Source of the DNA: Lachnospiraceae bacterium
GTDB lineage: Bacteria > Bacillota > Clostridia > Lachnospirales > Lachnospiraceae
Assembly (NCBI GenBank): GCA_949383255.1
Contig: CASJPF010000007.1
Span: forward strand, 1 to 64,000
DNA length: 64,000 bases
Direction of reading: 5' to 3'
Each line of letters starts with the position of its first letter. Position 1 is the first letter of the stretch. Positions 1-64,000 of this stretch are shown here, one piece after another. The position numbers and the translations under genes were made by a program. Under the pieces are notes generated by a model. It was not told where the DNA came from, did no database searches, and worked only from the letters and a program-made list of their open reading frames with translations.

Positions 1-53
1 CAGATGTAAGAGTTGGAAGTTGCAAATATTTGCTTAATCAGCAGACACTAATT

Positions 54-90
54 AATTCCTATTGACTTACTAGGAAATAGATGCTATAAT
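54..90 (+). promoter_or_regulatory. Promoter with overlapping Rrf2-type operator
   Basis: TTGACT (62-67) and TATAAT (85-90) are separated by 17 nt, a near-consensus housekeeping promoter. The -35 box lies inside an inverted repeat, TTCCTA (56-61) and TAGGAA (71-76), extendable to 7 of 8 bases per arm. Rrf2-family regulators bind sites of this architecture, so autoregulation of the downstream isc operon is inferred. Confidence 0.7.
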
Positions 91-147
91 GCAAGAATAT
101 TGATTGCTTGGTATAAGAGAGATTTATAAGCGCAGGAGGAAAGTTTT

Positions 148-573
148 ATGATTATATCAACCAAAGGGCGGTATGCACTGCGAATTATGCTGGATTTGGC
201 AAATCATTCTGGGGAGAAGGTAAAACTGAAAGACATTGCTTCTAGGCAGGAAATATCTGAAAAATATATGGAGCAGATTATTGCTGTTTTAAACAAGGCA
301 GGCTATGTACGTAGCACGCGCGGCGCGCGGGGAGGCTATCAGTTGGTAAAGGCGCCCAAAGAGTATGCGGTTGGAATGATTTTGCGGCTTACAGAGGGTT
401 CACTTGCGCCAGTGGAATGTCTTTCTGAAAATGCGCTTTCCTGCGCGCGCGAAAAGAAATGTGCGGCGGTTGAGTTGTACCAGCGCATTTATGATGCTGT
501 GAATGATGTGATTGACACAACAACATTGCAGGATTTGCTTGATATTGAACAGGAGAAAACAAAGCGTGAATAA
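148..573 (+). CDS. iscR: Rrf2/IscR-family transcriptional regulator
   Basis: This 141-residue protein has the Rrf2 layout: an N-terminal winged helix beginning MIISTKGRYALRIM, a recognition segment near residues 30-48, and the wing motif RGARGGYQL at 58-66. Three cysteines at 91, 99 and 105 occupy the region where IscR ligates a [2Fe-2S] cluster, so iron-sulfur or redox sensing is likely; the spacing (x7, x5) differs slightly from E. coli IscR. It starts at ATG 148 behind AGGAGGAAAG. It is the first gene of an operon with a cysteine desulfurase 20 nt downstream and an IscU scaffold after that. The palindrome over its own -35 box suggests negative autoregulation. A CymR-type cysteine regulator is the main alternative, but the clustered cysteines and the operon favour IscR. 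Confidence 0.85.
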   Translation: MIISTKGRYALRIMLDLANHSGEKVKLKDIASRQEISEKYMEQIIAVLNKAGYVRSTRGARGGYQLVKAPKEYAVGMILRLTEGSLAPVECLSENALSCAREKKCAAVELYQRIYDAVNDVIDTTTLQDLLDIEQEKTKRE

Positions 574-593
574 CGTCAAGGAGGAAAAAAGCA

Positions 594-1778
594 ATGATAT
601 ATCTTGATAATGCGGCGACGACAAAAATGTCTGAGGAAGTATTTGATGCGATGAAGCCATATTTTTGTGAACAGTATGCAAATCCGTCAGCGATTTATAG
701 TTTTGCAGGCAGCGCTGCAAAGGCTGTAGATGAGGCGCGAAAGAAGACAGCAGCGCTTATTGGAGCACGGTCAGAGGAAATTTATTTTACTGCCGGGGGC
801 AGTGAGTCTGACAACTGGGCAGTTAGAGCTGCGGCAGCGTTTGGCAAGGCAAAAGGGAAACACATTATCACTTCCACAATAGAACATCATGCGGTGTTGC
901 ATACTTGCCAATACCTTGAGAAACAAGGCTATGAAGTGACGTATGTCAATGTGGATGCACATGGAAAAATAAAATTGGATGCGCTGGAAGCGGCGATTAG
1001 ACCAGACACAATTCTTATTACTGTTATGGCGGCAAACAATGAGATTGGCACCATACAACCTCTAAAAGAAATTGGTGCGATTGCAAAGAAGAATCATATC
1101 CTTTTTCACACAGACGCAGTGCAGGCATATGGGCATATTCCACTCAATGTGGATGAGATGGGAATTGACTTGCTAAGTGCCAGCGGACATAAATTCAATG
1201 GACCTAAGGGAACAGGATTTCTATATATCCGAAGAGGGGTGCGCATTGGCGCGTTAATACATGGCGGTGCGCAGGAACGTTCGCGGCGCGCAGGAACGCT
1301 GAACACGCCAAATATAGTAGGAATGGGAGTTGCTGCGGAACTTGCAGCAAGGAGTCTTGACGAGCGCATGAAAAAAGAGGCGGCATTGCGAGATTATCTA
1401 ATTGATAGGATATTAAAGGAAGTGCCATACAGCAGGTTGAATGGACATTTGACGGACAGGCTTCCCAACAATGCGAACTTTTGTTTTGAATTTATTGAAG
1501 GAGAGTCCTTATTGATATTGCTCGACCAGCAGGGAATTTGCGCGTCATCTGGTTCTGCCTGTACTTCTGGCTCGTTGGACCCGTCGCATGTTCTGTTGGC
1601 AATTGGGTTGCCACATGAGATTGCGCATGGCTCTTTAAGATTGACGCTCTCTGAGGAGACAACAAAAGAGGAAATTGATTTTACGGTGGAGGCAATCAAA
1701 CAGATTGTGGAGAGACTTCGCGCAATGTCTCCATTGTATGAAGACAGCATAAAGAGAGGTGACATTAATGTACAGTGA
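594..1778 (+). CDS. iscS: Cysteine desulfurase (NifS/IscS type)
   Basis: This 394-residue pyridoxal-phosphate enzyme takes sulfur from cysteine as an enzyme-bound persulfide and releases alanine. The PLP-binding lysine is K200 in SGHKFNGPKG, and the catalytic cysteine is C323 in the short loop ASSGSACTSGS, as in class I (NifS/IscS) enzymes. The amino terminus MIYLDNAATT and the motif TSTIEHHA (H98-H99) are family hallmarks. It starts at ATG 594 after AAGGAGG. The iscU start lies inside its last codons, so the two are translationally coupled, which fits delivery of sulfur to that scaffold for Fe-S cluster assembly. Confidence 0.93.
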   Translation: MIYLDNAATTKMSEEVFDAMKPYFCEQYANPSAIYSFAGSAAKAVDEARKKTAALIGARSEEIYFTAGGSESDNWAVRAAAAFGKAKGKHIITSTIEHHAVLHTCQYLEKQGYEVTYVNVDAHGKIKLDALEAAIRPDTILITVMAANNEIGTIQPLKEIGAIAKKNHILFHTDAVQAYGHIPLNVDEMGIDLLSASGHKFNGPKGTGFLYIRRGVRIGALIHGGAQERSRRAGTLNTPNIVGMGVAAELAARSLDERMKKEAALRDYLIDRILKEVPYSRLNGHLTDRLPNNANFCFEFIEGESLLILLDQQGICASSGSACTSGSLDPSHVLLAIGLPHEIAHGSLRLTLSEETTKEEIDFTVEAIKQIVERLRAMSPLYEDSIKRGDINVQ

Positions 1779-2199
1779 AAAAGTAATGGACCATTTTAAT
1801 AATCCGCGCAATGTGGGAACAATTGAGAATGCAAGTGGCGTGGGAACTGTGGGAAATGCAAAGTGCGGCGATATTATGCGCATATATCTTGATATTGGTG
1901 ATGATGGCGTAATACAGGCGGCAAAATTTAAGACATTTGGCTGTGGCGCCGCGGTGGCGACAAGCAGCATGGCGACAGAACTTGTGAAAGGCAAGACAGT
2001 ACAACAGGCGTTAGAAGTCACTAACAAGGCAGTTATGGAGGCGCTTGACGGATTGCCGCCTGTGAAAGTACATTGCTCGCTTCTTGCGGAGGAGGCGATT
2101 CACGCAGCGCTCTGGGATTATGCGCAGAAAAATAATCTCACAATTGAAGGTTTAAAGAAGCCAGTTGATGATATAGAAGAAAAAGTGAAAGAGGAATAG
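1768..2199 (+). CDS. iscU: Fe-S cluster assembly scaffold IscU/NifU-like
   Basis: This protein of about 143 residues has the IscU scaffold pattern: a cysteine followed by Gly-Asp in AKCGDIM, a second cysteine in FGCGAAVATSS, and a third in VHCSLLAEEA. With the conserved aspartate these are the usual ligands of the nascent [2Fe-2S] cluster. I chose ATG 1768 over an in-frame GTG at 1759 because GAGAGG at 1754-1759 is ideally spaced from it and the protein then begins MYSEKVMDHF, as in the family. The start overlaps the iscS stop by 11 nt. There are no hscAB or fdx genes here, the usual minimal clostridial arrangement. A strong terminator follows. Confidence 0.92.
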   Translation: MYSEKVMDHFNNPRNVGTIENASGVGTVGNAKCGDIMRIYLDIGDDGVIQAAKFKTFGCGAAVATSSMATELVKGKTVQQALEVTNKAVMEALDGLPPVKVHCSLLAEEAIHAALWDYAQKNNLTIEGLKKPVDDIEEKVKEE

Positions 2200-2206
2200 C
2201 CAAACA

Positions 2207-2238
2207 AAAAATCCGGTTTTTACAGACCGGATTTTTAT
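2207..2238 (+). terminator. Intrinsic terminator of isc operon
   Basis: An 11-bp perfect stem (2207-2217 with 2226-2236, core ATCCGGT/ACCGGAT) closes an 8-nt loop and ends in TTTTT. Confidence 0.9.
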
Positions 2239-2336
2239 GCGCATGGGCACCCAAAGGAATATTGTCAGCAGACGGTTGCACAACGCGCGAGTAGGGGAAA
2301 AATTTTCCCCTACCCGATTCATAATAAGTTACTGAT
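2237..2336. repeat. Dispersed structured repeat family A, copy 1
   Basis: It starts flush with the T-tract of the iscU terminator as ATGCGCATGGGC and continues to GCGCGAGTAGGGG and an 11-bp hairpin GTAGGGGAAAA/TTTTCCCCTAC. The same order of parts occurs at 24239-24330 and 44407-44512, each time directly after an intrinsic terminator. No reading frame is evident. Confidence 0.6.
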
Positions 2337-2348
2337 CACTGCGTTCCA

Positions 2349-2470
2349 GTAACAGATAAAAATCCATGCAAAATCACCTTCGGTGATGGATTTTTACTTG
2401 AACGCGACACATTTTCGCACGGAATTAGCAGTGAATGCTAATTCCTGTCTGAACAATAATTATAATAACC
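2349..2470. repeat. Dispersed repeat family B, diverged copy
   Basis: AGTAAC at 2349 and ACGGAAT at 2419 lie 70 nt apart, against 69 in the copies at 12196 and 38576. The conserved 3' hairpin GGAATTAGCAGTGAATGCTAATTCC is recognisable. The middle is replaced by a terminator-like hairpin (2357-2396, inner arms ATCACC/GGTGAT, flanked by AAAAATCCA and TGGATTTTT), which may also insulate the next gene. Confidence 0.45.
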
Positions 2471-2499
2471 TATTTTTCACAAAAATTGCATAAAATTTA

Positions 2500-2528
2500 T
2501 TGATAATAAAGACAATTTGCACTATACT
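2500..2528 (+). promoter_or_regulatory. Promoter of the CoA-disulfide reductase fusion gene
   Basis: TTGATA (2500-2505), 17-nt spacer, TATACT (2523-2528), 58 nt upstream of the start codon. Confidence 0.75.
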
Positions 2529-2586
2529 ATTAATACATGGTGCTGATTATAAAATCAATTGTGCTTGGAGAATAGGAGGAGAAACA

Positions 2587-5157
2587 ATGAAGTATGTGAT
2601 CTTAGGCGGTGTTGCGGCTGGAACAAAAGCAGCGGCAAAACTCAAACGTCTTGATCGGCAGGCTGAAGTGAAAATTTTTACAAAGAGTTCTGATATTTCC
2701 TACGCTGGCTGTGGGCTTCCATACTATATTGGAGGGGACATTGCCACAAGGGAGGAATTGATTGTAAATTCACCAGCAAAATATATGGGATTGACAGGTG
2801 CGCAGGTGGAAACTGGATGCGAGGCGATTCGAGTAGATAGCGCCAATCAACAAGTTTGCTTTCGCCGCGCAAACGGAAGCGAATTTTTGGAAAGTTATGA
2901 TAAGCTAATAATAGCCACAGGGGCGGCACCCTTTGTTCCTCCTGTGGAGGGGGTAGCACTTGCAGGCGTATTTTGTGTGCGCACGCCAGATGATGCGGAG
3001 GCAGTTCGCGCGTATGTAAAGACCAATCAATGCCATAAGGCAGTTGTGTGCGGAGCTGGTTTTATAGGACTTGAAGTGGCAGAGAATCTCGCTGCATTGC
3101 AGATGGAAGTGACAGTGATTGACGCTGCGCCGCAGATAATGCCAAATGCATTTGATGCAGATATGGCAGGATACGCCAAACGCAAATTAAAAGCAAGTGG
3201 AATGCGTGTGTTTACATCTGTGAGCCTTCAGGGAATAAACGGAACGCAAAAGGTTGAAAGTGTGCGCACAGACAATGGTGTTTTATCGGCAGACATTGTA
3301 ATCTTGGCAATTGGTGTGCGGCCCGCCACAAAGTTTTTGAATGATTCAGGAATAGAGATGGTGCGGGGAACAATTCTTGTGGATGAGACGATGCAAACAA
3401 ACTTGCCCAATATCTATGCGACTGGTGACTGTGCAATAGTTAAAAATGCGCTGACAGATAAGCCGCAGTGGTCAGCGATGGGCTCGACGGCAAATCTCGC
3501 TGCGCGTGCGATGGCAAAAAAATTGTATGGACAGGGAAATGGATATAGTGGATGTTTGGGGACAGGTGTTGTTCGTTTGCTTTCGGATTTCAATGGTGGC
3601 AGGACTGGCTTAACACAGGAACAAGCAAGGTTAGCCGGCTTTGATGCAGAATCCGTGGTTTGTGTTCTGGATGACAAGGCACATTATTATCCGGGTGCAT
3701 CCTCCTTTATTGTAAAACTGATAGCGGATAAGAAAACGCGCAGGCTTCTTGGGATTCAGGTGCTTGGTGCAGGCGCTGTGGATAAAATGGTAGATATTGC
3801 TGTGACGGGGCTTTATCAAGGAATGAAACTGGATGATTTTGACACGATGGATTTTGCCTATGCACCACCTTTTTCTACTGCGATTCATCCGTTTGTCACA
3901 GCCTGCTACATATTAGAAAATAAGATAGATGGAGTATTTGACAGTATGAGCCCATCGGAATATGCCGCTGGTGCTGCAAAAGGGTATACTGTTTTGGATG
4001 TGCAGCCAGCGCCTGCAATTCCAAATGCGCGCTGGGTAGAACTTTCTAAGGTGACAGAGCCATTGGAAGGTTTAGAGAAGGACGCAAAACTTTTGCTTGT
4101 GTGCGCAAAGGGTAAGCGAGGGTACTTTTTACAAAATCGGTTAAAGGCGCTGGGATATACCAATACACTTGTTCTGGAAGGCGGTGTCACTTTCAATGAA
4201 GTGAAAGTACCGCGCAATGGAAGCAAGTTGTCGCCGGAGGATATTAAGCGCGTAAAAGGGCTTGGCTGCCTACAAGATAAGCGCTATGAGGATATTTTTA
4301 ATGTTCGCGTAATTACAAGAAATGGAAAAATTACAGCGGAAGAACAGAAAAAGATTGCGGAGGCAGCACAGCGGTTTGGAACAGGCGAGGTGACAATGAC
4401 CACGCGTCTGACCTTGGAAATACAGGGAGTTCCATATGACAACATTGACGCCATACGGGAATTTTTGGCGGAAGCAGGGCTTGAAACTGGCGGAACAGGT
4501 TCCAAAGTACGCCCTGTTGTATCCTGCAAAGGAACCACCTGTCAGTATGGTTTGATTGATACGTTTGCGCTCTCACAGAAGTTGCATGAGCTTTATTATA
4601 AGGGGTATCATGACGTAGCACTGCCACACAAGTTTAAGATTGCAGTTGGTGGGTGCCCAAACAACTGTGTAAAACCAGATTTAAATGACCTTGGAATTAT
4701 CGGTCAACGTGTGCCAGAAATTGACTTGTCAAAATGCCGTGGCTGCAAAGTGTGTCAGGTGGAGAAGGGTTGTCCAATTCATGTGGCACAGATGGAAGAC
4801 GGAAAGATTCGGATTGCATCAGACGCATGCAATCATTGTGGGCGCTGTATTGGCAAATGCCCATTTGGCGCAATCAATGAGTCTGCGGCGGGCTATCGCA
4901 TCTATATTGGTGGGCGTTGGGGAAAGAAAGTGGCGCAGGGCCATATGCTAGAGAAAATCTTTACATCTGAGGAAGAAGTGATTGCAATGACAGAACGTGC
5001 GATTTTATTCTTCCGCGATGAAGGACTTTCTGGAGAACGTTTTGCAGATACAATTGACCGACTTGGATTTGACTACGTGCAGGAAAAGCTGTTGAACAAT
5101 ACAATTGACCGCGAACAGATTTTAAAGAAAACAGTAGTGGGCGGAGCGACATGTTAA
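2587..5157 (+). CDS. CoA-disulfide reductase / rhodanese / siroheme reductase / ferredoxin fusion
   Basis: This 856-residue protein has four modules. Residues 1-450 are a FAD/NAD(P) oxidoreductase: MKYVILGGVAAG at the FAD site, GAGFIGLEVAENL at the NAD site, and the single cysteine C42 in SYAGCGLPYY typical of CoA-disulfide reductases. Residues 455-540 form a rhodanese-like domain with C506 in LLVCAKGKRG. Residues 560-710 resemble the siroheme/[4Fe-4S] half-domain of sulfite/nitrite reductases, with cysteines 647, 652, 690 and 694 (x4 and x3 spacing; x5 is usual for the first pair). Residues 715-790 carry two ferredoxin cysteine clusters. The start at ATG 2587 follows GGAGG; an earlier in-frame ATG at 2500 falls in the promoter. 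The set suggests electron transfer from NAD(P)H to sulfur-sulfur or sulfite-level sulfur. The substrate is not deducible. Confidence 0.85.
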   Translation: MKYVILGGVAAGTKAAAKLKRLDRQAEVKIFTKSSDISYAGCGLPYYIGGDIATREELIVNSPAKYMGLTGAQVETGCEAIRVDSANQQVCFRRANGSEFLESYDKLIIATGAAPFVPPVEGVALAGVFCVRTPDDAEAVRAYVKTNQCHKAVVCGAGFIGLEVAENLAALQMEVTVIDAAPQIMPNAFDADMAGYAKRKLKASGMRVFTSVSLQGINGTQKVESVRTDNGVLSADIVILAIGVRPATKFLNDSGIEMVRGTILVDETMQTNLPNIYATGDCAIVKNALTDKPQWSAMGSTANLAARAMAKKLYGQGNGYSGCLGTGVVRLLSDFNGGRTGLTQEQARLAGFDAESVVCVLDDKAHYYPGASSFIVKLIADKKTRRLLGIQVLGAGAVDKMVDIAVTGLYQGMKLDDFDTMDFAYAPPFSTAIHPFVTACYILENKIDGVFDSMSPSEYAAGAAKGYTVLDVQPAPAIPNARWVELSKVTEPLEGLEKDAKLLLVCAKGKRGYFLQNRLKALGYTNTLVLEGGVTFNEVKVPRNGSKLSPEDIKRVKGLGCLQDKRYEDIFNVRVITRNGKITAEEQKKIAEAAQRFGTGEVTMTTRLTLEIQGVPYDNIDAIREFLAEAGLETGGTGSKVRPVVSCKGTTCQYGLIDTFALSQKLHELYYKGYHDVALPHKFKIAVGGCPNNCVKPDLNDLGIIGQRVPEIDLSKCRGCKVCQVEKGCPIHVAQMEDGKIRIASDACNHCGRCIGKCPFGAINESAAGYRIYIGGRWGKKVAQGHMLEKIFTSEEEVIAMTERAILFFRDEGLSGERFADTIDRLGFDYVQEKLLNNTIDREQILKKTVVGGATC

Positions 5158-5238
5158 TTTAGTGCACGAATGAAATGTAATAGAAATTCTGTTCTGCAAG
5201 AGTAATGCAGACAGGTTTAAAATAAGGAGGAAAATAAA

Positions 5239-6480
5239 ATGGAGAAAAAAAGAAACATTATTGTAGGTCAGTCTGGCGGTCCAACATCTGTGATTAATTC
5301 CAGTCTGGCGGGAGTGTACAAGACTGCAAAAGAAAGAGGATTCCACAAAGTATATGGTATGCTGCACGGAGTACAGGGATTTTTAGATGAACAGTATGTG
5401 GATTTGTCCACACAAATTCATTCTGATATGGATATTGAACTCTTAAAGAGAACACCGTCGGCTTTCTTGGGTTCCTGCCGTTATAAATTGCCAGAAATCC
5501 ATGAGAATCCTGATGTCTACGATAGGATTTTTAGTATTCTCGACAAGCTGGACATTGAGACCTTTATTTATATTGGTGGAAATGATTCTATGGATACCAT
5601 TAAAAAACTGTCCGATTATGCAATTTTAAAGGGCTATTCTCAGAAGTTCTTAGGAGTGCCAAAGACAATTGACAATGACTTGGCATTGACTGATCACACA
5701 CCGGGATTTGGAAGTGCGGCAAAATATATTGCAGCTTCCACAAAGGAGGTTATCCGTGATGCACTGGGACTTACTTATCATAAGACTATGATTACAATTA
5801 TTGAAGTTATGGGGCGCAATGCAGGCTGGCTTACTGGTGCGACAGCGCTTGCAAAAACAGAGGAATGTGACGGTCCAGATTTAATTTATTTGCCAGAGGT
5901 TCCATTTGATATAGATAAATTCTTGAAAAAAGTACAGGAATTAATCAAAAAGAAAGAATCGATTATTATTGCAGTTTCAGAAGGGATTAAACTTTCTGAT
6001 GGCAGATATGTCTGTGAACTTTCTGGCGGAGCAGATTATGTGGACGCGTTTGGACACAAACAGCTTCAGGGAACTGCTGCTTATCTAGCTGGATTCTTGG
6101 GAGCGGAGATTGGTTGCAAGACACGCAGTATTGAGTTCTCTACCCTGCAAAGAAGTGCGTCGCATATGGCTTCCCGCGTCGATGTGAATGAGGCGTTTAT
6201 GGTTGGTGGTGCCGCAGTAAAGGCAGCAGACGAGGGAGACACTGGCAAGATGGTTGTAATTGACCGTGTTTCTGATGATCCATATATGAGCGCCGCTGGT
6301 ATTTATGATGTACATCGCATTGCGAACAATGAGAAAGTAGTTCCTAGAAATTGGGTAAACAGAGAAGGAAACTATGTGACAGAGGAATTTATCAATTATA
6401 TAGAGCCATTAATTCAGGGCGATTATCAGCCATTTATGGTCAATGGTCTGCCACAGCATCTGGTTCTTAAGAAAAAATAA
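5239..6480 (+). CDS. pfp: 6-phosphofructokinase, probably pyrophosphate-dependent
   Basis: This 413-residue glycolytic enzyme phosphorylates fructose 6-phosphate. The phosphoryl-donor loop reads GGNDSMDT, with aspartate at the position that is glycine in ATP enzymes. The catalytic loop reads PKTIDND, with lysine in place of the ATP-type glycine. Both substitutions are the signature of pyrophosphate-dependent enzymes. The asparagine in GGND (usually GGDD) is a small deviation. MGRNAGWL (sugar phosphate binding) is intact. It starts at ATG 5239 after AAGGAGG. It is 81 nt downstream of the previous gene without an intervening terminator, so read-through is possible. Confidence 0.88.
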   Translation: MEKKRNIIVGQSGGPTSVINSSLAGVYKTAKERGFHKVYGMLHGVQGFLDEQYVDLSTQIHSDMDIELLKRTPSAFLGSCRYKLPEIHENPDVYDRIFSILDKLDIETFIYIGGNDSMDTIKKLSDYAILKGYSQKFLGVPKTIDNDLALTDHTPGFGSAAKYIAASTKEVIRDALGLTYHKTMITIIEVMGRNAGWLTGATALAKTEECDGPDLIYLPEVPFDIDKFLKKVQELIKKKESIIIAVSEGIKLSDGRYVCELSGGADYVDAFGHKQLQGTAAYLAGFLGAEIGCKTRSIEFSTLQRSASHMASRVDVNEAFMVGGAAVKAADEGDTGKMVVIDRVSDDPYMSAAGIYDVHRIANNEKVVPRNWVNREGNYVTEEFINYIEPLIQGDYQPFMVNGLPQHLVLKKK

Positions 6481-6488
6481 AAACTGGC

Positions 6489-6528
6489 AGGGCGTATGAG
6501 GCATAATTGTTTCATGCGCTCTTTTTAT
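6489..6528 (+). terminator. Terminator after phosphofructokinase
   Basis: A stem of AGGGCGTATGA with TTCATGCGCTCT (including G-U pairs) is followed by CTTTTTAT. Confidence 0.75.
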
Positions 6529-6587
6529 CGGATTATATGTTGTTATGAGCAACCTTCTAGACTATGAATAGCAACGATTATACTACA

Positions 6588-6616
6588 TTGACGCATGAAA
6601 ACAGTGGTAGTATAAT
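6588..6616 (+). promoter_or_regulatory. Promoter of hybrid sensor kinase gene
   Basis: TTGACG (6588-6593), 17-nt spacer, TATAAT (6611-6616); the coding start is 39 nt downstream. Confidence 0.75.
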
Positions 6617-6654
6617 ATTAAAAAAGGTCAGGATGGACGCAAGGGAGAATATAT

Positions 6655-9600
6655 ATGAAAAGAAGGAAGTTGTTGCAGGATATCATAATCGTTATTTTTT
6701 TATTGGTGGCTGTGGTCATCTTATTCTGTTGGTATACAACACAGAACAGTGTGCGTATGGAACGGCAGAACAAGAACTATGCGGCGGATTCAGCTCGGCA
6801 GACCATGACACGAATTAATGAAACAATGAACAATGCACGGGCATTGATTACGACTTATGCGTACTTTGTCAGTGAAGGGCTTGATAAACCTGTTATTGAC
6901 AAACAGCTTTTAAAAGAAATTGAGCATAACGCACTGTTTGATGCGATACTTTTTACAGACTCAGCAGGTATCAACCATACCTCTGATGGGCGGACTTCTG
7001 ATGCGTCAGATCGAGATTATTATCAGAAAGGAATGAGAGGCGAGAGCGGCATTGCAGTTATATTTGACTCCTATTTTTTTAATGAGACAATGGTGAGTTT
7101 CTATGCGCCAGTGCGGTATCAAGGTGAGATTATAGGCGTGCTAAGAGGATCTTATCTTGCAGAAGAATATCTAAAGGATATGTTGACAACAAGTTATTTT
7201 GGCGAGACAGCAAATGTATATCTATGCACGTCAAGCGGCAGAGCGATTGCAAGTTCTGGGGGTAATATCTATAAGGAAGACTTAATTGATGCTCTTGTGG
7301 AAAATCATGTGATTGACAGTCAAGTGGCAAAAGATGCAAGGGGAATTTTTGCGCATGGTGGAGAAGGGTCTTTTATTTGTGCACAAGGTTATAAGACGGA
7401 CAATCTCTGTGCGACCCACCTTAAAGATAACGATTTTGTCCTAGTGCAAACGTTTCCAAAGAGTGTTACACAGCGCATGATTCGAGATGAGAATATTGTG
7501 GGAATTCAACTGGAAGTAATGTTGATTATACTCTTTGTACTCTATATCATTACTCTTATTATCCGGGCAGGCCGCGAGAGAAGATTGTTACAAAACGAAA
7601 ACAGGGAAATGGGATACATTATCAATGGTATTACTACATTATTTTCACGTTTTGCATTGGTTAATCTTGAGACAGGAACCTATCAGTACCTTGCGGGAAC
7701 AAGGGCAGAGGACAGTGCAGTGAATATTTTTGGTCAATATGATAAATTAATGGAACATTTGTGTTCTATTATGATTGATGAGGAGGAGCGGGCAGAGTTT
7801 ACGAAAATGATTGACCGAGAGTCGCTTGTTCAAGTGCTGACAGAACAGAGTGATATACGATTTGAGCGTCATGTGTTGCGCAATGGTCAGCCAGAGTGGG
7901 AACATATGAATATTATCTGTTTGGAGAGAAAAGATGGCACAGCAGTGAAAGCGCTTATTACCCGCCAGAATATTACAGAGGTAAAGGAAAAAGAACTGGA
8001 AATTCAAGAACAAATGTTTCTTGCAAACCGCAAAGAACGCCAATATCAGCTTGCTATTATGTCAAATTCTATTTACACTTTTGAGTTTAATTTGACAAAA
8101 GATTTGATAGAGCACGATATTTTACGTACGGTGGGCGAACAACAAGTGTCTATGTTGGAGATGGCAGGACTTAAGGCGCCTTGTCGGGCTTCTGAGTGGT
8201 TTGAGCGGCGCAGAGCATACGTTTCAAAAGAATCTCTTGAAGATTATGATGCTGTTATAAACTTTGCTCACTTAAAGAAATGTTTTGAGATAGGTGAAGC
8301 GGAAGTAAGCGTTGAGTACTGGGGAAAAGATATTGATGAGCATGAGATTTGTGTGCGACAGTCATTCCTTATGACGCAGGATGACAGGACAGATGATATT
8401 ATTGTGATGGTAGTAAAAAAAGAGATTACAGAGAGTGTCAAGAAGCAGCGAGAACAAACGCAGGCTTTACAGGATGCACTGATGCAGGCACAGCATGCAA
8501 ACAGGGCAAAGACAACGTTTCTCTCCAATATGTCGCATGATATTCGCACGCCGATGAACGCAATTATCGGTTTTACAACGATTGCAGTAAGCCATATTAA
8601 TAATAAAGAGCAGGTTCGAGACTGCTTGCAGAAGGTGCTTTCTTCCAGTAATCATCTACTAAGTTTAATCAATGACATTCTGGATATGAGCAGAATTGAA
8701 AGCGGAAAGGTACAAATTAAGGAGCAAGACTGTAATATTTCTGAGTTAATGCACAACTTGGTTAATATTATTCAACCGCAAGTTAAGGCAAAGCAGTTGG
8801 AACTGTTTATTGATACATTTGAGATTGTTAACGAGGATGTCATTGCAGATGCTTTGAAACTGAACCAAGTGTTTATTAATCTTTTGAGTAATGCTGTGAA
8901 ATATACGCCGGCAGGTGGAAGCATTGCCTTCCGCATCATGCAAAAGACAACCTTTCGTCATGGATATGGTGATTATGTATTTATTATTAAGGATAATGGT
9001 ATTGGCATGTCACCAGAGTTTGTCGATCATATCTTTGAGCCATTTGAGCGAGAGTCCACAGTAACACAGTCTGGCATTCAAGGAACAGGTTTAGGCATGG
9101 CAATTACAAGGAATATTGTGGAAATGATGGGAGGGGAAATCCATGTCGAAAGTGAGGTTGGAAAAGGAAGTACTTTTACGGTTGAGATTTCTTTAAAACT
9201 ACAGGATATAGAAAAAAATGCAGCGCAGATTAAGGAGTTAAGTGGTCTGCGTGCACTGGTGGTTGACGATGATTTCCATGTCTGTGATAGTGTAAGTAAG
9301 ATGCTAAAACAGATTGGTATGCGGGCTGAATGGACGACTTCTGGCAGGGAAGCTGCATATCGTGCGCAGATGGCATATGAGGAAGGCGATGCCTTTCACA
9401 CATATATTATTGATTGGCAAATGCCAGAGACAAGCGGAGTAGAGACTGCCAGACGTATCCGCAGTGTGGCGGGAAGTGATGTGCCAATTATTATTCTGAC
9501 CGCATACGACTGGTCCGACATTGAGGAGGAAGCCAAGGCAGCAGGTGTGACTGCATTCTGTGCAAAGCCGCTCTTTATGTCAGATTTGAAATCAGCATTG

Positions 9601-10044
9601 CTCGCTGCAAATAATCTGATTGAAAATGAAGAGGAAGTTGCAGTATGGACTCTTGCTGATTTTAGTGGCAAACGTGTTTTGTTAGTTGAGGATATTGAGC
9701 TGAACCGTGAAATAGCGGAGGTGATTTTGGAAGAGGCTGGATTTGTTGTGGAATCGGCGCCTGATGGAACCGATGCTGTCTCAATGGTGGAAAAATCGGA
9801 AGAGTATTATTATGATGTGGTATTAATGGATGTGCAGATGCCAATTATGAATGGATATGAAGCGACACGCACAATTCGTAACATGCCAAGAAAGGATGTC
9901 AAGAGCTTGCCAATTATTGCGATGACAGCCAATGCACTTGAGGAAGATAAGGAGGCGGCATTGAAAAATGGAATGAATGCCCATATCTCCAAACCGCTTA
10001 ATATGGATGTTTTTATCTCTGTGCTTAAGCAGTTTGTGCGGTGA
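6655..10044 (+). CDS. Membrane hybrid sensor histidine kinase with two receiver domains
   Basis: This is a 1129-residue protein. A first membrane segment (about 7-27) and a second (about 277-300) bracket an extracellular Cache-like sensor domain. PAS-like regions occupy roughly 310-600. The histidine kinase core has its phosphorylated histidine at H628 in NMSHDIRTPMN, an N-box near 742 (NLLSNAVKYTP) and a G-box (GTGLGMAI). Two receiver domains follow, with phosphoacceptor candidates D920 (IIDWQMP) and D1059 (LMDVQMPIMNG). The first receiver keeps VVDDD and a C-terminal KPL, so both look functional, and an internal phosphorelay is likely. No output domain or adjacent DNA-binding regulator is present. 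The nearest possible partner is the stand-alone receiver protein at 13500. The ligand is unknown. Confidence 0.9.
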   Translation: MKRRKLLQDIIIVIFLLVAVVILFCWYTTQNSVRMERQNKNYAADSARQTMTRINETMNNARALITTYAYFVSEGLDKPVIDKQLLKEIEHNALFDAILFTDSAGINHTSDGRTSDASDRDYYQKGMRGESGIAVIFDSYFFNETMVSFYAPVRYQGEIIGVLRGSYLAEEYLKDMLTTSYFGETANVYLCTSSGRAIASSGGNIYKEDLIDALVENHVIDSQVAKDARGIFAHGGEGSFICAQGYKTDNLCATHLKDNDFVLVQTFPKSVTQRMIRDENIVGIQLEVMLIILFVLYIITLIIRAGRERRLLQNENREMGYIINGITTLFSRFALVNLETGTYQYLAGTRAEDSAVNIFGQYDKLMEHLCSIMIDEEERAEFTKMIDRESLVQVLTEQSDIRFERHVLRNGQPEWEHMNIICLERKDGTAVKALITRQNITEVKEKELEIQEQMFLANRKERQYQLAIMSNSIYTFEFNLTKDLIEHDILRTVGEQQVSMLEMAGLKAPCRASEWFERRRAYVSKESLEDYDAVINFAHLKKCFEIGEAEVSVEYWGKDIDEHEICVRQSFLMTQDDRTDDIIVMVVKKEITESVKKQREQTQALQDALMQAQHANRAKTTFLSNMSHDIRTPMNAIIGFTTIAVSHINNKEQVRDCLQKVLSSSNHLLSLINDILDMSRIESGKVQIKEQDCNISELMHNLVNIIQPQVKAKQLELFIDTFEIVNEDVIADALKLNQVFINLLSNAVKYTPAGGSIAFRIMQKTTFRHGYGDYVFIIKDNGIGMSPEFVDHIFEPFERESTVTQSGIQGTGLGMAITRNIVEMMGGEIHVESEVGKGSTFTVEISLKLQDIEKNAAQIKELSGLRALVVDDDFHVCDSVSKMLKQIGMRAEWTTSGREAAYRAQMAYEEGDAFHTYIIDWQMPETSGVETARRIRSVAGSDVPIIILTAYDWSDIEEEAKAAGVTAFCAKPLFMSDLKSALLAANNLIENEEEVAVWTLADFSGKRVLLVEDIELNREIAEVILEEAGFVVESAPDGTDAVSMVEKSEEYYYDVVLMDVQMPIMNGYEATRTIRNMPRKDVKSLPIIAMTANALEEDKEAALKNGMNAHISKPLNMDVFISVLKQFVR

Positions 10045-10214
10045 GAGCGTTTACATAGCAAATGTGTGTTGTCTTATATCTTTGTATATGAGCTACCAGT
10101 AAATATGCAAAGGGATTAAAGTTAGATAATGCGTATAAGATCAAGCATTAAAATTAATTGTTATACACAAACACAAAAATGGATAAATTTTTATAACTTT
10201 ATACCACAAGTATA

Positions 10215-10243
10215 ATGACATTTCGCCCAAAATATGATATAGT
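10215..10243 (+). promoter_or_regulatory. Promoter of 50-residue ORF
   Basis: ATGACA (10215-10220), 17-nt spacer, TATAGT (10238-10243). Confidence 0.5.
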
Positions 10244-10294
10244 AGAGAAAAGATAAAAATGGTACACAGATGTGTTGCCAGAAAGGAAACAACA

Positions 10295-10447
10295 ATGAGC
10301 TGGACATTATCAATTAACGGAATGAGTTACCCAAATAGTAGAGCATTTGAACAGGCGCTGGATTCCAAACAGAGTCTATCTTTTGCATGTCCATATAAGA
10401 TGGGAAAAAGTTGGTTGAGTCGTGCCGGTATCAGGCTAGAAGATTAA
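10295..10447 (+). CDS. Small hypothetical protein, 50 residues
   Basis: It starts at ATG 10295 behind AGAAAGGAAAC, between a plausible promoter and a strong terminator, so it forms its own transcription unit. The peptide MSWTLSINGMSY... has no signal sequence or membrane segment, contains one cysteine, and ends in a basic then acidic tail (GIRLED). I recognise no family. The isolated promoter-ORF-terminator layout is the main evidence that it is real. Confidence 0.5.
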   Translation: MSWTLSINGMSYPNSRAFEQALDSKQSLSFACPYKMGKSWLSRAGIRLED

Positions 10448-10490
10448 AGTGTACATCGAAAAGGCATGAAATATCATATTTATGATTATC

Positions 10491-10542
10491 ACCGCTTATC
10501 TTGTATGGAGAAAGTCTTACAAGGTAGGCGGTTTTCTTTTTG
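10491..10542 (+). terminator. Strong intrinsic terminator
   Basis: A 15-bp stem, ACCGCTTATCTTGTA (10491-10505) with TACAAGGTAGGCGGT (10518-10532), pairs with some G-U and is followed by TTTTCTTTTTG. Confidence 0.88.
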
Positions 10543-10633
10543 CTTGTAGGCAGTTGTGTGAAATACGCAGCGAAGATTTTGCTAGTTGATTATATAGGAT
10601 AACATGAAACAATCATTATAGAAGGGAGAAAAA

Positions 10634-11851
10634 ATGTTGGAGAAAGATATTTTGGAAATTAAGGGAAAAGTAAACACTGCGCTTTGTTACGCAAAGGTTG
10701 TGGAGGATGAAGCGGTTGAACAGATTCGCAGAATGTGTGATTATGAGTTTACACAAGGCAGCAGAATTCGCATTATGCCCGATGTCCACGCAGGAAAAGG
10801 CTGCACCATTGGGACGACTATGACAATTACAGACAAGGCGGTGCCCAATATCGTTGGCGTGGATATTGGCTGTGGCATGTATACAGTAAATCTTGGAAAA
10901 GAGGAAATTGATTTTGAGAAAATAGATGCCGCCGCACACTTTATTCCGTCAGGCATGAATGTGTGGGAGGGTAGGCAAGAACGGTTTGATTTATTACAGT
11001 TACGCTGTTATCGAAATTTAAGAGACACAAGGCGTTTAGAGCGAAGCCTTGGGACCTTGGGTGGCGGAAATCATTTTATTGAGGTGGATATGGCACAGGA
11101 TGGAACAAAATATCTTGTGATACATTCTGGCAGCAGAAATCTTGGTAAACAGGTAGCGGAGTTCTATCAACAGTTGGCAATTGAACTGCACACAGGCAAA
11201 GAGGAATATTTCAAAAAGAGAGATGCACTGATTATAGAATACAAGGCAGCAGGGCGTAGGAAGGAGATACAAAATGCGTTGAAGGGGCTTAAATGGGAGC
11301 ACCGAGATTGCCTAATACCAGAAGATTTGCGTTATTTGTATGGAACATTTCTCGAAGATTATTTGCATGATGTGGAGATTTGTCAGCAGTTTGCCAGACG
11401 AAATCGTGAGAAAATGGCGGAGGTTATTTTAGAAAGAACAGGAATGACAGGAACAGAGGCGTTCCATACAATTCACAACTATATTGACACCAATGAAATG
11501 ATATTGCGCAAAGGTGCAATTGCCGCCCACAAGGGCGAAAAAGTGTTAATTCCAATCAATATGCGAGATGGAAGTGTGCTTGCCATCGGAAAAGGAAATC
11601 TAGAATGGAATTATTCCGCACCGCATGGGGCTGGACGACTGATGTCACGCACCAAAGCAAAAGAAAATCTGTCTATGGAGGATTATCGCAAAATGATGGA
11701 GGGTATCTACACAACCTCTGTCAACGAGGCGACACTCGACGAAGCACCAATGGCATATAAGTCCCTTGAGGATATTATTGATGTTATTAGAGAGTCCGTG
11801 GACGTTATTGATATTATGAAACCAATCTATAATTTTAAGGCATCTGACTAG
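10634..11851 (+). CDS. rtcB: RNA ligase RtcB
   Basis: This 405-residue RtcB family member joins RNA 2',3'-cyclic-phosphate (or 3'-phosphate) ends to 5'-OH ends using GTP and Mn2+. The metal-binding motif VDIGCGM (D77, C80), LGGGNHFIEV, the VIHSGSR segment and the guanylylated-histidine region SAPHGAGR are all visible. It begins at ATG 10634 after AAGGGAG. No archease or RtcA is adjacent. A small XRE regulator follows 59 nt downstream and may be co-transcribed. The likely role is RNA repair or recovery from ribotoxin cleavage. Confidence 0.93.
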   Translation: MLEKDILEIKGKVNTALCYAKVVEDEAVEQIRRMCDYEFTQGSRIRIMPDVHAGKGCTIGTTMTITDKAVPNIVGVDIGCGMYTVNLGKEEIDFEKIDAAAHFIPSGMNVWEGRQERFDLLQLRCYRNLRDTRRLERSLGTLGGGNHFIEVDMAQDGTKYLVIHSGSRNLGKQVAEFYQQLAIELHTGKEEYFKKRDALIIEYKAAGRRKEIQNALKGLKWEHRDCLIPEDLRYLYGTFLEDYLHDVEICQQFARRNREKMAEVILERTGMTGTEAFHTIHNYIDTNEMILRKGAIAAHKGEKVLIPINMRDGSVLAIGKGNLEWNYSAPHGAGRLMSRTKAKENLSMEDYRKMMEGIYTTSVNEATLDEAPMAYKSLEDIIDVIRESVDVIDIMKPIYNFKASD

Positions 11852-11910
11852 AGCACTGGAAAAGTAATGTTCTTTTGTTCTGGCAGAAGCCGGAACAGGA
11901 GGGACAGAGA

Positions 11911-12162
11911 ATGGTTACGATACCAACGATAGATATGGTAAAGACAGGGCAGCACATCACGGAGCTGCGGGTTCAGGCGGGGTTGTCTGTGCGGCAACTG
12001 CAGGAAATTTTCGGATTTTCCACGCCACAAGCGCTATACAAATGGCAACATGGAACCGCGCTTCCTACAATTGATAATCTTGTTGTGCTGGCAGCAGTAC
12101 TTGGCGTGAAGATTGATGACATTCTGATTACTACGGATAGTTCAATACCAGTCAGTGCATAG
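11911..12162 (+). CDS. Small XRE-family DNA-binding protein
   Basis: This 83-residue single-domain Cro/CI-type helix-turn-helix protein has the segment LSVRQLQEIFGFSTPQALYK followed by PTIDNLVVLAAVLGVKIDDI, the standard XRE pattern. I chose ATG 11911 because AGGAGGG lies 6-7 nt upstream; an in-frame upstream ATG at 11875 has no ribosome site. Its position after rtcB suggests co-transcription. Targets are unknown. Confidence 0.85.
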   Translation: MVTIPTIDMVKTGQHITELRVQAGLSVRQLQEIFGFSTPQALYKWQHGTALPTIDNLVVLAAVLGVKIDDILITTDSSIPVSA

Positions 12163-12195
12163 AGAACGCTATCTATAAGTATAGAAGTTGTTTAT

Positions 12196-12312
12196 AGTAA
12201 CGATTCGGGACCATAATTGAAGTTTTGCTTCGCAAAAATCATTCCTCACTTCTCAATCATGTTTTTACGGAATGCACAGTTTATGCGCATTCCTGACCCA
12301 TAAAAAATAACT
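12196..12312. repeat. Dispersed repeat family B, full copy
   Basis: A 117-bp element that matches the 117-bp element at 38576-38692. It begins AGTAACGATTCGGG and ends with the complement of a similar sequence (GACCC...AATAACT), giving imperfect terminal inverted repeats. Inner parts include TTTTGCTTCGCAAAA and the hairpin GGAATGCACAG...GCGCATTCC. It lies between the XRE gene and the hydrolase promoter and has no coding capacity, so it is MITE-like or REP-like. Confidence 0.65.
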
Positions 12313-12350
12313 AGAGAATTTGTAATACACAAAAAGATATTACTCCATGA

Positions 12351-12379
12351 TTGATATTATTGCGAAAAGTAAGTATAAT
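12351..12379 (+). promoter_or_regulatory. Promoter of bile-salt-hydrolase-like gene
   Basis: TTGATA (12351-12356), 17-nt spacer, TATAAT (12374-12379). It overlaps an upstream in-frame start codon and so supports the later start at 12444. Confidence 0.78.
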
Positions 12380-12443
12380 AGGAATCGATAGAACGTATTA
12401 TAAAAGTCAACGCAAGTATCAATTGGTGAATGGAGAGATTTGT

Positions 12444-13421
12444 ATGTGCACAGCAGCTACTTATAAGACAGCAGATTTTTATTTTGGACGTACACTGGAT
12501 AATGATTTTTCCTATGGAGATGAGGTGACAATTACCCCCAGAAATTATCCGTTTCATTTTCGGAAGCTGGGAGATATTGACACACATTATGCAATGATTG
12601 GCATGGCGTATATAGCACAGGATTATCCGCTATATTATGATGCAGTCAATGAAAAAGGACTGGCGGTGGCAGGACTCAATTTTGTGGGGAACGCTGTTTA
12701 CAGAGAGTGTGTAAATGATAAAGACAATCTTGCGCAGTTTGAGTTCATTCCGTGGATTCTTAGTCAGTGTGCTACAGTGAAACAAACGCGCGTTTTACTA
12801 AAAAGAGTGAATATATGCAACATAAAGTTTGCTGAAAATCTACCTGCGGCGCAGTTGCACTGGATTATTGCAGACAGTGAGGAGGCAATCACAGTGGAGA
12901 CGGTCGCAAATGGGATAAAAGTTTATGACAATCCGGTGGGCGTGCTGACGAATAATCCACCGTTTGACGAGCAATTGTTTGCGCTCAACAATTATATGCA
13001 TCTATCAGCAAAACCACCCGTCAACACCTTTGCGCCTGGATTGAAATTGCAGCAGTATAGCCGTGGAATGGGTGCTATCGGACTGCCCGGGGATTTGTCG
13101 TCGCAGTCTAGGTTTGTGCGGGCAGCCTTTACAAGAATGAATGCAGTCAGTGGCAAAGGAGAATTAGAAAGTGTCAGCCAGTTCTTTCATATTCTAAGTG
13201 CAGTCGACCAGCAACGAGGATGCTGTGTTTTAGAGAATGGAGAATATGAGGTGACGCTCTACACATCTTGTTGCAATGTCACAAAAGGAATCTATTATTA
13301 TACAACGTATGATAATCATCAGATTACAGCAGTTGATATGCACAGAGAAAATGTGGACGGCAAAATATTAGTGCGATATCCGACAGTGAAAGAAGAGCAG
13401 ATTTGGATACAGAATGCTTAG
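12444..13421 (+). CDS. Choloylglycine hydrolase family (bile salt hydrolase / penicillin V acylase)
   Basis: This 325-residue Ntn hydrolase cleaves an amide bond using an N-terminal cysteine exposed after removal of Met1. The start is fixed by the chemistry: ATG 12444 gives MCTAATY with Cys2, behind GGAGAG. Other family residues visible are R16 and D19 in FGRTLDND, an asparagine in AGLNFVGN, an asparagine in LTNNPPFDEQ, and an arginine in SQSRFVRAAF. These fit a bile salt hydrolase, which releases taurine or glycine from conjugated bile acids in the gut. Penicillin V acylase or N-acyl-homoserine lactone acylase activity cannot be excluded by eye. There is no signal peptide, so it is cytoplasmic. 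Confidence 0.87.
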   Translation: MCTAATYKTADFYFGRTLDNDFSYGDEVTITPRNYPFHFRKLGDIDTHYAMIGMAYIAQDYPLYYDAVNEKGLAVAGLNFVGNAVYRECVNDKDNLAQFEFIPWILSQCATVKQTRVLLKRVNICNIKFAENLPAAQLHWIIADSEEAITVETVANGIKVYDNPVGVLTNNPPFDEQLFALNNYMHLSAKPPVNTFAPGLKLQQYSRGMGAIGLPGDLSSQSRFVRAAFTRMNAVSGKGELESVSQFFHILSAVDQQRGCCVLENGEYEVTLYTSCCNVTKGIYYYTTYDNHQITAVDMHRENVDGKILVRYPTVKEEQIWIQNA

Positions 13422-13499
13422 AAACTGTGGGAAAATAACTGTTTAGAAAGACTTGTGAAAGTACAAAAACGCTGTACAGATATGGAAGGAGAAAGAGGG

Positions 13500-13931
13500 T
13501 TGTCAATTAAAGAGTCGAACAATGTGGAAGGTACATCAGATAAGCTTGTAGGAATGAAAGTATTAGTGGTCGAGGACAATGTACTGAATTTGGAGATTGT
13601 ATCAGAAGTTCTGAGCGAGCGCGGATTAATTGTCACTACAGCAGAGAATGGACAGGTTGCTGTCGAACTGTTTCAGAACAATTCACCGGGAACATTTGAT
13701 GTGATTTTGATGGATATGCATATGCCGATTATGGGTGGTGTGGAAGCCACAAAAATAATTCGTGCTATGAAGCATGCCGATGCGCAAAAAATACCAATAT
13801 TGGCGCTAACTGCAAATGATTTTGAAGAGGATATTCGCAGGACGCGGGAAGCAGGCATGAATGATCATTTGACGAAACCATTTGATATGGAGAAAATATT
13901 TGAGGCGCTCGTGGCGCACACAGGAAAGTGA
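13500..13931 (+). CDS. Stand-alone response-regulator receiver protein
   Basis: This is a single receiver (CheY-like) domain. It has an acidic pocket in VLVVEDN, the phosphoacceptor aspartate in VILMDMHMPIMGG, a Thr/Ser-type switch in LALTAND, and a conserved lysine in LTKPF. There is no output domain. The start is uncertain: GTG 13455 has a poor ribosome site, whereas TTG 13500 lies just after GGAGAAAGAGGG and still includes the whole domain (143 residues). It follows the Ntn hydrolase closely. Sequence style (GGVEATKIIRAM) is that of receivers in hybrid kinases, so it may relay phosphate from the kinase at 6655, which is an inference. Confidence 0.85.
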   Translation: MSIKESNNVEGTSDKLVGMKVLVVEDNVLNLEIVSEVLSERGLIVTTAENGQVAVELFQNNSPGTFDVILMDMHMPIMGGVEATKIIRAMKHADAQKIPILALTANDFEEDIRRTREAGMNDHLTKPFDMEKIFEALVAHTGK

Positions 13932-13965
13932 GAGGGGAATATCGTTTTCCCTTCTCATTTTTTTA
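13930..13965 (+). terminator. Intrinsic terminator
   Basis: GAGAGGGGAA pairs with TTCCCTTCTC and is followed by ATTTTTTTA. Confidence 0.88.
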
Positions 13966-13994
13966 TGGTAATTATTAAAAGTAAAATATTCATA

Positions 13995-14023
13995 TTGACA
14001 AAACAATTTCAAAGTGATATTAT
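13995..14023 (+). promoter_or_regulatory. Promoter of SPFH gene cluster
   Basis: Consensus TTGACA (13995-14000), 17-nt spacer, TATTAT (14018-14023). Confidence 0.78.
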
Positions 14024-14081
14024 TATGATATCAAAAGAAATCACAATTAGATTAACAAGTGTCCAGATAAGGAGGTACTTT

Positions 14082-15086
14082 ATGGAAGAGAGAGTTTTAT
14101 CAAAGAAGAAAAATGGTATGGCTGTGTTATGTGGCATACTGCTGTTGTATGCGGTGTCGATAGCAGGGATTTATTTCGGGGCAGTAAATGCGTATACTCT
14201 TGTTATTTTTGCCAGCATTTTGGTGATTGTTGTAGCGACAATACTCCTGCCAGGATTGAAAGTTCTAAAGCCGCAGGAAGCGTTGGTACTTACATTGTTT
14301 GGCAAATATATAGGTACATTAAAAGAAGATGGTTTTTATTTTGTAAATCCGTTTTGTTCTACCGTGAACCCAGCAGCACGAACGAAACTAAATCAGAGTG
14401 GAGATGTGAATGACTCTGCCACAATGTTGGCGATTGCGAACAAGGCCACAGGCACGAACATGGAAGCCTACAACAACAAAATCTCACTAAAAATTATGAC
14501 CCTAAATAACAACAAGCAGAAGATTAATGACTGTCTTGGCAATCCAGTAGAGATTGGAATCGCTGTTACATGGAAGGTTGTGGACACAGCAAAAGCGGTG
14601 TTTAATGTGGACAATTACAAAGAGTTTTTGTCGTTGCAGTGTGACAGTGCACTTCGCGATATTGTGCGCATCTATCCTTATGATGTGGCGCCAAATGTCG
14701 ATACAACAGGTGATGGGCTATCAGACGAGGGAAGTTTACGCGGTTCGAGTGAGATTGTTGCGGCCAGAATCCGCGGGGAGATACAGAAAAGAGTCGAGGA
14801 GGCTGGCATTGAAGTTGTTGAGGCACGTATTACATATCTTGCATACGCTCCGGAAATTGCTGTGGTAATGTTACAGAGGCAGCAGGCATCAGCGATTATC
14901 GACGCGCGGAAAATGATTGTGGATGGTGCGGTTGGTATGGTCGAGATGGCATTGGAGCGCCTGAGTGAAAATCATATAGTGGAGCTTGATGAGGAGCGTA
15001 AAGCTGCAATGGTTTCCAACTTATTAGTTGTACTCTGTGGAAATCATGACGCACAGCCGATTGTAAATTCAGGCAGTTTATATTAA
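14082..15086 (+). CDS. SPFH (band 7/stomatin-like) membrane protein
   Basis: This 334-residue protein has two N-terminal membrane segments (about 13-30 and 36-56) followed by an SPFH domain: LKVLKPQEALVLTLFGKYIG, then GFYFVNPF, NPVEIGIAVTWKVVDTAKAVF, and a helical region ending in LQRQQASAIIDARKMIV. Such proteins form membrane-anchored oligomers at lipid microdomains. ATG 14082 follows AAGGAGG, whereas the earlier in-frame ATG at 13965 lies before the promoter. The next gene is a ribbon-helix-helix protein. This neighbourhood recurs in Firmicutes as far as I recall, though its function is unsettled. Confidence 0.85.
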   Translation: MEERVLSKKKNGMAVLCGILLLYAVSIAGIYFGAVNAYTLVIFASILVIVVATILLPGLKVLKPQEALVLTLFGKYIGTLKEDGFYFVNPFCSTVNPAARTKLNQSGDVNDSATMLAIANKATGTNMEAYNNKISLKIMTLNNNKQKINDCLGNPVEIGIAVTWKVVDTAKAVFNVDNYKEFLSLQCDSALRDIVRIYPYDVAPNVDTTGDGLSDEGSLRGSSEIVAARIRGEIQKRVEEAGIEVVEARITYLAYAPEIAVVMLQRQQASAIIDARKMIVDGAVGMVEMALERLSENHIVELDEERKAAMVSNLLVVLCGNHDAQPIVNSGSLY

Positions 15087-15126
15087 ATATTTAAATAGTC
15101 TTACGGAGTCTATTAAGATGATTTAA

Positions 15127-15148
15127 GAAAACGCCTAAGCAGCGTTTT
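15127..15148 (+). terminator. Weak hairpin after SPFH gene
   Basis: AAAACGC and GCGTTTT form a 7-bp stem with a short T-run. It may attenuate rather than end transcription, as the next ribosome site follows immediately. Confidence 0.4.
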
Positions 15149-15172
15149 ACATTGACAAAAAGGAATGATGTT

Positions 15173-15373
15173 ATGGGTGATTCTGGCAAGAAACAAGTTC
15201 CGCTTAGGCTTTCAGCAAAGCTGTATGATGCGATTGCCGCGTGGGCGGAGGACGATTTTCGATCGGTCAACGGACAAATTGAATACCTGCTGACAGAGTG
15301 CGTCCGACAACGCAAAAAAAATGGAAAATATGTCTCCGACGAGATTGACAAACCGCTGGAAATTAATATTTAG
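15173..15373 (+). CDS. Arc-like ribbon-helix-helix protein
   Basis: This 66-residue protein contains [20 protein letters not shown] followed by [18 protein letters not shown]. That is a short beta-strand plus two helices, the Arc/MetJ ribbon-helix-helix fold that binds DNA as a dimer. I chose ATG 15173 because AAGGA sits 9 nt upstream; an in-frame TTG at 15152 lacks a site. Its place between an SPFH gene and a small membrane protein suggests it either regulates the cluster or is a conserved partner. Confidence 0.75.
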
Positions 15374-15393
15374 GAAAAGGAGACGTGATATCG

Positions 15394-15621
15394 ATGAAAC
15401 ACTGGCAGAAGATGGTTGCGCCAATTGTGATTGCTTTCCTTATGATTGTCTATTATATTGGAGCAGCAGTATTTTTTATGGCAGTACCCAGCATTCCCGC
15501 AGGAATTAAAATTCTAATGATGGTGGTACCATTAATATTGGCGGCAGTGATGCTTGGTGTATTAATAAGCAGAATAAAAGAAATTAAAGGAGGAGAAGAA
15601 GATGATCTTAGTCAATACTGA
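15394..15621 (+). CDS. Small two-helix membrane protein
   Basis: This 75-residue protein has two predicted membrane helices (about 10-30 and 38-58) and a charged C-terminal tail (RIKEIKGGEEDDLSQY). It starts at ATG 15394 after AAAAGGAGA (an in-frame GTG at 15385 is too close to the site). It overlaps the next gene by 20 nt, which implies coupling. I do not recognise the family. Context suggests it works with the SPFH and YbjQ-like proteins. Confidence 0.65.
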   Translation: MKHWQKMVAPIVIAFLMIVYYIGAAVFFMAVPSIPAGIKILMMVVPLILAAVMLGVLISRIKEIKGGEEDDLSQY

Positions 15622-15913
15622 TTATATTAGCGGAAAGGAACTGGAAATGCTTGGTCTGGTGAAAGGAAGCACAATTCAGTCTAAAAATTTAGGAAAGGAC
15701 ATTACACAGAGCTTTAAAACATTAGTGGGAGGTGAATTGAAAGCCTATACAGAGATGATGAATGAGGCACGTGCGCTTGCTACAAAGCGTATGGTCGAGG
15801 AGGCGGAGAAACTTGGTGCTGACGCTGTTGTCAACATTCGCTACGCCTCAGCAGCGGTGATGCAGGGTGCAGCGGAGGTTATGGCATATGGCACTGCCGT
15901 GAAGTTCAAATAA
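15602..15913 (+). CDS. YbjQ/DUF74-family protein
   Basis: This 103-residue protein has the YbjQ (UPF0145) pattern: G-S-x-I-Q in KGSTIQSKNLGKDI, GGELKAYTEMMNEAR, a helix with ATKRMVEEAEKLGADAVVN, then IRYASAAVMQGAAEVMAYGTAV. The family is annotated as putative heavy-metal-binding, but the biochemical role is not established. It starts at ATG 15602 behind GGAGGAG, inside the previous gene. Confidence 0.87.
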   Translation: MILVNTDYISGKELEMLGLVKGSTIQSKNLGKDITQSFKTLVGGELKAYTEMMNEARALATKRMVEEAEKLGADAVVNIRYASAAVMQGAAEVMAYGTAVKFK

Positions 15914-15940
15914 AAAAGTGATAAGATTATAATGCAGAAA

Positions 15941-15978
15941 AATTGTCCGGAGTATAAAAACGCTCCGGACAAAATTTG
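15941..15978. terminator. Bidirectional hairpin terminator
   Basis: TTGTCCGGAG pairs with CTCCGGACAA around a 10-nt loop, with A-rich and T-rich flanks. Confidence 0.65.
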
Positions 15979-16048
15979 TGATTAGAACAAATAAATTAGA
16001 GTCTTTTCGGAGAGAGAACTATAAATGAAAAGACATGCGGAGGGCAAG

Positions 16049-17002
16049 ATGTTGGCAATAAAAAGTATTTTATTTATGGTGATAGGTTTTGCTATCTTAA
16101 TTAAAGGAGCTGATTTTTTTGTGGACGGCGCATCAGGAATCGCAGAGAAATTTCATATACCACAAATTATTATTGGTCTTACCATTGTGGCATTTGGGAC
16201 AAGTGCACCTGAAGCTGCAATTAGTATTTCAGCAGCTTTTGCAGGGACAACGGGTATTGCAATCGGAAATATTCTTGGAAGCAATCTGCTCAATATTCTA
16301 ATTATTCTTGGCATCTCAGCGTGTATTGTGCCACTGCATATTGGAAAGTCTAGCATTAAGTTTGATATTCCATTTAATTTGTTCATAACATTAGTGCTGG
16401 TTTTGTTTGGTACCATTTTGGGGGAATTGAATGTTTTTTCGGGTGTGATATTTTGGTTATTGATGATAGGCTTTTTGGTTCATCTCTTCGGCGCTGCAAA
16501 AAGTGAAATAAAAGAACAAAATACAAAAGATGTACCAAAAAAACAGAAAAATATAATTTTACTGTTTTTATATATTTTGGGTGGCATTGTAGCAATTATT
16601 TTTGGAAGTGACCTTGCTGTAGACAATGCCACAGTGATTGCGTCGGATATTCTTCATATTGATGATAGACTTATCGGATTGACTATCATTGCATTAGGTA
16701 CCTCACTTCCAGAACTGATGACCAGTGTAACAGCAGCAAGGAAAGGAAATGCAGATATTGCAGTGGGAAATATTTTGGGAAGTAATATCTTTAACATTCT
16801 TTTTGTGTTGGGAACAGTATCTTTGATTGCGCCAATACCATTTTCAATATCGTTTGTTATTGATGGAATTATTGGTATTGGGGTGGTAATTTTGCTGTAT
16901 TTCCTATCAAAAGATGATGATACATTGTCAAAACGTGATGGTATAACATTTCTAATATGTTATGCAGTTTATTTTGTCTATTTGTTAGTGGTAAATCTTT
17001 GA
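16049..17002 (+). CDS. Na+/Ca2+ exchanger family (CaCA) antiporter
   Basis: This membrane protein of about 317 residues has two inverted alpha-repeats. The first is IVAFGTSAPEAAISI with GNILGSNLLNI; the second is IIALGTSLPELMTSV with GNILGSNIFNI. These are the ion-binding signatures of the CaCA superfamily (YrbG-like), which exchanges Na+ or K+ for Ca2+. About ten membrane helices are expected. ATG 16049 has GGAGGG at 6 nt and gives the usual short N-terminus before GADFFVDGAS; ATG 16025, eight codons upstream, is also possible. It appears monocistronic. Confidence 0.9.
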   Translation: MLAIKSILFMVIGFAILIKGADFFVDGASGIAEKFHIPQIIIGLTIVAFGTSAPEAAISISAAFAGTTGIAIGNILGSNLLNILIILGISACIVPLHIGKSSIKFDIPFNLFITLVLVLFGTILGELNVFSGVIFWLLMIGFLVHLFGAAKSEIKEQNTKDVPKKQKNIILLFLYILGGIVAIIFGSDLAVDNATVIASDILHIDDRLIGLTIIALGTSLPELMTSVTAARKGNADIAVGNILGSNIFNILFVLGTVSLIAPIPFSISFVIDGIIGIGVVILLYFLSKDDDTLSKRDGITFLICYAVYFVYLLVVNL

Positions 17003-17050
17003 AAAAGTAACGAACAGTTCCTTACATTTTTGTAACATTGGCAATAGTCG

Positions 17051-17079
17051 TTTTCAGGCAAAGTAGAAGGCGGTATAAT
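17051..17079 (+). promoter_or_regulatory. Promoter of Bce-like two-component operon
   Basis: TTTTCA (17051-17056), 17-nt spacer, TATAAT (17074-17079). This places the tandem repeat below inside a leader of about 180 nt. Confidence 0.6.
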
Positions 17080-17097
17080 AGATTTGAGATAAAGTGC

Positions 17098-17257
17098 ATT
17101 GATGATAGACAATTGTCTTTGTAGAATCTATACCATCAAGGTGAATGAGACCGCAGTAAATCATTGATGATAGACAATTGTTTTTGTAGAATCTATACCA
17201 TCAAGGTGAATGAGACCGCAGTAAATCATTGATGATAGACGATTGTTTTTGTAGAAT
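17098..17257 (+). repeat. 65-bp tandem repeat array, 2.5 copies, in the leader of a two-component operon
   Basis: Units start at 17098 and 17163, with a truncated third at 17228. Copies 1 and 2 differ at a single base over 65 nt. Each full unit contains TTGATGATAGA and TCTATACCATCAA, which pair as an 11-bp stem with a 2-nt bulge, and the palindrome GACAATTGTC. The third copy keeps only the 5' part and runs into the ribosome site GGGGG before ATG 17267. Confidence 0.92.
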
Positions 17258-17266
17258 GGGGGATGT

Positions 17267-18004
17267 ATGCACACAAGATTAGAAATTATGATTGTTGAGG
17301 ATGATACAGTACTTGCGAGGGAGCTTGCCTTTTCTCTTGAAAAATGGCATTACAATGTTGTTTTGGCAGAACGATTTGACAATATTTTACAGGAATTTAT
17401 AGAAAAAAGACCATATATGGTCCTTTTGGATATTAACCTCCCATGTTATGATGGATTTTATTGGTGTAGTCAATTGCGTCAAATTTCAAAAGTACCAATT
17501 ATCTATATTAGCAGTCGTGGCGACGACCAAGATAAAATTATGGCGATTGCGCAGGGTGGGGACGATTATGTGGAAAAACCATTTCACATGGAGTTGTTAA
17601 AGGCAAAAATTGAGGCAATCCTTCGGCGCACATATGAGTACAAAGTGCGGGAGCGTATTTTTTTGAATGCGGGACTATGTTTTGACAGTGCGACACAGAG
17701 CTTGTATGTTATTCAGGAAAAAAGAGTGAAAAGAGACAGTGAACGGTCTGTGTTCTGTGGACAGGCGAAGGAACAAGAAATTGATCTTACAAAATCAGAG
17801 CGGCGTCTTTTTGTGCGCTTAGTGGAGAATAAACCAGATGTTGTGACACGAGATGAATTGATGATGGAACTGTGGAATACAGATGAGTATGTCACAGATG
17901 CAGCGCTCACTACAATTATTAGCAGACTGCGCACCAAACTTAAAACTGTATGCGGTGAGGAAGTGATATTTACCAAAAAAGGGCAAGGGTATTTTGTACA
18001 ATGA
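17267..18004 (+). CDS. OmpR-family response regulator, BceR/GraR-like
   Basis: This 245-residue protein has a receiver domain (IMIVEDD; phosphoacceptor aspartate in VLLDINLP; KPF near residue 105) and a C-terminal winged helix (LTKSERRLFVRLVEN...DELMMELWNTDEY...TTIISRLRTKL). Motifs such as CYDGFYWCSQLR and SSRGDDQDKIMAIAQGGDDY are those of the BceR/GraR group, which responds to cell-wall-active peptides. Its stop overlaps the kinase start (ATGA). The tandem repeat just upstream might contain its binding sites or act in the leader RNA. No BceAB-type transporter is adjacent. Confidence 0.9.
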   Translation: MHTRLEIMIVEDDTVLARELAFSLEKWHYNVVLAERFDNILQEFIEKRPYMVLLDINLPCYDGFYWCSQLRQISKVPIIYISSRGDDQDKIMAIAQGGDDYVEKPFHMELLKAKIEAILRRTYEYKVRERIFLNAGLCFDSATQSLYVIQEKRVKRDSERSVFCGQAKEQEIDLTKSERRLFVRLVENKPDVVTRDELMMELWNTDEYVTDAALTTIISRLRTKLKTVCGEEVIFTKKGQGYFVQ

Positions 18005-19062
18005 TTGTGTTTCGGTGGTTTAAAAGAAGATGGAAAGAAACTATGGTTCGCATGATTATAGGATTAAGTTTTAATCTGTATTTTGTCTTTCTTATGCAGA
18101 CAGCACAAATCAAATATCTGTTGTATCTGGATATGCTTTTACTGATAATTTTGTCAATTGCAGAGGGGATAGCCTTTTTTGATTTCTGTAAAAAAGAACG
18201 CCGCAAAACCGTTTTTTTACAAGAAAAAGAACTTATTTATAAATATTTTAAAGATATAGAGGACCATGTAATTTTTGCACATGATTTCCAGATTATGGAA
18301 GAACGTTTGGAGAAAAAATTTGCAGAAAATTGCGATTTGCAGGACTTTGTAGCAAAGTGGTGCCATGAGTTTAAAATACCGCTTGCGGCGGGATTTTTAA
18401 TAGTAGAAAAACTAAAAGACTCAAATATTAGAACTGATTTGCGGGAACAACTTGAGCGAATGAACTGGCAGATAGGTATGATGATGCAAGGATGCAGGCT
18501 GCAAAGCCCGCTGTTTGATTTACAGGTTCGGCTGATGCCGCTTGCAACATGTGTTCGGAATTCAATTAAAAATAATCAGTTCTTTTTAATACAGAAAAAG
18601 TTTCAGATAAATGTGGCAGTTGAGAATGCGTGCGTCTATACAGACGAGGTTTGGCTGACGTATATTTTGGACCAGATTTTAAACAATGCCATTAAATATG
18701 TGAGACCAAATATAGAACACAAAATTCGTTTCTGGGCAGAAAGTGTTTTGGCGGAATCAGTTTTACCCAAAGCACATCAATTAGATTCACTTTTGCAAGA
18801 ACCGTTGTCATCAGGATACATTGCACTTTACATAGAAGATAATGGTGAAGGCATTCAGGAATGTGATATACGACGTATTTTTGAAAAAGGTTTTACAGGC
18901 AATAATTATCACAATGGCAGATATAAATCTACTGGAATGGGACTGTATTTGGCAAATAAAATTGCAGAAAGGCTAGAGCACAAACTGTCAGTCGAGAGTC
19001 AATATGGGGAATATACACGGTTTTGCATTACACTTCGCAGAAAAGAAGATATAAAGTTTTAG
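18001..19062 (+). CDS. BceS-like sensor histidine kinase
   Basis: This 353-residue kinase has two closely spaced N-terminal membrane helices (about 16-33 and 38-58) with almost no extracellular loop, the intramembrane-sensing design of BceS/GraS. The H-box is KWCHEFKIPLA, an N-box lies near QILNNAIKYV, and G-boxes are DNGEGI and STGMGLYLANKIA. It is translationally coupled to the regulator. BceS kinases normally sense through a BceAB transporter. None is nearby, so either a distant transporter or a direct signal must be used. Confidence 0.9.
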   Translation: MIVFRWFKRRWKETMVRMIIGLSFNLYFVFLMQTAQIKYLLYLDMLLLIILSIAEGIAFFDFCKKERRKTVFLQEKELIYKYFKDIEDHVIFAHDFQIMEERLEKKFAENCDLQDFVAKWCHEFKIPLAAGFLIVEKLKDSNIRTDLREQLERMNWQIGMMMQGCRLQSPLFDLQVRLMPLATCVRNSIKNNQFFLIQKKFQINVAVENACVYTDEVWLTYILDQILNNAIKYVRPNIEHKIRFWAESVLAESVLPKAHQLDSLLQEPLSSGYIALYIEDNGEGIQECDIRRIFEKGFTGNNYHNGRYKSTGMGLYLANKIAERLEHKLSVESQYGEYTRFCITLRRKEDIKF

Positions 19063-19273
19063 AAGTTATAGGAAAATAATACACAAATTAGAACGTGTCA
19101 GTTATTTTTTATAATTGTTTGGAGCAAATATATGGTAAAAAAGAATAAATTATCCGATATAATTTATAAGCTGTTTCTATTAGATGGATTGATAAAGATA
19201 GACTCTTAGAAAACTTGTCGAAATAATTTTATGGATTTAAGAGGCTATTGGAATTAACAAGGAGGTTGGATTT

Positions 19274-20557
19274 ATGCAGATACAGTGGAATCAAATAAAT
19301 CAGTTCCGGCAATTAAATAATCAGTTTGTAAATAACACATACAAGACAAACGAAAGTCAGTCTTTACTTACACGGCGCAGAATGCTGGAGACACAAGAAC
19401 AGGCAAAGGCGACAGATGCAGTAAGAATGACCATTTCTGGGGAAGCGATGGAATTATCGCGGAAAGTTAGGGAGATGGAGCGCGCAACAAGAACAGACAT
19501 CGAGCACATTTCCTCAGAATTGGCAGAGGAAGATTTGTACGATGAATTAGTTTTGCAAGTGCGTATTTGGGGAGATGCAACAGCCAATATACGAAATCAA
19601 TATGACTATGAAGAGACAAAAGAATTAGCAGAGAAGCAGGCGGCTGCACTGACTGAATTGCAAAAGCTTGAGCAGTTACAAAAATCTGAGATAAGTAAGC
19701 AGGAAAAAGAAGCGCAGAAGGCAGCAGAATTGGCAGCGGTACAGCAAGAGAAGGTCAACAAGAAAAGTTCGGAATTGATTATAATGATTGAGAGCTTTGA
19801 GGAACAGGAAAATGACGAGGAGCAATCAGAGAGGACATTCGATCAGAAAGATACACAAGAGAAGAAAACAGAATCTAACAGCAACCTTATGGAAGGAAAA
19901 ATTGGAGCTTCCGCGGCAAGGCGGGAACTGGGAATGCTAGGGACAATCTCGCAAATGGAGGAATCCGCCGAATATAACCTTATGACAAACATTCAGTCTA
20001 TTAATGGATTACTGGATGAGCGCAACAGTATATATAAAATGAATAATGAGCCAAGTATTGGGATTCAGGAAAAGATAAAGGCGATGTCGGACTATGTGGC
20101 TACCTTAGTCAATCCTGAAATGATGCAGCAATATTTTGATGAGCGCATAGGGACAGAGTCCGATGAAAATACCAGAGAAAAACTATCGATGATGTACGAT
20201 TATTTTATGAGCTTGGACATGAAAAATGGGATTGAAAATCTATCAAAAGATAGAGCGCATGCACTACAAGAAAAACGTAATGCAAAGGATTTGCGCATCG
20301 CACATATAGGCAGCAGGCATCTTGTGATGGCGGAACAACAGAAAAAGGAACTTCAATCACTTTTTGATGAGGATGATATTCTCAGAGCACAAGGACAGGG
20401 AAATGTTGCCGACCATACAGAGGAAGTTACAGAGCGGCTACAGGAAAGACTAGACGAACGTGATCGCATAGATGAAGATAATGAAGAGTCAATCAAAGAA
20501 GAAACAATAGAAGAAATCTTGTCAAAAAAGGAACAACTTGAGAAAGAAGAAGACTGA
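19274..20557 (+). CDS. Coiled-coil protein of unknown function
   Basis: This 427-residue acidic, glutamine- and glutamate-rich protein has no signal peptide or membrane segment. It starts at ATG 19274 after AAGGAGG. Long heptad-like stretches occur around residues 115-165 and 340-427. The segment AVRMTISGEAMELS resembles short motifs found in flagellum-associated proteins such as FlgM, a weak hint only. Upstream at 19136-19160 is TAAA followed after 14 nt by CCGATAT, faintly like a flagellar sigma-28 promoter but with short spacing. It ends in a very strong terminator. No function is assigned. Confidence 0.7.
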   Translation: MQIQWNQINQFRQLNNQFVNNTYKTNESQSLLTRRRMLETQEQAKATDAVRMTISGEAMELSRKVREMERATRTDIEHISSELAEEDLYDELVLQVRIWGDATANIRNQYDYEETKELAEKQAAALTELQKLEQLQKSEISKQEKEAQKAAELAAVQQEKVNKKSSELIIMIESFEEQENDEEQSERTFDQKDTQEKKTESNSNLMEGKIGASAARRELGMLGTISQMEESAEYNLMTNIQSINGLLDERNSIYKMNNEPSIGIQEKIKAMSDYVATLVNPEMMQQYFDERIGTESDENTREKLSMMYDYFMSLDMKNGIENLSKDRAHALQEKRNAKDLRIAHIGSRHLVMAEQQKKELQSLFDEDDILRAQGQGNVADHTEEVTERLQERLDERDRIDEDNEESIKEETIEEILSKKEQLEKEED

Positions 20558-20573
20558 CAGAACAATACGATAA

Positions 20574-20612
20574 CATAACAAAAGAGGCTTACAAAGAGCC
20601 TCTTTTGTTATG
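20574..20612 (+). terminator. Perfect 16-bp stem terminator
   Basis: CATAACAAAAGAGGCT (20574-20589) pairs fully with AGCCTCTTTTGTTATG (20597-20612) around a 7-nt loop. Confidence 0.9.
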
Positions 20613-20821
20613 TGATTTTATTATTTTTGCAAAGATATGAACGACAATAAGCTATTACGCAAAAAATAAGGAAAGAGAAATGTGCTATTTACAATATTAT
20701 AAAAGGCTGTTAAAATGAAAGTTATCTGAAACTGTCTGGAGTATTTTTAAGTACACTCTAGGAGAGGAAGCAAAGGCTGAGCTATTACAGAAGGATACAT
20801 GAGTCGATAAAGGTGGAAGAT

Positions 20822-22390
20822 ATGCATTTATATAAAAAATTAAAGCTGTGTTACATTGAAGCGGCAGCGATTGCACTGGCAGTTTGTGCGTTTCTGTTTC
20901 CGTCAATACAGCTTTTTAAACATACAGGTAACAATTTTTTTACAGTACAGTTAAATGGTATTTCAGTTGGAAATTTGGGAACGATAGAGCGATTGGATGC
21001 GCTTGTAACTGAGGCAAGACGTCAGGTAGTACAGGAGATTGGAAATGATGAACTTGTGTTTATAGATACGGATATTACAACAGAGGGAAGTGAGAAACTT
21101 TGGGCTGTGGTTGATGACGAGCAGACTGTCATTGATAATATGGTGGAGGTGATGAAAGACAACACCCGCAAGACGCTGCATCGTTCCTATACTGTCAAGG
21201 TAAATGAGACAGCAGTAAATCTTGGCTCCTATGACGAAGTGCACGAGCTGCTTGAGCAGGCACTGTCTCCTTATGATGCACAAAATCAGTATCAAGTGCA
21301 GCTTGAGTTGGACCAAGACCGTGAGATTAACGTGCTTGAAGCGGTGATTTCTTTGCGGGAGGAAGTGCTTTCAGATGAGGAAGACTTTACCAAGTCGGCA
21401 GGAATCACAGCAGATTTGGATGCTATGTTTGCGGCGGTGGAGCCAGTGGTTGAGAGGGGATTTGAAGATTTTGCAGTAGGATTGACCGATATTGCCTACG
21501 CTGAGAAAATAGAAGTGGTGGAGGCATATCTGCTCGAAGAGGAATTAAATTCTGTGGAGGAGGCAGTAAACCTTGTTACAAAGGAACAGGAGACGCAGAT
21601 TATCTACAAGGTAGTTTCCGGCGACACCCTTTCGCAAATATGTCTTACCAATAATATTCCAATGGACGAACTGATAGCAATTAATGATGCTCTTGAAGAT
21701 GAAAATACAATGATACGTGTTGATCAGGAGCTTGTTATCACTGTTCCTGAACCGGAACTTTCCATTATGTGGGAGGAAGAGCAGGTTTACACAGAAGATT
21801 ACGAGGCGGAGGTTCAGTATATTCCAAATGATGAGTGGTATACGACACAAAAGGTAACACTTCAGGAACCATCTGCTGGTAGGCGCAAGGTGGCGGCAGT
21901 GATCTCTTATAGAAATGGCCAAGAAGTCGGCAGAGAAATTTTAAAAGAACAGGTGTATGCAGAGGCAGTCCCAAAAATAATAGAGCGCGGAACAAAGATT
22001 CCACCAACTTACATCAAACCAATTTCTGGCGGAAGACTTAGTTCTGGTTTTGGTGCAAGAAGTGCACCCACAAAAGGCGCTTCGACAAACCATAAAGGAA
22101 TTGACTGGGCAGTGCCAATTGGAACAAGAGTTGTGGCTTCCAATGCGGGAACTGTAGTACATGCAGGCTGGGCAAGTGGGTATGGCTATGCAGTCTATAT
22201 TAATCATGCGGACGGCAGGCAGACTCGATATGGGCATCTGAGCAAAGTATTGGTAAAAACTGGGCAGACTGTATCGCAGGGAGAACGGATTGCTCTAAGT
22301 GGAAATACAGGGCGAAGTACAGGACCACATGTCCATTTTGAAATCCGAATTAACGGCAGCGCTGTGAATCCACTAAAATATTTGAATTAG
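20822..22390 (+). CDS. LysM-G5-M23 peptidoglycan endopeptidase
   Basis: This 522-residue exported protein has a hydrophobic N-terminal anchor at about 14-30. A helical or linker region (40-250) is followed by a LysM domain (YKVVSGDTLSQICLTNNIPM...), then a G5-like segment (about 325-385, ending EVGREILKEQVYAEAVPKII). The C-terminal M23 domain has zinc ligands in HKGIDW, the catalytic GHLS and HVHFE. It should cut peptidoglycan crosslinks outside the membrane. ATG 20822 follows AAGGTGG; an in-frame GTG at 20813 is less likely. A long AT-rich inverted repeat follows the stop. Confidence 0.9.
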   Translation: MHLYKKLKLCYIEAAAIALAVCAFLFPSIQLFKHTGNNFFTVQLNGISVGNLGTIERLDALVTEARRQVVQEIGNDELVFIDTDITTEGSEKLWAVVDDEQTVIDNMVEVMKDNTRKTLHRSYTVKVNETAVNLGSYDEVHELLEQALSPYDAQNQYQVQLELDQDREINVLEAVISLREEVLSDEEDFTKSAGITADLDAMFAAVEPVVERGFEDFAVGLTDIAYAEKIEVVEAYLLEEELNSVEEAVNLVTKEQETQIIYKVVSGDTLSQICLTNNIPMDELIAINDALEDENTMIRVDQELVITVPEPELSIMWEEEQVYTEDYEAEVQYIPNDEWYTTQKVTLQEPSAGRRKVAAVISYRNGQEVGREILKEQVYAEAVPKIIERGTKIPPTYIKPISGGRLSSGFGARSAPTKGASTNHKGIDWAVPIGTRVVASNAGTVVHAGWASGYGYAVYINHADGRQTRYGHLSKVLVKTGQTVSQGERIALSGNTGRSTGPHVHFEIRINGSAVNPLKYLN

Positions 22391-22432
22391 GAAAAATTAG
22401 GATCAAGTGCCATAATATAGGATACACGTTTT

Positions 22433-22474
22433 GTTAAAATAGACAAAAAAAACGAATTTTTTGTCTATTTTAAC
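22433..22474. terminator. 18-bp AT-rich perfect inverted repeat
   Basis: Arms 22433-22450 and 22457-22474 are perfectly complementary (GTTAAAATAGACAAAAAA on the left) with a 6-nt loop. It can work as a terminator for the M23 gene. It also lies 15 nt before the murA -35 box, so an operator role is possible. Confidence 0.7.
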
Positions 22475-22488
22475 GAGCAGACTGTCAG

Positions 22489-22516
22489 TTTACAAACAGG
22501 AAAAAAAGGTATATAA
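22489..22516 (+). promoter_or_regulatory. Promoter of murA
   Basis: TTTACA (22489-22494), 16-nt spacer, TATAAT (22511-22516). The leader to the start codon is about 140 nt. Confidence 0.65.
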
Positions 22517-22662
22517 TCGTAGAGGTTTTACAGAGGAATTTTGGATAAATTACAATTGAATAATAAATAATATAGATAGATGACAAACCAACTTGATTGA
22601 TAAAATCAAGCCAATGTATCTGTGCAGACAAGTCACAGTTACAGGAAAATATGAGGTGAACG

Positions 22663-23955
22663 ATGGAACAGTACGCAATTAAGGGGGGAAATCCTCTAGT
22701 TGGTGAAGTTGAAATCGGCGGCGCGAAAAACGCGGCTTTGGGTGTGCTGGCGGCAGCGATAATGACAGATGATATGACGGTGATTGAAAATATACCAGAT
22801 GTGAGAGATATCAATGTTTTGCTTCAGGCAATGGAAAGCATTGGTGTCATTGTATATCGGACGGACAGACATACTGTGAGGATTAATGCATCTATGATTT
22901 CCGGGCTTGTGATAGAGGACGATTATATTAAAAAGATAAGGGCATCATATTATTTGCTTGGTGCGCTTCTTGGAAAGTACAAACATGCCGAAGTCGCTTT
23001 GCCGGGCGGTTGTAATATTGGAAGTCGCAAAATAGATTTGCACATCAAAGGTTTTAAGGCATTAGGAGCAAGTGTAAAGATTGAACATGGATTGATTATA
23101 GCAGATGCACAGCAATTAAAGGGAGCGCATATCTATCTGGATACAGTGTCTGTGGGAGCAACGATTAATATTATGCTGGCGGCAGTGTTGGCAGAGGGAA
23201 GAACTGTCATTGAAAATGCTGCGAAGGAGCCACATGTTGTAGATGTGGCAAATTTTCTTAATTCTATGGGAGCAAATATCAAGGGTGCAGGAACAGACGT
23301 TGTCAAGGTATCTGGCGTGAAAAAACTACACAGCTCAGAATACTCAATTATACCAGATCAGATAGAGGCGGGAACGTTTATGTTCGCGGCTGCAATTACA
23401 AAGGGAGACGTAACTGTCAAAAACGTAATTCCCAAACATTTGGAATCCACGACAGCAAAGTTGATGGAAATGGGGTGTCAGATTGAAGAGTCCGACGATG
23501 CAGTGCGTGTTGTAGCGTCAAAACGGTTGGAAAATACCCATGTAAAAACATTGCCCTACCCGGGATTTCCGACAGATATGCAGCCTCAGATAGCAGTCTC
23601 ACTCGCACTGGCACGAGGGACAAGCATTGTCACAGAAAGTATTTTTGACAATCGCTTTAAGTATGTAGATGAACTGGCAAAGATGGGGTCCAATATTAAG
23701 GTGGAAGGGAATACAGCCATTATAGAAGGAGTAGAGCGCTTTACGAGTGCTAATTTAACTGCGCCCGATCTCCGTGCAGGCGCAGCGTTGGTATTGGCAT
23801 GTCTGACAGCGGAGGGATTTAGTATCGTTGATGATATTAAGTATATTGAGCGTGGATATGAAGATTTTGAGGTAAAGCTTCAGAATATCGGAGCACAAAT
23901 TGAAAAAGTAGAGTCGGAAAAGGAACTTCAAAAGTTTAAACTTAAAGTTGGATAG
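22663..23955 (+). CDS. murA: UDP-N-acetylglucosamine 1-carboxyvinyltransferase
   Basis: This 430-residue enzyme performs the first committed step of peptidoglycan synthesis, transferring enolpyruvate from PEP to UDP-GlcNAc in the cytoplasm. GGAKNAALGVLAAAI at the N-terminus, the active-site cysteine C117 in LPGGCNIGSRKIDLHI (the fosfomycin target), and YPGFPTDMQPQ are hallmark motifs. It starts at ATG 22663 after a weak GAGGTGA site. It is monocistronic, between the M23 peptidase and the SAM riboswitch. Clostridia often carry two murA paralogues; which one this is cannot be told. Confidence 0.93.
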   Translation: MEQYAIKGGNPLVGEVEIGGAKNAALGVLAAAIMTDDMTVIENIPDVRDINVLLQAMESIGVIVYRTDRHTVRINASMISGLVIEDDYIKKIRASYYLLGALLGKYKHAEVALPGGCNIGSRKIDLHIKGFKALGASVKIEHGLIIADAQQLKGAHIYLDTVSVGATINIMLAAVLAEGRTVIENAAKEPHVVDVANFLNSMGANIKGAGTDVVKVSGVKKLHSSEYSIIPDQIEAGTFMFAAAITKGDVTVKNVIPKHLESTTAKLMEMGCQIEESDDAVRVVASKRLENTHVKTLPYPGFPTDMQPQIAVSLALARGTSIVTESIFDNRFKYVDELAKMGSNIKVEGNTAIIEGVERFTSANLTAPDLRAGAALVLACLTAEGFSIVDDIKYIERGYEDFEVKLQNIGAQIEKVESEKELQKFKLKVG

Positions 23956-23972
23956 AATTTATAATTTTTTTA

Positions 23973-24001
23973 TTGACATTAAAAATAAATCAGTATATGA
24001 T
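23973..24001 (+). promoter_or_regulatory. Promoter of the metK leader
   Basis: Consensus TTGACA (23973-23978), 17-nt spacer, TATGAT (23996-24001), about 50 nt before the riboswitch. Confidence 0.8.
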
Positions 24002-24049
24002 AAAAAAGATATGACAATTCAATATTGTGCGTCACGCAAATGTGAGATG

Positions 24050-24239
24050 CTCTTATTCAGAGTGGTGGAGGTACAAAGGACCTGTGAAGCTACGGCAACC
24101 CCGTATTATAGACGGAAGGTGCCAACCTGAGCGATTTACTGTATAATGGGATGACCCAATAGCAGTTCGAACAATAAGAGGATTTGATTATCGGGAAACC
24201 AATCATTTCCGCTTATTCAGACGAGTAAGCGGATTTTTT
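24050..24239 (+). ncRNA. SAM-I (S-box) riboswitch with terminator
   Basis: P1 pairs CTCTTATT (24050-24057) with AATAAGAG (24173-24180). The core carries the S-box signatures CAGAGTGGTGGAGG, GAAGC, CGGCAACC and GGTGCCAACC. The expression platform is a terminator, TCCGCTTA (24208-24215) with TAAGCGGA (24226-24233) and six Ts. The terminator arm contains CTTATTCAG, the same sequence as the 5' P1 region, so the two structures are linked. Binding of S-adenosylmethionine should stop transcription before metK. Confidence 0.95.
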
Positions 24240-24330
24240 ATGCACATGGGCGTCCAAATAAAATATGTCAGCAAGCTGACGGACGCCCGGTGCGCGAGTA
24301 GGGAAAGTACTATCCAAACTCGGTTAAAAC
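24239..24330. repeat. Dispersed structured repeat family A, copy 2, inside the metK leader
   Basis: It follows the riboswitch T-tract as ATGCACATGGGCGTCC. A long hairpin is visible: GCAC with GTGC, GGGCGTCC with GGACGCCC, and an inner GTCAGC with GCTGAC. Then comes GCGCGAGTAGGG, as in copies 1 and 3. It would be part of the metK mRNA. Confidence 0.65.
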
Positions 24331-24344
24331 AGGAGGAAATATTC

Positions 24345-25529
24345 ATGGAGAAACTTTTATTTACTTCAGAGTCTGTAACAGAAGGACATCCAGACAAAGT
24401 GTGTGATGCCATCTCAGATGCTATTTTAGATGCGTTGATGGAGCAAGACCCAATGAGTCGTGTTGCTTGTGAGACGGCTACCTGTACAGGTTTTGTGCTG
24501 GTGACAGGAGAGATTACGACCAAGGCATATGTCGATATCCCAAAGATTGTGCGGGATACAGTTAAAGAGATTGGGTACAACAAGTCTGAGTATGGTTTTG
24601 ATGGAAATACTTGTGCTGTGTTTACTGCGATTGATGAACAGTCTGGTGACATTGCAATGGGTGTGGACAAGGCATTTGAAGCAAAAAATAGTATGAGTGA
24701 TGCTGAGATTGAAGCGATTGGTGCTGGGGATCAGGGAATGATGTTTGGATATGCCACAAATGAGACAGAGGAGTATATGCCCTATCCCATTTCGCTTGCA
24801 CACAAACTTGCGTTGCAGCTTACCAAGGTGCGCAAAGATGGAACACTTCAATATTTAAGACCAGATGGAAAGACACAGGTTTCTGTGGAGTATGATGAAA
24901 ATGGTAAGCCTAAGCGGCTTGAGGCAGTTGTTCTCTCCACACAGCATGATGAAGATGTAACACAAGAACAGATTCATGAGGATATTAAAAAACATGTTTT
25001 TGATGTTATTTTGCCAAAAGAATTAATTGATGCAGACACAAAGTTTTATATCAATCCGACTGGTCGTTTTGTAATAGGTGGACCGCACGGTGATGCAGGA
25101 CTTACAGGGCGCAAGATTATTGTAGATACATATGGTGGATATGCGCGTCATGGCGGTGGTGCTTTCTCCGGAAAGGATTGCACAAAGGTGGATAGAAGTG
25201 GTGCATATGCTGCGCGGTATGTGGCAAAGAATCTTGTTGCAGCAGGGCTTGCAGATAAGTGTGAAATACAACTTTCCTATGCGATTGGTGTTGCGCAGCC
25301 GACTTCTATCAATATAGACACTTTTGGAACAGGCAAACTAGATAGTGAACGGCTGGTGGAAATTGTGCGCGAGCATTTTGACTTACGGCCGGCAGGTATT
25401 ATCAAAATGCTTGATCTTAGACGGCCAATTTACAAGCAGACAGCGGCTTATGGGCATTTTGGACGCAATGACCTCGATTTACCTTGGGAGAAACTGGACA
25501 AGGTTGATGTGCTAAAGAAATACTTATAA
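24345..25529 (+). CDS. metK: S-adenosylmethionine synthetase
   Basis: This 394-residue enzyme makes SAM from methionine and ATP. It begins [20 protein letters not shown], the classic N-terminus, behind [21 protein letters not shown] and [16 protein letters not shown] are the two PROSITE-type motifs. An upstream in-frame ATG at 24240 lies inside the repeat that follows the riboswitch terminator and is rejected. Expression is controlled by the SAM-I riboswitch, closing a product-feedback loop. Confidence 0.96.
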
Positions 25530-25567
25530 TTATGGCATAGTCTCAAAAAGAAAACTCAATGTTGCTT

Positions 25568-25616
25568 CCCGGTATGGTACAATTAGTATTAATTGTTTTA
25601 CTGTATCGGGATTTTT
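25568..25616 (+). terminator. Probable metK terminator
   Basis: CCCGGTATGGTA...CAATTA pairs imperfectly with TAATTG...TACTGTATCGGG, followed by ATTTTTG. Confidence 0.6.
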
Positions 25617-25778
25617 GCATATTTTGGAAAAACAGTATGATAGCAGTCTGTGCGGGAAGACATTATTTTTACAATTCCTAATTTTGCATGCGCGATACAT
25701 GTAATGCAAAATTACGAAAGGATAAAGCCGCTGTAAATTTGTACCACAAATATTGGGATATAGCGGAACGTTAAGATT

Positions 25779-27644
25779 ATGAATAAGAGTGCAAAATATT
25801 ATGAACTGCAGGCGCTTGATCTGTGGGATTTTCCTGCGCTCATTAAAAAGGCAAGGGAAATACAAGGAATCACACTGGAAGGTTTATGTAAGGATATCTG
25901 TTCGTCAAGTTTGATGGGCAGAATTGAAAAAGGAGAACGCCATGCCAATAAAGAACTTCGTGACCGGATTTTAGCAAGGTTAGGAGTGTGTTCTGACGGT
26001 TATGAGAATTTTCTGTTCTATGATGATTATCTGGTGTGGAAACAAAAGCAGAGGATTGTAAACGCCATTGAGAAGTCAGATTTTGAAGAGGCAGAAAAGT
26101 TGTTGGAAACCTATGATAAAGAGAGTGAGGAGGATAAACTTGGCAGACAGTTTTGTATGGTAATGCGAGCGCAGATTATGCAGAAACGTCATAAGGATAA
26201 AATGCAGATTGCGCGTATTTATGAGGAAGCTGTCAAGTTAACTGTTTCAGATATTGATAGTGGGTTGATAAAGAACCTTTGTCTTTCAGTGCAAGAGCTT
26301 GATATGATATTGGAATACGAGCGATATTGCCACCCAGACAGATTGGCTTCGCGGTGTGAGGAGATTCTGGCATATATCAGCAGCGAAGTGTTTGATACAT
26401 ACAGCTATGTAAAAATTTATCCGAAAGTTATTTACTATTTGTATATTAGTACAGCAGATAAAGATAGGGACTGGATTCGGTTGTTGCGCCTTAGCAGCGC
26501 AGGAATTGAGCAGTTGCGTACAACAGGAAGAATGTATTATTTCTGGGAGCTTTTGAAAATTAAGAAAGAAGGACTCACAAGACTTCTAAGTAATATGGGA
26601 AAGGATACAGACAGCAGGAAAAGAGAGGCACTTCAAAATGTGATTGGTACGACAGATGCATGGATGGAAGCACTTGATTTTGTGCATAATCTGTGTGGAA
26701 CGCATCAAAAAATGGAGACGTCTTGTTATCTATATCAGCAGAAGGAGGCTTATTGTATTAGTGATGTTATTCGCAGGCGGCGTGAGATGTTAGGGCTTAC
26801 CAAGAAAGCGCTCTGCAAAGATATCTGTTCTGAAAAGACCATTGGGCGTTTAGAGGCAAAGAAAACAAAACCACAGATTGATATTGTAAGGCAGTTGTTT
26901 GAACGGTTAAATTTATCCGGAGAGTATCAGAGATGGCAGATTGTAACAAAAGATGTAAAGGCATTTCCGATTGTAGATAAGATAGGGATTTGTGCTAATA
27001 ATCGTGATTTTGAAGAATTGGAGCGATTGTTAGTAGAGTTACAACAATACATATCTACAAAGAATTTAACGAATAGGCAATTCAAAGAAAGAATTGAATT
27101 AAATTTGAATTTGCGACAAGGTAAAATGACAAATGAGGAGGCAAGACAATGTTTGATAAAGATATTAGAATATACATTGCCATATAAAACCATAACAGAA
27201 ACAGGTGCAAAGTATTTAACTAATATTGAGATACAGTGCGTGCTTGATATCGCTATTAATGTCGGAAAATCAAGTATGAATAACAACTTTATTTCACTAT
27301 GCGAATTGTGTAAACAAATGGAAGAGGATGAAGGAATACCTGAACATATTGCAGTGTGGGAAATGATAATGACAATTATTGCTAGTATATATGGAAATAT
27401 GAGAGAATATGATAAATCAGATAAACTTGCCTTAAAGATTATGACAGAATGTATTCAATGTTATAGAATGAACACAATAGAAACCAATTTATATTGTATT
27501 TCTTGGAATAATCAACAACGTAGTAAGAAAAATATTCCTCTTCAAGAGGGATATCAAGAAGAAACATATTTAAGGAAATGTATTGAATGGTGTAAAATAA
27601 ACAAAAATGTATTTGCTGAAAAAGTGATAAGTCATAAATTATAG
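25779..27644 (+). CDS. Double-HTH regulator with helical-repeat domains (RRNPP/Rgg-like)
   Basis: This 621-residue protein has two XRE-type helix-turn-helix units, at about residues 20-70 (KKAREIQGITLEGLCKDICS...LMGRIEKGER) and 328-375 (RRRREMLGLTKKALCKDICS...TIGRLEAKKTKP). Each is followed by a long alpha-helical, TPR-like stretch (about 75-310 and 385-621). The halves are similar, suggesting internal duplication. HTH plus TPR is the layout of RRNPP peptide-responsive regulators (Rgg, PlcR, NprR). A 47-residue gene with a secretion-type leader lies convergently 175 nt downstream, so a peptide ligand is inferred. The ribosome site is weak. A damaged copy of its last 165 bp follows its stop. 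Confidence 0.75.
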   Translation: MNKSAKYYELQALDLWDFPALIKKAREIQGITLEGLCKDICSSSLMGRIEKGERHANKELRDRILARLGVCSDGYENFLFYDDYLVWKQKQRIVNAIEKSDFEEAEKLLETYDKESEEDKLGRQFCMVMRAQIMQKRHKDKMQIARIYEEAVKLTVSDIDSGLIKNLCLSVQELDMILEYERYCHPDRLASRCEEILAYISSEVFDTYSYVKIYPKVIYYLYISTADKDRDWIRLLRLSSAGIEQLRTTGRMYYFWELLKIKKEGLTRLLSNMGKDTDSRKREALQNVIGTTDAWMEALDFVHNLCGTHQKMETSCYLYQQKEAYCISDVIRRRREMLGLTKKALCKDICSEKTIGRLEAKKTKPQIDIVRQLFERLNLSGEYQRWQIVTKDVKAFPIVDKIGICANNRDFEELERLLVELQQYISTKNLTNRQFKERIELNLNLRQGKMTNEEARQCLIKILEYTLPYKTITETGAKYLTNIEIQCVLDIAINVGKSSMNNNFISLCELCKQMEEDEGIPEHIAVWEMIMTIIASIYGNMREYDKSDKLALKIMTECIQCYRMNTIETNLYCISWNNQQRSKKNIPLQEGYQEETYLRKCIEWCKINKNVFAEKVISHKL

Positions 27645-27645
27645 A

Positions 27646-27811
27646 AGCCAATTTAATTATATCATTTGGAATAATCAGAAACGTAATAAAAAAATATCCC
27701 TCTTAGAAAGGGATATCAAGAAGAAATATATTTAAGAAAATGTATTAAATGGCATAAAATAAACAAAAATACATTTGTCGAAAAAGTTATAAGTAATAAA
27801 TTATTTTAAAT
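27646..27811 (+). pseudogene. Degenerate duplicate of the 3' end of the preceding regulator
   Basis: From 27641 the sequence repeats 27477-27644 with roughly 80% identity, for example GGGATATCAAGAAGAAA (27531 region and 27709 region) and AAAATAAACAAAAAT. It has small deletions that break the frame. It looks like the surviving tail of a lost paralogue arranged in tandem. Confidence 0.8.
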
Positions 27812-27819
27812 TAATGAAA

Positions 27820-27963
27820 TCAGGTATGTAGATCTGTATTAGGATCTAAATCATGCATAGGCGTTACACCATAATCATCAATCTGTGGAAGTCCGCCAAA
27901 GAAATCTGCGTTCAAGGTAAATACAAGTGCTGCTAACAACACAACATTCATTAATTTTTTCAT
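27820..27963 (-). CDS. Small secreted-type peptide, possible signalling propeptide
   Basis: This 47-residue peptide has a KK start, a hydrophobic core (MNVVLLAALVFTL, about residues 5-17) and a short acidic, proline-containing tail (FFGGLPQIDDYGVTPMHDLD...). The start is ATG at 27963 (minus strand) with AGAAGG 7 nt before it; an upstream extension of the frame has no such site. It is convergent with the double-HTH regulator. By analogy to RRNPP systems, the C-terminal part could be exported, trimmed and sensed by that regulator. Alternatives are a RiPP precursor for the SPASM enzyme at 28661 (but it lacks cysteines) or a lipoprotein-like fragment. No family is recognised. Confidence 0.6.
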   Translation of the reverse strand: MKKLMNVVLLAALVFTLNADFFGGLPQIDDYGVTPMHDLDPNTDLHT

Positions 27964-28335
27964 AGTGAACCTTCTTTCTAAAAACTTTATCATTTGCAAA
28001 AGCATTCCGCTGACTGTTACATCAGCGGAACCGTTTAGGGAATTGGCTCTTCCTGTTTCCGTTGTGATAGGATGCAATGCATAACAATATTGATTGAGAA
28101 GTAAGAAAGCTTTTTGGGAAAATACAGCTTCCGATAAACCATACAAAATTTGAAGATGTATCAATATCTATTTAGGATTAGAAATGAATTCATAATCGAC
28201 ATAGAATATTAGAATTTAGCATAATACTTTAAATAAAGTGATGTTAAAATACATCAAATATTATAATATCATACACATCTGTATCAAAGTAAGTATGGAA
28301 ATACCTCATGCATTAAGAAACTAAGGAAGAGCTGA

Positions 28336-28437
28336 ATGCTTCGGTATCTTTATTTAACTCCATGCACAGTCAAAAATCAATGCCCAGAGTTGTCCGAATT
28401 ATGTTCTGTTTTTTGGACAACTCTGGGCATTGATTGA
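28336..28437 (+). CDS. Candidate 33-residue cysteine-containing peptide
   Basis: ATG 28336 follows AAGGAAGAG with good spacing and opens a 33-codon frame containing TPCTVKNQCPELSELC, three cysteines spaced x5 and x6. It lies about 220 nt upstream of the SPASM radical SAM gene on the same strand. It overlaps a 21-bp inverted repeat, so the frame may be a by-product of that structure. It is recorded only because a maturase needs a substrate. Confidence 0.2.
   Translation: MLRYLYLTPCTVKNQCPELSELCSVFWTTLGID
28375..28435. repeat. 21-bp perfect inverted repeat with 19-nt loop
   Basis: Arms at 28375-28395 and 28415-28435 are exactly complementary (core GCCCAGAGTTGTCC and its complement). There is a short T-tract on the minus-strand side (GATTTTTGA). 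It could be a minus-strand terminator or a mobile-element remnant. Confidence 0.85.
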
Positions 28438-28660
28438 TAAAATAAGAAATGGTACACTAAAAGTTACTAATAAGAGACTGGCTATGAAAGTGTCTTTAAA
28501 AAAGTTCAATAAGTTATTGTAGTATACTTAATATTATGTTTCAATTCTAATCGAATAGAACGCATTATTTGTATGCTATAATATAAAATATAAAGATTCT
28601 AAAAATCGAAAGAAAAATAGCGAACACACAAACATAAGATGAGAGGAGGGGAGACTTATT

Positions 28661-29932
28661 TTGAAAAAATCAAGATATTTTATTTCGACTCAGATAGATG
28701 ATTTTGTTTTATATTATAATCTGGTCAATGATACCTTGTTAAAACTTCCAGCAGATAAAAATGAAGGCTGCATCAAATGTCTGGAAAATCCAAATGATAG
28801 TACTTCTATATATTGGAGTAAACTGTACTCAGATAAATTTATTATTGATGACAATTTTGATGAGTTAAAGGAAACCCAGAGCAGGCACTGGAAGACGGTA
28901 AATAGTGGAGATCAACTGGATTTGACAGTAATCTGTACATTTGACTGTAATAGTGATTGCATATATTGCTATCAGAAAAATCTTACATTTCAATGTTTGG
29001 AGATGAGCGAAACAGATTTTGATGGGCTGTGCACATTTCTAAGTAAGGCTTCCCAGCAATATATTCATATTAATTGGTACGGTGGCGAGCCACTATTGGC
29101 AAAGGAGAAAATACTGCGTTTATGTGCAGAGCTAGACAAGGACAAAAAACATACTTACAGTTATTCTGTCTCGACAAATGGTTCCATATATGATGAGAAA
29201 TTTTTCCGCATGATGGAGCGCTATGGAATGACCAATGTGACTGTTTCGGTTGTCGGTATAGGCGAGGAGCACAATCAGTTGCGCCCTTCTGACATCTATA
29301 CTTCAGACAGCGTGATGCGCAATATTATTTTGATGACGCGACATACCAATGTTATAGTTAATTTGAATCTTTGCAAAAGCAATATAGAGCAAATCTCAGA
29401 AGTTTTTGAAGCGCTTTCTGGATATCGTTATTCCTCCCTTTCCTTTACATTTAGTCGTATTGTAAGCTATACTCACAAGCCTTGTGAGGAGATTGTATTA
29501 GATGTGGACACTTATATGAAACATGTGATTGCACTGTCAAATTGGGCATTGGATCATCGGTTCCGAATAAGTGATATGAGCTGTTTTCAAAATTTTGGTG
29601 TGTTTTGCGGGGTGTATGCAAAGCATAATTATGTGGTTGGACCGGGGCTGTATGTATATCAGTGTGATCGCTTTTACAATCCCAAAGACGCCTTTGCGCA
29701 GATTGTGAATGGTACTTTGACATACAATCAATATAATGCTGTAAGTAATGAGAAAGAATATTACATTGATCCATATCAGATAGAGGAGTGCAGAAATTGC
29801 AAAATTTTGCCATACTGCAATGGAGGATGTGATTATCTACGGAAAATTGGAAAGGACGCTTGCCCTCCTGAGAAAAATTATTTAGAAGATTATTTGAAAT
29901 TGTATTATCGCATATTTTATGAAGAACAGTGA
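28661..29932 (+). CDS. Radical SAM/SPASM peptide-maturase-like protein
   Basis: This 423-residue protein is of the SPASM radical SAM type that modifies ribosomal peptides. The SAM-binding [4Fe-4S] motif is C96-x3-C100-x2-C103 (CNSDCIYC), followed by WYGGEPLL (the GGEP motif) and SVSTNG. A C-terminal SPASM domain carries CRNCKILPYCNGGC plus further cysteines. Residues 1-90 may be a peptide-recognition element (FVLYYNLVNDTLLKLP). The start is TTG 28661, supported by a very strong GAGGAGGGGAG 8 nt upstream. The substrate is unknown. Candidates nearby are the 47-residue minus-strand peptide and the 33-residue cysteine frame. Anaerobic sulfatase-maturase activity is an alternative, but no sulfatase is present. 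Confidence 0.85.
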   Translation: MKKSRYFISTQIDDFVLYYNLVNDTLLKLPADKNEGCIKCLENPNDSTSIYWSKLYSDKFIIDDNFDELKETQSRHWKTVNSGDQLDLTVICTFDCNSDCIYCYQKNLTFQCLEMSETDFDGLCTFLSKASQQYIHINWYGGEPLLAKEKILRLCAELDKDKKHTYSYSVSTNGSIYDEKFFRMMERYGMTNVTVSVVGIGEEHNQLRPSDIYTSDSVMRNIILMTRHTNVIVNLNLCKSNIEQISEVFEALSGYRYSSLSFTFSRIVSYTHKPCEEIVLDVDTYMKHVIALSNWALDHRFRISDMSCFQNFGVFCGVYAKHNYVVGPGLYVYQCDRFYNPKDAFAQIVNGTLTYNQYNAVSNEKEYYIDPYQIEECRNCKILPYCNGGCDYLRKIGKDACPPEKNYLEDYLKLYYRIFYEEQ

Positions 29933-30108
29933 TTTTGTGATGTGTAAAGGGTCTTGATAGCAAGAAAAATAAAACTGTTATAAAAAGTATGCAAAAATGA
30001 TGCAAATTTGTTTTATGCTAATGATATAATGGTTATAATGGGGTTAGGAAATAACATGTGCAAGTTTCGCATAAAGTCATTCCTTATTGGCAGAAAACAG
30101 AGGTGCAT

Positions 30109-30921
30109 ATGGAGCAAAATAATAAAAAATCAATGAAATTATCAGGCAAAATGAAATGGATTTGTGCAATGGCAATCTTTTCGTTGGCAGCGGCGTTTTT
30201 TACAGCAGGCACAATGATTTTGCGCAAAGAGCTTAAAATTAATCCAATGTTTGCCAGAAAATATGAGATTCACGGAGTAGATGTCTCTCACTATCAGGGG
30301 ACAATTGACTGGGGAATTTTGTCCCAACAGGGGCTTGACTTTGCGGTGATTAAAGCGACAGAAGGAAGCACACATATTGATGACCGTTTTGATGAGAACT
30401 GGCAGGCAGCAGAACAGACACATCTGTATCTGGGTGCCTACCATTTTTTCAGTTTTGATAGTGAAGGGGATAGGCAGGCGGCTTCTTATATTGAGACGGT
30501 GGGAAGTCTGGATGGAAAGCTGGCTCCCGTTGTTGACGTGGAATATTACGGAACAAAGCGGAGTAATCCTCCAGAGCGCGCAGAGGTGATTAAAAAGCTT
30601 AAGGATTTGCTGGATGCATTGGAGAATCATTATCAGATAAAGCCTATTATCTATACGACTTTTACTGTTTATAATGAGTATATTAAGGGGGAATTTGAAG
30701 ATTATCCACTGTGGGTTCGTAGTATTTACTGTCCGCCGGCGGTCTTATTTGGAAATAAATGGAGTTTTTGGCAATATATGGATACTGCTATGTTAGATGG
30801 ATATACAGGGGATCAGAAGTACATTGATGTCAATGTTTTTAATGGAACCCGCAAAGACCTTGAGGAGCTGGTAATACAAAAGACAGAATGCATGAATGTC
30901 AACAGTGATGTGGAGCAATGA
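30109..30921 (+). CDS. Membrane-anchored GH25 lysozyme
   Basis: This protein of about 270 residues has an N-terminal membrane anchor (about 17-35) and a GH25 muramidase domain. The domain begins HGVDVSHYQGTIDWG, contains KATEGSTHIDDRF, and has the catalytic D-x-E pair in APVVDVEYYG; YTTFTVYNEY and SFWQYMD follow family usage. It cuts the MurNAc-GlcNAc bond of peptidoglycan. ATG 30109 follows AGAGGTG; a GTG at 30058 in the same frame is an alternative that only adds 17 residues. It lies between the radical SAM gene and an unknown large protein, possibly aiding export or release through the wall. Confidence 0.88.
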   Translation: MEQNNKKSMKLSGKMKWICAMAIFSLAAAFFTAGTMILRKELKINPMFARKYEIHGVDVSHYQGTIDWGILSQQGLDFAVIKATEGSTHIDDRFDENWQAAEQTHLYLGAYHFFSFDSEGDRQAASYIETVGSLDGKLAPVVDVEYYGTKRSNPPERAEVIKKLKDLLDALENHYQIKPIIYTTFTVYNEYIKGEFEDYPLWVRSIYCPPAVLFGNKWSFWQYMDTAMLDGYTGDQKYIDVNVFNGTRKDLEELVIQKTECMNVNSDVEQ

Positions 30922-31071
30922 CTATAATACAAAATAAGATTTACTTATAGATATAGGTGCTCGAAGTTTAGACGAAAAGGTGGGATTATTTGTTTTTCCT
31001 AGAGCATTTTTAAACACGCCCTAAAATCATGAGAAAGAAACAATATATTTTACAGTAATTTCCGGAGGCTA

Positions 31072-32745
31072 TTGCATGTTTGTATTAAAAGCAACAAAAA
31101 AGACGCATCAAAAGATTCTGTAATCTTTAAAAAATCGAAAACACTAGATACAAAGAGTACATTTCACAACGAACATTTTTATCCTATCTCCTCTGAAGTG
31201 ACTCAAGGTTACTATGCTGTTTCACCTGCTCCTAAAACTTTGGGTTCAAATAATTGTTCAGTAGTGCAACGTTATTTGATTGTGGGAAACGACGATATAA
31301 CTAAAAAGTATTATGAAGATAAAAATAACAACGCTGGCACAGTTGAACAGAAATTGGATTGGTTTGTCACCAATGTTGCACAACAAATGTTAGTACAGAT
31401 TGAACAAAAAAAAGTAAGTGAAACAGACCCTGATACGATGCAATACCTTACCTATTTGCAGGGCTCTATCATAAGTGATCCAGGATATCTTCTTCGAAAA
31501 CAGCTTAAAAAATGGATTCGAGACAATGTGGGCGATAAATCGAACTCCCGCAACCAAACTTTTGGGCAAAAATTTCAGCCAAGAGTATACTATAATTATT
31601 ATGATTTGGCTGTCGCTCTTATTGGATGGGTTGATGCTAAAGCAAATCGACGCCGAGAGAAAAAGATTGCACATGAAATTATGAAAGATAAAGAAGTTGA
31701 GTCTTATTTAAATTTAGTATTTTTGCGTATAAGAGAATTTATCTATAGCCACCCAAAGCATAAGGAAATTAAAACTGAAATCCAAAATCCAAATCGGAAA
31801 ATTATCGCATATCATGTTGGCAATCCAGAATGTAAGCCCAATAAGTGGGCGATTTATAAATCATATTTTGATCATAGCATTAACAGGGGAACACATCTTC
31901 CTAAGCATTGGGATGTTTTGAAGCATCCTGATAAGTATGATATCCGACAAAAAACAGGAGTTCTTCATGATCTAATGCACTATTTTTTGGAAAAATTTGG
32001 CGATGCATTTTTATTTAATGGGCTTCCCCCATTTCAAGCAACAACCCTTCGTGGGCGAGAGAATTATAACCGTCCGGAAAATTCTCAGATCCGAGGGGAT
32101 AGGATATTGGCGAAAAAAGGAGGAACTCCATTAAATCTTGCTACACAGGTAAAATATAGCAGTGAAGAGCAACATGATAGCTATCAATATGCGCGTCGAA
32201 AACATCTTCCTATGTATGGAAGACATTCGTACTCAGCAGCTAGAATGATGGGACTCGCAAAACAGACAGGAGCGACACCACAAGAGATTAGTGCTGTAAG
32301 CTGGGCGATTATGGCTTATTGGCGGATTCATTATGACCACACCAGCATTCCCTATCATACCACCCACGAAATTATGGATTTCACTCCTGCATTTGGATTA
32401 GATTATGATCCACAAAACCATCTTGCAGGTTTTGATATCTTGCGGAAGAAAAAATTTTTAAATTTTTTGATTTCAAATGTACATTCGGATCCACAGATAC
32501 TTCAGGCATTAATGTCTTATCATGATAACGATTTAGATAGAGCTAAATTTCTTCTTGCTCACTCAAAAGTGTGGACTATACCTAAGATCATGCATTACTT
32601 AAGAACTACTAAACTGCCATTTGACCAGTTCCGGCAACTTCCAATAAATAAGTTGTGCAAATTCTTTAATTACAATAAGGAAAATAAACAACTGTTTCAA
32701 ATGTTACCATTGAGGCGGCAAAACTATATCAATCAAAAACGGTAG
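31072..32745 (+). CDS. Unknown 557-residue protein, toxin/effector-like, with atypical start
   Basis: I do not recognise a catalytic family. The protein is basic and soluble, without a signal peptide, and its start is peculiar. GGAGG (31064-31068) is followed by TTG 31072 in frame at only 3 nt. A better-spaced ATG at 31076 opens a different frame that stops after 15 codons; the first in-frame ATG is 106 codons in. A 5' frameshift is therefore possible. The motif NNCSVVQRYLIVGND near residue 60 recalls the VVQR segment that follows the pre-toxin region in eCIS-core (DUF4157) proteins, which is inference. Histidine-rich stretches LHDLMHYF, HYDHTSIPYHTTHE could be metal or catalytic sites. Base composition is more AT-rich than neighbouring housekeeping genes. 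Confidence 0.55.
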   Translation: MHVCIKSNKKDASKDSVIFKKSKTLDTKSTFHNEHFYPISSEVTQGYYAVSPAPKTLGSNNCSVVQRYLIVGNDDITKKYYEDKNNNAGTVEQKLDWFVTNVAQQMLVQIEQKKVSETDPDTMQYLTYLQGSIISDPGYLLRKQLKKWIRDNVGDKSNSRNQTFGQKFQPRVYYNYYDLAVALIGWVDAKANRRREKKIAHEIMKDKEVESYLNLVFLRIREFIYSHPKHKEIKTEIQNPNRKIIAYHVGNPECKPNKWAIYKSYFDHSINRGTHLPKHWDVLKHPDKYDIRQKTGVLHDLMHYFLEKFGDAFLFNGLPPFQATTLRGRENYNRPENSQIRGDRILAKKGGTPLNLATQVKYSSEEQHDSYQYARRKHLPMYGRHSYSAARMMGLAKQTGATPQEISAVSWAIMAYWRIHYDHTSIPYHTTHEIMDFTPAFGLDYDPQNHLAGFDILRKKKFLNFLISNVHSDPQILQALMSYHDNDLDRAKFLLAHSKVWTIPKIMHYLRTTKLPFDQFRQLPINKLCKFFNYNKENKQLFQMLPLRRQNYINQKR

Positions 32746-32829
32746 TGTTGTATTGTGTAAGGAACGGTGAAAAAATCCATAAAACATAGGATTCCGAGAG
32801 TCTATCATACATAAAAAGGAGGAAGGGGT

Positions 32830-33591
32830 ATGGAGATTATTTCAACGACAGTGATGGCGAAAGATGAGAAGATGGTCACTTTGACAATTGCGTTGTCAGA
32901 GGGGGAACAGATTAAAAAGGGTGACGAATTAGAGCTGGCACAAATGGATGGAGGCACTATAACACGAAAGGTATTATGTGTCAATCAATGGTGTTACAAG
33001 GATATAGAAGATGTATGTACATGTACATATTGCACCGAAGAAGATGGAAACCTACCAGTGATTGGACCTTGCCGCGCGGAATTGACATTTTACGATGTTG
33101 ATACACATGCGCTAGATTCGGAAGAAAATAGGGCGACACAGGAATTTCTGCGATTGTTTCAGGAAACGACTTGCATTACGCCTTATCGAGAGCTGCAGAT
33201 GGGTTCACAGAGCATTTATGATAATATACAAGAGGGATATACAGTACCAGAACGTGTGATTTTGTATTTGCAGACAAAACGTCTTTTTACTATGGCGCTT
33301 GGAGTTTATGCGCATCCGTTTAAAAAGGATGTGGATTTATTAGGACCTTATATGTATACAGATGGAATATATTATTGGGACAGAGATACGTGGAAATACG
33401 TTGTAAAATATGGTTTAAAGCTTCCTGAAGATTTTATAGTACATGTTATGTCAGAGGAAGGGGAGGCCTTTTTGAAGTCTATGTCAGGCAAGGATTCTTG
33501 GCAGGAACAACTTGAGGAATTGAAACAGCAGAAAAATACACTTTGTCTTTTGCCAGATGATGCCGGCGACAGTTCCCTTGAGGCGTTCTAA
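32830..33591 (+). CDS. Hypothetical protein, 253 residues
   Basis: It starts at ATG 32830 after GGAGGAAGGGG. It is soluble and acidic, with a cysteine cluster CTCTYC near residue 64 and another cysteine at GPCRAEL, possibly metal-binding. The C-terminal half contains LLGPYMYTDGIYYWDRDTW followed by VKYGLKLPEDFIVHV, which looks like a compact globular domain. No family is recognised. It has its own leader downstream of the 557-residue protein and may be an associated partner or an independent gene. Confidence 0.65.
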   Translation: MEIISTTVMAKDEKMVTLTIALSEGEQIKKGDELELAQMDGGTITRKVLCVNQWCYKDIEDVCTCTYCTEEDGNLPVIGPCRAELTFYDVDTHALDSEENRATQEFLRLFQETTCITPYRELQMGSQSIYDNIQEGYTVPERVILYLQTKRLFTMALGVYAHPFKKDVDLLGPYMYTDGIYYWDRDTWKYVVKYGLKLPEDFIVHVMSEEGEAFLKSMSGKDSWQEQLEELKQQKNTLCLLPDDAGDSSLEAF

Positions 33592-33761
33592 TGTTTAAAC
33601 ATACGCGAAAGAATTATAGAAAGAACCATATCAGGAGATCTGATTTTCCAGAGTCGGTTAATGTTCTAATATTTAGATACACCCTAAAGAACCATAAGAA
33701 TCTGTAGAAAAATAGGAGGCATATTTTGATTTGTATCACTTATTTTCCTACAGATCTTAAA

Positions 33762-34748
33762 TTATTTCTTTTTGATAGGTAGCAACAAATCTAATTGCCC
33801 GTCAATGCCATTTTCTGGCCACCCCATGCAAGAGGCATAAACCCAATTGAGATGCTCTTCAAGACAACCACCCATTATTTCGTCGCCCAGTGCGCTGTAA
33901 TTTGCTGTGTAAACGGGATTTTCTTCTACCCATTTTTGAAGGTTGTTCCAATACTGAAATTCAGGAAAGTTGATTGTAAAAGCGGCGTAAAGCCCACCAT
34001 CAAAGGTCTTTTTTACAAGCGGTTTTGGAATCTCCATATTGTCAGGTACTGTTACCCATACTTCGTAGCCGTAAACGCCGTCTGCGCGCACATTGGGGTT
34101 TGGGTGATTGAAACCGAACATTCTTGCGTCGGGTTTTATTTCATAGAGTTTGTTTTCTCTGACAAATTTGTCTAGAATAGCACCTGCGTTTTCCTCTGGG
34201 GTTTCTCCAATGTAATGATATGTTGCCACTGTACATGGTGGTAGTAGAACATATCGAACACACAAGGTCTTACTTAAAGTTTCTTCTGCTTTGTTTAATT
34301 CATTCATATTTATATGCTCCTTTAAATTATTTTTAGAAAGAACAAGAGTTTGCACTGCCTTTGCAATCTCTATATCGTCAAGAAGACTTGAACTGAAATT
34401 GCACGCATGGCTAATTTCAAGCCGCTTCATAAACATTTGTAACAGACTTCTGATTTTGTCAAGTGCTGCAATTTCTTCATTTAGTGCTAAAATATTGTCT
34501 TCAAGAATTTGTAGAGATTTTCTTTTATCATCATCTTGCAAAATAACTGAAATCTGTCCTAATGGAATACGCAATTTTCGTAGGATTAAAATTTGTTGAA
34601 TCCTGCGCTGCGCAACTTCATCATATGTCCGATAGGCATATTCCTCTTTCCGAACAGAGTATATCAACCCGATTTTTTCATAGTGCCGCAACATTCTTGG
34701 TGTGATATCATATAGCTTTGATACTTGGGTTATCGTAAGATTATTCAT
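33762..34748 (-). CDS. MerR-family regulator with GyrI-like ligand-binding domain
   Basis: This 328-residue protein has an N-terminal MerR winged helix (ITQVSKLYDITPRMLRHYEK...RTYDEVAQRRIQQI), a dimerisation coiled coil (about 75-115), and a C-terminal GyrI/AraC-effector-binding-like domain (about 165-325) containing FGFNHPNP and YEVWVTVPD. Such BmrR-like proteins bind small amphipathic molecules and activate by DNA distortion. The start at 34748 follows AGAAAGGAG on the minus strand. Its promoter spacer is a palindrome, indicating autoregulation. The adjacent plus-strand CPBP-MATE genes are possible targets. Confidence 0.85.
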   Translation of the reverse strand: MNNLTITQVSKLYDITPRMLRHYEKIGLIYSVRKEEYAYRTYDEVAQRRIQQILILRKLRIPLGQISVILQDDDKRKSLQILEDNILALNEEIAALDKIRSLLQMFMKRLEISHACNFSSSLLDDIEIAKAVQTLVLSKNNLKEHINMNELNKAEETLSKTLCVRYVLLPPCTVATYHYIGETPEENAGAILDKFVRENKLYEIKPDARMFGFNHPNPNVRADGVYGYEVWVTVPDNMEIPKPLVKKTFDGGLYAAFTINFPEFQYWNNLQKWVEENPVYTANYSALGDEIMGGCLEEHLNWVYASCMGWPENGIDGQLDLLLPIKKK

Positions 34749-34774
34749 GATCCGTTCTCCTTTCTAACTTTTAG

Positions 34775-34803
34775 TGTATAGGTTGACACTGTGTCAAAGT
34801 CAA
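34775..34803 (-). promoter_or_regulatory. MerR autoregulated promoter
   Basis: On the minus strand TTGACT (34803-34798) and TATACA (34780-34775) flank a 17-nt spacer that contains the perfect palindrome TTGACAC-A-GTGTCAA (34783-34797), the usual place for a MerR dimer. Confidence 0.75.
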
Positions 34804-34934
34804 GTTTTTTAAGAATTTTTTTCTAATTACTTTTTCTGTGTGTAAATTTATACAACAGGGTTTGACAGAATGCGACGGGCGTGTTACGGTATAGGAAATG
34901 AATTTTGGCAAGTGGCAGCAATAGGAGGAACATT

Positions 34935-35804
34935 ATGGAGCATAATAAGAAGGAAAGTATCGGCAAAAAGTTTGTGGAGGGAATTTTACTTAGCGCTGAG
35001 ATTATGGCACTGTTTTTGTTGTTACAGTTTCTGGTCAGTGTGGTAGGAGTCATGGCGGCTACAACTGCATGTATCATTCTGGATGGAGGAGATATTATGC
35101 AGGCGCAGTACGCTGCGATGAAGATTGTGATGGACAGTAATTTTATGACAATGTTGACCGTTGTGGCGACGTTTATATCGCTGATTTTTTCAGTGTCAGC
35201 ATATTGGATTATCTGGGGCAGAAAAAGGACTGCGCAGGACAAGCAGTATTTTCGGGAGAAGGGGTTGCGGCTACGCACATTTTCTATGATAGTGATAGGA
35301 AGCTGCGGTCTGTATTATCTGGCAATTTTAATTGTTGTTGTGATTGCTATGGTCAATCCAGAGCTGACAGAAAATTATAATGAAATGATGGAATTTACGC
35401 TTGGCGGCAGTGAGATACTGGTAGTGATTGCCGCGGTAATTTTGGCACCAATCAACGAAGAATGTATTATGAGAGGCCTTGTCTTAAAAAATTTGCAAAG
35501 ACATTTCTCAACGCCGGTTGTGATAGTGATACAGGCGATTTTGTTCGGAATTTTACATGCAAATTGGGTACAGGGAATTTATGTGCTTCCAGTTGGTGCA
35601 GCACTTGGGTATGTGGCAGTGAAATGCAGGTCTGTGCTTCCTAGTATTTTTATGCATTTATTTTACAATGCGCTCTCATTTGTGGTGGGAATGCTTCCAG
35701 AAATTTGTCAGACTGGTGGTTTTGCCATCGGAACAGTTGTGATAAGTGCAGCGGCAGTATTGTATTTGGGAAAGTCAGCGCGCACAGAGGTTTGTGATAG
35801 TTAA
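34935..35804 (+). CDS. CPBP-family intramembrane metalloprotease
   Basis: This 289-residue polytopic membrane protein with about eight helices has the CPBP (Abi/CAAX protease-like) motifs: EE-x3-R in NEECIMRGL (near residue 184), F-x3-H in FGILHANW, and a later H-x3-N in HLFYNAL. The family includes CAAX-type and bacteriocin-immunity proteases; the substrate here is unknown. ATG 34935 follows ATAGGAGGA; an upstream in-frame TTG at 34905 has no site. The MATE gene starts 13 nt after its stop, so they form an operon. Confidence 0.88.
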   Translation: MEHNKKESIGKKFVEGILLSAEIMALFLLLQFLVSVVGVMAATTACIILDGGDIMQAQYAAMKIVMDSNFMTMLTVVATFISLIFSVSAYWIIWGRKRTAQDKQYFREKGLRLRTFSMIVIGSCGLYYLAILIVVVIAMVNPELTENYNEMMEFTLGGSEILVVIAAVILAPINEECIMRGLVLKNLQRHFSTPVVIVIQAILFGILHANWVQGIYVLPVGAALGYVAVKCRSVLPSIFMHLFYNALSFVVGMLPEICQTGGFAIGTVVISAAAVLYLGKSARTEVCDS

Positions 35805-35817
35805 GGAGAGATATATT

Positions 35818-37206
35818 ATGACAAATAATAAAGTAGACAAGCGAACCAGCTTATTTGAGAACGTGCCAATACCAAAAGCGGTTGCGGCATTGTGTGTTCC
35901 CACGATTATTAGCTCGTTGGTGATGGTACTTTACAATTTGGCAGATACGTATTTTGTCGGCATTTTAAATGATCCAGTTCAAAATGCGGCAGTGACACTT
36001 GCGGGACCAGTACTTCTTGCATTTAATGCAATCAACAATTTGTTTGGTGTGGGCAGCTCGAGTATGATGAGCCGGGCGCTTGGGCGCAAAGATTATGATA
36101 CAGTACATCGAAGTTCTGCCTTTGGATTCTACTGTGCGCTGGTGTGTGGTGTGTTATTTTCGCTGCTTTGTACGATTGGAAAGACGCCTCTTTTGGCCCT
36201 TTTGGGGGCGGATGCAGTGACAGTGCAGGCAACGGCGGCGTATATGCGATGGACCGTTACATTTGGCGCAGTTCCAGCAATCCTAAATGTCGTTTTGGCA
36301 TATATGGTGCGCGCTGAGGGTGCCGCGTTCCATGCAAGTATCGGAACAATGAGCGGGTGTCTTTTAAATATTGTGTTGGACCCAATTTTTATTCTTCCGT
36401 GGGGAATGAATATGGGGGCAGCAGGGGCTGGCCTTGCGACCTTTATCTCAAACTGTGTTGCATGTATTTACTTTTTTGTGTTAATTTATATTAGGCGGAA
36501 TACAACTTGTGTCTGTATCCGACCAGATAAATTTTGCCTGCGCGGAGCGATTGTGCTTGGCGTGTGTGGCGTGGGAATCCCAGCTTCGATACAGAATCTG
36601 TTAAATGTGACAGGAATGACAATACTAAATAATTTTACATCTGTATTTGGAGCGGACGCAGTGGCAGCAATTGGAATTACGCAGAAGATTTATATGGTGC
36701 CAATGTATATTTGTATGGGAATTTCTCAGGGAATTATGCCGCTTGTAAGTTATAATTATGCGAGTGGCAATCAAAAGCGCATGAAGTCGGCGATTGTGTT
36801 TGCCGGGGAGATTAGCATAGGATTTATCACAGCGGCAGCAGTATTTTTCTATATTGATGCGGAAGGCGTCGTACATTTTTTTATGGACAATCCAGCGATT
36901 ATCGCCTATGGAATCCGCTTTCTGCGCGGCTTTTGCCTTGGGCTGCCATTTCTTTGTATGGATTTTCTTGCAGTCGGCGTGTTTCAGGCGCTTGGCTATG
37001 GGAAAAATGCGCTTGTTTTTGCCATTATGAGAAAAATTGTGCTTGAGATACCAGCGCTGTATCTGTTGAATTATTTATTTCCGCTGTATGGGCTTGCCTA
37101 CGCGCAGTTTGTCGCGGAACTTGTGCTTGCAATTGCGGCTGTTGTACAGCTTTTGCTAATCTTTCGCAGACTGGGTAGGAAACAAGAGTATCTTGAGGAT
37201 GTATAA
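35818..37206 (+). CDS. MATE-family multidrug/Na+ antiporter
   Basis: This 462-residue twelve-helix exporter has MATE hallmarks: IPKAVAALCVPTIISSLVM at the first helix, YNLADTYFVGIL, GVGSSSMMSRALGR, and the second-half counterpart GISQGIMPLVSYNYASGN. It exports cationic drugs or metabolites using Na+ or H+. ATG 35818 has AAGGAGAG upstream. An earlier in-frame ATG (35746) lies inside the CPBP gene and is rejected. It is a separate paralogue from the MATE at 61622. Confidence 0.9.
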   Translation: MTNNKVDKRTSLFENVPIPKAVAALCVPTIISSLVMVLYNLADTYFVGILNDPVQNAAVTLAGPVLLAFNAINNLFGVGSSSMMSRALGRKDYDTVHRSSAFGFYCALVCGVLFSLLCTIGKTPLLALLGADAVTVQATAAYMRWTVTFGAVPAILNVVLAYMVRAEGAAFHASIGTMSGCLLNIVLDPIFILPWGMNMGAAGAGLATFISNCVACIYFFVLIYIRRNTTCVCIRPDKFCLRGAIVLGVCGVGIPASIQNLLNVTGMTILNNFTSVFGADAVAAIGITQKIYMVPMYICMGISQGIMPLVSYNYASGNQKRMKSAIVFAGEISIGFITAAAVFFYIDAEGVVHFFMDNPAIIAYGIRFLRGFCLGLPFLCMDFLAVGVFQALGYGKNALVFAIMRKIVLEIPALYLLNYLFPLYGLAYAQFVAELVLAIAAVVQLLLIFRRLGRKQEYLEDV

Positions 37207-37268
37207 CAGACCAAAGAACGGACAATGCTCATTTAGGGGCTTTTTGATAAAACAGGGAGGATAAAAAG

Positions 37269-38111
37269 ATGTTGGAACTAGGAAAAGTGCAGTCATTAGT
37301 AATTGTAAAGGAACTGGAGTTTGGAGTGTACTTGGGAGAGGTGTTAAATGCCTCGATAGATGACAGAGTGTTGCTGCCAAAAAAACAAGTTCCGCAGGGA
37401 AGTAAAATTGGCGACTGCATAGAAGTATTTCTATATAAAGATTCTAAAGACAGAATCATTGCCACAACAAACAGACCGCTTCTGTGCGTGGGGGAAGTGG
37501 GAAAATTGAAAGTTTCTCAGGTGACAAAAATTGGTGCATTTCTCAATTGGGGGTTAGAAAAAGATGTTTTGCTGCCTTACAAAGAACAGACTTGCAAGGT
37601 TAAGGAGGGGGATGAAATTCTAGCAGCAATCTATATTGACAAGAGCAGCCGCCTTGCAGCAACAATGAAAGTATATCGTTATTTGCGGTCTGACAGCGAC
37701 TATCAAAAGGAGGATATTGTACGTGGGACAGTCTATGAGATTCGAGATGAGTTTGGTGCTTTTGTTGCGGTTGATGACCAATTTACAGCTTTGATTCCGC
37801 GCAATGAATTGTATGGGGAAATTAAGGTGGGAGACGTTGTGACAGCGCGCGTGTCAGCAGTGAAGGAAGACGGAAAGCTTGATTTGAGCGTGCGGGAGAA
37901 GGCATATCTTCAGATTGGCAAGGATGCAGAACGGATTATGAGGCTAATAGAAAATCACAATGGTAAGTTACCCTTTACAGATAAGGCTGATCCGGAACGC
38001 ATTCGGCAGGAGACTGGCATGAGCAAGAACGAATTTAAGCGGGCAGTGGGAAATCTGTTAAAAAGTGGAAAGATTGTGATTGCCTCGAATTCAATTTGTA
38101 AAACATTATAA
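37269..38111 (+). CDS. CvfB-like S1-domain RNA-binding protein
   Basis: This 280-residue protein has tandem S1/OB-type modules (about 1-65, 66-140 and 145-215; for example GVYLGEVLNASIDDRVLLPKK and GTVYEIRDEFGAFVAVDDQF) and a C-terminal winged helix (residues 220-278, TGMSKNEFKRAVGNLLKSGK). This is the CvfB/YitL layout, known in staphylococci as an RNA-binding virulence regulator. It starts at ATG 37269 after GGGAGGA. It appears to be on its own, though read-through from the MATE gene is possible. Confidence 0.87.
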   Translation: MLELGKVQSLVIVKELEFGVYLGEVLNASIDDRVLLPKKQVPQGSKIGDCIEVFLYKDSKDRIIATTNRPLLCVGEVGKLKVSQVTKIGAFLNWGLEKDVLLPYKEQTCKVKEGDEILAAIYIDKSSRLAATMKVYRYLRSDSDYQKEDIVRGTVYEIRDEFGAFVAVDDQFTALIPRNELYGEIKVGDVVTARVSAVKEDGKLDLSVREKAYLQIGKDAERIMRLIENHNGKLPFTDKADPERIRQETGMSKNEFKRAVGNLLKSGKIVIASNSICKTL

Positions 38112-38262
38112 CAAGAAAAACGTCACAGTTCAGCTCAGGACTTTGCATTTACTGCAAATTATGACTTTATAAGTTACGTGAAACAGCATAGTGATTGAAA
38201 TGCATCAAGCCACGGGACATGACTTTGACACCACGAAGTGGTTTTGAAAGGCGAAACTGTTA

Positions 38263-38290
38263 CAGAAAAACAGCCCCGAAGGGCTGTCTT
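38263..38290 (-). terminator. Terminator of the YjfB-like gene
   Basis: Read on the minus strand, ACAGCCC and GGGCTGT enclose a TTCG loop (38270-38287) and are followed by TTTTTC. Confidence 0.88.
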
Positions 38291-38307
38291 AGGCAGCGTG
38301 TATTCCA

Positions 38308-38499
38308 TTACACACTAATGTCAATATTGGCACCAACTCCGGGATTGACAGAAAGTTCCATTGTGGAAGCATCAAGCAGTTCTGTCATAGAATTTGTGAT
38401 CATTTCTGCTTGTTCCATTGATTTTGCCAACATAGCAGTGCCGACATCAGTCAACAGATTTGACTGCGCCATATGCATTGAAAGTCCCGGTATATCCAT
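38308..38499 (-). CDS. YjfB-like putative motility protein
   Basis: This 63-residue protein starts MDIPGLSMHMAQSNL and ends LSVNPGVGANIDISV, the signature of the small YjfB family (annotated as putative motility proteins). The N-terminal helix with repeated methionines and the NPGVGxNIDI tail are diagnostic. The start at 38499 follows GGAGGG by 6 nt on the minus strand. A separate terminator shows it is monocistronic. An overlapping plus-strand frame is spurious. It suggests the organism is, or recently was, flagellated. Confidence 0.8.
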   Translation of the reverse strand: MDIPGLSMHMAQSNLLTDVGTAMLAKSMEQAEMITNSMTELLDASTMELSVNPGVGANIDISV

Positions 38500-38575
38500 A
38501 AGCAACCCTCCATTCCTGCTTATCCAGTATAGTATTGCAGACTGGTTACTGTTCCCGGTTTAGAAGACCGCTCAT

Positions 38576-38692
38576 AGTAACCATTCGGGGCAATATTTGA
38601 AGTTTTATTACACAAAAACCGCCCCTTACTTCTGAATTATGTTCTCACGGAATACGCAGTATATACGCATTCTTGCTCCGTGAAAAGTAACT
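38576..38692. repeat. Dispersed repeat family B, full copy
   Basis: A 117-bp element matching 12196-12312. The termini AGTAACCATTCGGGGCAA and the complement of TTGCTCCGTGAAAAGTAACT form imperfect inverted repeats. The inner TTGAAGTTTT and ACGGAATACGCAGTATATAC blocks are shared. Confidence 0.65.
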
Positions 38693-38964
38693 CAAACTGC
38701 GATATTACGTAATATATTTCGGTAGAAAAAACGGAAAGCTTAAGATGTCGAAGTACCTTTTTCTATGGTGAAAATTTTTTGTGTATCTTGCATAAGCATC
38801 AAAAAAGGATTTTTTTTCATAAAATATTTCAAAATGCATAAAAAAGTTGTTGTTAGCTATAGATTTATTTGTATATATATATTAAAATAATAACAGAATG
38901 CGATAAAAGGGATACGGCACATCAATTATTTTTTGTGGATAATGTATAAGAAGGAGAGTGGCAT
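38693..38964. other. AT-rich leader with no recognisable gene
   Basis: About 270 nt, strongly AT-rich, with a TATATATATATT run near 38870 and GAAGGAGAG before ATG 38965. I see no convincing promoter spacing or hairpin. Confidence 0.5.
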
Positions 38965-40053
38965 ATGATTTCAAATCAGATTATGCAGAATACCATCGAG
39001 GGAATTAAGGCGATTGCAAGAGTGGAGCTTTTTGTGGCAGATATTGATGGTAAATTGGTGGCTTCCACCAAAACGATAGGAGACAGCTTTGAAAATTCAG
39101 TTCTTGAATTTGTTAAGTCAGCCGCAGACAGTCAGGAGATCCAAGGATGCCAGTTCTTTAAAATTTATGATGACCAGCAACTCGAGTATATTTTAATTGC
39201 CAATGATGCGGGTGAAAATGCTTATATGGTAGGAAAGATGGCAGCATTTCAACTGCAGAACTTAATGGTGGCATACAAGGAGCGCTTTGATAAGGATAAT
39301 TTTATCAAGAATCTGCTTTTGGATAATTTATTGTTGGTGGATATCTACAGCCGTTCCAAAAAGCTTCATATTCAGACGGATGTGAAACGCGCAGTTTTAA
39401 TTGTGGAATCTCAGAATGGGAAAGACGCGAATATTTTAGAAAAGGTTCGGGAGAATTTTGGACAGAATGGCAGGGACTTTGTGACTGCGGTAGACGAGAA
39501 CAATGTGATTGTTGTCAAGGAGATTGCGGACAATGAGACGAATCGTGATATTGACAAATATGCGCGCGCGATTGAGGACAGCCTAGTGAAAGATGGCATT
39601 AAGGACGTGCATATTTCTTATGGGACGAATGTTAAGGAAATCAAAGAAGTCAGTCGTTCTTACAAGGAGGCGAAAATGGCACTTGATGTAGGAAAGATTT
39701 TCTTTGCTGAGCGGGATATTATTGCATACAGTGAACTTGGGATTGGGCGGCTTATCTACCAGTTGCCGATTCCGCTCTGCAAGATGTTTATCAAGGAGAT
39801 TTTTGGTGGAAAGAGTCCTGATGATTTTGATGATGAGACACTTACAACAATCAATAAGTTTTTTGAGAATTCTTTGAATGTGTCTGAGACTTCACGGCAG
39901 CTTTTTATTCATCGAAATACACTTGTCTATCGGTTGGACAAGCTTCAGAAAAGTACAGGGCTTGATTTGCGCATTTTTGAGGATGCGATTACATTTAAGA
40001 TTGCACTGATGGTAGTGCGATATATGAAATATATGGAATCTTTTGAGTATTAA
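38965..40053 (+). CDS. CdaR/PucR-type transcriptional regulator
   Basis: This 362-residue protein has an N-terminal sugar-diacid-recognition-like domain (about 1-115), a GGDEF-related middle region (135-230), and a C-terminal PucR helix-turn-helix (305-355, NVSETSRQLFIHRNTLVYRLDKL). It starts at ATG 38965 after AAGGAGAG. It lies 42 nt before ftsE with no terminator, so it may control or be co-transcribed with the cell-wall operon. The effector is unknown; the name reflects domain similarity only, not carbohydrate diacid use. Confidence 0.85.
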   Translation: MISNQIMQNTIEGIKAIARVELFVADIDGKLVASTKTIGDSFENSVLEFVKSAADSQEIQGCQFFKIYDDQQLEYILIANDAGENAYMVGKMAAFQLQNLMVAYKERFDKDNFIKNLLLDNLLLVDIYSRSKKLHIQTDVKRAVLIVESQNGKDANILEKVRENFGQNGRDFVTAVDENNVIVVKEIADNETNRDIDKYARAIEDSLVKDGIKDVHISYGTNVKEIKEVSRSYKEAKMALDVGKIFFAERDIIAYSELGIGRLIYQLPIPLCKMFIKEIFGGKSPDDFDDETLTTINKFFENSLNVSETSRQLFIHRNTLVYRLDKLQKSTGLDLRIFEDAITFKIALMVVRYMKYMESFEY

Positions 40054-40095
40054 GGGAAAATTTAAGGGATTGAACTATAGGAGTGGAGTGAGAGA

Positions 40096-40833
40096 TTGAA
40101 AACGACAGGAACTAGAAAACGCTCGGGTTCTGGTAACAATGATAAGGCGATTGTGATGGAACATGTGAGTAAGGCGTACACAGTGGGGATACCAGCATTA
40201 AACGACGTAAATGTGCATATAAATAAAGGAGAATTTGTGTTTATCGTGGGAGATAGCGGTTCAGGAAAATCGACGCTCATTAAACTGCTGCTCCGAGAAC
40301 TTTTACCTACATCGGGAAAAATTATTGTAAATGGCACAGATGTGGTGCGGTTAAAGAGGCGCGCAATTCCTAAATTCCGAAGAAGTCTTGGCGTGGTGTT
40401 TCAGGATTTCCGCCTTTTAAAAGACAGGAATGTCTATGAAAACGTTGCTTTTGCGCAACGCATTATTCAGATGCCGAATCGGGAAATTAGAAAGAATGTT
40501 CCATCAATCCTTTCCACGGTGGGACTTGCAGGTAAGTACAAAGCAAAACCAAAGCAGCTTTCTGGTGGAGAACAGCAGCGAGTGGCACTTGCAAGAGCAC
40601 TTGTCAATAAACCGCAGATTTTGCTTGCGGATGAGCCAACAGGAAATTTGGACCCCAAAAATTCATGGGAGATTATGAGTCTGCTGGAAAAGATAAATAA
40701 TAATGGAACTACAGTTCTGGTAGTCACACACAATCGTGAGATTGTAAACGCCATGCAGAAACGGGTTATTACAATGAAGAAAGGCATCATTGTCAGTGAT
40801 GAGGAAAAAGGTGGCTACATCGATGAGGATTAA
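40096..40833 (+). CDS. ftsE: Cell-division ABC ATPase FtsE
   Basis: This 245-residue ATPase has Walker A GDSGSGKST, a Q-loop in VVFQDFRLL, signature LSGGEQQR, Walker B ILLADEPTGNLD and the H-loop VTHN. It pairs with FtsX to regulate peptidoglycan hydrolases. The start appears to be TTG 40096 after GGAGTGGAGTGAGAG, giving an unusual 20-residue basic extension before the usual MEHVSKAY region; ATG 40156 is an alternative that matches the family N-terminus but lacks a ribosome site. The gene overlaps ftsX by 11 nt. Confidence 0.93.
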   Translation: MKTTGTRKRSGSGNNDKAIVMEHVSKAYTVGIPALNDVNVHINKGEFVFIVGDSGSGKSTLIKLLLRELLPTSGKIIVNGTDVVRLKRRAIPKFRRSLGVVFQDFRLLKDRNVYENVAFAQRIIQMPNREIRKNVPSILSTVGLAGKYKAKPKQLSGGEQQRVALARALVNKPQILLADEPTGNLDPKNSWEIMSLLEKINNNGTTVLVVTHNREIVNAMQKRVITMKKGIIVSDEEKGGYIDED

Positions 40834-41719
40834 TACATTATTTTACTGTATATGGCAGGGAATACGCAATATCTTTAAAAATAAGTGGTTTACACTGGCA
40901 TCTGTGGCAACAATTTCGGCGTGTTTGTTTTTGTTTGGTCTTTTCTATGCGATTTTAACGAATTTTGAGCATATGGTAAAGAATGCAGAGCAGGGATTAT
41001 GTGTCAGTGCTTTGCTTGAGGAGGGACTAAGCGAGGAGCGCGTCGCGGAAATTCGTGGAATGATTATGCGCAGAACAGAAGTCAGCGATGTGGAATATGT
41101 GTCTGCGGAGGAGACTTGGGCGCAGTTCGTGGAGGAGAATCAGTTGGGAGATGTCAGCTTCTATACAGAAAATCCGCTTGAGGACTGTGCGCACTTTGAT
41201 ATTTTTCTGAGTGATGTTTCCATGCAGCCAGCACTGGTAAGCTATCTGGAATCGGTTGAGGGGATTCGTAAAATCAATCAATCATTTTTGACAGCGCAGG
41301 CACTCACAGGCGTCAATGCAATTATTGGTTATGTGTCATTGGGAATTATCCTTATTTTGTTTTTAGTATCTATCTTTTTGATTAGCAACACGGTATCTAT
41401 TGGCATTTCTGTCAGAAAAGAAGAGATTCAGATTATGAAGTATATTGGTGCGACAGATTTTTTTACAAGGGCGCCGTTTGTGATTGAGGGTATGGTGATT
41501 GGGGTGATTGGTTCCTTCTTGCCACTGATTGCAGTGTACTTTATCTATAATGAAGCGATGATGTATGTGGTAAAGCGTTTTCCGTCACTGTCACAACTTT
41601 TGGCATTTCTGCCAGTGGAGACAGTATTTACGAACCTTGTGCCAGTGTGTATTGCGTTAGGTGTTGGTATTGGTTTTATAGGAAGTTTTACGACAGTGAG
41701 AAAGCATCTGAGTGTATAG
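40823..41719 (+). CDS. ftsX: Cell-division permease-like protein FtsX
   Basis: This 298-residue four-helix membrane protein begins MRINTLFYCIWQGIRNIFKN, has an extracellular domain at about 45-165 and a C-terminal three-helix block (about 170-295; SVRKEEIQIMKYIGATDFF, then GVGIGFIGSFTTVRKHL). ATG 40823 has AAGGTGG 8 nt upstream and fits the family N-terminus better than upstream in-frame starts. FtsX transmits FtsE ATP cycles to an extracellular hydrolase, here most likely the coiled-coil M23 protein encoded 22 nt downstream. Confidence 0.93.
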   Translation: MRINTLFYCIWQGIRNIFKNKWFTLASVATISACLFLFGLFYAILTNFEHMVKNAEQGLCVSALLEEGLSEERVAEIRGMIMRRTEVSDVEYVSAEETWAQFVEENQLGDVSFYTENPLEDCAHFDIFLSDVSMQPALVSYLESVEGIRKINQSFLTAQALTGVNAIIGYVSLGIILILFLVSIFLISNTVSIGISVRKEEIQIMKYIGATDFFTRAPFVIEGMVIGVIGSFLPLIAVYFIYNEAMMYVVKRFPSLSQLLAFLPVETVFTNLVPVCIALGVGIGFIGSFTTVRKHLSV

Positions 41720-41741
41720 GAATTTAGAAAGGGCAGTTTTT

Positions 41742-43022
41742 ATGCGGAAATATACATCGTGCAATCTCTGTATCAATGCAGGCTGTATGACCAATCGTAT
41801 CGTAAAAAAAACAGCAGTTTTTATGGTGGTGACTATCTTTGTGACTGCTATATTTATGAATACACGTTTATTTATCAGTCGGGCAGACAATGTATCCGAT
41901 TTAAAAAAGAGCATTGAGCAGAAACAGCAGGAAATTAAGAATACACAAAATGAGAAGAAGCAGTTACAGTCGGGAATGACAGATGTCAAGTCGATGATAG
42001 AAGCGCTAGAACAGTCCAAGAAAGATCTGGCGTCGTATGTGACACAGCTCGATCAGAATCTTGGAGAGGTACAGACTAGAATTTCGGAGATTAAGGAGAT
42101 GATTACGCAGAAAGAGGCAGAAATCACGCAGACGAAGGCTGAACTTGACGAAGCGATTGTAAAAGAGGAAACGCAGTATCAAAATATGAAGATACGTATT
42201 AAGAACATGTATGAACGCGGTGATAATTTTTATTTTGAGGCGATTTTAAATGCGCGTTCTTTTGGAGATATGCTTAACCGTGTGGATTATGTCGAAAAAA
42301 TAACAGAATCTGACAAACGTATGTTTGATGAGTTCCGCGCAACAAGGCAGTATGTGGAGGTTTGCAAGGCACAACTTGAATCGGAACAGGAGCTTTTGGA
42401 AGAGGCAAAGAAGAACGTTGAGTCGGAAGAGGCATCTCTAAAGAGTCTGATTACACAAAAGCAGGCGGATATTAAGGCATATGAAGCCGATATTAATAAT
42501 CGCGAGCAGATGTTGAGAGAGTACGAGGCTGAGATTGCAGCGCGCGATGCAGAAATTAAGGAACTTGAAGAGATTTCTAAAGCGCTTCAAAAACAGTTAG
42601 AACAGGAAAATAGGAAAAAGACTTATGATGGTGGAATGTTTACATGGCCTGCGCCATCGTATACACGGATATCAGATGATTATGGTATGCGTATGCATCC
42701 GACATTGAAGGTTGAAAAGTTCCACAATGGTCTTGATATGGCGGCACCGGGGGGGTCTCCAATACTTGCGGCGTATGATGGTACAGTTGTGGCGGCGGCT
42801 TACAGTAGCAGTATGGGAAATTATATTATGTTGTATCATGGCGATAACTTGTATACAATCTATATGCATGCGTCAAAATTATATGTCTCAAATGGAGCAG
42901 AAGTCAAAAAGGGGCAGAAGATTGCCGCAGTTGGCACTACAGGGAGATCAACAGGAAATCATCTGCACTTTGGTGTGCGGTTAAATGGAAATTATGTAAG
43001 TCCATGGAAGTATTTGAAGTAA
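41742..43022 (+). CDS. Coiled-coil M23 peptidoglycan hydrolase (EnvC/PcsB-like partner of FtsEX)
   Basis: This protein of about 426 residues has an N-terminal membrane or signal segment (about 24-42), two long coiled coils (about 50-130 and 185-295, rich in EKKQLQSGMTD- and EEAKKNVES-type heptads) and a C-terminal M23 domain with HNGLDMAAPGG, YMHAS and HLHFG. Coiled coil plus hydrolase is the design of proteins activated by FtsEX. ATG 41742 follows AAAGGG; M26 (41787) would shorten the cytoplasmic tail. It lies directly behind ftsX and before ctpA in one operon. Confidence 0.9.
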   Translation: MRKYTSCNLCINAGCMTNRIVKKTAVFMVVTIFVTAIFMNTRLFISRADNVSDLKKSIEQKQQEIKNTQNEKKQLQSGMTDVKSMIEALEQSKKDLASYVTQLDQNLGEVQTRISEIKEMITQKEAEITQTKAELDEAIVKEETQYQNMKIRIKNMYERGDNFYFEAILNARSFGDMLNRVDYVEKITESDKRMFDEFRATRQYVEVCKAQLESEQELLEEAKKNVESEEASLKSLITQKQADIKAYEADINNREQMLREYEAEIAARDAEIKELEEISKALQKQLEQENRKKTYDGGMFTWPAPSYTRISDDYGMRMHPTLKVEKFHNGLDMAAPGGSPILAAYDGTVVAAAYSSSMGNYIMLYHGDNLYTIYMHASKLYVSNGAEVKKGQKIAAVGTTGRSTGNHLHFGVRLNGNYVSPWKYLK

Positions 43023-43048
43023 GGAACTAAAAATAGAAAGGCATTGGA

Positions 43049-44365
43049 ATGCAGAATCAATATTCAAATGGCAGTAATGGGACAAATAATAGTCAACAAA
43101 ATTGTCCTATTAACAATAATATGATAAATAGTCCTACCAATAGAGAAGTAAAGCATCAGAAGAGTACAAAACATTATATTCTTGGCATTGTAACAGGCCT
43201 ATTAGCAGCTTTTGCAGTCACGCTTGTCGTGACGGGAGCAGTGCGTATTTACCGGGCAATCTTGCCGGGCAGCAGAGGAAATGCAGCAGGTAGGGTTGAA
43301 AGTATCACAAATGGAAGTGTGGAGAGAAAGCTTGGTGTTCTGGAAGATACAATTAAAAAGTATTTCTGGAAAGATGTGGAGGAGGAAAAGCTGGAAGATG
43401 GGCTATATAAAGGATTGCTTAGTTCGCTGGAGGATCCCTACAGTGTCTACTATACTAATGAGGAGCTCATCGCATTACAGCAGCAGACAGAAGGAATTTA
43501 CTATGGTATTGGCGCTTACATTCAAGACGGAGAGACGGGGTATGTCCAGATTAGTGGTGTGATTAAGAATACACCTGCGGAGGAAAGTGGTCTGATGCAG
43601 GGGGATTATATCTATAAAGTCAATGATGAAGATATGCAGGGCAAGGACAAATCCTATGTGGTAAGTAAGATTAAGGGAGAAGAACACACCTATGTTACCT
43701 TGACCATAATTAGAGAGAATGCGCCAGAACCATTAGAAATTGATGTGGAGCGCCGAAAGATTGAAAGTCCTACTGTTGAGTATGAAATGTTTGAAAATAA
43801 AATGGCTTATATACAAATTACAGAGTTTGACCTTGTGACAACAAAACAGTTTGAGACTGCCTATAATCAAGCTAAGACGGATGGAATGAAAGGGCTAATT
43901 ATTGATTTACGCAGCAATCCTGGCGGAAATCTTTCGACAGTCTGTGATATTGCCCGCATGATTCTTCCAAAGGGCATGATTGTTTATACAGAGGATAAAT
44001 ATGGAGAGCGCGAAGAATATACCTGTAAGGGAGATAACAAAATTACAGTTCCGCTCGTTGTGCTTACAAACGGTTACAGTGCAAGTGCATCAGAGATTTT
44101 AGCAGGTGCAGTGAAAGACTACAAGATTGGAACGCTTGTAGGAACCACAACGTTTGGCAAAGGAATTGTGCAGAAGGTAATTAATCTGTCAGATGGTTCT
44201 GCAGTAAAGCTTACAGTGAGCAGTTATTTTACTCCCAATGGAAATAATATTCATGGGATTGGAATTGCGCCAGATGTGGAAGTTCCGTTTGATGCAGAAC
44301 AATATAAGAATGGGACAGATAACCAACTAGAGAAAGCAAAAGAAATATTGGCAGGGATGATGTGA
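43049..44365 (+). CDS. ctpA: C-terminal processing protease (S41, CtpA-like)
   Basis: This 438-residue protein has an Asn/Gln-rich N-terminus, one membrane helix (about 39-62), a PDZ domain (about 140-225; SGLMQGDYIYKVN) and the S41 catalytic core. The nucleophile is the middle serine of YSASASEIL, with the general-base lysine 25 residues later in TFGKG. That spacing equals the Ser-Lys dyad of E. coli Prc. It acts outside the membrane and may process the preceding M23 hydrolase. It starts at ATG 43049 after AAAGG, 26 nt behind that gene, and ends at a strong terminator. Confidence 0.92.
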   Translation: MQNQYSNGSNGTNNSQQNCPINNNMINSPTNREVKHQKSTKHYILGIVTGLLAAFAVTLVVTGAVRIYRAILPGSRGNAAGRVESITNGSVERKLGVLEDTIKKYFWKDVEEEKLEDGLYKGLLSSLEDPYSVYYTNEELIALQQQTEGIYYGIGAYIQDGETGYVQISGVIKNTPAEESGLMQGDYIYKVNDEDMQGKDKSYVVSKIKGEEHTYVTLTIIRENAPEPLEIDVERRKIESPTVEYEMFENKMAYIQITEFDLVTTKQFETAYNQAKTDGMKGLIIDLRSNPGGNLSTVCDIARMILPKGMIVYTEDKYGEREEYTCKGDNKITVPLVVLTNGYSASASEILAGAVKDYKIGTLVGTTTFGKGIVQKVINLSDGSAVKLTVSSYFTPNGNNIHGIGIAPDVEVPFDAEQYKNGTDNQLEKAKEILAGMM

Positions 44366-44377
44366 GAATATATTTTT

Positions 44378-44407
44378 AAAAATAGCAGCGTAAAAGCTGC
44401 TATTTTT
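44378..44407 (+). terminator. Terminator of the ftsEX-ctpA operon
   Basis: AAAAATAGCAGC (44378-44389) pairs with GCTGCTATTTTT (44396-44407), loop GTAAAA. Confidence 0.92.
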
Positions 44408-44512
44408 ATGCGCAGACCCGTGCAGAGCAGATAAGCCACTAAAGTGGTGTACAGGTCGCGCGGCGAGTAGGGAAGATAAGACTTCCCTATTCGATTACAC
44501 ATAGGTATCCAA
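44407..44512. repeat. Dispersed structured repeat family A, copy 3
   Basis: It follows the terminator as TATGCGCAGACCC. It has an outer GCGC/GCGC and GACC/GGTC pairing and an inner CCACTAAAGTGG, then GCGAGTAGGGAAG with a hairpin to CTTCCCTAT. The order of parts is as in copies 1 and 2 but with different stem sequences. Confidence 0.6.
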
Positions 44513-44515
44513 AGG

Positions 44516-44555
44516 AATATGCCGCAAAGCCCTTATAAGAGCTTTGCGGCATATT
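44516..44555. terminator. 15-bp perfect hairpin between convergent genes
   Basis: AATATGCCGCAAAGC (44516-44530) pairs with GCTTTGCGGCATATT (44541-44555). The 10-nt loop CCTTATAAGA also carries a short self-pairing core. It lies between ctpA and the end of the minus-strand surface gene. The T-tract is weak on both sides. Confidence 0.7.
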
Positions 44556-44590
44556 AGTAAAATCTCATTTAACTTGGTTGATGAAATGGA

Positions 44591-47500
44591 TTAGCGTGGT
44601 TGTTTTCTCACATCATCAACGTTTAGCGTACAGAAAACAGGTTCACTTCTGTTGGTGTAATACCAAAGTATCTTTCCATTGTCTACAATCGGTTTGCAGT
44701 CAGAAAGTGCACCTTCAAAGGTATAAATGCCGGAAACGGCCTCACCTGCTGCATTGAGAAGAACACTCTTTAGACTGGATACAGTTTGCTCTTTGCCATT
44801 CTCTCCCATAATCTTTTTGGATTCCATCCAGATCAGCACTGTTTCATTACTGTTTACTTTTACTAAATGAGGCGTGGATACAGATGTTTTATCTTCGGCT
44901 GTATAGTTTGTAATCCAGTGTAATTTTACTGCAGCATTTGTAAAATTATCTTGGGGTGTGCTACTTACGAAAATGTTTTTTACACCATTTCTATTCCACG
45001 GTTTTGCATCTTGATCAATGGAATTTCCAGCCACCAAATAATGGGTGGTTGTTGCTTCCAGACCACCTACAGAAGCTCCTGTCCACGGATTGTTACCACC
45101 TGTTGCGCCTTCTAGTCTTAGTGCAGTTACAGATTGAGATGATTGTGCTGATGTAAAATAGGTATTTCTATTTCCTGCCTTGCTATGCCTTGATAGCAGG
45201 ACGCAACGCGGGTAAGCATCTCCATGATCCGCAGTGATTAAATAAGGGTCTGATAAAGTGATATATTGATTTAGGGAATGACTTGCTATTGCAGGACCTC
45301 CAAGTGTATAAAACTGGTTGATAAATTCCATATTGGAAATATCAATGCTAAATGCCATATTTGCCTGATGTTCGCTATACATCTTATGACCTGTACGCAC
45401 ATATAATATACCTTCATGATCTAACATGCGGACACTACTAAATGAAAATGGCTCATATGTATTAATACCAAACAGTCTGGCATCGTCTAACCTGTTCCAG
45501 TTTTTATCATATTTTACAAAACGAATCACTTCGACATTATCATTTTTGTTCGGATTTGATTGTCCGAAAACAAGGAAATAGTAGTCTTTTGTTGCGTAAA
45601 AACCACCAAATCTCGGCAATTCTGACTTTATCAATTTCTGTGAACGGAATTGATAATCTGCTGTATAGGTTTCGACATAAACTCCTTTACCACTAACAAA
45701 TTCAACACGCGTTAAAGTACCATCATCATTCTGAAGCAAGGTAGAATTTACTTCAAGACCTTTTTCTTTGAAGTCCGAATAATTATGTCTATTTATATTG
45801 CTTGAAATAGCGGGGGTGTTGTTTGGTTCTTCAGGCGGCATATCTATTTTTAAAGTTTTTGTTACTTTTCCATCAAAATCAGCAAGTCCCTTTATGGTAA
45901 CTTTGACTTTTTTACCCTTTTCTTCATAGTTTTCGATATGATAGTCAGCGTATTCTTGTAATTCTTTTTTGTTATATTTTAGTACAACTTTGCTTGGGAC
46001 TTTATCTGTTGCCTTTGTTACACTTACAGAAGCTTTTTTAATATGCTGTGGTTTAATTTCAAATGTAATATTTGTGCTTCCTGTACAGTTATTACCAATC
46101 CCTTTGATTGTGATTCTGCCTGTACCTGAGTGAAGATTATTTGAATAAGCAACTGTATAGTCTTTGTTCAAAGTTAGTTTTTTGTTACGTATTGTTTTTA
46201 TTGTTAGAGCGGGCTTTTGTTCTTTTCCGTTGTAGGTTTTGGGAGATATGTTGGTTATATCCACGTACTTTGGCGTACTATCTGTGGCTATCCTTTTATT
46301 GACATCTACCTTGTTAATCGTAAATGTACCTACAAACTTTCCTTTATATTGACCCTTTCCTGTGATAATCATCACTGCTGTTCCAACATTTATATTATTC
46401 TGATACTGCACTTTATAATCTTTGTTATTTTGCAGGTCTGTATCACCCATTTTAACTTTAACATTTCGTGTAATGGCTTTCCCAGTATATGTCGTATCTC
46501 CGGTAATCTCCAATTTGGCATTATTAATATAGTATTCTTTCTCAACATCATATACAGTGAGACTTATAGTAACAGATCCCTCATAGTTTGTGTTCGGCTT
46601 TGCTTCTAATGTTAACTTTACTTTCTTAGGATCTTCTCGATCATAACTAGCGAGAAACAAATTATTACCTAACCTTACAGAACCATCATAAATAACAATT
46701 GATGGAGTGCCGTTGTTGAGTATGCTGCCTGTGATAACTTTTAGTTTCTTGATGCTTTTACGAGTGATTGTAAAGTTTTTTGTTATACTTCCCGTATATT
46801 CTCCAATTCCTGTAATTGTTACAGAAGGTTGCGTTTTATCGGTATTAGCATTCGTATTATTTTTGTATGTTAGTGTATAGTCTCTGCCTTTTTTGAGTGT
46901 AACTCGTTTCTGGCCGTCGAGTATGGAAACAGTTACATTTGGCTCGTAGGGTTTACCATTATAAACGTTCGATTTAATATCTTTAATGTTGGTATCTGTT
47001 AAATCAGCAGTTAAATCTATTGGCGGGTCTATTGTAAAGTTTTTTGTTATACTTCCCGTATATTCTCCAGTTCCTGAAATCGTTACAGAAGCTGTATTTT
47101 CGCCTGGCTGAATATTGTTTTGATACTTGAGTGTATAATCTCTGTCTTTTTTGAGTGTAACTCGTTTCTTACCGTTCGATATGGAAACAGTTACACTGGG
47201 TTCATAAGGTTTACCATTATACCGCCTTGATTTAATCTCTTCAGGGTTAACTTTGGTCTCTGTTAAAGTATCAGTTAAATCTATTGGTGGATCTATTGTA
47301 AAGGGAAAAGCTTTACTTCCCTTATATTTATCCTTTCCTGTAATGATTACAGAAGCATTACCAGGATTTATATTATTTTTGTATGTAAGTGTATAGTCTC
47401 TGTCTTTTTTGAGTGTAATTCGTTTCTTGCCGTTCGATATGGAAACAGTTACACTGGGTTCATAAGGTTTACCATTATACCGTCTTGATTTAATTTCTTT

Positions 47501-49957
47501 AGGGCTAATTTGGGTAGCTGTCGATGTAGCACCTAAATCTATACGGGTATCTTGTGCTTTTGTTTCTTGTGAAGCACTCATACTAATGTCTGCATTATCC
47601 GCTGGCACCCACTTTGCATACAGCACAATATCTTCTGTGACAATATCGGTCTCAAAATCCCATGCATTGACGCAATCTGCTTCTCGATACCATTCTGCAA
47701 AGGTATATCCTTCTGCTGTTGGTGTTTCTGGCGCTGCAAATGTCTCGCCATTTGCTACAGTTACAGGTTCAATTTGTGTGCCAATTTCTTGCAATTCAAA
47801 AGTGACAAGACAAGTATCTGTTGCGTTGGTGGTTTGGGTTTCTGTTTCTCCCTCTGTCCATTTTGCATATAAAATGGTGTCTGATAATACTGTATCCACT
47901 GTAAAATCCCATGCATTCGTGCACTCAGATTCTTTAAACCAGCCTTCAAATTGGTATCCTTCATCTGTTGGCGGTTCCGGTGCAGTTAGAAGTTCACCAC
48001 TCTTTGCAGTTAAGGATTCGATGGGGGTTCCATGCTCTTGCAGCTCAAAACTTACAGTATAAATGGGTGCGGAAGGGTCCTCTACCCATTTTGCATAGAG
48101 TGTAATATCCGCTGTTACAATGTCATTTTCAAAATCCCATATTGTTTCGCACCCTGCTTCTTTGAACCAGCCTTCCAATAAGAAACCTTCTTTGACTGGA
48201 GCTTCGGGCAGTTCAATTTTCTTGTTTTCCAGTATAGATTGTGCTGGGACAATGGTTCCACCATTGGATTCAAAAGTTACGGCGTAGCGCAAGGGTTCGT
48301 CTTCTGCCACAGTGTATACAAATTCAGCGATGTCGCTGTCCGCAAAGCCTTCCTTTACAGCGATTGCTTTCACTGTAATATCTTCTTCAATAGAGATTGG
48401 CTCGGTATATAAAGTGCTTTCTATAGAAGGCGTTGTGCCGTCTAAGGTATAATAGATTGTCGCATCATCCACACTTGTCAATATGAGCTTGGATTCTTTG
48501 GCAACCACTTCTCCTGATAATATGCTTGCTTCGGGTGCAGTTAGAGTTTCCTCTTCTTCAGCGATAGAGAAGAACTGAACCGTATAGCGAATATAAGGCT
48601 TTTCGTCTTTTGTAATTTCTATTTGAAATAAATCTTCGTCCTCGTAAGCGGTAATGTCTGATGTCCTCGGACGGAAAATAATACAGCCTTTTTGAGTGGT
48701 GCTGTTATTGTCCACATAGAAATCACCATCTGCGGAATCTTTTGAAAAGTTCCATTTCTTTCCATCGGATTCTCTTGTCAATGTCACCTGAATCTCGGAG
48801 GTTTTTAATGCTTCTCCGGTAGATACAGACCATGTATCGTCCTTGTCAAAATATTCAATAGGCATATTTTGGGCAGGCCATGCAATGCCGAATATACTTT
48901 CGATTTCACCAGAGTGGTCTGCTGTATACATGGCGCTATATATGCCGTTACTGCCCTTTACAGCGCCAAAACCAATCTGTTCCATAGATGGATTTAAAAT
49001 GTTTCTGCGATATTCAAGTTGCGCTATAGCGTCTTTGTCCTTGGCTGCCATCCAAGAATCAAGAAGCATTTCGTTTAAGGTTTGTGTCTGTTGACTTGCA
49101 TATGCAATATTGGAATGAGAGGCACCTTCACAACCTTGTTTAAATAGTTCGTCTGACATGTCATCGGGTTGCGATGGTTCAGAACTTAACTCGTTGTTAA
49201 CATAGTTTACAAGTGCTGCGGATTGGCTCAAATCATTGTATTTATCATTGAGTGATATAGTATCATAGGGTAGACCAGCAATAAAACGAATTTGACGAAC
49301 CATAGTAACTGCGGAGTGCAGTGTGTCATCGGATAAGGCGCCTGACTTATAAGGAGATGTCACAATAGGTTGTTCCTTATAAGTAATTTTGTCTGTTTTA
49401 GCAGCGTTTTCTTGTTCTAGAAATGCTAAGATTTCGTCGGTGGTTCGGTAAGACACTTGAAGTTTCGTATCTTGCTGTTTGGATTCTGTTGATTCTTCTG
49501 TTTCCGTTGATTCTTCTGTCTCGAGATCTGTTAGTGTTTCCGTTTCTGTTGATTTTTCCGTCTCGAGATCTGTTTCCGTTTCTGTTTTGGTTTCCGTCGA
49601 TTCTTCTGTATTGAGATCTGTTAACGTTTCTGCTTCCGTTGATCCTTCTGTCTCGAAATCTGTTTCCGTTTCTGTTTTGGTTTCCGTTGATTTTTCCGTT
49701 TCAGGCTCTGTTTCCGCTTCTGTTTCCACTGATTCTTCCGTCTCAAGATCTGTTGATTCTTTCTCTTCTGTTTCGCGGACAGACTTTTGCTCTGTTTCAT
49801 TGTTCTCTGTTGTTTCCTGTTGTGCAGCTGTACTTTGCTGTTCTACAGAAATTTCTTCTGGCAAGTCTCTAGTTTCAGAAGCCGATGCAGGAAAATCCAT
49901 AGTGGTAAATACCATAGCAATTGATAACAGCATACAGAATAATTTTTTCTTTCTCAT
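44591..49957 (-). CDS. Large repeat-rich secreted protein with CAP-like domain
   Basis: This 1788-residue protein has a signal peptide (MRKKKLFCMLLSIAMVFTTM...ASA). A Glu-Thr-rich low-complexity tract (about 50-160) includes two 30-residue repeats (90-119, 120-149). A CAP/SCP-like domain lies at about 195-355 (HSNIAYA, RRNILNPSMEQIGFGAV) and a chitobiase-C-terminal-like segment at about 460-545. Three Listeria-Bacteroides type repeats follow (about 550-775, each ending LYAKW). Three near-identical 86-residue repeats begin near 815 (motif YNGKPYEP), followed by diverged ones. The C-terminal 400 residues may be a beta-propeller. No LPXTG motif or membrane tail is visible, so it is probably released or held by another route. 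It starts at ATG 49957 (minus strand) after AGAGG. Adhesin or wall-associated roles are plausible. Confidence 0.8.
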   Translation of the reverse strand: MRKKKLFCMLLSIAMVFTTMDFPASASETRDLPEEISVEQQSTAAQQETTENNETEQKSVRETEEKESTDLETEESVETEAETEPETEKSTETKTETETDFETEGSTEAETLTDLNTEESTETKTETETDLETEKSTETETLTDLETEESTETEESTESKQQDTKLQVSYRTTDEILAFLEQENAAKTDKITYKEQPIVTSPYKSGALSDDTLHSAVTMVRQIRFIAGLPYDTISLNDKYNDLSQSAALVNYVNNELSSEPSQPDDMSDELFKQGCEGASHSNIAYASQQTQTLNEMLLDSWMAAKDKDAIAQLEYRRNILNPSMEQIGFGAVKGSNGIYSAMYTADHSGEIESIFGIAWPAQNMPIEYFDKDDTWSVSTGEALKTSEIQVTLTRESDGKKWNFSKDSADGDFYVDNNSTTQKGCIIFRPRTSDITAYEDEDLFQIEITKDEKPYIRYTVQFFSIAEEEETLTAPEASILSGEVVAKESKLILTSVDDATIYYTLDGTTPSIESTLYTEPISIEEDITVKAIAVKEGFADSDIAEFVYTVAEDEPLRYAVTFESNGGTIVPAQSILENKKIELPEAPVKEGFLLEGWFKEAGCETIWDFENDIVTADITLYAKWVEDPSAPIYTVSFELQEHGTPIESLTAKSGELLTAPEPPTDEGYQFEGWFKESECTNAWDFTVDTVLSDTILYAKWTEGETETQTTNATDTCLVTFELQEIGTQIEPVTVANGETFAAPETPTAEGYTFAEWYREADCVNAWDFETDIVTEDIVLYAKWVPADNADISMSASQETKAQDTRIDLGATSTATQISPKEIKSRRYNGKPYEPSVTVSISNGKKRITLKKDRDYTLTYKNNINPGNASVIITGKDKYKGSKAFPFTIDPPIDLTDTLTETKVNPEEIKSRRYNGKPYEPSVTVSISNGKKRVTLKKDRDYTLKYQNNIQPGENTASVTISGTGEYTGSITKNFTIDPPIDLTADLTDTNIKDIKSNVYNGKPYEPNVTVSILDGQKRVTLKKGRDYTLTYKNNTNANTDKTQPSVTITGIGEYTGSITKNFTITRKSIKKLKVITGSILNNGTPSIVIYDGSVRLGNNLFLASYDREDPKKVKLTLEAKPNTNYEGSVTISLTVYDVEKEYYINNAKLEITGDTTYTGKAITRNVKVKMGDTDLQNNKDYKVQYQNNINVGTAVMIITGKGQYKGKFVGTFTINKVDVNKRIATDSTPKYVDITNISPKTYNGKEQKPALTIKTIRNKKLTLNKDYTVAYSNNLHSGTGRITIKGIGNNCTGSTNITFEIKPQHIKKASVSVTKATDKVPSKVVLKYNKKELQEYADYHIENYEEKGKKVKVTIKGLADFDGKVTKTLKIDMPPEEPNNTPAISSNINRHNYSDFKEKGLEVNSTLLQNDDGTLTRVEFVSGKGVYVETYTADYQFRSQKLIKSELPRFGGFYATKDYYFLVFGQSNPNKNDNVEVIRFVKYDKNWNRLDDARLFGINTYEPFSFSSVRMLDHEGILYVRTGHKMYSEHQANMAFSIDISNMEFINQFYTLGGPAIASHSLNQYITLSDPYLITADHGDAYPRCVLLSRHSKAGNRNTYFTSAQSSQSVTALRLEGATGGNNPWTGASVGGLEATTTHYLVAGNSIDQDAKPWNRNGVKNIFVSSTPQDNFTNAAVKLHWITNYTAEDKTSVSTPHLVKVNSNETVLIWMESKKIMGENGKEQTVSSLKSVLLNAAGEAVSGIYTFEGALSDCKPIVDNGKILWYYTNRSEPVFCTLNVDDVRKQPR
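46760..47530 (-). repeat. Three 258-bp tandem repeats within the surface gene
   Basis: The sequence CATAAGGTTTACCATTATA recurs at 47461 and 47203, and as a variant at 46945, at exact 258-bp intervals. Neighbouring blocks (for example GTAACTCGTTTCT) repeat at the same period. Recombination could change copy number in frame, since 258 is a multiple of 3. Confidence 0.85.
49511..49690 (-). repeat. Two 90-bp Glu-Thr coding repeats
   Basis: Residues 90-119 and 120-149 of the surface protein repeat the pattern STETKTETETD-LETE-STETETLTDLETEE with a few substitutions. The surrounding region is a continuous low-complexity tract. Confidence 0.8.
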
Positions 49958-50382
49958 AAAACACCTCTACTTATTAAAAGCTGTTTAAAAATAGTTGCTG
50001 CTGGATGAGAACTATGGACGGACAGCAGTACATAGTTTTTCATCATGGGGGAGGGGGGGATAAAATCACATCCTTTCTAGGATAATACTTTACATGCATT
50101 CTAAAGCGCGTTAAAATACTAGATTTTGTGCAAAATTTATTTTTTAAGCACATTTAGGAAACTATATTCATAGTGAAAATGCATGTTTTGCACATGTAAG
50201 TTATTATACTATATAAATCCAGTAATTGCCAGTGTTTCTTAATTCTTGTATATGAAGTGTTTGATATTTGGTTACAGTTTGTGCCAACAGTTTTAGTCTT
50301 GCTGGCGTAAACAACAATATTAAAAGATAAGTATTTTGGCGCAGGCAGTAAAAATGCATTGAATGAATTGAAATAGGGCTAC
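49958..50382. other. AT-rich intergenic region upstream of surface gene
   Basis: It contains the minus-strand leader of the surface gene (start 49957) and a G-run near 50046-50058. I see no convincing -35/-10 pair or gene. Confidence 0.5.
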
Positions 50383-50424
50383 TGTAGTTCCACTAGCTTT
50401 AGACAGTGGGTTACGGTAGCTAAA
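50383..50424 (+). mobile_element. IS200/IS605-type end hairpin
   Basis: CCACT...AGTGG surrounds AGCTTTAGAC, flanked by CTAC/GTAG and GTA/TAC pairings. The CTTTAGAC...GGGT core is shared with the ends at 50865-50887 and near 60714. It probably marks the left side of the remnant. Confidence 0.5.
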
Positions 50425-50459
50425 AGTAGTGGTTTGTGTTATACTTACGTTATGAGAAC

Positions 50460-50760
50460 ATGAAATTCTAAAAATAAACACAAATGTTTGTTACAATATT
50501 ATATTATTTTTGTGTGTAAATATAGAAAGAAATTACTTATACTGGAAAAATATTGGAGGATATTAGGCAGTTACATGATAGAAGCAGAACCTACAATGTC
50601 CATTTGTAAAATTGTCAATTTGACGAAAAGCTGTAAAACATATCATATTGGGGAAGGATATTTGAATTATTTTAAGAAACGTTTTTAGAAAAAAGCACAC
50701 GTTTTGGATAGATGGATACTTTGCTTGTAGTGCTAAAAAAGAGAAAAAATCTGTCAGTAG
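50460..50760 (+). pseudogene. tnpA: Remnant of IS200/IS605 TnpA transposase
   Basis: The frame from about 50476 reads KCLLQYYIIFVCKYRKKLL, the N-terminal signature of Y1 (HUH) transposases. PTMSICKIVNLTKS, a mid-protein helix, follows. After 50688 the sequence continues in another frame as KKHTFWIDGYFACSAKK, the conserved tFWxdGYFxcS block. The HUH histidine motif and surrounding 40-50 residues are missing, a frameshift separates the halves, and the catalytic tyrosine helix is absent, so it is inactive. Confidence 0.75.
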
Positions 50761-50775
50761 AATGTAGATATCAAA

Positions 50776-50887
50776 GTATAGGGTAGGAATTGGCCAAATT
50801 AACACCTGACGAGTTGATAGATAAACCGAACAATGTTTGGTTACGAGAACGATGCAACAGGAAGTCCTTTGGTTTTAGACAATGGGT
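50776..50887 (+). mobile_element. IS605-family right end, copy 1
   Basis: The block CCAAATTAACACCTG (50794 region) through to the hairpin CCTTTGGTTTTAGACAATGGG recurs at 60651-60745. This copy has about 20 extra nt in the middle. In active elements this region contains the RE and overlaps the TnpB guide (omega) RNA. Confidence 0.65.
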
Positions 50888-51130
50888 AATTTATATGACC
50901 TTAAAAAAGCGGGATTGCGTTGTAGAATAGATAAAAGATCTGAAAAAAGAGGGTATAAAATAAGAGTTGCACAGATGGAAAGAATCCCTTATATGCTTAT
51001 AGTTGGTAAGAAGAGGAGAAATACGAATTATATTTTTGTCCCCGCGGGAGAGAGTGGTGATTTGAGCGTTTTGTCAGTAAAACAGTTGTTGGAAGTTCTT
51101 CGCATAGAGGGCATAATGGGTAAATTTTAA
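50882..51130 (+). pseudogene. thrS: C-terminal fragment of threonyl-tRNA synthetase
   Basis: The 82-codon frame encodes an anticodon-binding-domain tail: LKKAGLRCRIDKRSEKRGYK, then RVAQMERIPYMLIVGKKRR, then GDLSVLSVKQLLEVLR. It matches the ThrRS pattern in which a degenerate D-x-R-x-E-K-x-G-Y-K-I-R leads to IPYML-V-G. The catalytic and editing domains are absent. The ATG is formed by the IS end (CAATGGGT), and coding similarity starts immediately after it, so the insertion probably joined the fragment to the element. Expression as a free anticodon-binding domain is unlikely but possible. Confidence 0.7.
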
Positions 51131-51241
51131 CAATAGCATTATTTTAAATAATTACATTTGTGTAAAATAGAATTATTTTCTTGTTGGGAAGTGCAAATAT
51201 TTAATAGGTGTTAAAATAGATTGAGAATGGAGATTAGAAAA

Positions 51242-51751
51242 ATGCGTATGTTGTTTGAACTAGACAAAAAGGATTATATTGTAGGAGGAAGCGTTTTTTG
51301 CAGACCTTCTGTGAGAGGTATTATTGTTAAAAATGGGAAGGTGGCAATGGTCCACAGTAGGAAGTATGATTACTATAAATTTCCGGGTGGTGGTATAGAG
51401 GACAATGAATCTAAGGAAGATGCGTTAATAAGGGAAGTTTTAGAGGAAACTGGTTTATGTGTAATTCGGGAATCTATCGCGGAATATGGGCAAGTTTATC
51501 GCATTCAAAAAGGCGAAAAAGCAGATATTTTTATACAGGATAATTATTATTATTTATGTCGTGTGGAGGATAATATTAAGCAACAAAATTTAGATGAATA
51601 TGAAGCGGAAGAGGGATTTGTTCTTGAATATGTGACACCACAGCTTGTAGCAGATAAAAACAGAAAAAGTACAGTGGATAAGTTTAGTATGGAAATGCTG
51701 GAACGCGATGTAAAAGTATTGGAAATTTTAGTACAAGAAGGATATTTGTAA
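51242..51751 (+). CDS. NUDIX hydrolase
   Basis: This protein of about 169 residues has a complete Nudix box: GGGIEDNESKEDALIR continuing to EVLEETG, which satisfies G-x5-E-x7-R-E-x2-E-E-x-G. It would hydrolyse a nucleoside-diphosphate-linked substrate with Mg2+; the substrate cannot be inferred. ATG 51242 has GGAG 9 nt upstream; a TTG at 51221 adds seven residues without a ribosome site. It is convergent with the next gene. Confidence 0.88.
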   Translation: MRMLFELDKKDYIVGGSVFCRPSVRGIIVKNGKVAMVHSRKYDYYKFPGGGIEDNESKEDALIREVLEETGLCVIRESIAEYGQVYRIQKGEKADIFIQDNYYYLCRVEDNIKQQNLDEYEAEEGFVLEYVTPQLVADKNRKSTVDKFSMEMLERDVKVLEILVQEGYL

Positions 51752-51777
51752 AAAAGCAATTCTATAAATAATATTAA

Positions 51778-52179
51778 TTAATGCCCTTCTATATTGTTTA
51801 CAAATGGAGCTGATGTGCTGATACAAATCATGTAAGTCCCCTCTTCTGTTTTGTCAACATAGCAATCCCATTCCTCCAATGTATAATATTTTGACATGCG
51901 ATTTTCTATTTCCTCTTTTTGCAGTCCTGTTAAAAAGGTGATGGAGGATAGACAGTCAACATGGTTTCCAGTTCCTGAGGTATTTCCAGTTTTTGAATAA
52001 ACAGTTACAATTTCAATATCAGAGATTTCTTTTTGTAGATTGTTTTGTAATGTAGTCGTTTGTTCTTTGGTTGCAAGATGATTAATGCACATACCAAAGG
52101 TTTCATATACTCCACAAATTACAATGAATATAACTGGCAAAAGGACTATTATAATGCCAAATCTTTTTAGCCATTTCAT
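51778..52179 (-). CDS. Small membrane-anchored hypothetical protein
   Basis: This 133-residue protein has one N-terminal membrane helix (about 9-28) and a roughly 100-residue extracytoplasmic domain. The domain resembles none I know; it has a cysteine pair in NHVDCLSSI and EEWDCYVD that could form a disulfide. The start at 52179 (minus strand) follows GGAGG. It lies between the NUDIX gene and the beta-mannosidase leader. Function unknown. Confidence 0.65.
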   Translation of the reverse strand: MKWLKRFGIIIVLLPVIFIVICGVYETFGMCINHLATKEQTTTLQNNLQKEISDIEIVTVYSKTGNTSGTGNHVDCLSSITFLTGLQKEEIENRMSKYYTLEEWDCYVDKTEEGTYMICISTSAPFVNNIEGH

Positions 52180-52366
52180 AGACGGTTTACCTCCAAAGTA
52201 ATTTTACCTTCACATATACTTAATTTCTCAATTGACAGGATTTTTCTCTAAATAATATGCTATCAAATATAAGATTTTTGTCAATGTATTTTCAGAAATA
52301 TTCAGATAGGTCTTTTAAAGAAAAAATTATAGTTTCGCCATAAGAAAACATAGTGGTCGAGATGCA

Positions 52367-52391
52367 AGCCATCAAACATGGCTTGATGGCT
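52367..52391. promoter_or_regulatory. Possible operator upstream of beta-mannosidase
   Basis: A 9-bp perfect inverted repeat, AGCCATCAA (52367-52375) and TTGATGGCT (52383-52391), around ACATGGC, 48 nt before the -35 box. The symmetry and position suggest a sugar-regulator site. Confidence 0.35.
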
Positions 52392-52438
52392 ATAACAGAA
52401 AGTGAAAGGTCCAAGAAGATAATAAAGCGAAAAATTGG

Positions 52439-52468
52439 TTGATTCTGTTTCTAAAAATGATTTATAAT
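52439..52468 (+). promoter_or_regulatory. Promoter of beta-mannosidase gene
   Basis: TTGATT (52439-52444), 18-nt spacer, TATAAT (52463-52468). Confidence 0.65.
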
Positions 52469-52567
52469 AAAGATACGCTTGCAATTAGAAGGGATTATTA
52501 ATGAAAATACAAGATTTTAAGAATAGAAAAACAGGTGATTGATATTTATGGAAAGGAACAAATCAAC

Positions 52568-55144
52568 ATGACATTATTAGAGTTAAATGGAAATTGGGAA
52601 CTAAGGGACAAGGCAGGAGAGCTGCTCTGTCCAGTAAAGGTGCCGGGAAGTGTTATTTCAGGACTCTATGCATCGGGAAAAATTGTGCACCCGTATTATA
52701 GAGAGAATGAGTACGCAATACGCGAATTGTTTTGGAAGGATTATCAATTTGTGCGCAATTTTGTAGTAAATGAGGAATTATTTGCACAAGAGGAATTGAG
52801 TTTGGTCTGTGAAGGGCTTGACACATTCGCACAGATTTTTATTAATGGAAAGAAAATTGCATCTACAGACAATATGCATCGCACATACCGATTTTCTATT
52901 AAAACGTATGTACAGGTCGGTGAAAATGAAATTTGTATTGTATTTGGTTCTGTATTGCAATTTATAGAACATTATCAATACAAGAAAAATAAAACAATTT
53001 TGTATGGACCATGTGGTGCAATAAAGGGAAATCAGTTAGTCCGCAAGGCGCACTCTATGTTTGGCTGGGATTGGGGTCCACAGTTAGTAGATGCGGGAAT
53101 TTGGCGGGATATTTATATTGAAGGAACCAGTGTTGTCCGTATTGAAGATGTGCGGATTCGGCAATATCATGAGGAGAATGGAAGTGTTTGTATTGATACA
53201 ACAATAACGCTGTCTGATGTGATGCAGTCTAGGCAAAACAGCGCATTGGATAAAGCAAAATTAAAGCAGACAATCACTGTGACGCTTACAGAACAGAATG
53301 ATGGTGATGCAAAACTGGTTGAAAAAGTTGTGGCAAAGCGTGTTGAGGAAACAGAGTTTCCTGTTATCTATGAGGCCAAGCTTGTTGTGCAGGAGCCAAA
53401 GCTCTGGTGGCCAAATGGTTACGGGCAGCAGCCGTTGTATGAACTGACTGTCTCTGCTGAATGCAATGGAGCGTGTGCGCAGTGTGTGAAAAAAATAATT
53501 GGTCTGCGCACGTTGACGATTTGTCAAGAAGCAGACGAGTGGGGGAATGAGTTTGCTTTTATAATAAATGGCGTAAAGATTTTTGCTAAAGGTGGAAATT
53601 ACATACCAGAAGATGCGGTTTATCCGTGGATTAAGGAATCGCGGATTGAATACTTGCTAAAATCTTGCGTTCGTGCGCATTTTAATTGTGTTCGTGTATG
53701 GGGCGGCGGATATTATCCCTCGGATACCTTTTATGATTTGTGTGATCAATATGGTTTAATTGTGTGGCAGGATTTAATGTACGCCTGCAATGTATATGAT
53801 GTCACAGACGATTTTGCAGCTACAGTCAGACAAGAGACACTTGACAATGTGCGGCGGATTCGGCATCATGCGTCGCTAGGATTGTGGTGTGGCAACAATG
53901 AGATTGAGTCTGCATGGCATCACTGGAGTGGTTTTCAGAAGGAGTCTATGTATCTGCGCGCAGACTATATTAAATTATTTGAAGATATTTTGCCAAAAGC
54001 AGTGCGCGAGGCAGATGATGTGACCTTTTACTGGCCTTCGTCACCATCATCGGGAGGGTGTTTTGACGAGCCGGATTCTGACAGGCGCGGTGACGTGCAC
54101 TACTGGGACGTATGGCATGGGCAAAAGCCATTTAGCGATTATCAAAAGTATTTTTTCCGGTTCTGTTCGGAGTTTGGATTTCAGTCGTTTCCCTGTCTGA
54201 AAACGGTAACGTCCTTTACTGAAGAAAAAGACAGAAATATTTTCTCAAAAGTAATGGAGAGTCATCAGAAAAATGCTTCTGCCAATGGGAAGATACTTTA
54301 TTATCTGTCAGAAAATTTTAGGTATCCAAAAAATTTTAAAAGTTTATTGTATGTGTCACAGATTTTGCAAGGCATGGCGATTAAAAGCGGTGTGGATCAC
54401 TGGCGGCGCAATAGAGGGCGTTGTATGGGAACACTTTACTGGCAAATTAATGATAACTGGCCAGTGGCTTCGTGGGCGAGCATTGACTATTATGGTCGAT
54501 GGAAAGCATTGCATTATATGGCGGCAAAGTTTTATGCGCCAGTTGCGGTTAGTATTCAAAAAACAGTGGATTATATTTGTGTTTATCTTGAGAATGAAAC
54601 ATTTCTGGAACAGAACTGTAAGGTGACACTGCGCGTGCGTGATATGGCATTTCAGGTGATAAAGGAGTGGAAAGCGCAGGCGCAGACAAAGGGTTTAAGT
54701 GCATGTGCGTTGCTAAAATGTGAGATAGACACAATGTTTTTGAATTGTGAAGCTGGGGAGAAAGACATTGATAGAAATGAGATAGACAAATGCAATCTAT
54801 TTCTTGAAGCCGAGGTGATACTTGCAGATGGAACCATTTTGACAGATGTTGATACCTTTGTGCCATACAAGCATATGGAACTGCCTAAACCGCATTTTAC
54901 AACAGAGGTGAAGGAGACAGAAGACCAGTTTGAGATTACAGTGCAAAGTGATGTGTTTGCGCCGTTTGTGGAGCTGGATTTTGCAGATGCGGACGTTATT
55001 TTTAGTGATAATTTCTTTACTATTTCCAATGAAAAGCCAGTGAAAATCCAGCTAAAAAAAAGTGATATTTTGCGGGGAAGTTTTGCGGATGCGACAGATT
55101 TGAAAGCGCGGCTAATGCTTGTGAGTGTGGCGGAAACATATTAA
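52568..55144 (+). CDS. GH2-family beta-mannosidase
   Basis: This 858-residue cytoplasmic glycosidase starts MTLLELNGNWELRDK. It has the N-terminal jelly-roll (about 1-170, with MFGWDWGPQLVDAGIWRDI), immunoglobulin-like linker domains and a TIM barrel (about 330-640). The acid/base glutamate lies in WCGNNEIESAWHHW and the nucleophile glutamate in FCSEFGFQSFP. WDWGP and the NNE context distinguish beta-mannosidases from beta-galactosidases in GH2. ATG 52568 has AAAGGAA about 10 nt upstream and matches family N-termini better than a TTG at 52535. It likely processes mannosides imported from host or plant glycans. No transporter or regulator is adjacent. Confidence 0.9.
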   Translation: MTLLELNGNWELRDKAGELLCPVKVPGSVISGLYASGKIVHPYYRENEYAIRELFWKDYQFVRNFVVNEELFAQEELSLVCEGLDTFAQIFINGKKIASTDNMHRTYRFSIKTYVQVGENEICIVFGSVLQFIEHYQYKKNKTILYGPCGAIKGNQLVRKAHSMFGWDWGPQLVDAGIWRDIYIEGTSVVRIEDVRIRQYHEENGSVCIDTTITLSDVMQSRQNSALDKAKLKQTITVTLTEQNDGDAKLVEKVVAKRVEETEFPVIYEAKLVVQEPKLWWPNGYGQQPLYELTVSAECNGACAQCVKKIIGLRTLTICQEADEWGNEFAFIINGVKIFAKGGNYIPEDAVYPWIKESRIEYLLKSCVRAHFNCVRVWGGGYYPSDTFYDLCDQYGLIVWQDLMYACNVYDVTDDFAATVRQETLDNVRRIRHHASLGLWCGNNEIESAWHHWSGFQKESMYLRADYIKLFEDILPKAVREADDVTFYWPSSPSSGGCFDEPDSDRRGDVHYWDVWHGQKPFSDYQKYFFRFCSEFGFQSFPCLKTVTSFTEEKDRNIFSKVMESHQKNASANGKILYYLSENFRYPKNFKSLLYVSQILQGMAIKSGVDHWRRNRGRCMGTLYWQINDNWPVASWASIDYYGRWKALHYMAAKFYAPVAVSIQKTVDYICVYLENETFLEQNCKVTLRVRDMAFQVIKEWKAQAQTKGLSACALLKCEIDTMFLNCEAGEKDIDRNEIDKCNLFLEAEVILADGTILTDVDTFVPYKHMELPKPHFTTEVKETEDQFEITVQSDVFAPFVELDFADADVIFSDNFFTISNEKPVKIQLKKSDILRGSFADATDLKARLMLVSVAETY

Positions 55145-55290
55145 GGAAACACTTTTCAGAAATGAAAGATGATTATTATAAATACAAAATGTTTGTTTGC
55201 TTTTTTCATAAAGAAGTAGTCAAACAGCAGAACATATGTTATAATATGAGTGGCAAGTGATGTAAATGTTATTTTAGTTGGAGAATCTTT

Positions 55291-55579
55291 ATGAAAAAAG
55301 TAAAGAAAGTTGCGGCATTTATGTCTGGGTTTGGGATTATAATGCTATTTCTTTTTATCAGCATGGATCTGGTATTATGGTATCGGCAATCGCCTTGCTG
55401 CTAATGGACCACGCTATGGTCTGAATTTTCAGGAGAATGGTATAACTGTATTGATGTGGTTGCTTCTAGGCGCGTTATTATGTGGTATTGGACCGTTTGT
55501 CGCAATGCATATTTTGCTCAAGAACACAAACGCAATGGCACATGCATACAACAACGGGACAACCAGCAATGGTGTTTAG
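55291..55579 (+). pseudogene. Frameshifted DUF4234-like membrane protein
   Basis: ATG 55291 with GGAG upstream opens a frame (MKKVKKVAAFMSG...) that stops at 55402. The +1 frame continues AWIWYYGIGNRLAANGPRYG, then NFQENGITVLMWLLLGALLC and GIGPFVAMHILLKNTNAMAH, ending at 55579. That pattern matches DUF4234-type small membrane proteins. A single-base change near 55350-55372 explains the break. A sequencing error or true inactivation cannot be separated here. Confidence 0.7.
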
Positions 55580-55886
55580 GAAATAGCCTCCTTTTAAGCG
55601 GACAATTTTCATTTTCAACGGACATTCATTTATTATACATAATTATGATATAACAATTACATATCACAGCCTAGTATCATTTAGTTAATCTAAATGATGT
55701 CGTCTTTAAGAATTTTAATCATAGGTCTAGTAAAGCGTTTTTTATAAAGCCCATTTACTAGACCTAATTATTAGATAAATTTTGGGTATAACAAGCAAAT
55801 GGGTTCACATCTATTATTAAAACATTAATCAGAAATTCCTGTACGGTACTTTTTTATTTAAAAAACTTGTAAAGTGGTGTATAGTA
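55580..55886. other. Intergenic region with 12-bp inverted repeat
   Basis: AGGTCTAGTAAA (55723-55734) and TTTACTAGACCT (55754-55765) form a perfect stem with a T-rich 19-nt loop. A shorter CATTTAG/CTAAATG pair lies near 55678. No peptide precursor gene is evident before the radical SAM remnant. Confidence 0.6.
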
Positions 55887-56463
55887 GAAAATAGGAATCA
55901 TAATAATTTATGTAACATAGAAAAAATATTGGAACAAGGAAAAATTTTAATTGAGAGTCAACAAGACGAAAGAATAATTACTTTAACAATTACAAACCTA
56001 TGTAATTTACATTGCGTGCACTGTTGTATAGATGCAGGGGTAGAGAAAAACGAACTTTCAACAAATCAATTGTTGGAAGTAATATGAAAATGTTTGTTAT
56101 AGAATCCTGATCGTATTGTTATAAGTGGCAGGGAACGGTTGATGCGCAATGATTTTTCATATATAATAATACATTTAAGAAAAGATTTTAAAGGCTATTT
56201 GATGTTAGCGGCAAATGCTTTATTAATAGATCAAACTAATGCAGCATTTATAAAATAGTAGAATTATCAAAAGTTGTTCCTGCAAAGCTGACAGATCAAA
56301 TTTATTTGTCAATCATATGGGATTGATTTATCCATGTATGTTGTTAAGCAGGGGAGAATTTTGTATGGGAAACATTGTTGAGGGTATTCATATTGATTTG
56401 AGAGAAAAATAATCAGTTACTCAGATATTGAAATTGATGAATGTACTGAATGTAAATTGAAAA
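55887..56463 (+). pseudogene. Decayed radical SAM/SPASM peptide maturase
   Basis: One frame reads ITLTITNLCNLHCVHCCIDA, containing the C-x3-C-x2-C radical SAM motif, and ends at TGA 56085. A second frame reads NPDRIVISGRERLMRNDF, corresponding to the usual SGGEPL-MR-DF block, and continues LRKDFKGYLMLAANALLI. After a deletion, a third part reads GLIYPCMLLSRGEFCMGNIV and IDECTECKLKK, the SPASM cysteines. At least two frameshifts, a stop and loss of the barrel middle make it nonfunctional. The intact ABC transporter genes follow 37 nt later. Confidence 0.75.
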
Positions 56464-56500
56464 AAAGAAATGTAAAATTAATTTTGGAGGTTAATATGAT

Positions 56501-59005
56501 ATGTATCGTATCTTGATTCGTTTGCAGAAAAAAATACTCATATGTATTGCAATAGGAATTTTTTTTGCAATTTTTTTGGGATTTGGCATGGGTTGGATGG
56601 AAGAGTTTCAGAAAGAAGTGGCATATAAAGAATATCAGTATAATACAGGGAGTTACATTGCGTATTTTTCAGGGAATCTGGATGAACAGGATATCAATAT
56701 CATCGTAAATGATAATCATATTTCACAGTGTGGAATTGTAACATACTATAAGAAAATATATGAGGGCAAAGGAAAAGATATATGGATCAGGGGAGCTAAT
56801 GAGAACTATATGCTTCGAAATTCAATTGTTGTAAAGGGCAGGCTTCCGGAAAAAGAAAATGAGATCATTGCAGAGCAGTGGGTTTTGGAGGCAATCGGAT
56901 TAGAGGCGAAAAACGGACAGGAGATTACGTTTTCCCTTGAGGATGAAGAGGGAAAGCAATCCACAGAAACATTTATTGTGTCAGGTGTTTTGGAAAACAG
57001 CGCTTACTCAAAGGAAAATGGATTGACAAATATATTTGTGCGTTATGATTTACAAAGAGATCGTTATCCGATTGTCAATCTGGATATAAAAGAAAAAGAA
57101 GATTTGTTGGAAAGTCTGGAAGATATCAAAGGGAAATTAATCAGTACAGATTCTTTTTATGAATACAGCAGTGAAGCAGGCGCAATGCGCCAACAACAAT
57201 ATACTCTGACAGGCGAACAGTTGGGAAAGTGTATTTTTTCAGCATTTTTATTATTATTTTACCTTTTATGTATTTTTCGACTGTTTGAAGAGCAATATAT
57301 GCAGAATATTGCAAAAATGCGAATGTGTGGATTCAGTACACGGTATATTTTGGCTGTATATTATAAAATGGTTCTGGGATTGTATGTTGTTTTTTCATTG
57401 TTGGGATTGACAGCAGGTAAAGTCTGTATGGCATTTCTATCAAAGGCGGCACGGCTTGACCAGATACATTTCATATTTTGGGGAAGGCAGGTATCAATTC
57501 AACCCAAGACAGTTATGCCAATGGTTTTATGCATTTTTTTGTTTACTTTTGTTGCTGTATTGCTATTCCTAATATGGGTATCCTTCAAAAGTATGAGAGG
57601 AACGATTCTGGTGCAGCTGCGGTATGGAGAGAGGGCAGAGAGAAAATCCTGTCGTATGAGAAAGGGAAAGCTGCATTATAAGACGGAGTGGATATCAATT
57701 ATATTATTCATCTTAGCACAGGTTTTATGCTTGTCTGTGAGCTATCAGCAGCTCGCAAACGAGCGAAAAGCTGAATATGAAACTTTTTCACAATGTAGGA
57801 ATGGGGATTTTCAGATTCTTGGATATCAGAGTGAAAATATTTCAAATGGCGCTACAAGAGAGCAGTTGGAAGAAGTAAAAAAATTACCGGGAACGATTGC
57901 TGTTGAAACGGCGATGGTTTTGCCTGTGAGGGTAAAAATCGAAGACGGTTTGCAGGTGGCAGATGATTATTATAAGATGTACAATGCGTACGCAAAGGAT
58001 ACTTATTACAGGGAGTTTATCGGTGAGGAGAAGGCAGGTGGCGATATTGTCTATAAGAGTTCACTGATGGGTTACAATGATGCGGCGCTCAGAAAGCTGT
58101 CTGATTATATTATAGAGGGCAGTATCAATATAGAAAAAATGAGGCATTCTAATACGGCGGTTCTCTTTGTGCCACAGTACGTTGAGGGCAGATACAGACA
58201 GAGATTTTATAAAAATGCAGATCGAGTGATGGATTACAATGTCGGAGACTTGATAACTGTCAAAATCAGAGACCAATATACAGAGGATATGGAACAGTAC
58301 TGGAGCATGGAAGACCATACAGGCAGTCATGAGGAGGTATTTGAGGTAGGTGCAATTGTCTATTATCCTTATTTGCCCAATACATCAGTCATGGGATTGG
58401 TCAATCCAGATATTATTATAAGTAGTGACAGAATGTTGCAATTGACAGGGCAGCAAATCTGCAGGGTAGTAAATATTCAAATTGATCACAGGTGTAATGC
58501 GCAGAAATATATAAGGGAATTGAATAATATTTTTTCTTCAGTCGGGGGAATCACAGTAAATGATTTTATTTCAAAACGGATGGAACAGCAGATGAGAAAT
58601 AGGATTTATGCGGTTATTGGGATTTTGTGGTCACTTTTGGTTGGTACTGGATTTATGGCTTGTGCGGTTATCGGGGTAAAGCATCATATTTTACAGCGCA
58701 AAAAAGATTTGGCATTATGCAGGATGATTGGTTTTTCTAAAAAATTACTTCAGACGGATGCGCGGAGAGAGGCAGGTATCTATTTTTTGTGGATTTCTAT
58801 GCTTGCACTGGCTGGCACATTTGTTTTACAGTATATTATTTTTCTGCGCAGCGGGATGCAGGTGATGGGATTAGCGTTTTGGGGGAGAGAATATCAAAAA
58901 GCAATATTTATATTTATTAATTTCATAATACTCTATATACTATTTTATAGAAATACAAGTCTGATGCTGCGAGGAGAGATGATATCACAATATAGGGAGG
59001 AGTAG
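56501..59005 (+). CDS. ABC transporter permease, FtsX/MacB-like
   Basis: This 834-residue membrane protein has an N-terminal helix (about 10-32), a large extracellular domain (about 35-235), a three-helix FtsX block (about 240-370), another helix near 398-416, a second extracellular domain (to about 700) and a final FtsX block (about 705-825; IGFSKKLLQTDARREAG). It is longer than BceB and resembles permeases that export or expel peptides. ATG 56501 lies 10 nt after GGAGG. The ATPase gene follows 8 nt after its stop. Context with the radical SAM remnant and the subtilase stub suggests export of, or immunity to, a modified peptide. Confidence 0.85.
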   Translation: MYRILIRLQKKILICIAIGIFFAIFLGFGMGWMEEFQKEVAYKEYQYNTGSYIAYFSGNLDEQDINIIVNDNHISQCGIVTYYKKIYEGKGKDIWIRGANENYMLRNSIVVKGRLPEKENEIIAEQWVLEAIGLEAKNGQEITFSLEDEEGKQSTETFIVSGVLENSAYSKENGLTNIFVRYDLQRDRYPIVNLDIKEKEDLLESLEDIKGKLISTDSFYEYSSEAGAMRQQQYTLTGEQLGKCIFSAFLLLFYLLCIFRLFEEQYMQNIAKMRMCGFSTRYILAVYYKMVLGLYVVFSLLGLTAGKVCMAFLSKAARLDQIHFIFWGRQVSIQPKTVMPMVLCIFLFTFVAVLLFLIWVSFKSMRGTILVQLRYGERAERKSCRMRKGKLHYKTEWISIILFILAQVLCLSVSYQQLANERKAEYETFSQCRNGDFQILGYQSENISNGATREQLEEVKKLPGTIAVETAMVLPVRVKIEDGLQVADDYYKMYNAYAKDTYYREFIGEEKAGGDIVYKSSLMGYNDAALRKLSDYIIEGSINIEKMRHSNTAVLFVPQYVEGRYRQRFYKNADRVMDYNVGDLITVKIRDQYTEDMEQYWSMEDHTGSHEEVFEVGAIVYYPYLPNTSVMGLVNPDIIISSDRMLQLTGQQICRVVNIQIDHRCNAQKYIRELNNIFSSVGGITVNDFISKRMEQQMRNRIYAVIGILWSLLVGTGFMACAVIGVKHHILQRKKDLALCRMIGFSKKLLQTDARREAGIYFLWISMLALAGTFVLQYIIFLRSGMQVMGLAFWGREYQKAIFIFINFIILYILFYRNTSLMLRGEMISQYREE

Positions 59006-59013
59006 TAAATAAA

Positions 59014-59676
59014 ATGAATGTTATAGAGGGAAGAAATCTAACAAAAATATATGGAAAAAAAGAAAATCAGACAGTGGCAATAAATCATATGGATATTTCT
59101 GTAAAATCCGGGGAATACCTTGCAATTACAGGAGCCAGCGGAAGTGGAAAAAGTACATTGTTACATTTGATCGGTGGTCTGGAATCTTATACAGATGGTA
59201 CACTTATGGTCTGTGGTAAAGATTTGAATATGAATGATGAGGCTCTGTCAGCATTTCGCAGGCAAAACATTGGATTTATTTACCAGCAATTTCATTTATT
59301 TCCACAGCTTACAGTATATCAGAATATAGTACTTCCGGCGATGATTCATAAAAATGAAAGATATGAACAACGTGCTGTAGAGTTACTGGAATATCTTGAT
59401 CTTTCAGATAAAAAGAATGCATTGCCATCTGAATTATCCGGAGGGCAACAGCAGCGTACTGCAATTGCAAGAGCATTAATTACCGGTGCAAAAATGATTT
59501 TGGCGGATGAGCCAACAGGAAATTTGGACAGTGCATCTGCGGAAAAAGTAAAAGTATTGTTGGAGCAGGTATGGAAAACATTCCACATAACTTTGATTGT
59601 AGTAACACATGATTTGAGTTATGCACAGAGAGCAGAACGCAGGATAGAAATGTGCGATGGAAGGATTTTGGCATGA
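59014..59676 (+). CDS. ABC transporter ATP-binding protein, LolD/MacB-like
   Basis: This 220-residue ATPase has Walker A GASGSGKST, Q-loop IGFIYQQFHLFP, signature LSGGQQQR, Walker B ILADEPTGNLD and switch VTHD. It pairs with the 834-residue permease just upstream. The start at ATG 59014 is coupled (AGGGAGGAG overlaps the permease stop). Its stop codon overlaps the start of a truncated subtilase gene (ATGA), showing that the operon originally continued. Confidence 0.92.
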   Translation: MNVIEGRNLTKIYGKKENQTVAINHMDISVKSGEYLAITGASGSGKSTLLHLIGGLESYTDGTLMVCGKDLNMNDEALSAFRRQNIGFIYQQFHLFPQLTVYQNIVLPAMIHKNERYEQRAVELLEYLDLSDKKNALPSELSGGQQQRTAIARALITGAKMILADEPTGNLDSASAEKVKVLLEQVWKTFHITLIVVTHDLSYAQRAERRIEMCDGRILA

Positions 59677-59714
59677 AAGTGGCGGTCTTAGATACAGGTA
59701 TAGTTCATTCCTGA
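59673..59714 (+). pseudogene. Subtilase (S8) gene stub truncated after 13 codons
   Basis: ATG 59673 overlaps the ATPase stop. The frame encodes MKVAVLDTGIVHS and then stops. VAVLDTGI is the catalytic-aspartate motif of subtilisin-like proteases, and the gene clearly continued before IS605 sequences replaced it. It is too short for certainty, but the coupling and motif together are persuasive. Confidence 0.6.
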
Positions 59715-59723
59715 AAGGAACAC

Positions 59724-60645
59724 ACTTTCTGGATAGGAATGGCTGAAAGAAGTGGATAAATTTGCGCTAACCAATGCAATTTACAATATGGATTCTGCCT
59801 ATCAGAAATTTTTCAAAGAACATACAGGCTATCCAAAGTTTGAAAGTAAACATAATAATCGTAAGTCCTATACAACAAATTTCACAAATGGAAATATATC
59901 TGTAGATTTTGTGTGGGGAAATCAAACTGCCGAAACACAAAGGGATAAAAGCAAAACTACATAGAATATTTGAGGGAGAGATAAAATCAGCAACTGTTTC
60001 ACAGATTCCAAGTGGAAAATATTATATATCTGTCCAAGTGGAAACAGAACATGAACAATTGCCACATACAGATGGACAAGTTGGATTGGATTTGGGTATA
60101 AAAGATCTGTGTATCACATCAGAGGGAATAAAATACAAAAATCCAAAAACGATAAAGAATTATGAGAAAAAACTTGCAAAAATGCAAAGACAGTTATCAC
60201 ATAAGGAAAAAAGAGCCATAATTATAAGAAACAGAAAAAGAAAATAGTGTTATGTTATGAGAAGATTGCGAATAGCAGAAAAGATTATCTACATAAGATT
60301 TCCCATGAAATTATTAGCGAAAACCAAGTGATAGTTTCAGAAAATCTACGAATAAAAAATATGGTAAAGAATCACCATCTGGAAAAAACAATATTAGATG
60401 TTTCATGGAATGAACGGACAAGATAATTGGAGTACAAAGCAGAATGGAATGGAAGGAAATACATCAAAATAGATACATTCTATGCAAGCAGTTAGATATA
60501 TTCAGGGTGTGGATATCAGAATAGAAGAACAAAGAATTTGTCAGTCAGGGAATGGATATGCCCTGTTTGCAAGACAGACCATGACAGGAATATCAATGCT
60601 GCAAAGAATATATTAGAAGAAGGATTACGACGGATAGCATAAAGG
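59724..60645 (+). pseudogene. tnpB: Degenerate TnpB (IS200/IS605 RNA-guided nuclease ancestor)
   Basis: The sequence begins at about residue 90 of a normal TnpB (WLKEVDKFALTNAIYNMDSA) and ends [17 protein letters not shown]. Frameshifts near 59915 and 60225 and stops at about 60423 and 60493 interrupt it. RuvC residues are still readable: D in GLDLGIKDL, E in SENLRIKNM, D in HDRNINAAK. The zinc finger has lost its first cysteine (YSGCG) but keeps CPVC. It is nonfunctional. Confidence 0.88.
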
Positions 60646-60650
60646 AAATG

Positions 60651-60745
60651 ATATAGGGAAGGGACTGTCCAAATTAACACCTGTGGAGATAGTATGTCTA
60701 TGAAGCAGGAAGCCCATTGGCTTTAGACAACGGGTAGTTCACTAG
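60651..60745 (+). mobile_element. IS605-family right end, copy 2 (omega-RNA region)
   Basis: It runs from ATATAGGGAAGGGACTG through CCAAATTAACACCTG to the hairpin CCCATTGGCTTTAGACAACGGGT and parallels 50776-50887. It directly follows the tnpB remnant, where the guide RNA of active elements is encoded. Confidence 0.7.
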
Positions 60746-60772
60746 TTGATTACATTAAGGAGTGTGATATAA

Positions 60773-61627
60773 GTGGTAAACACAATTGTTTTTCCGTCAA
60801 GCTTTTTTGATATATATAAAGTTGACGAGGATTTGCAGGAAGAATATAACGCAGTTATGGAAACTGGACTGTTTGATGTGGTGATATTTGGATATGAAAA
60901 ATGGTTTGACGAGGGGAAACTAATATTAACTGGAGCGCCGTCAAGACAAGTGACAGCGGTTTATCGCGGGTGGATGATGAAACCAGAACAGTATGAGTGG
61001 TTTTACAATCAATTGCGAGCACACGGAATCTGTCTAGTGACAGAGCCAGAAGCATATACAGCAATGCATGTTTTTCCAAATGTATATAAGTTTGTTGCAA
61101 AAGACACCGCTAAAATGCAGATTTTTCCATTACATAAAGAAATTAATATTACAGAAGTGAAAAAAGAATTTTCACGGTTTATGGTGAAAGACTATGTAAA
61201 GTCTGTTAAGGGTACAGAGTTTCCGCGATATTTTGACCATTCTATTGAACAAGATGCATTTAATCAATGGATGGAGGTGTTTTATCAATATCGTGGAAAC
61301 CTGCTTACAGGAGGAATTTGTATTAAGGAATTTTTGGATTTAAAACAATACGAGGACAAAACAAATGAGTATCGTGTGTTTTATATCAACCATGAAATTG
61401 CGACTATATCGCGAAATTCTGGTCAGCCTCCAACTGCCGCTATGCCGCCAAAAGAACTTGTCGAGAAGTATTGTAATCTGCCAAGTGTGTTTTATACAAT
61501 CGATTTTGCAGAGCTGGACAATGGCACTTGGCGGATTATAGAGGCGGGAGATGGCAGCGTATCTGGGCTTTCGGAGGGGCAGGATTACGGGGCATTTTTT
61601 CGAGCGCTTTATCAGTGCTTGTTATAG
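60773..61627 (+). CDS. ATP-grasp-domain protein (DUF4343-like)
   Basis: This 284-residue protein has ATP-grasp-like features: FMVKDYVKSVKGTEFP (nucleotide-binding lysines), GGICIKEFLDL, EYRVFYINHEIATI and a C-terminal DFAELDNGTWRIIEAGDGSV resembling the Mg-binding E-x-N region. It may catalyse ATP-dependent carboxylate-amine ligation; the substrate is unknown. The start is GTG 60773 after AAGGAGTG. The IS right end stops about 28 nt upstream, so its native promoter may have been displaced. It overlaps the convergent MATE gene by 6 nt. Confidence 0.75.
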   Translation: MVNTIVFPSSFFDIYKVDEDLQEEYNAVMETGLFDVVIFGYEKWFDEGKLILTGAPSRQVTAVYRGWMMKPEQYEWFYNQLRAHGICLVTEPEAYTAMHVFPNVYKFVAKDTAKMQIFPLHKEINITEVKKEFSRFMVKDYVKSVKGTEFPRYFDHSIEQDAFNQWMEVFYQYRGNLLTGGICIKEFLDLKQYEDKTNEYRVFYINHEIATISRNSGQPPTAAMPPKELVEKYCNLPSVFYTIDFAELDNGTWRIIEAGDGSVSGLSEGQDYGAFFRALYQCLL

Positions 61628-62953
61628 ATAATGGTAGTTGTCTTTCTTTTTAATAAAAAAGTAGACAGTGATAATAAGTGCGAGTAGTTCCGCGGCTACA
61701 ATTGCAAGCCAGATGCCATCAATGCCCCATAGGAGTGGGAGAATTAGTACGGCTGCAACTTGAAATAGCAGTGTTCGCAGAAAAGAAATAGCGGCGGAAA
61801 CAACGCCATTTCCAAGTGCTGTAAAGAAGGCAGAACCGAAAATATTATAGCCCATAAATAAAAATGACAGTGAATATAAAGCCAGTGCGCGCGTGGTTAA
61901 TTCGGTCAAATCAATATCATAGCCAACAAAAATTTTTGCAAGTGGCTGTGCAGTTAGGATTGCCAATGCTGTCAAAAGAATATTCCAAAGCGTAATTAGA
62001 GATAGGCTTTTTTTGAATAAGCCTTTTAATTCTATGTGATTTCCAGCGCCATAGTGATAGCCAATAATAGGCGCACTGCCAATGGAATAGCCAATAAAGA
62101 TTGCTGCAAAGATAAAGCTTACATACATAATAATGCCATATGCGGCGACGCCATCTTCACCAATATAGTGCATTAGTTGGAAATTATATAATATATTGAC
62201 AAGTGACATCGAAATATTGGTCATTAACTCGGAGGAGCCATTCATACAAGTTTTGCCTAAAATGCGCGCATTCAGTTTGGTTTTTACCAAGCGCAGTTTG
62301 CTTGTGTTTGGTCTTAAAAAATATATGAGCGGCACAAGTCCGCCGATTAATTGGCTTGCGGCAGTAGCTGCGGCTGCACCAACAATGCCCCAATGAAAAA
62401 TAACAATAAAAACAAAATCAAGCAGCATATTGGTAACGCCCGCAGCTACAGTGACAGCAAGACCAAGCTGTGGGCGTTCGGCTGTGACCAGAAAACTCTG
62501 GAATACATTTTGCAACATAAATGCTGTCAGTGTACATAGGATAATACGACCATACACAACACAGTTGTCAAGCATCTCGCCGGCAGCGCCAAAAGCGGCG
62601 GCAATTGGACGCAAAAAGAGGAGACCAGCCAGTGTCAGTACGATACCGCTTCCAATAACAACATAGACCATCATGGAAAAATATTGATTTGCCTTGTCTG
62701 GTTTTCCCTCTCCGAGTGCTTGTGAGACAACGGCGCTTCCGCCTGTGCCAAACATAAATCCAACAGCACCCATAATCATTAAAAATGGCATGATTAGATT
62801 GACGGCGGCAAATGGCGTCTTTCCTACATAATTCGATACAAACAGACCATCAACCACACCATAAATGGAAGTAAAAATCATCATAATAATAGATGGGAAA
62901 ACAAACCGTAATAATCGTGGTGTTGTAAAATGGTCTGATAATTGAATTTTCAT
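61622..62953 (-). CDS. MATE-family efflux transporter
   Basis: This 443-residue twelve-helix exporter has FVFPSIIMMIFTSIYGVVDG at helix 1, GTGGSAVVSQALGEG, and the second-half match GYSIGSAPIIGYHYGAGN. It is coupled to the upstream marR gene: its ATG (62953) overlaps the marR stop, with AAAGGAG just before. Regulation by that MarR protein in response to an exported compound is the natural reading. Confidence 0.9.
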   Translation of the reverse strand: MKIQLSDHFTTPRLLRFVFPSIIMMIFTSIYGVVDGLFVSNYVGKTPFAAVNLIMPFLMIMGAVGFMFGTGGSAVVSQALGEGKPDKANQYFSMMVYVVIGSGIVLTLAGLLFLRPIAAAFGAAGEMLDNCVVYGRIILCTLTAFMLQNVFQSFLVTAERPQLGLAVTVAAGVTNMLLDFVFIVIFHWGIVGAAAATAASQLIGGLVPLIYFLRPNTSKLRLVKTKLNARILGKTCMNGSSELMTNISMSLVNILYNFQLMHYIGEDGVAAYGIIMYVSFIFAAIFIGYSIGSAPIIGYHYGAGNHIELKGLFKKSLSLITLWNILLTALAILTAQPLAKIFVGYDIDLTELTTRALALYSLSFLFMGYNIFGSAFFTALGNGVVSAAISFLRTLLFQVAAVLILPLLWGIDGIWLAIVAAELLALIITVYFFIKKKDNYHYL

Positions 62954-63396
62954 TATAATGCTCCTTTCTGCATCTGACTGCGCAGGCAGTCCAGATATTT
63001 TTCTGTCAGTGAGAGTAATAAGTCTGTTTCGTCTGGTAACATTTGAGAGAGTGCCTCATTTTCCATAGTAATAATAGGTGCAATGGTTTCTTTTATAAAT
63101 TGTTCGCCGGAAGGCGTTAGGAAAATATGCATTTCTCGTCCTTTTCCCGGCTTTAAACAAAGCATTCCTTCTTTTTCTAACTTATGAATTGCAGAGTGAA
63201 TTGTTTGCTTGCGAGTAAATGCATAATCGCAGATGTCTTTCTGGCAACAACCATCGCCAAGTGCGGCAATGGCATAGAAGATATCAAAAACACTGTCAGA
63301 GATACCAAGTTGGACACAAAGATTATGATAAAATTCGGAAATTGCTTTGTTTAGGCGGTTTAGTTCATTTTGTTTAGGCAAGAGGTGTGGCGTCAT
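62953..63396 (-). CDS. MarR-family transcriptional regulator
   Basis: This 147-residue protein has a winged-helix core: KDICDYAFTRKQTIHSAIHK as the recognition region, followed by the wing GMLCLKPGKGREMHIFLTPS. N- and C-terminal dimerisation helices flank it. Cysteines in GDGCCQKDIC could allow redox sensing, as in some MarR members. It starts at 63396 (minus strand) after AAAGGAA and forms an operon with the MATE gene. Confidence 0.9.
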   Translation of the reverse strand: MTPHLLPKQNELNRLNKAISEFYHNLCVQLGISDSVFDIFYAIAALGDGCCQKDICDYAFTRKQTIHSAIHKLEKEGMLCLKPGKGREMHIFLTPSGEQFIKETIAPIITMENEALSQMLPDETDLLLSLTEKYLDCLRSQMQKGAL

Positions 63397-63501
63397 GGTA
63401 TAAAATTCCTTTCAAGTTTATTTTAAATTTCTTTTTCGGAACTGTGCAAAGGATTGGTGTGTAATTTATTTTATAGAGACAAGTCCGATTTCATACTTGC
63501 T

Positions 63502-63530
63502 ATCTTAGTCCGAAATCAGATTTGTGTCAA
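63502..63530 (-). promoter_or_regulatory. marR-MATE promoter with candidate operator
   Basis: On the minus strand TTGACA (63530-63525), 17-nt spacer, TAAGAT (63507-63502). The inverted hexamers GATTTC (63487-63492) and GAAATC (63512-63517), and the repeated AGTCCGA, overlap the -10 region. Confidence 0.65.
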
Positions 63531-63569
63531 GTATTTTTTTATTTTAAGTGAAGTGTATTATATACAATA

Positions 63570-63599
63570 TTGCAAAGCATAGGAAACATATGGTAAAAT
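63570..63599 (+). promoter_or_regulatory. Possible promoter of the 3'-edge gene
   Basis: TTGCAA (63570-63575), 18-nt spacer, TAAAAT (63594-63599). The leader to ATG 63806 would be about 200 nt and shows no clear structure. Confidence 0.4.
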
Positions 63600-63805
63600 A
63601 GCGACGGATAAGGAATTGTAGAAGGGCAACTGATACAAATTGCAATGAAAATTACAAGTGTGATATCAGTTATAGTGCGAGAGAACAGCGCAAAGAGACT
63701 TCAAGAGTTTGACACAAATGTGAGGGGATTTAGATTGTTGTGTCTCTATCGTTTTGTAGGATTTTATGGACTTTGAGGGGTTATTAAAAATGGGGGAATT
63801 TTATA

Positions 63806-64000
63806 ATGAGAGTGGAAAAGACTACAGAAAACAGAAAATTAGATAAACACAGTATTAAGCAGATTATTATTCGCTATGTGACACAGTTGTCAATTTCATT
63901 GGGCATAATATTAGTGATTTTAATGATTGTGGCATCTTTGCGGTCAACTTCTGCTGTATTGCACGATAATTTACAGATTACAGCTCGAATTTCTGCACAG
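63806..64000 (+). CDS. N-terminus of a membrane sensor (chemoreceptor or sensor kinase), cut by window edge
   Basis: ATG 63806 follows GGGGGAA. The 65 visible residues have a basic cytoplasmic start (MRVEKTTENRKLDKHSIKQI), a membrane helix at about 29-46 (LSISLGIILVILMIVAS) and the beginning of an extracytoplasmic region (VLHDNLQITARISAQ). This is typical of methyl-accepting chemotaxis proteins and of Cache-domain kinases. The missing 3' part decides which. Confidence 0.6.
   Translation, partial: MRVEKTTENRKLDKHSIKQIIIRYVTQLSISLGIILVILMIVASLRSTSAVLHDNLQITARISAQ

Follow-up and report, generated by a model that had tools for sequence, protein, structure and literature searches.

The window, a stretch of 64,000 nucleotides of Lachnospiraceae DNA, carries a regulator gene, a small peptide gene and a SPASM radical SAM gene that, as read from the sequence, very probably constitute a quorum-sensing switch of the RRNPP type that induces both its own peptide and the enzyme. 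Signalling of this type had been the original prediction, and it gains support from the RNPP homology of both regulator halves, from the conservation of convergent peptide genes and from the co-segregation of the peptide tail with the second half of the regulator.

Organization of the locus

All three genes predicted earlier are in place (Table 1). The tiny convergent gene with a secretion-type leader and an acidic tail proved to be an ATG-started frame of 47 aa on the minus strand. The distance of about 700 nt to the radical SAM gene corresponds to 698 nt from start to start, and the TTG start with its strong ribosome site was likewise recovered, the TTG being preceded by GAGGAGGGG.

Table 1 Features of the regulator–peptide–radical SAM locus (positions within the window)
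Feature	Position	Strand	Basis or remark
Regulator/receptor, 621 aa	25779..27644	+	Two fused RNPP (PlcR/Rgg-like) protomers, by profile matches
First HTH, aa 18-70, approximate	25830..25988	+	Half-1 profile matches the HTH of PlcR, PrgX and ComR
Second HTH, aa 331-383	26769..26927	+	Pfam HTH_3, 1.6e-9
Variable second half, helical (TPR-like), aa 384-621; putative sensor	26928..27641	+	Profile matches; apparently swapped along with the tail of the peptide
Decayed tandem duplicate of the regulator 3' end	27646..27804	+	About 85% nt identity to 27477-27642
Terminator-like hairpin 3' of the peptide gene, within the duplicate	27693..27717	-	Consensus match only
Peptide gene, 47 aa, MKK-hydrophobic leader and acidic tail GVTPMHDLDPNTDLHT	27820..27963	-	Leader-bearing frame conserved in orthologues
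Peptide tail, residues 31-47, predicted to contain the pheromone	27823..27873	-	Site of allele differences
-10-like box TTAAAT towards the peptide gene, 20 nt off the repeat	28352..28357	-	Read by eye from flanks; weaker consensus match
Predicted operator: inverted repeat of 55 bp, its two 18-bp arms CAATGCCCAGAGTTGTCC enclosing a 19-nt spacer	28378..28432	.	Conserved across loci
-10-like box TACACT towards the radical SAM gene, 20 nt off the repeat	28453..28458	+	Read by eye from flanks
SPASM radical SAM enzyme, 423 aa, TTG start	28661..29932	+	Strong ribosome site

A paralogous relationship to the window locus was considered for a second locus of this kind in the same bin, C41/C21 (C41 and C21 were compared separately, not joined), and rejected on account of its murA (99%), its metK (98%) and its gene order. 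These flanks show it to be the orthologous locus from another species in the bin, and the regulator identity of 78% therefore represents allelic divergence.

The regulator as a fused double protomer

The two HTHs and two TPR-like halves attributed to the regulator were borne out, the second HTH by Pfam HTH_3, the first by a search of the half-1 family profile against the PDB, and the helical halves through profile matches. No Pfam match to the first HTH was obtained with the window protein queried alone. The half-1 and half-2 profiles align with each other across 262 columns (99.8% probability), and PlcR is the best match of both, over almost the entire length in the case of half 2 (E 1.8e-13) and with 3.5e-9 for half 1. 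Half 1 also matches PrgX (8e-6) and the PDB entries 5w4m and 4yv6 (3e-7 to 6e-7), Rgg proteins listed as 'transcriptional regulator'; half 2 also matches the TPRs of kinesin light chain (about 6e-6). TPR repeats were weakly detected by Pfam, in 5 of 29 family members with a best value of 0.013. Whole-regulator queries of Pfam and the PDB returned mainly HTH matches, and the RNPP matches came from querying the halves separately. Judged by these profiles, the 621-aa regulator is a pair of PlcR/Rgg-like (RNPP) protomers joined in tandem, and most full-length homologues measure about 592-666 aa.

As in PlcR/PapR and other RNPP/RRNPP systems, the protomer combines an HTH with helical repeats and a small leader-bearing propeptide gene lies adjacent; the window receptor differs in holding two protomers in one chain. 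Rgg regulators are single-protomer proteins, as is ComR. According to the RRNPP_detector paper, validated receptors range from 285 to 473 aa, and the survey, with a default derived from these, searches 250-500 aa (PMC10075063). The 621-aa receptor lies outside this rule, with which each of its halves (315 and 306 aa) would comply alone; the published survey would miss such receptors through its length rule.

Conservation of the peptide gene

The peptide ATG sits behind AGAAAGAAGG. An in-frame TTG further upstream would yield 114 aa, and the frame conserved among orthologues begins at the ATG, with a K/R-rich start followed by a hydrophobic run. Conservation of the 47-residue frame in orthologous loci, on which the original prediction had staked itself, was found, and its expectation of co-occurrence in related genomes held as well: a strict scan detected a convergent leader-bearing small ORF behind 40 of 60 regulators of at least 560 aa, which were drawn from loci picked for matching P0001 and are related, so that these counts are non-independent. 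The same scan found such an ORF behind 4 of 364 other genes of at least 250 aa in the same loci; small leader-bearing ORFs nearby in any orientation accompany 43 of these 364 controls. Because of this difference between homologues and controls, the 47-aa frame is regarded as a real gene. A relaxed scan gave 44/60 and a looser one 50/60, the control rate of 4/364 belonging to the strict scan alone, as the relaxed, looser and other-genera scans were run without a control. For ten of the 60 full-length regulators, three of them at contig ends, a convergent peptide was not found even by the looser scan.

Of the frames found by the strict scan, 12 of 13 in clade B and all 10 in clade C overlap the regulator 3' end; in the window, regulator and peptide gene are separated by 175 nt, occupied by the duplicate of the regulator 3' end. 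In an account of streptococcal Rgg/SHP pairs, whose title pairs them with RaS-RiPPs, the group III peptide gene is convergent with the regulator and overlaps its 3' end (PMC13361665). The convergent gene is thus common to both systems and the 3' overlap recurs in clades B and C, but a single-protomer Rgg stands against the fused double protomer here, and SHPs are short hydrophobic peptides, in contrast to the present peptides of 40-60 aa with a leader and an acidic tail.

Co-segregation of the peptide tail with the second receptor half

Over 13 orthologous loci (G002, whose contig stops before the peptide, was excluded), the divergence of the receptor C-half correlates with that of the peptide tail (r = 0.82), and the partial correlation given the N-half is 0.80 (p 2e-4, 5000 permutations). 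The nearest tail belongs to the nearest C-half in 12 of the 13 loci and to the nearest N-half in three. The sister genomes G017 and G015, a finely mapped pair, delimit this segment: nucleotide identity upstream is 97-99% in 16 of 17 comparison intervals (94% in the remaining one), falls to 61-70% between receptor codon ~380 and peptide residue ~33, i.e. the leader/tail border, and is back at 93-94% beyond it. Among nine hand-picked receptor pairs, six show a drop in identity between aa 376 and 406, and the other three have like tails. Matching tails also recur where the backbones otherwise differ (G007/G015 and C41/G013). The second receptor half and the peptide tail hence appear to form a pherotype cassette, apparently exchanged together between species.

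Since the receptor 3' end and the peptide tail are physically adjacent, part of this correlation is linkage. It is quite unlikely, in our estimation, that linkage through recombination beside the peptide gene accounts for all of it, with no pheromone specificity involved. Such an explanation would suit the contiguity of the two segments and the weak partial correlation in clade B (0.26, 16 loci, p 0.03), where the tail tracks the N-half no less closely (0.33 given the C-half); in clade C the value is also weaker (0.40, 13 loci, p 0.001). It agrees poorly, however, with borders that fall repeatedly just past HTH2, with a border at the leader/tail junction in the finely mapped pair, and with the like tails in unlike backbones.

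A pherotype cassette would have a counterpart in Streptococcus suis, where the DNA-binding domain of ComR is reported to be identical between two serotypes, all variation lies in the C-terminal half, and ComR/ComS pherotypes are genetically transferable (PMC4072589). Here, by contrast, receptor variation is limited to the second of two fused protomers, beside a convergent peptide. Sister genomes near-identical save for this half and the tail provide a natural experiment in which signal specificity is directly testable.

The inverted repeat as predicted operator

Sixteen repeats were collected from 14 loci. All measure 55 bp and have a spacer of 19 nt (16/16, with spacers of 10-30 permitted in the scan), fixed in length and variable in sequence. 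On the radical SAM side, a TAnnnT read from the flanks stands 20 nt from the repeat (21 in L059) in 16 of 16. The repeat type tracks the receptor clade (A 12/14, B 8/17 and C 14/17 loci, the patterns being derived from the same loci in which the repeats were then counted), and mismatched combinations number zero, save for one of 12 unclassified receptors. On these features the repeat is predicted to be an operator.

A terminator or RNA hairpin at this place is very improbable, even though the repeat is a long near-perfect intergenic stem-loop, with 4-5 consecutive T behind the stem on the peptide side, both in the window and at several further loci, and even though the terminator scan covered loops of 3-8 nt only, which makes its silence uninformative here. 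The repeat lies between divergent genes, neither of which needs a terminator there, and no T-run is present towards the radical SAM gene in the window. The constant spacer with its varying sequence, the -10-like boxes at 20 nt and the match between repeat type and receptor clade likewise argue against a hairpin function.

With 0-1 mismatch, the repeat is found in its own genome at this locus and the co-binned orthologue and nowhere else, and the candidate reading as a dispersed element was rejected because these copies are confined to two orthologous loci. Three mismatches yield three lone arms in the own genome (reversed control 1); elsewhere, nine of 35 genomes together contain ten lone arms with two mismatches, against none in the reversed control.

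The radical SAM enzyme

The enzyme had been described as an intact SPASM protein, and C96, C100, C103 and 12 further cysteines are indeed invariant across 10 orthologues; the SPASM domain model scores above its own cut-off. Its nearest NCBIfam likenesses are SPASM peptide maturases, Clo7bot TIGR04334 (140 bits against a curated cut-off of 600) and TIGR04463 (128 against 525), so that it belongs to neither family, and a search for a dedicated precursor turned up nothing convincing in the leader or downstream in the loci examined.

The gene occupies a conserved position in eight loci, with three more truncated by contig ends and an N gap at this position in G003. It is absent from G032 and G034 (2 of the 13 genomes with an orthologue), which keep regulator and peptide. 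Around the clade-B and clade-C loci, no clustering relative of the enzyme is among the nearest genes listed. Over 10 loci (G002, G003, G032 and G034 excluded), enzyme divergence correlates with that of the receptor N-half (r = 0.97) and not with that of the tail (r = -0.02). Because of the enzyme-less loci, the lack of listed clade-B and clade-C relatives nearby and the missing co-variation with the tail, the enzyme is best read as a target gene rather than a required maturase of the signal.

Two alternatives would assign it a role in peptide maturation. In the first, the enzyme would mature the small peptide as the precursor of a RiPP; the regulator would simply control the cluster, and the tail would end up as a modified product with antimicrobial activity. 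That peptide and SPASM enzyme are conserved neighbours fits this, as does a radical SAM leader without any other small ORF bearing a ribosome site in the window; but G032 and G034 retain peptide and receptor while lacking the enzyme, the clade-B and clade-C pairs have no clustering relative of it among the nearest genes listed, the G015 and G017 enzymes are 98% identical despite strongly differing tails, and the peptide leader is hydrophobic and secretion-like, all of which renders a RiPP cluster very unlikely. In the second, the pheromone itself would be the enzyme's substrate, with the conserved G[IV]xP[ML]xD as a possible site, giving a radical-SAM-modified RRNPP signal. The divergent operator predicted to be common to the peptide and enzyme genes would agree with this, and the GxxP[ML]xD motif is conserved in tails beside the enzyme and replaced by GISTMSD at the two enzyme-less loci. 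The proline is, however, kept in most clade-B tails without an adjoining enzyme, and enzyme and tail do not co-vary; a modified pheromone is accordingly rated unlikely.

In G022:C12, a 47%-identical enzyme is adjoined by a 31-aa Cys-containing ORF, and the enzyme family may therefore act on small peptides.

Proposed mechanism and wider context

In the proposed switch, the 47-aa propeptide would be exported via its hydrophobic leader, cut to a short acidic C-terminal pheromone and re-imported, and the pheromone would bind the second TPR-like half of the receptor in the cytoplasm. Because each receptor bears two DNA-binding domains, two receptors could place four HTHs on the 55-bp repeat. A receptor bound there would occupy the -35 place of two back-to-back promoters and presumably activate the radical SAM gene on its right and, by self-induction, the peptide gene on its left, the enzyme being the putative regulated output; with an operator predicted, this output becomes testable. 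As the receptor 3' end and the peptide tail lie end to end, a single recombination tract could exchange both and so create a new password, leaving the DNA-binding parts, the leader, the operator and the target untouched.

A full-text literature search, with subscription literature largely outside its reach, retrieved no paper mentioning RRNPP together with Lachnospiraceae, and none of the matches listed, judged by titles and abstract starts, described a fused-receptor locus of similar kind. It is conceivable, though we put it forward tentatively, that these loci represent a separate RRNPP branch of gut Lachnospiraceae, with covalent pseudo-dimer receptors, long clade-specific inverted-repeat operators, a contiguous password cassette traded between species and clade-specific social weapons. 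Here the weapon would be the radical SAM enzyme, modifying the pheromone or another product; in clade B it would be a regulon that sits behind one shared operator and takes in anti-phage genes of RADAR, Thoeris-like TIR, Lamassu-like and STAND type (PADLOC scan of 14 of the 40 operator-facing genes, without a control set). The clade-B operator would in this way point to peptide-controlled phage defence in gut commensals.

Organization and distribution of the locus

The three genes placed by the original prediction, a regulator, a 47-residue peptide frame and a SPASM radical SAM gene, were all confirmed.

Features of the window locus and their coordinates
Feature	Position	Strand	Status
Regulator (receptor)	25779-27644	+	confirmed in window
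47-aa peptide frame	27820-27963	-	confirmed in window
SPASM radical SAM gene	28661-29932	+	confirmed in window
Decayed copy of regulator 3' end	27646-27804		side observation
55-bp inverted repeat (operator)	28378-28432		predicted

The assembly comprises 169 contigs, and the window sits within contig C7. The metagenome-assembled genome of Lachnospiraceae bacterium isolate bin44o (JAAZZQ010000085.1) is 99.8% identical to the window over 13.9 kb, and all 33 loci found among named genomes carried a Lachnospiraceae title. The regulator (P0001) was matched in 21 of 60 genomes searched, its own included. Orthologues with at least 63% identity occurred in 13 of the 36 genomes of its genus covered by that search (own included), at 14 loci, two of them in the own bin. 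metK lay directly upstream at all 12 orthologous loci with sufficiently long contigs, preceded by murA at 11. In a wider search over the family with one genome per genus, 20 of 297 other genera yielded a match at 1e-20 or better; a looser scan found a convergent peptide at five of nine inspected loci from other genera. The own bin also holds a second, closely related species, represented by contigs C41 (L053), which stops just past the peptide gene, and C21 (L054), which begins 430 nt ahead of the radical SAM gene.

The regulator: fused RNPP protomers as a probable receptor

Profiles of the two regulator halves, built from 23 sequences each, aligned to each other over 262 columns with 99.8% probability. 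In profile searches against PDB sequences, half 2 matched PlcR over nearly its full length (1.8e-13) and the TPR domains of kinesin light chain (about 6e-6), while half 1 matched PlcR (3.5e-9), PrgX (8e-6) and the Rgg proteins 5w4m/4yv6 (3e-7 to 6e-7), titled 'transcriptional regulator'. By these comparisons the regulator consists of two RNPP protomers fused into one chain, and the RRNPP-type (HTH-TPR) nature first proposed for it is supported by both halves. In several genomes (L122-L127) the halves are encoded by separate genes, 285-396 aa long and next to one another; a convergent peptide accompanies two of these pairs (L124 and L127). Adjacent single-HTH genes matching the receptor halves, at L124:4589-6630, L125:4808-6825, L127:5260-7379 and in L126, are likely the unfused form of the receptor.

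In a published survey, RRNPP receptors are defined by a length of 250-500 aa, and validated receptors measure 285-473 aa (PMC10075063). With 621 residues the window receptor lies outside this definition, and the length rule may be the reason why this receptor type was overlooked. Another study places Lachnospiraceae under other quorum-sensing pathways (PMC10626739). No paper combining 'RRNPP' and 'Lachnospiraceae' turned up in the literature searched, and other searches, judged by titles and abstract starts, brought up nothing of this type.

Conservation of the regulator-peptide pair

Sixty regulator frames measuring 560 aa or more were drawn from 76 loci (the window, L052-L068 and L102-L159). 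In a strict scan for ORFs within 600 nt that have an ATG start, a ribosome site, two K/R and a hydrophobic run, 40 of the 60 had a small convergent ORF at their 3' end; among the other genes at these loci that reach 250 aa, the count was 4 of 364. Permitting more overlap and distance raised the count to 44, and a looser start and ribosome-site scan added six more (50/60). Among the ten remaining regulators, L063, L120 and L148 hit a contig end and L102 is the first member of a tandem pair; in L110, L113, L115, L118, L119 and L135, which have no such explanation, the looser scan found no convergent peptide. Shorter regulator-like frames (230-559 aa) had such an ORF in 3 of 22 cases. The peptide families track the regulator clades, most members carrying '..G[IV]xP[ML]xD..' in clade A (the window clade), '..[AS]PCxDxP..' in clade B and '..ISxxxY..' in clade C. 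The pair is real and conserved, and the co-occurrence with a small leader peptide, which the original prediction proposed to look for, was found in relatives. The system would work similarly to Rgg/SHP group III, whose peptide gene is described as convergent and overlapping (PMC13361665). The pair, the fusion, the homology to RNPP proteins, the allele islands and the conserved repeat with its clade types are established computationally. The peptide would be exported, processed and imported, and would then bind the receptor, which would activate the peptide gene and the radical SAM gene, the latter being the putative output.

Probable joint exchange of receptor C-half and peptide tail

In clade A most of the first 400 receptor residues are conserved, with mean identities of 61-90% in 50-residue windows, against 51-60% in the final 220. 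For the 13 clade A loci with a readable peptide, the similarity of the tails, taken as the final 14 residues, was compared with that of the receptor halves (5000 permutations). Tail similarity correlated with that of the receptor C-half at r 0.82, and still at 0.80 (p 2e-4) once the N-half was controlled for. With the C-half controlled for, the N-half showed no such relation to the tail (-0.15); it was the peptide leader that tracked the N-half (0.80). In 12 of the 13 loci the closest tail came with the closest C-half, and in three with the closest N-half. G007 and G015 have the tail HDLDIETNFYI in common and are 85% identical in the C-half, whereas G015 and G017, with N-halves 97% identical, differ in their tails. 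Between metK and receptor codon ~380, the DNA of the latter pair is 97-99% identical in all but one of 17 windows (94% in that one); identity drops to 61-70% (one mixed window 79%) up to about peptide residue 33, and returns to 93-94% beyond. A like island separates the window from C41 (83-94%, then 60-71%, then 90%).

Because the 3' ends of the regulator and peptide genes face each other, the sensor half and the signal tail make up a single block of DNA, and linkage alone could account for part of the correlation. Among nine author-chosen receptor pairs, however, identity dropped between aa 376 and 406 in six, and the three without the drop were pairs with like tails; this recurrent left border argues for function beyond linkage. 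The partial correlation of C-half and tail was weaker in clade C (0.40, 13 loci, p 0.001) and slight in clade B (0.26, 16 loci, p 0.03), where the tail tracked the N-half at least as closely (0.33 given the C-half). In S. suis, pherotypes likewise reside in the C-terminal half (PMC4072589). Directly behind the regulator lies a decayed tandem copy of its last ~55 codons (about 85% nucleotide identity), which may be left over from an exchange of alleles; inside it sits a hairpin resembling a terminator of the peptide transcript.

Predicted operator and its clade types

Alignment of the interval between peptide and radical SAM genes revealed one strongly conserved element of two 18-bp arms and a spacer. 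A search allowing up to 4 mismatches per arm and spacers of 10-30 nt found 16 repeats in 14 loci, every one 55 bp long with a 19-nt spacer of variable sequence. With flanks read by eye, a TAnnnT box, mostly after TGn, stands 20 nt past the arm (21 in L059) on the radical SAM side of all 16, and a TTAAAT-like box 20 nt out on the peptide side in the window and the loci read. Sites of the arm with 0-1 mismatch are limited, within the own genome, to the window locus and C21; at 3 mismatches there are three lone sites (reversed control, one). When 35 genomes were scanned with 2 mismatches allowed, arms in pairs were confined to the clade A locus (8 genomes), with 10 lone arms elsewhere in 9 genomes (reversed control, 0).

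Different inverted repeats occupy the same place in other clades. The window type was present at 12 of 14 clade A loci (both misses are contig ends), the CAAGGGACAGA type at 8 of 17 clade B loci and the ATGACGTTTT type at 14 of 17 clade C loci, with no mismatched combination of repeat type and receptor clade except at one of 12 unclassified receptors; as the patterns were derived from the loci counted, this empty off-diagonal is the informative part. G034, which lacks the radical SAM gene, has two 55-bp copies (L068:11686-11740 and 12102-12156). A TATAAT box follows each copy, and the stretch between the two contains no obvious gene.

The radical SAM gene

At 8 loci the gene beyond the operator is an orthologue (62-87% identity), and 3 further orthologues lie at contig starts; G032 and G034 lack the gene, and in G003 an N gap falls at this place. 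The radical SAM protein correlates with the receptor N-half (r 0.97) and not with the tail (-0.02; 10 loci). Of the 47 NCBIfam families hit by the window enzyme, 25 were listed, and among these it reached the cut-off of no full-length maturase. We read the gene as the probable regulated output.

In G022:C12, a 31-aa ORF ending in AAESSCCRGHI (L066:8506-8601), a candidate RiPP precursor, adjoins a 47%-identical radical SAM enzyme, with a second such enzyme and ABC-transporter-like genes nearby. More distant fused or split receptors in L134, L133 and L123 lie beside a radical SAM gene and an ABC transporter, resembling RiPP clusters. The own genome also has a short radical-SAM-like ORF (L118, G000:C27:18436-18819), 30% related to the window enzyme over 122 aa, close to a further, distantly related receptor.

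Genes facing the clade B operator

The clade B operator arm gave 73 matches in 12 genomes, receptor-locus arms included (reversed control, 0). Of its 6 places in the own genome, two are the clade B receptor loci on C45 and C56, the C45 repeat also facing RdrA-RdrB of RADAR (L181:12163-12182). The others face a ThsB-like TIR gene (C12, L178:9025-9044), a metallophosphoesterase-STAND gene (C32, L179:5518-5537) and a SLATT-DUF4062 operon (C37, L180:11335-11354), or precede a small HTH gene (C7:97552, 2 mismatches). Half-sites facing genes resembling anti-phage defence suggest peptide-controlled defence. PADLOC matches, as a raw count, were obtained for 5 of the 14 facing genes scanned (40 in all), one of them weak, at thresholds of 1e-3 for 4 genes and 1e-5 for 10. 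Many sites in relatives (L212-L251) face no recognisable gene; the genes facing others include TIR, LmuA-like, NRPS-like, ATP-grasp/radical SAM and glycosyltransferase genes.
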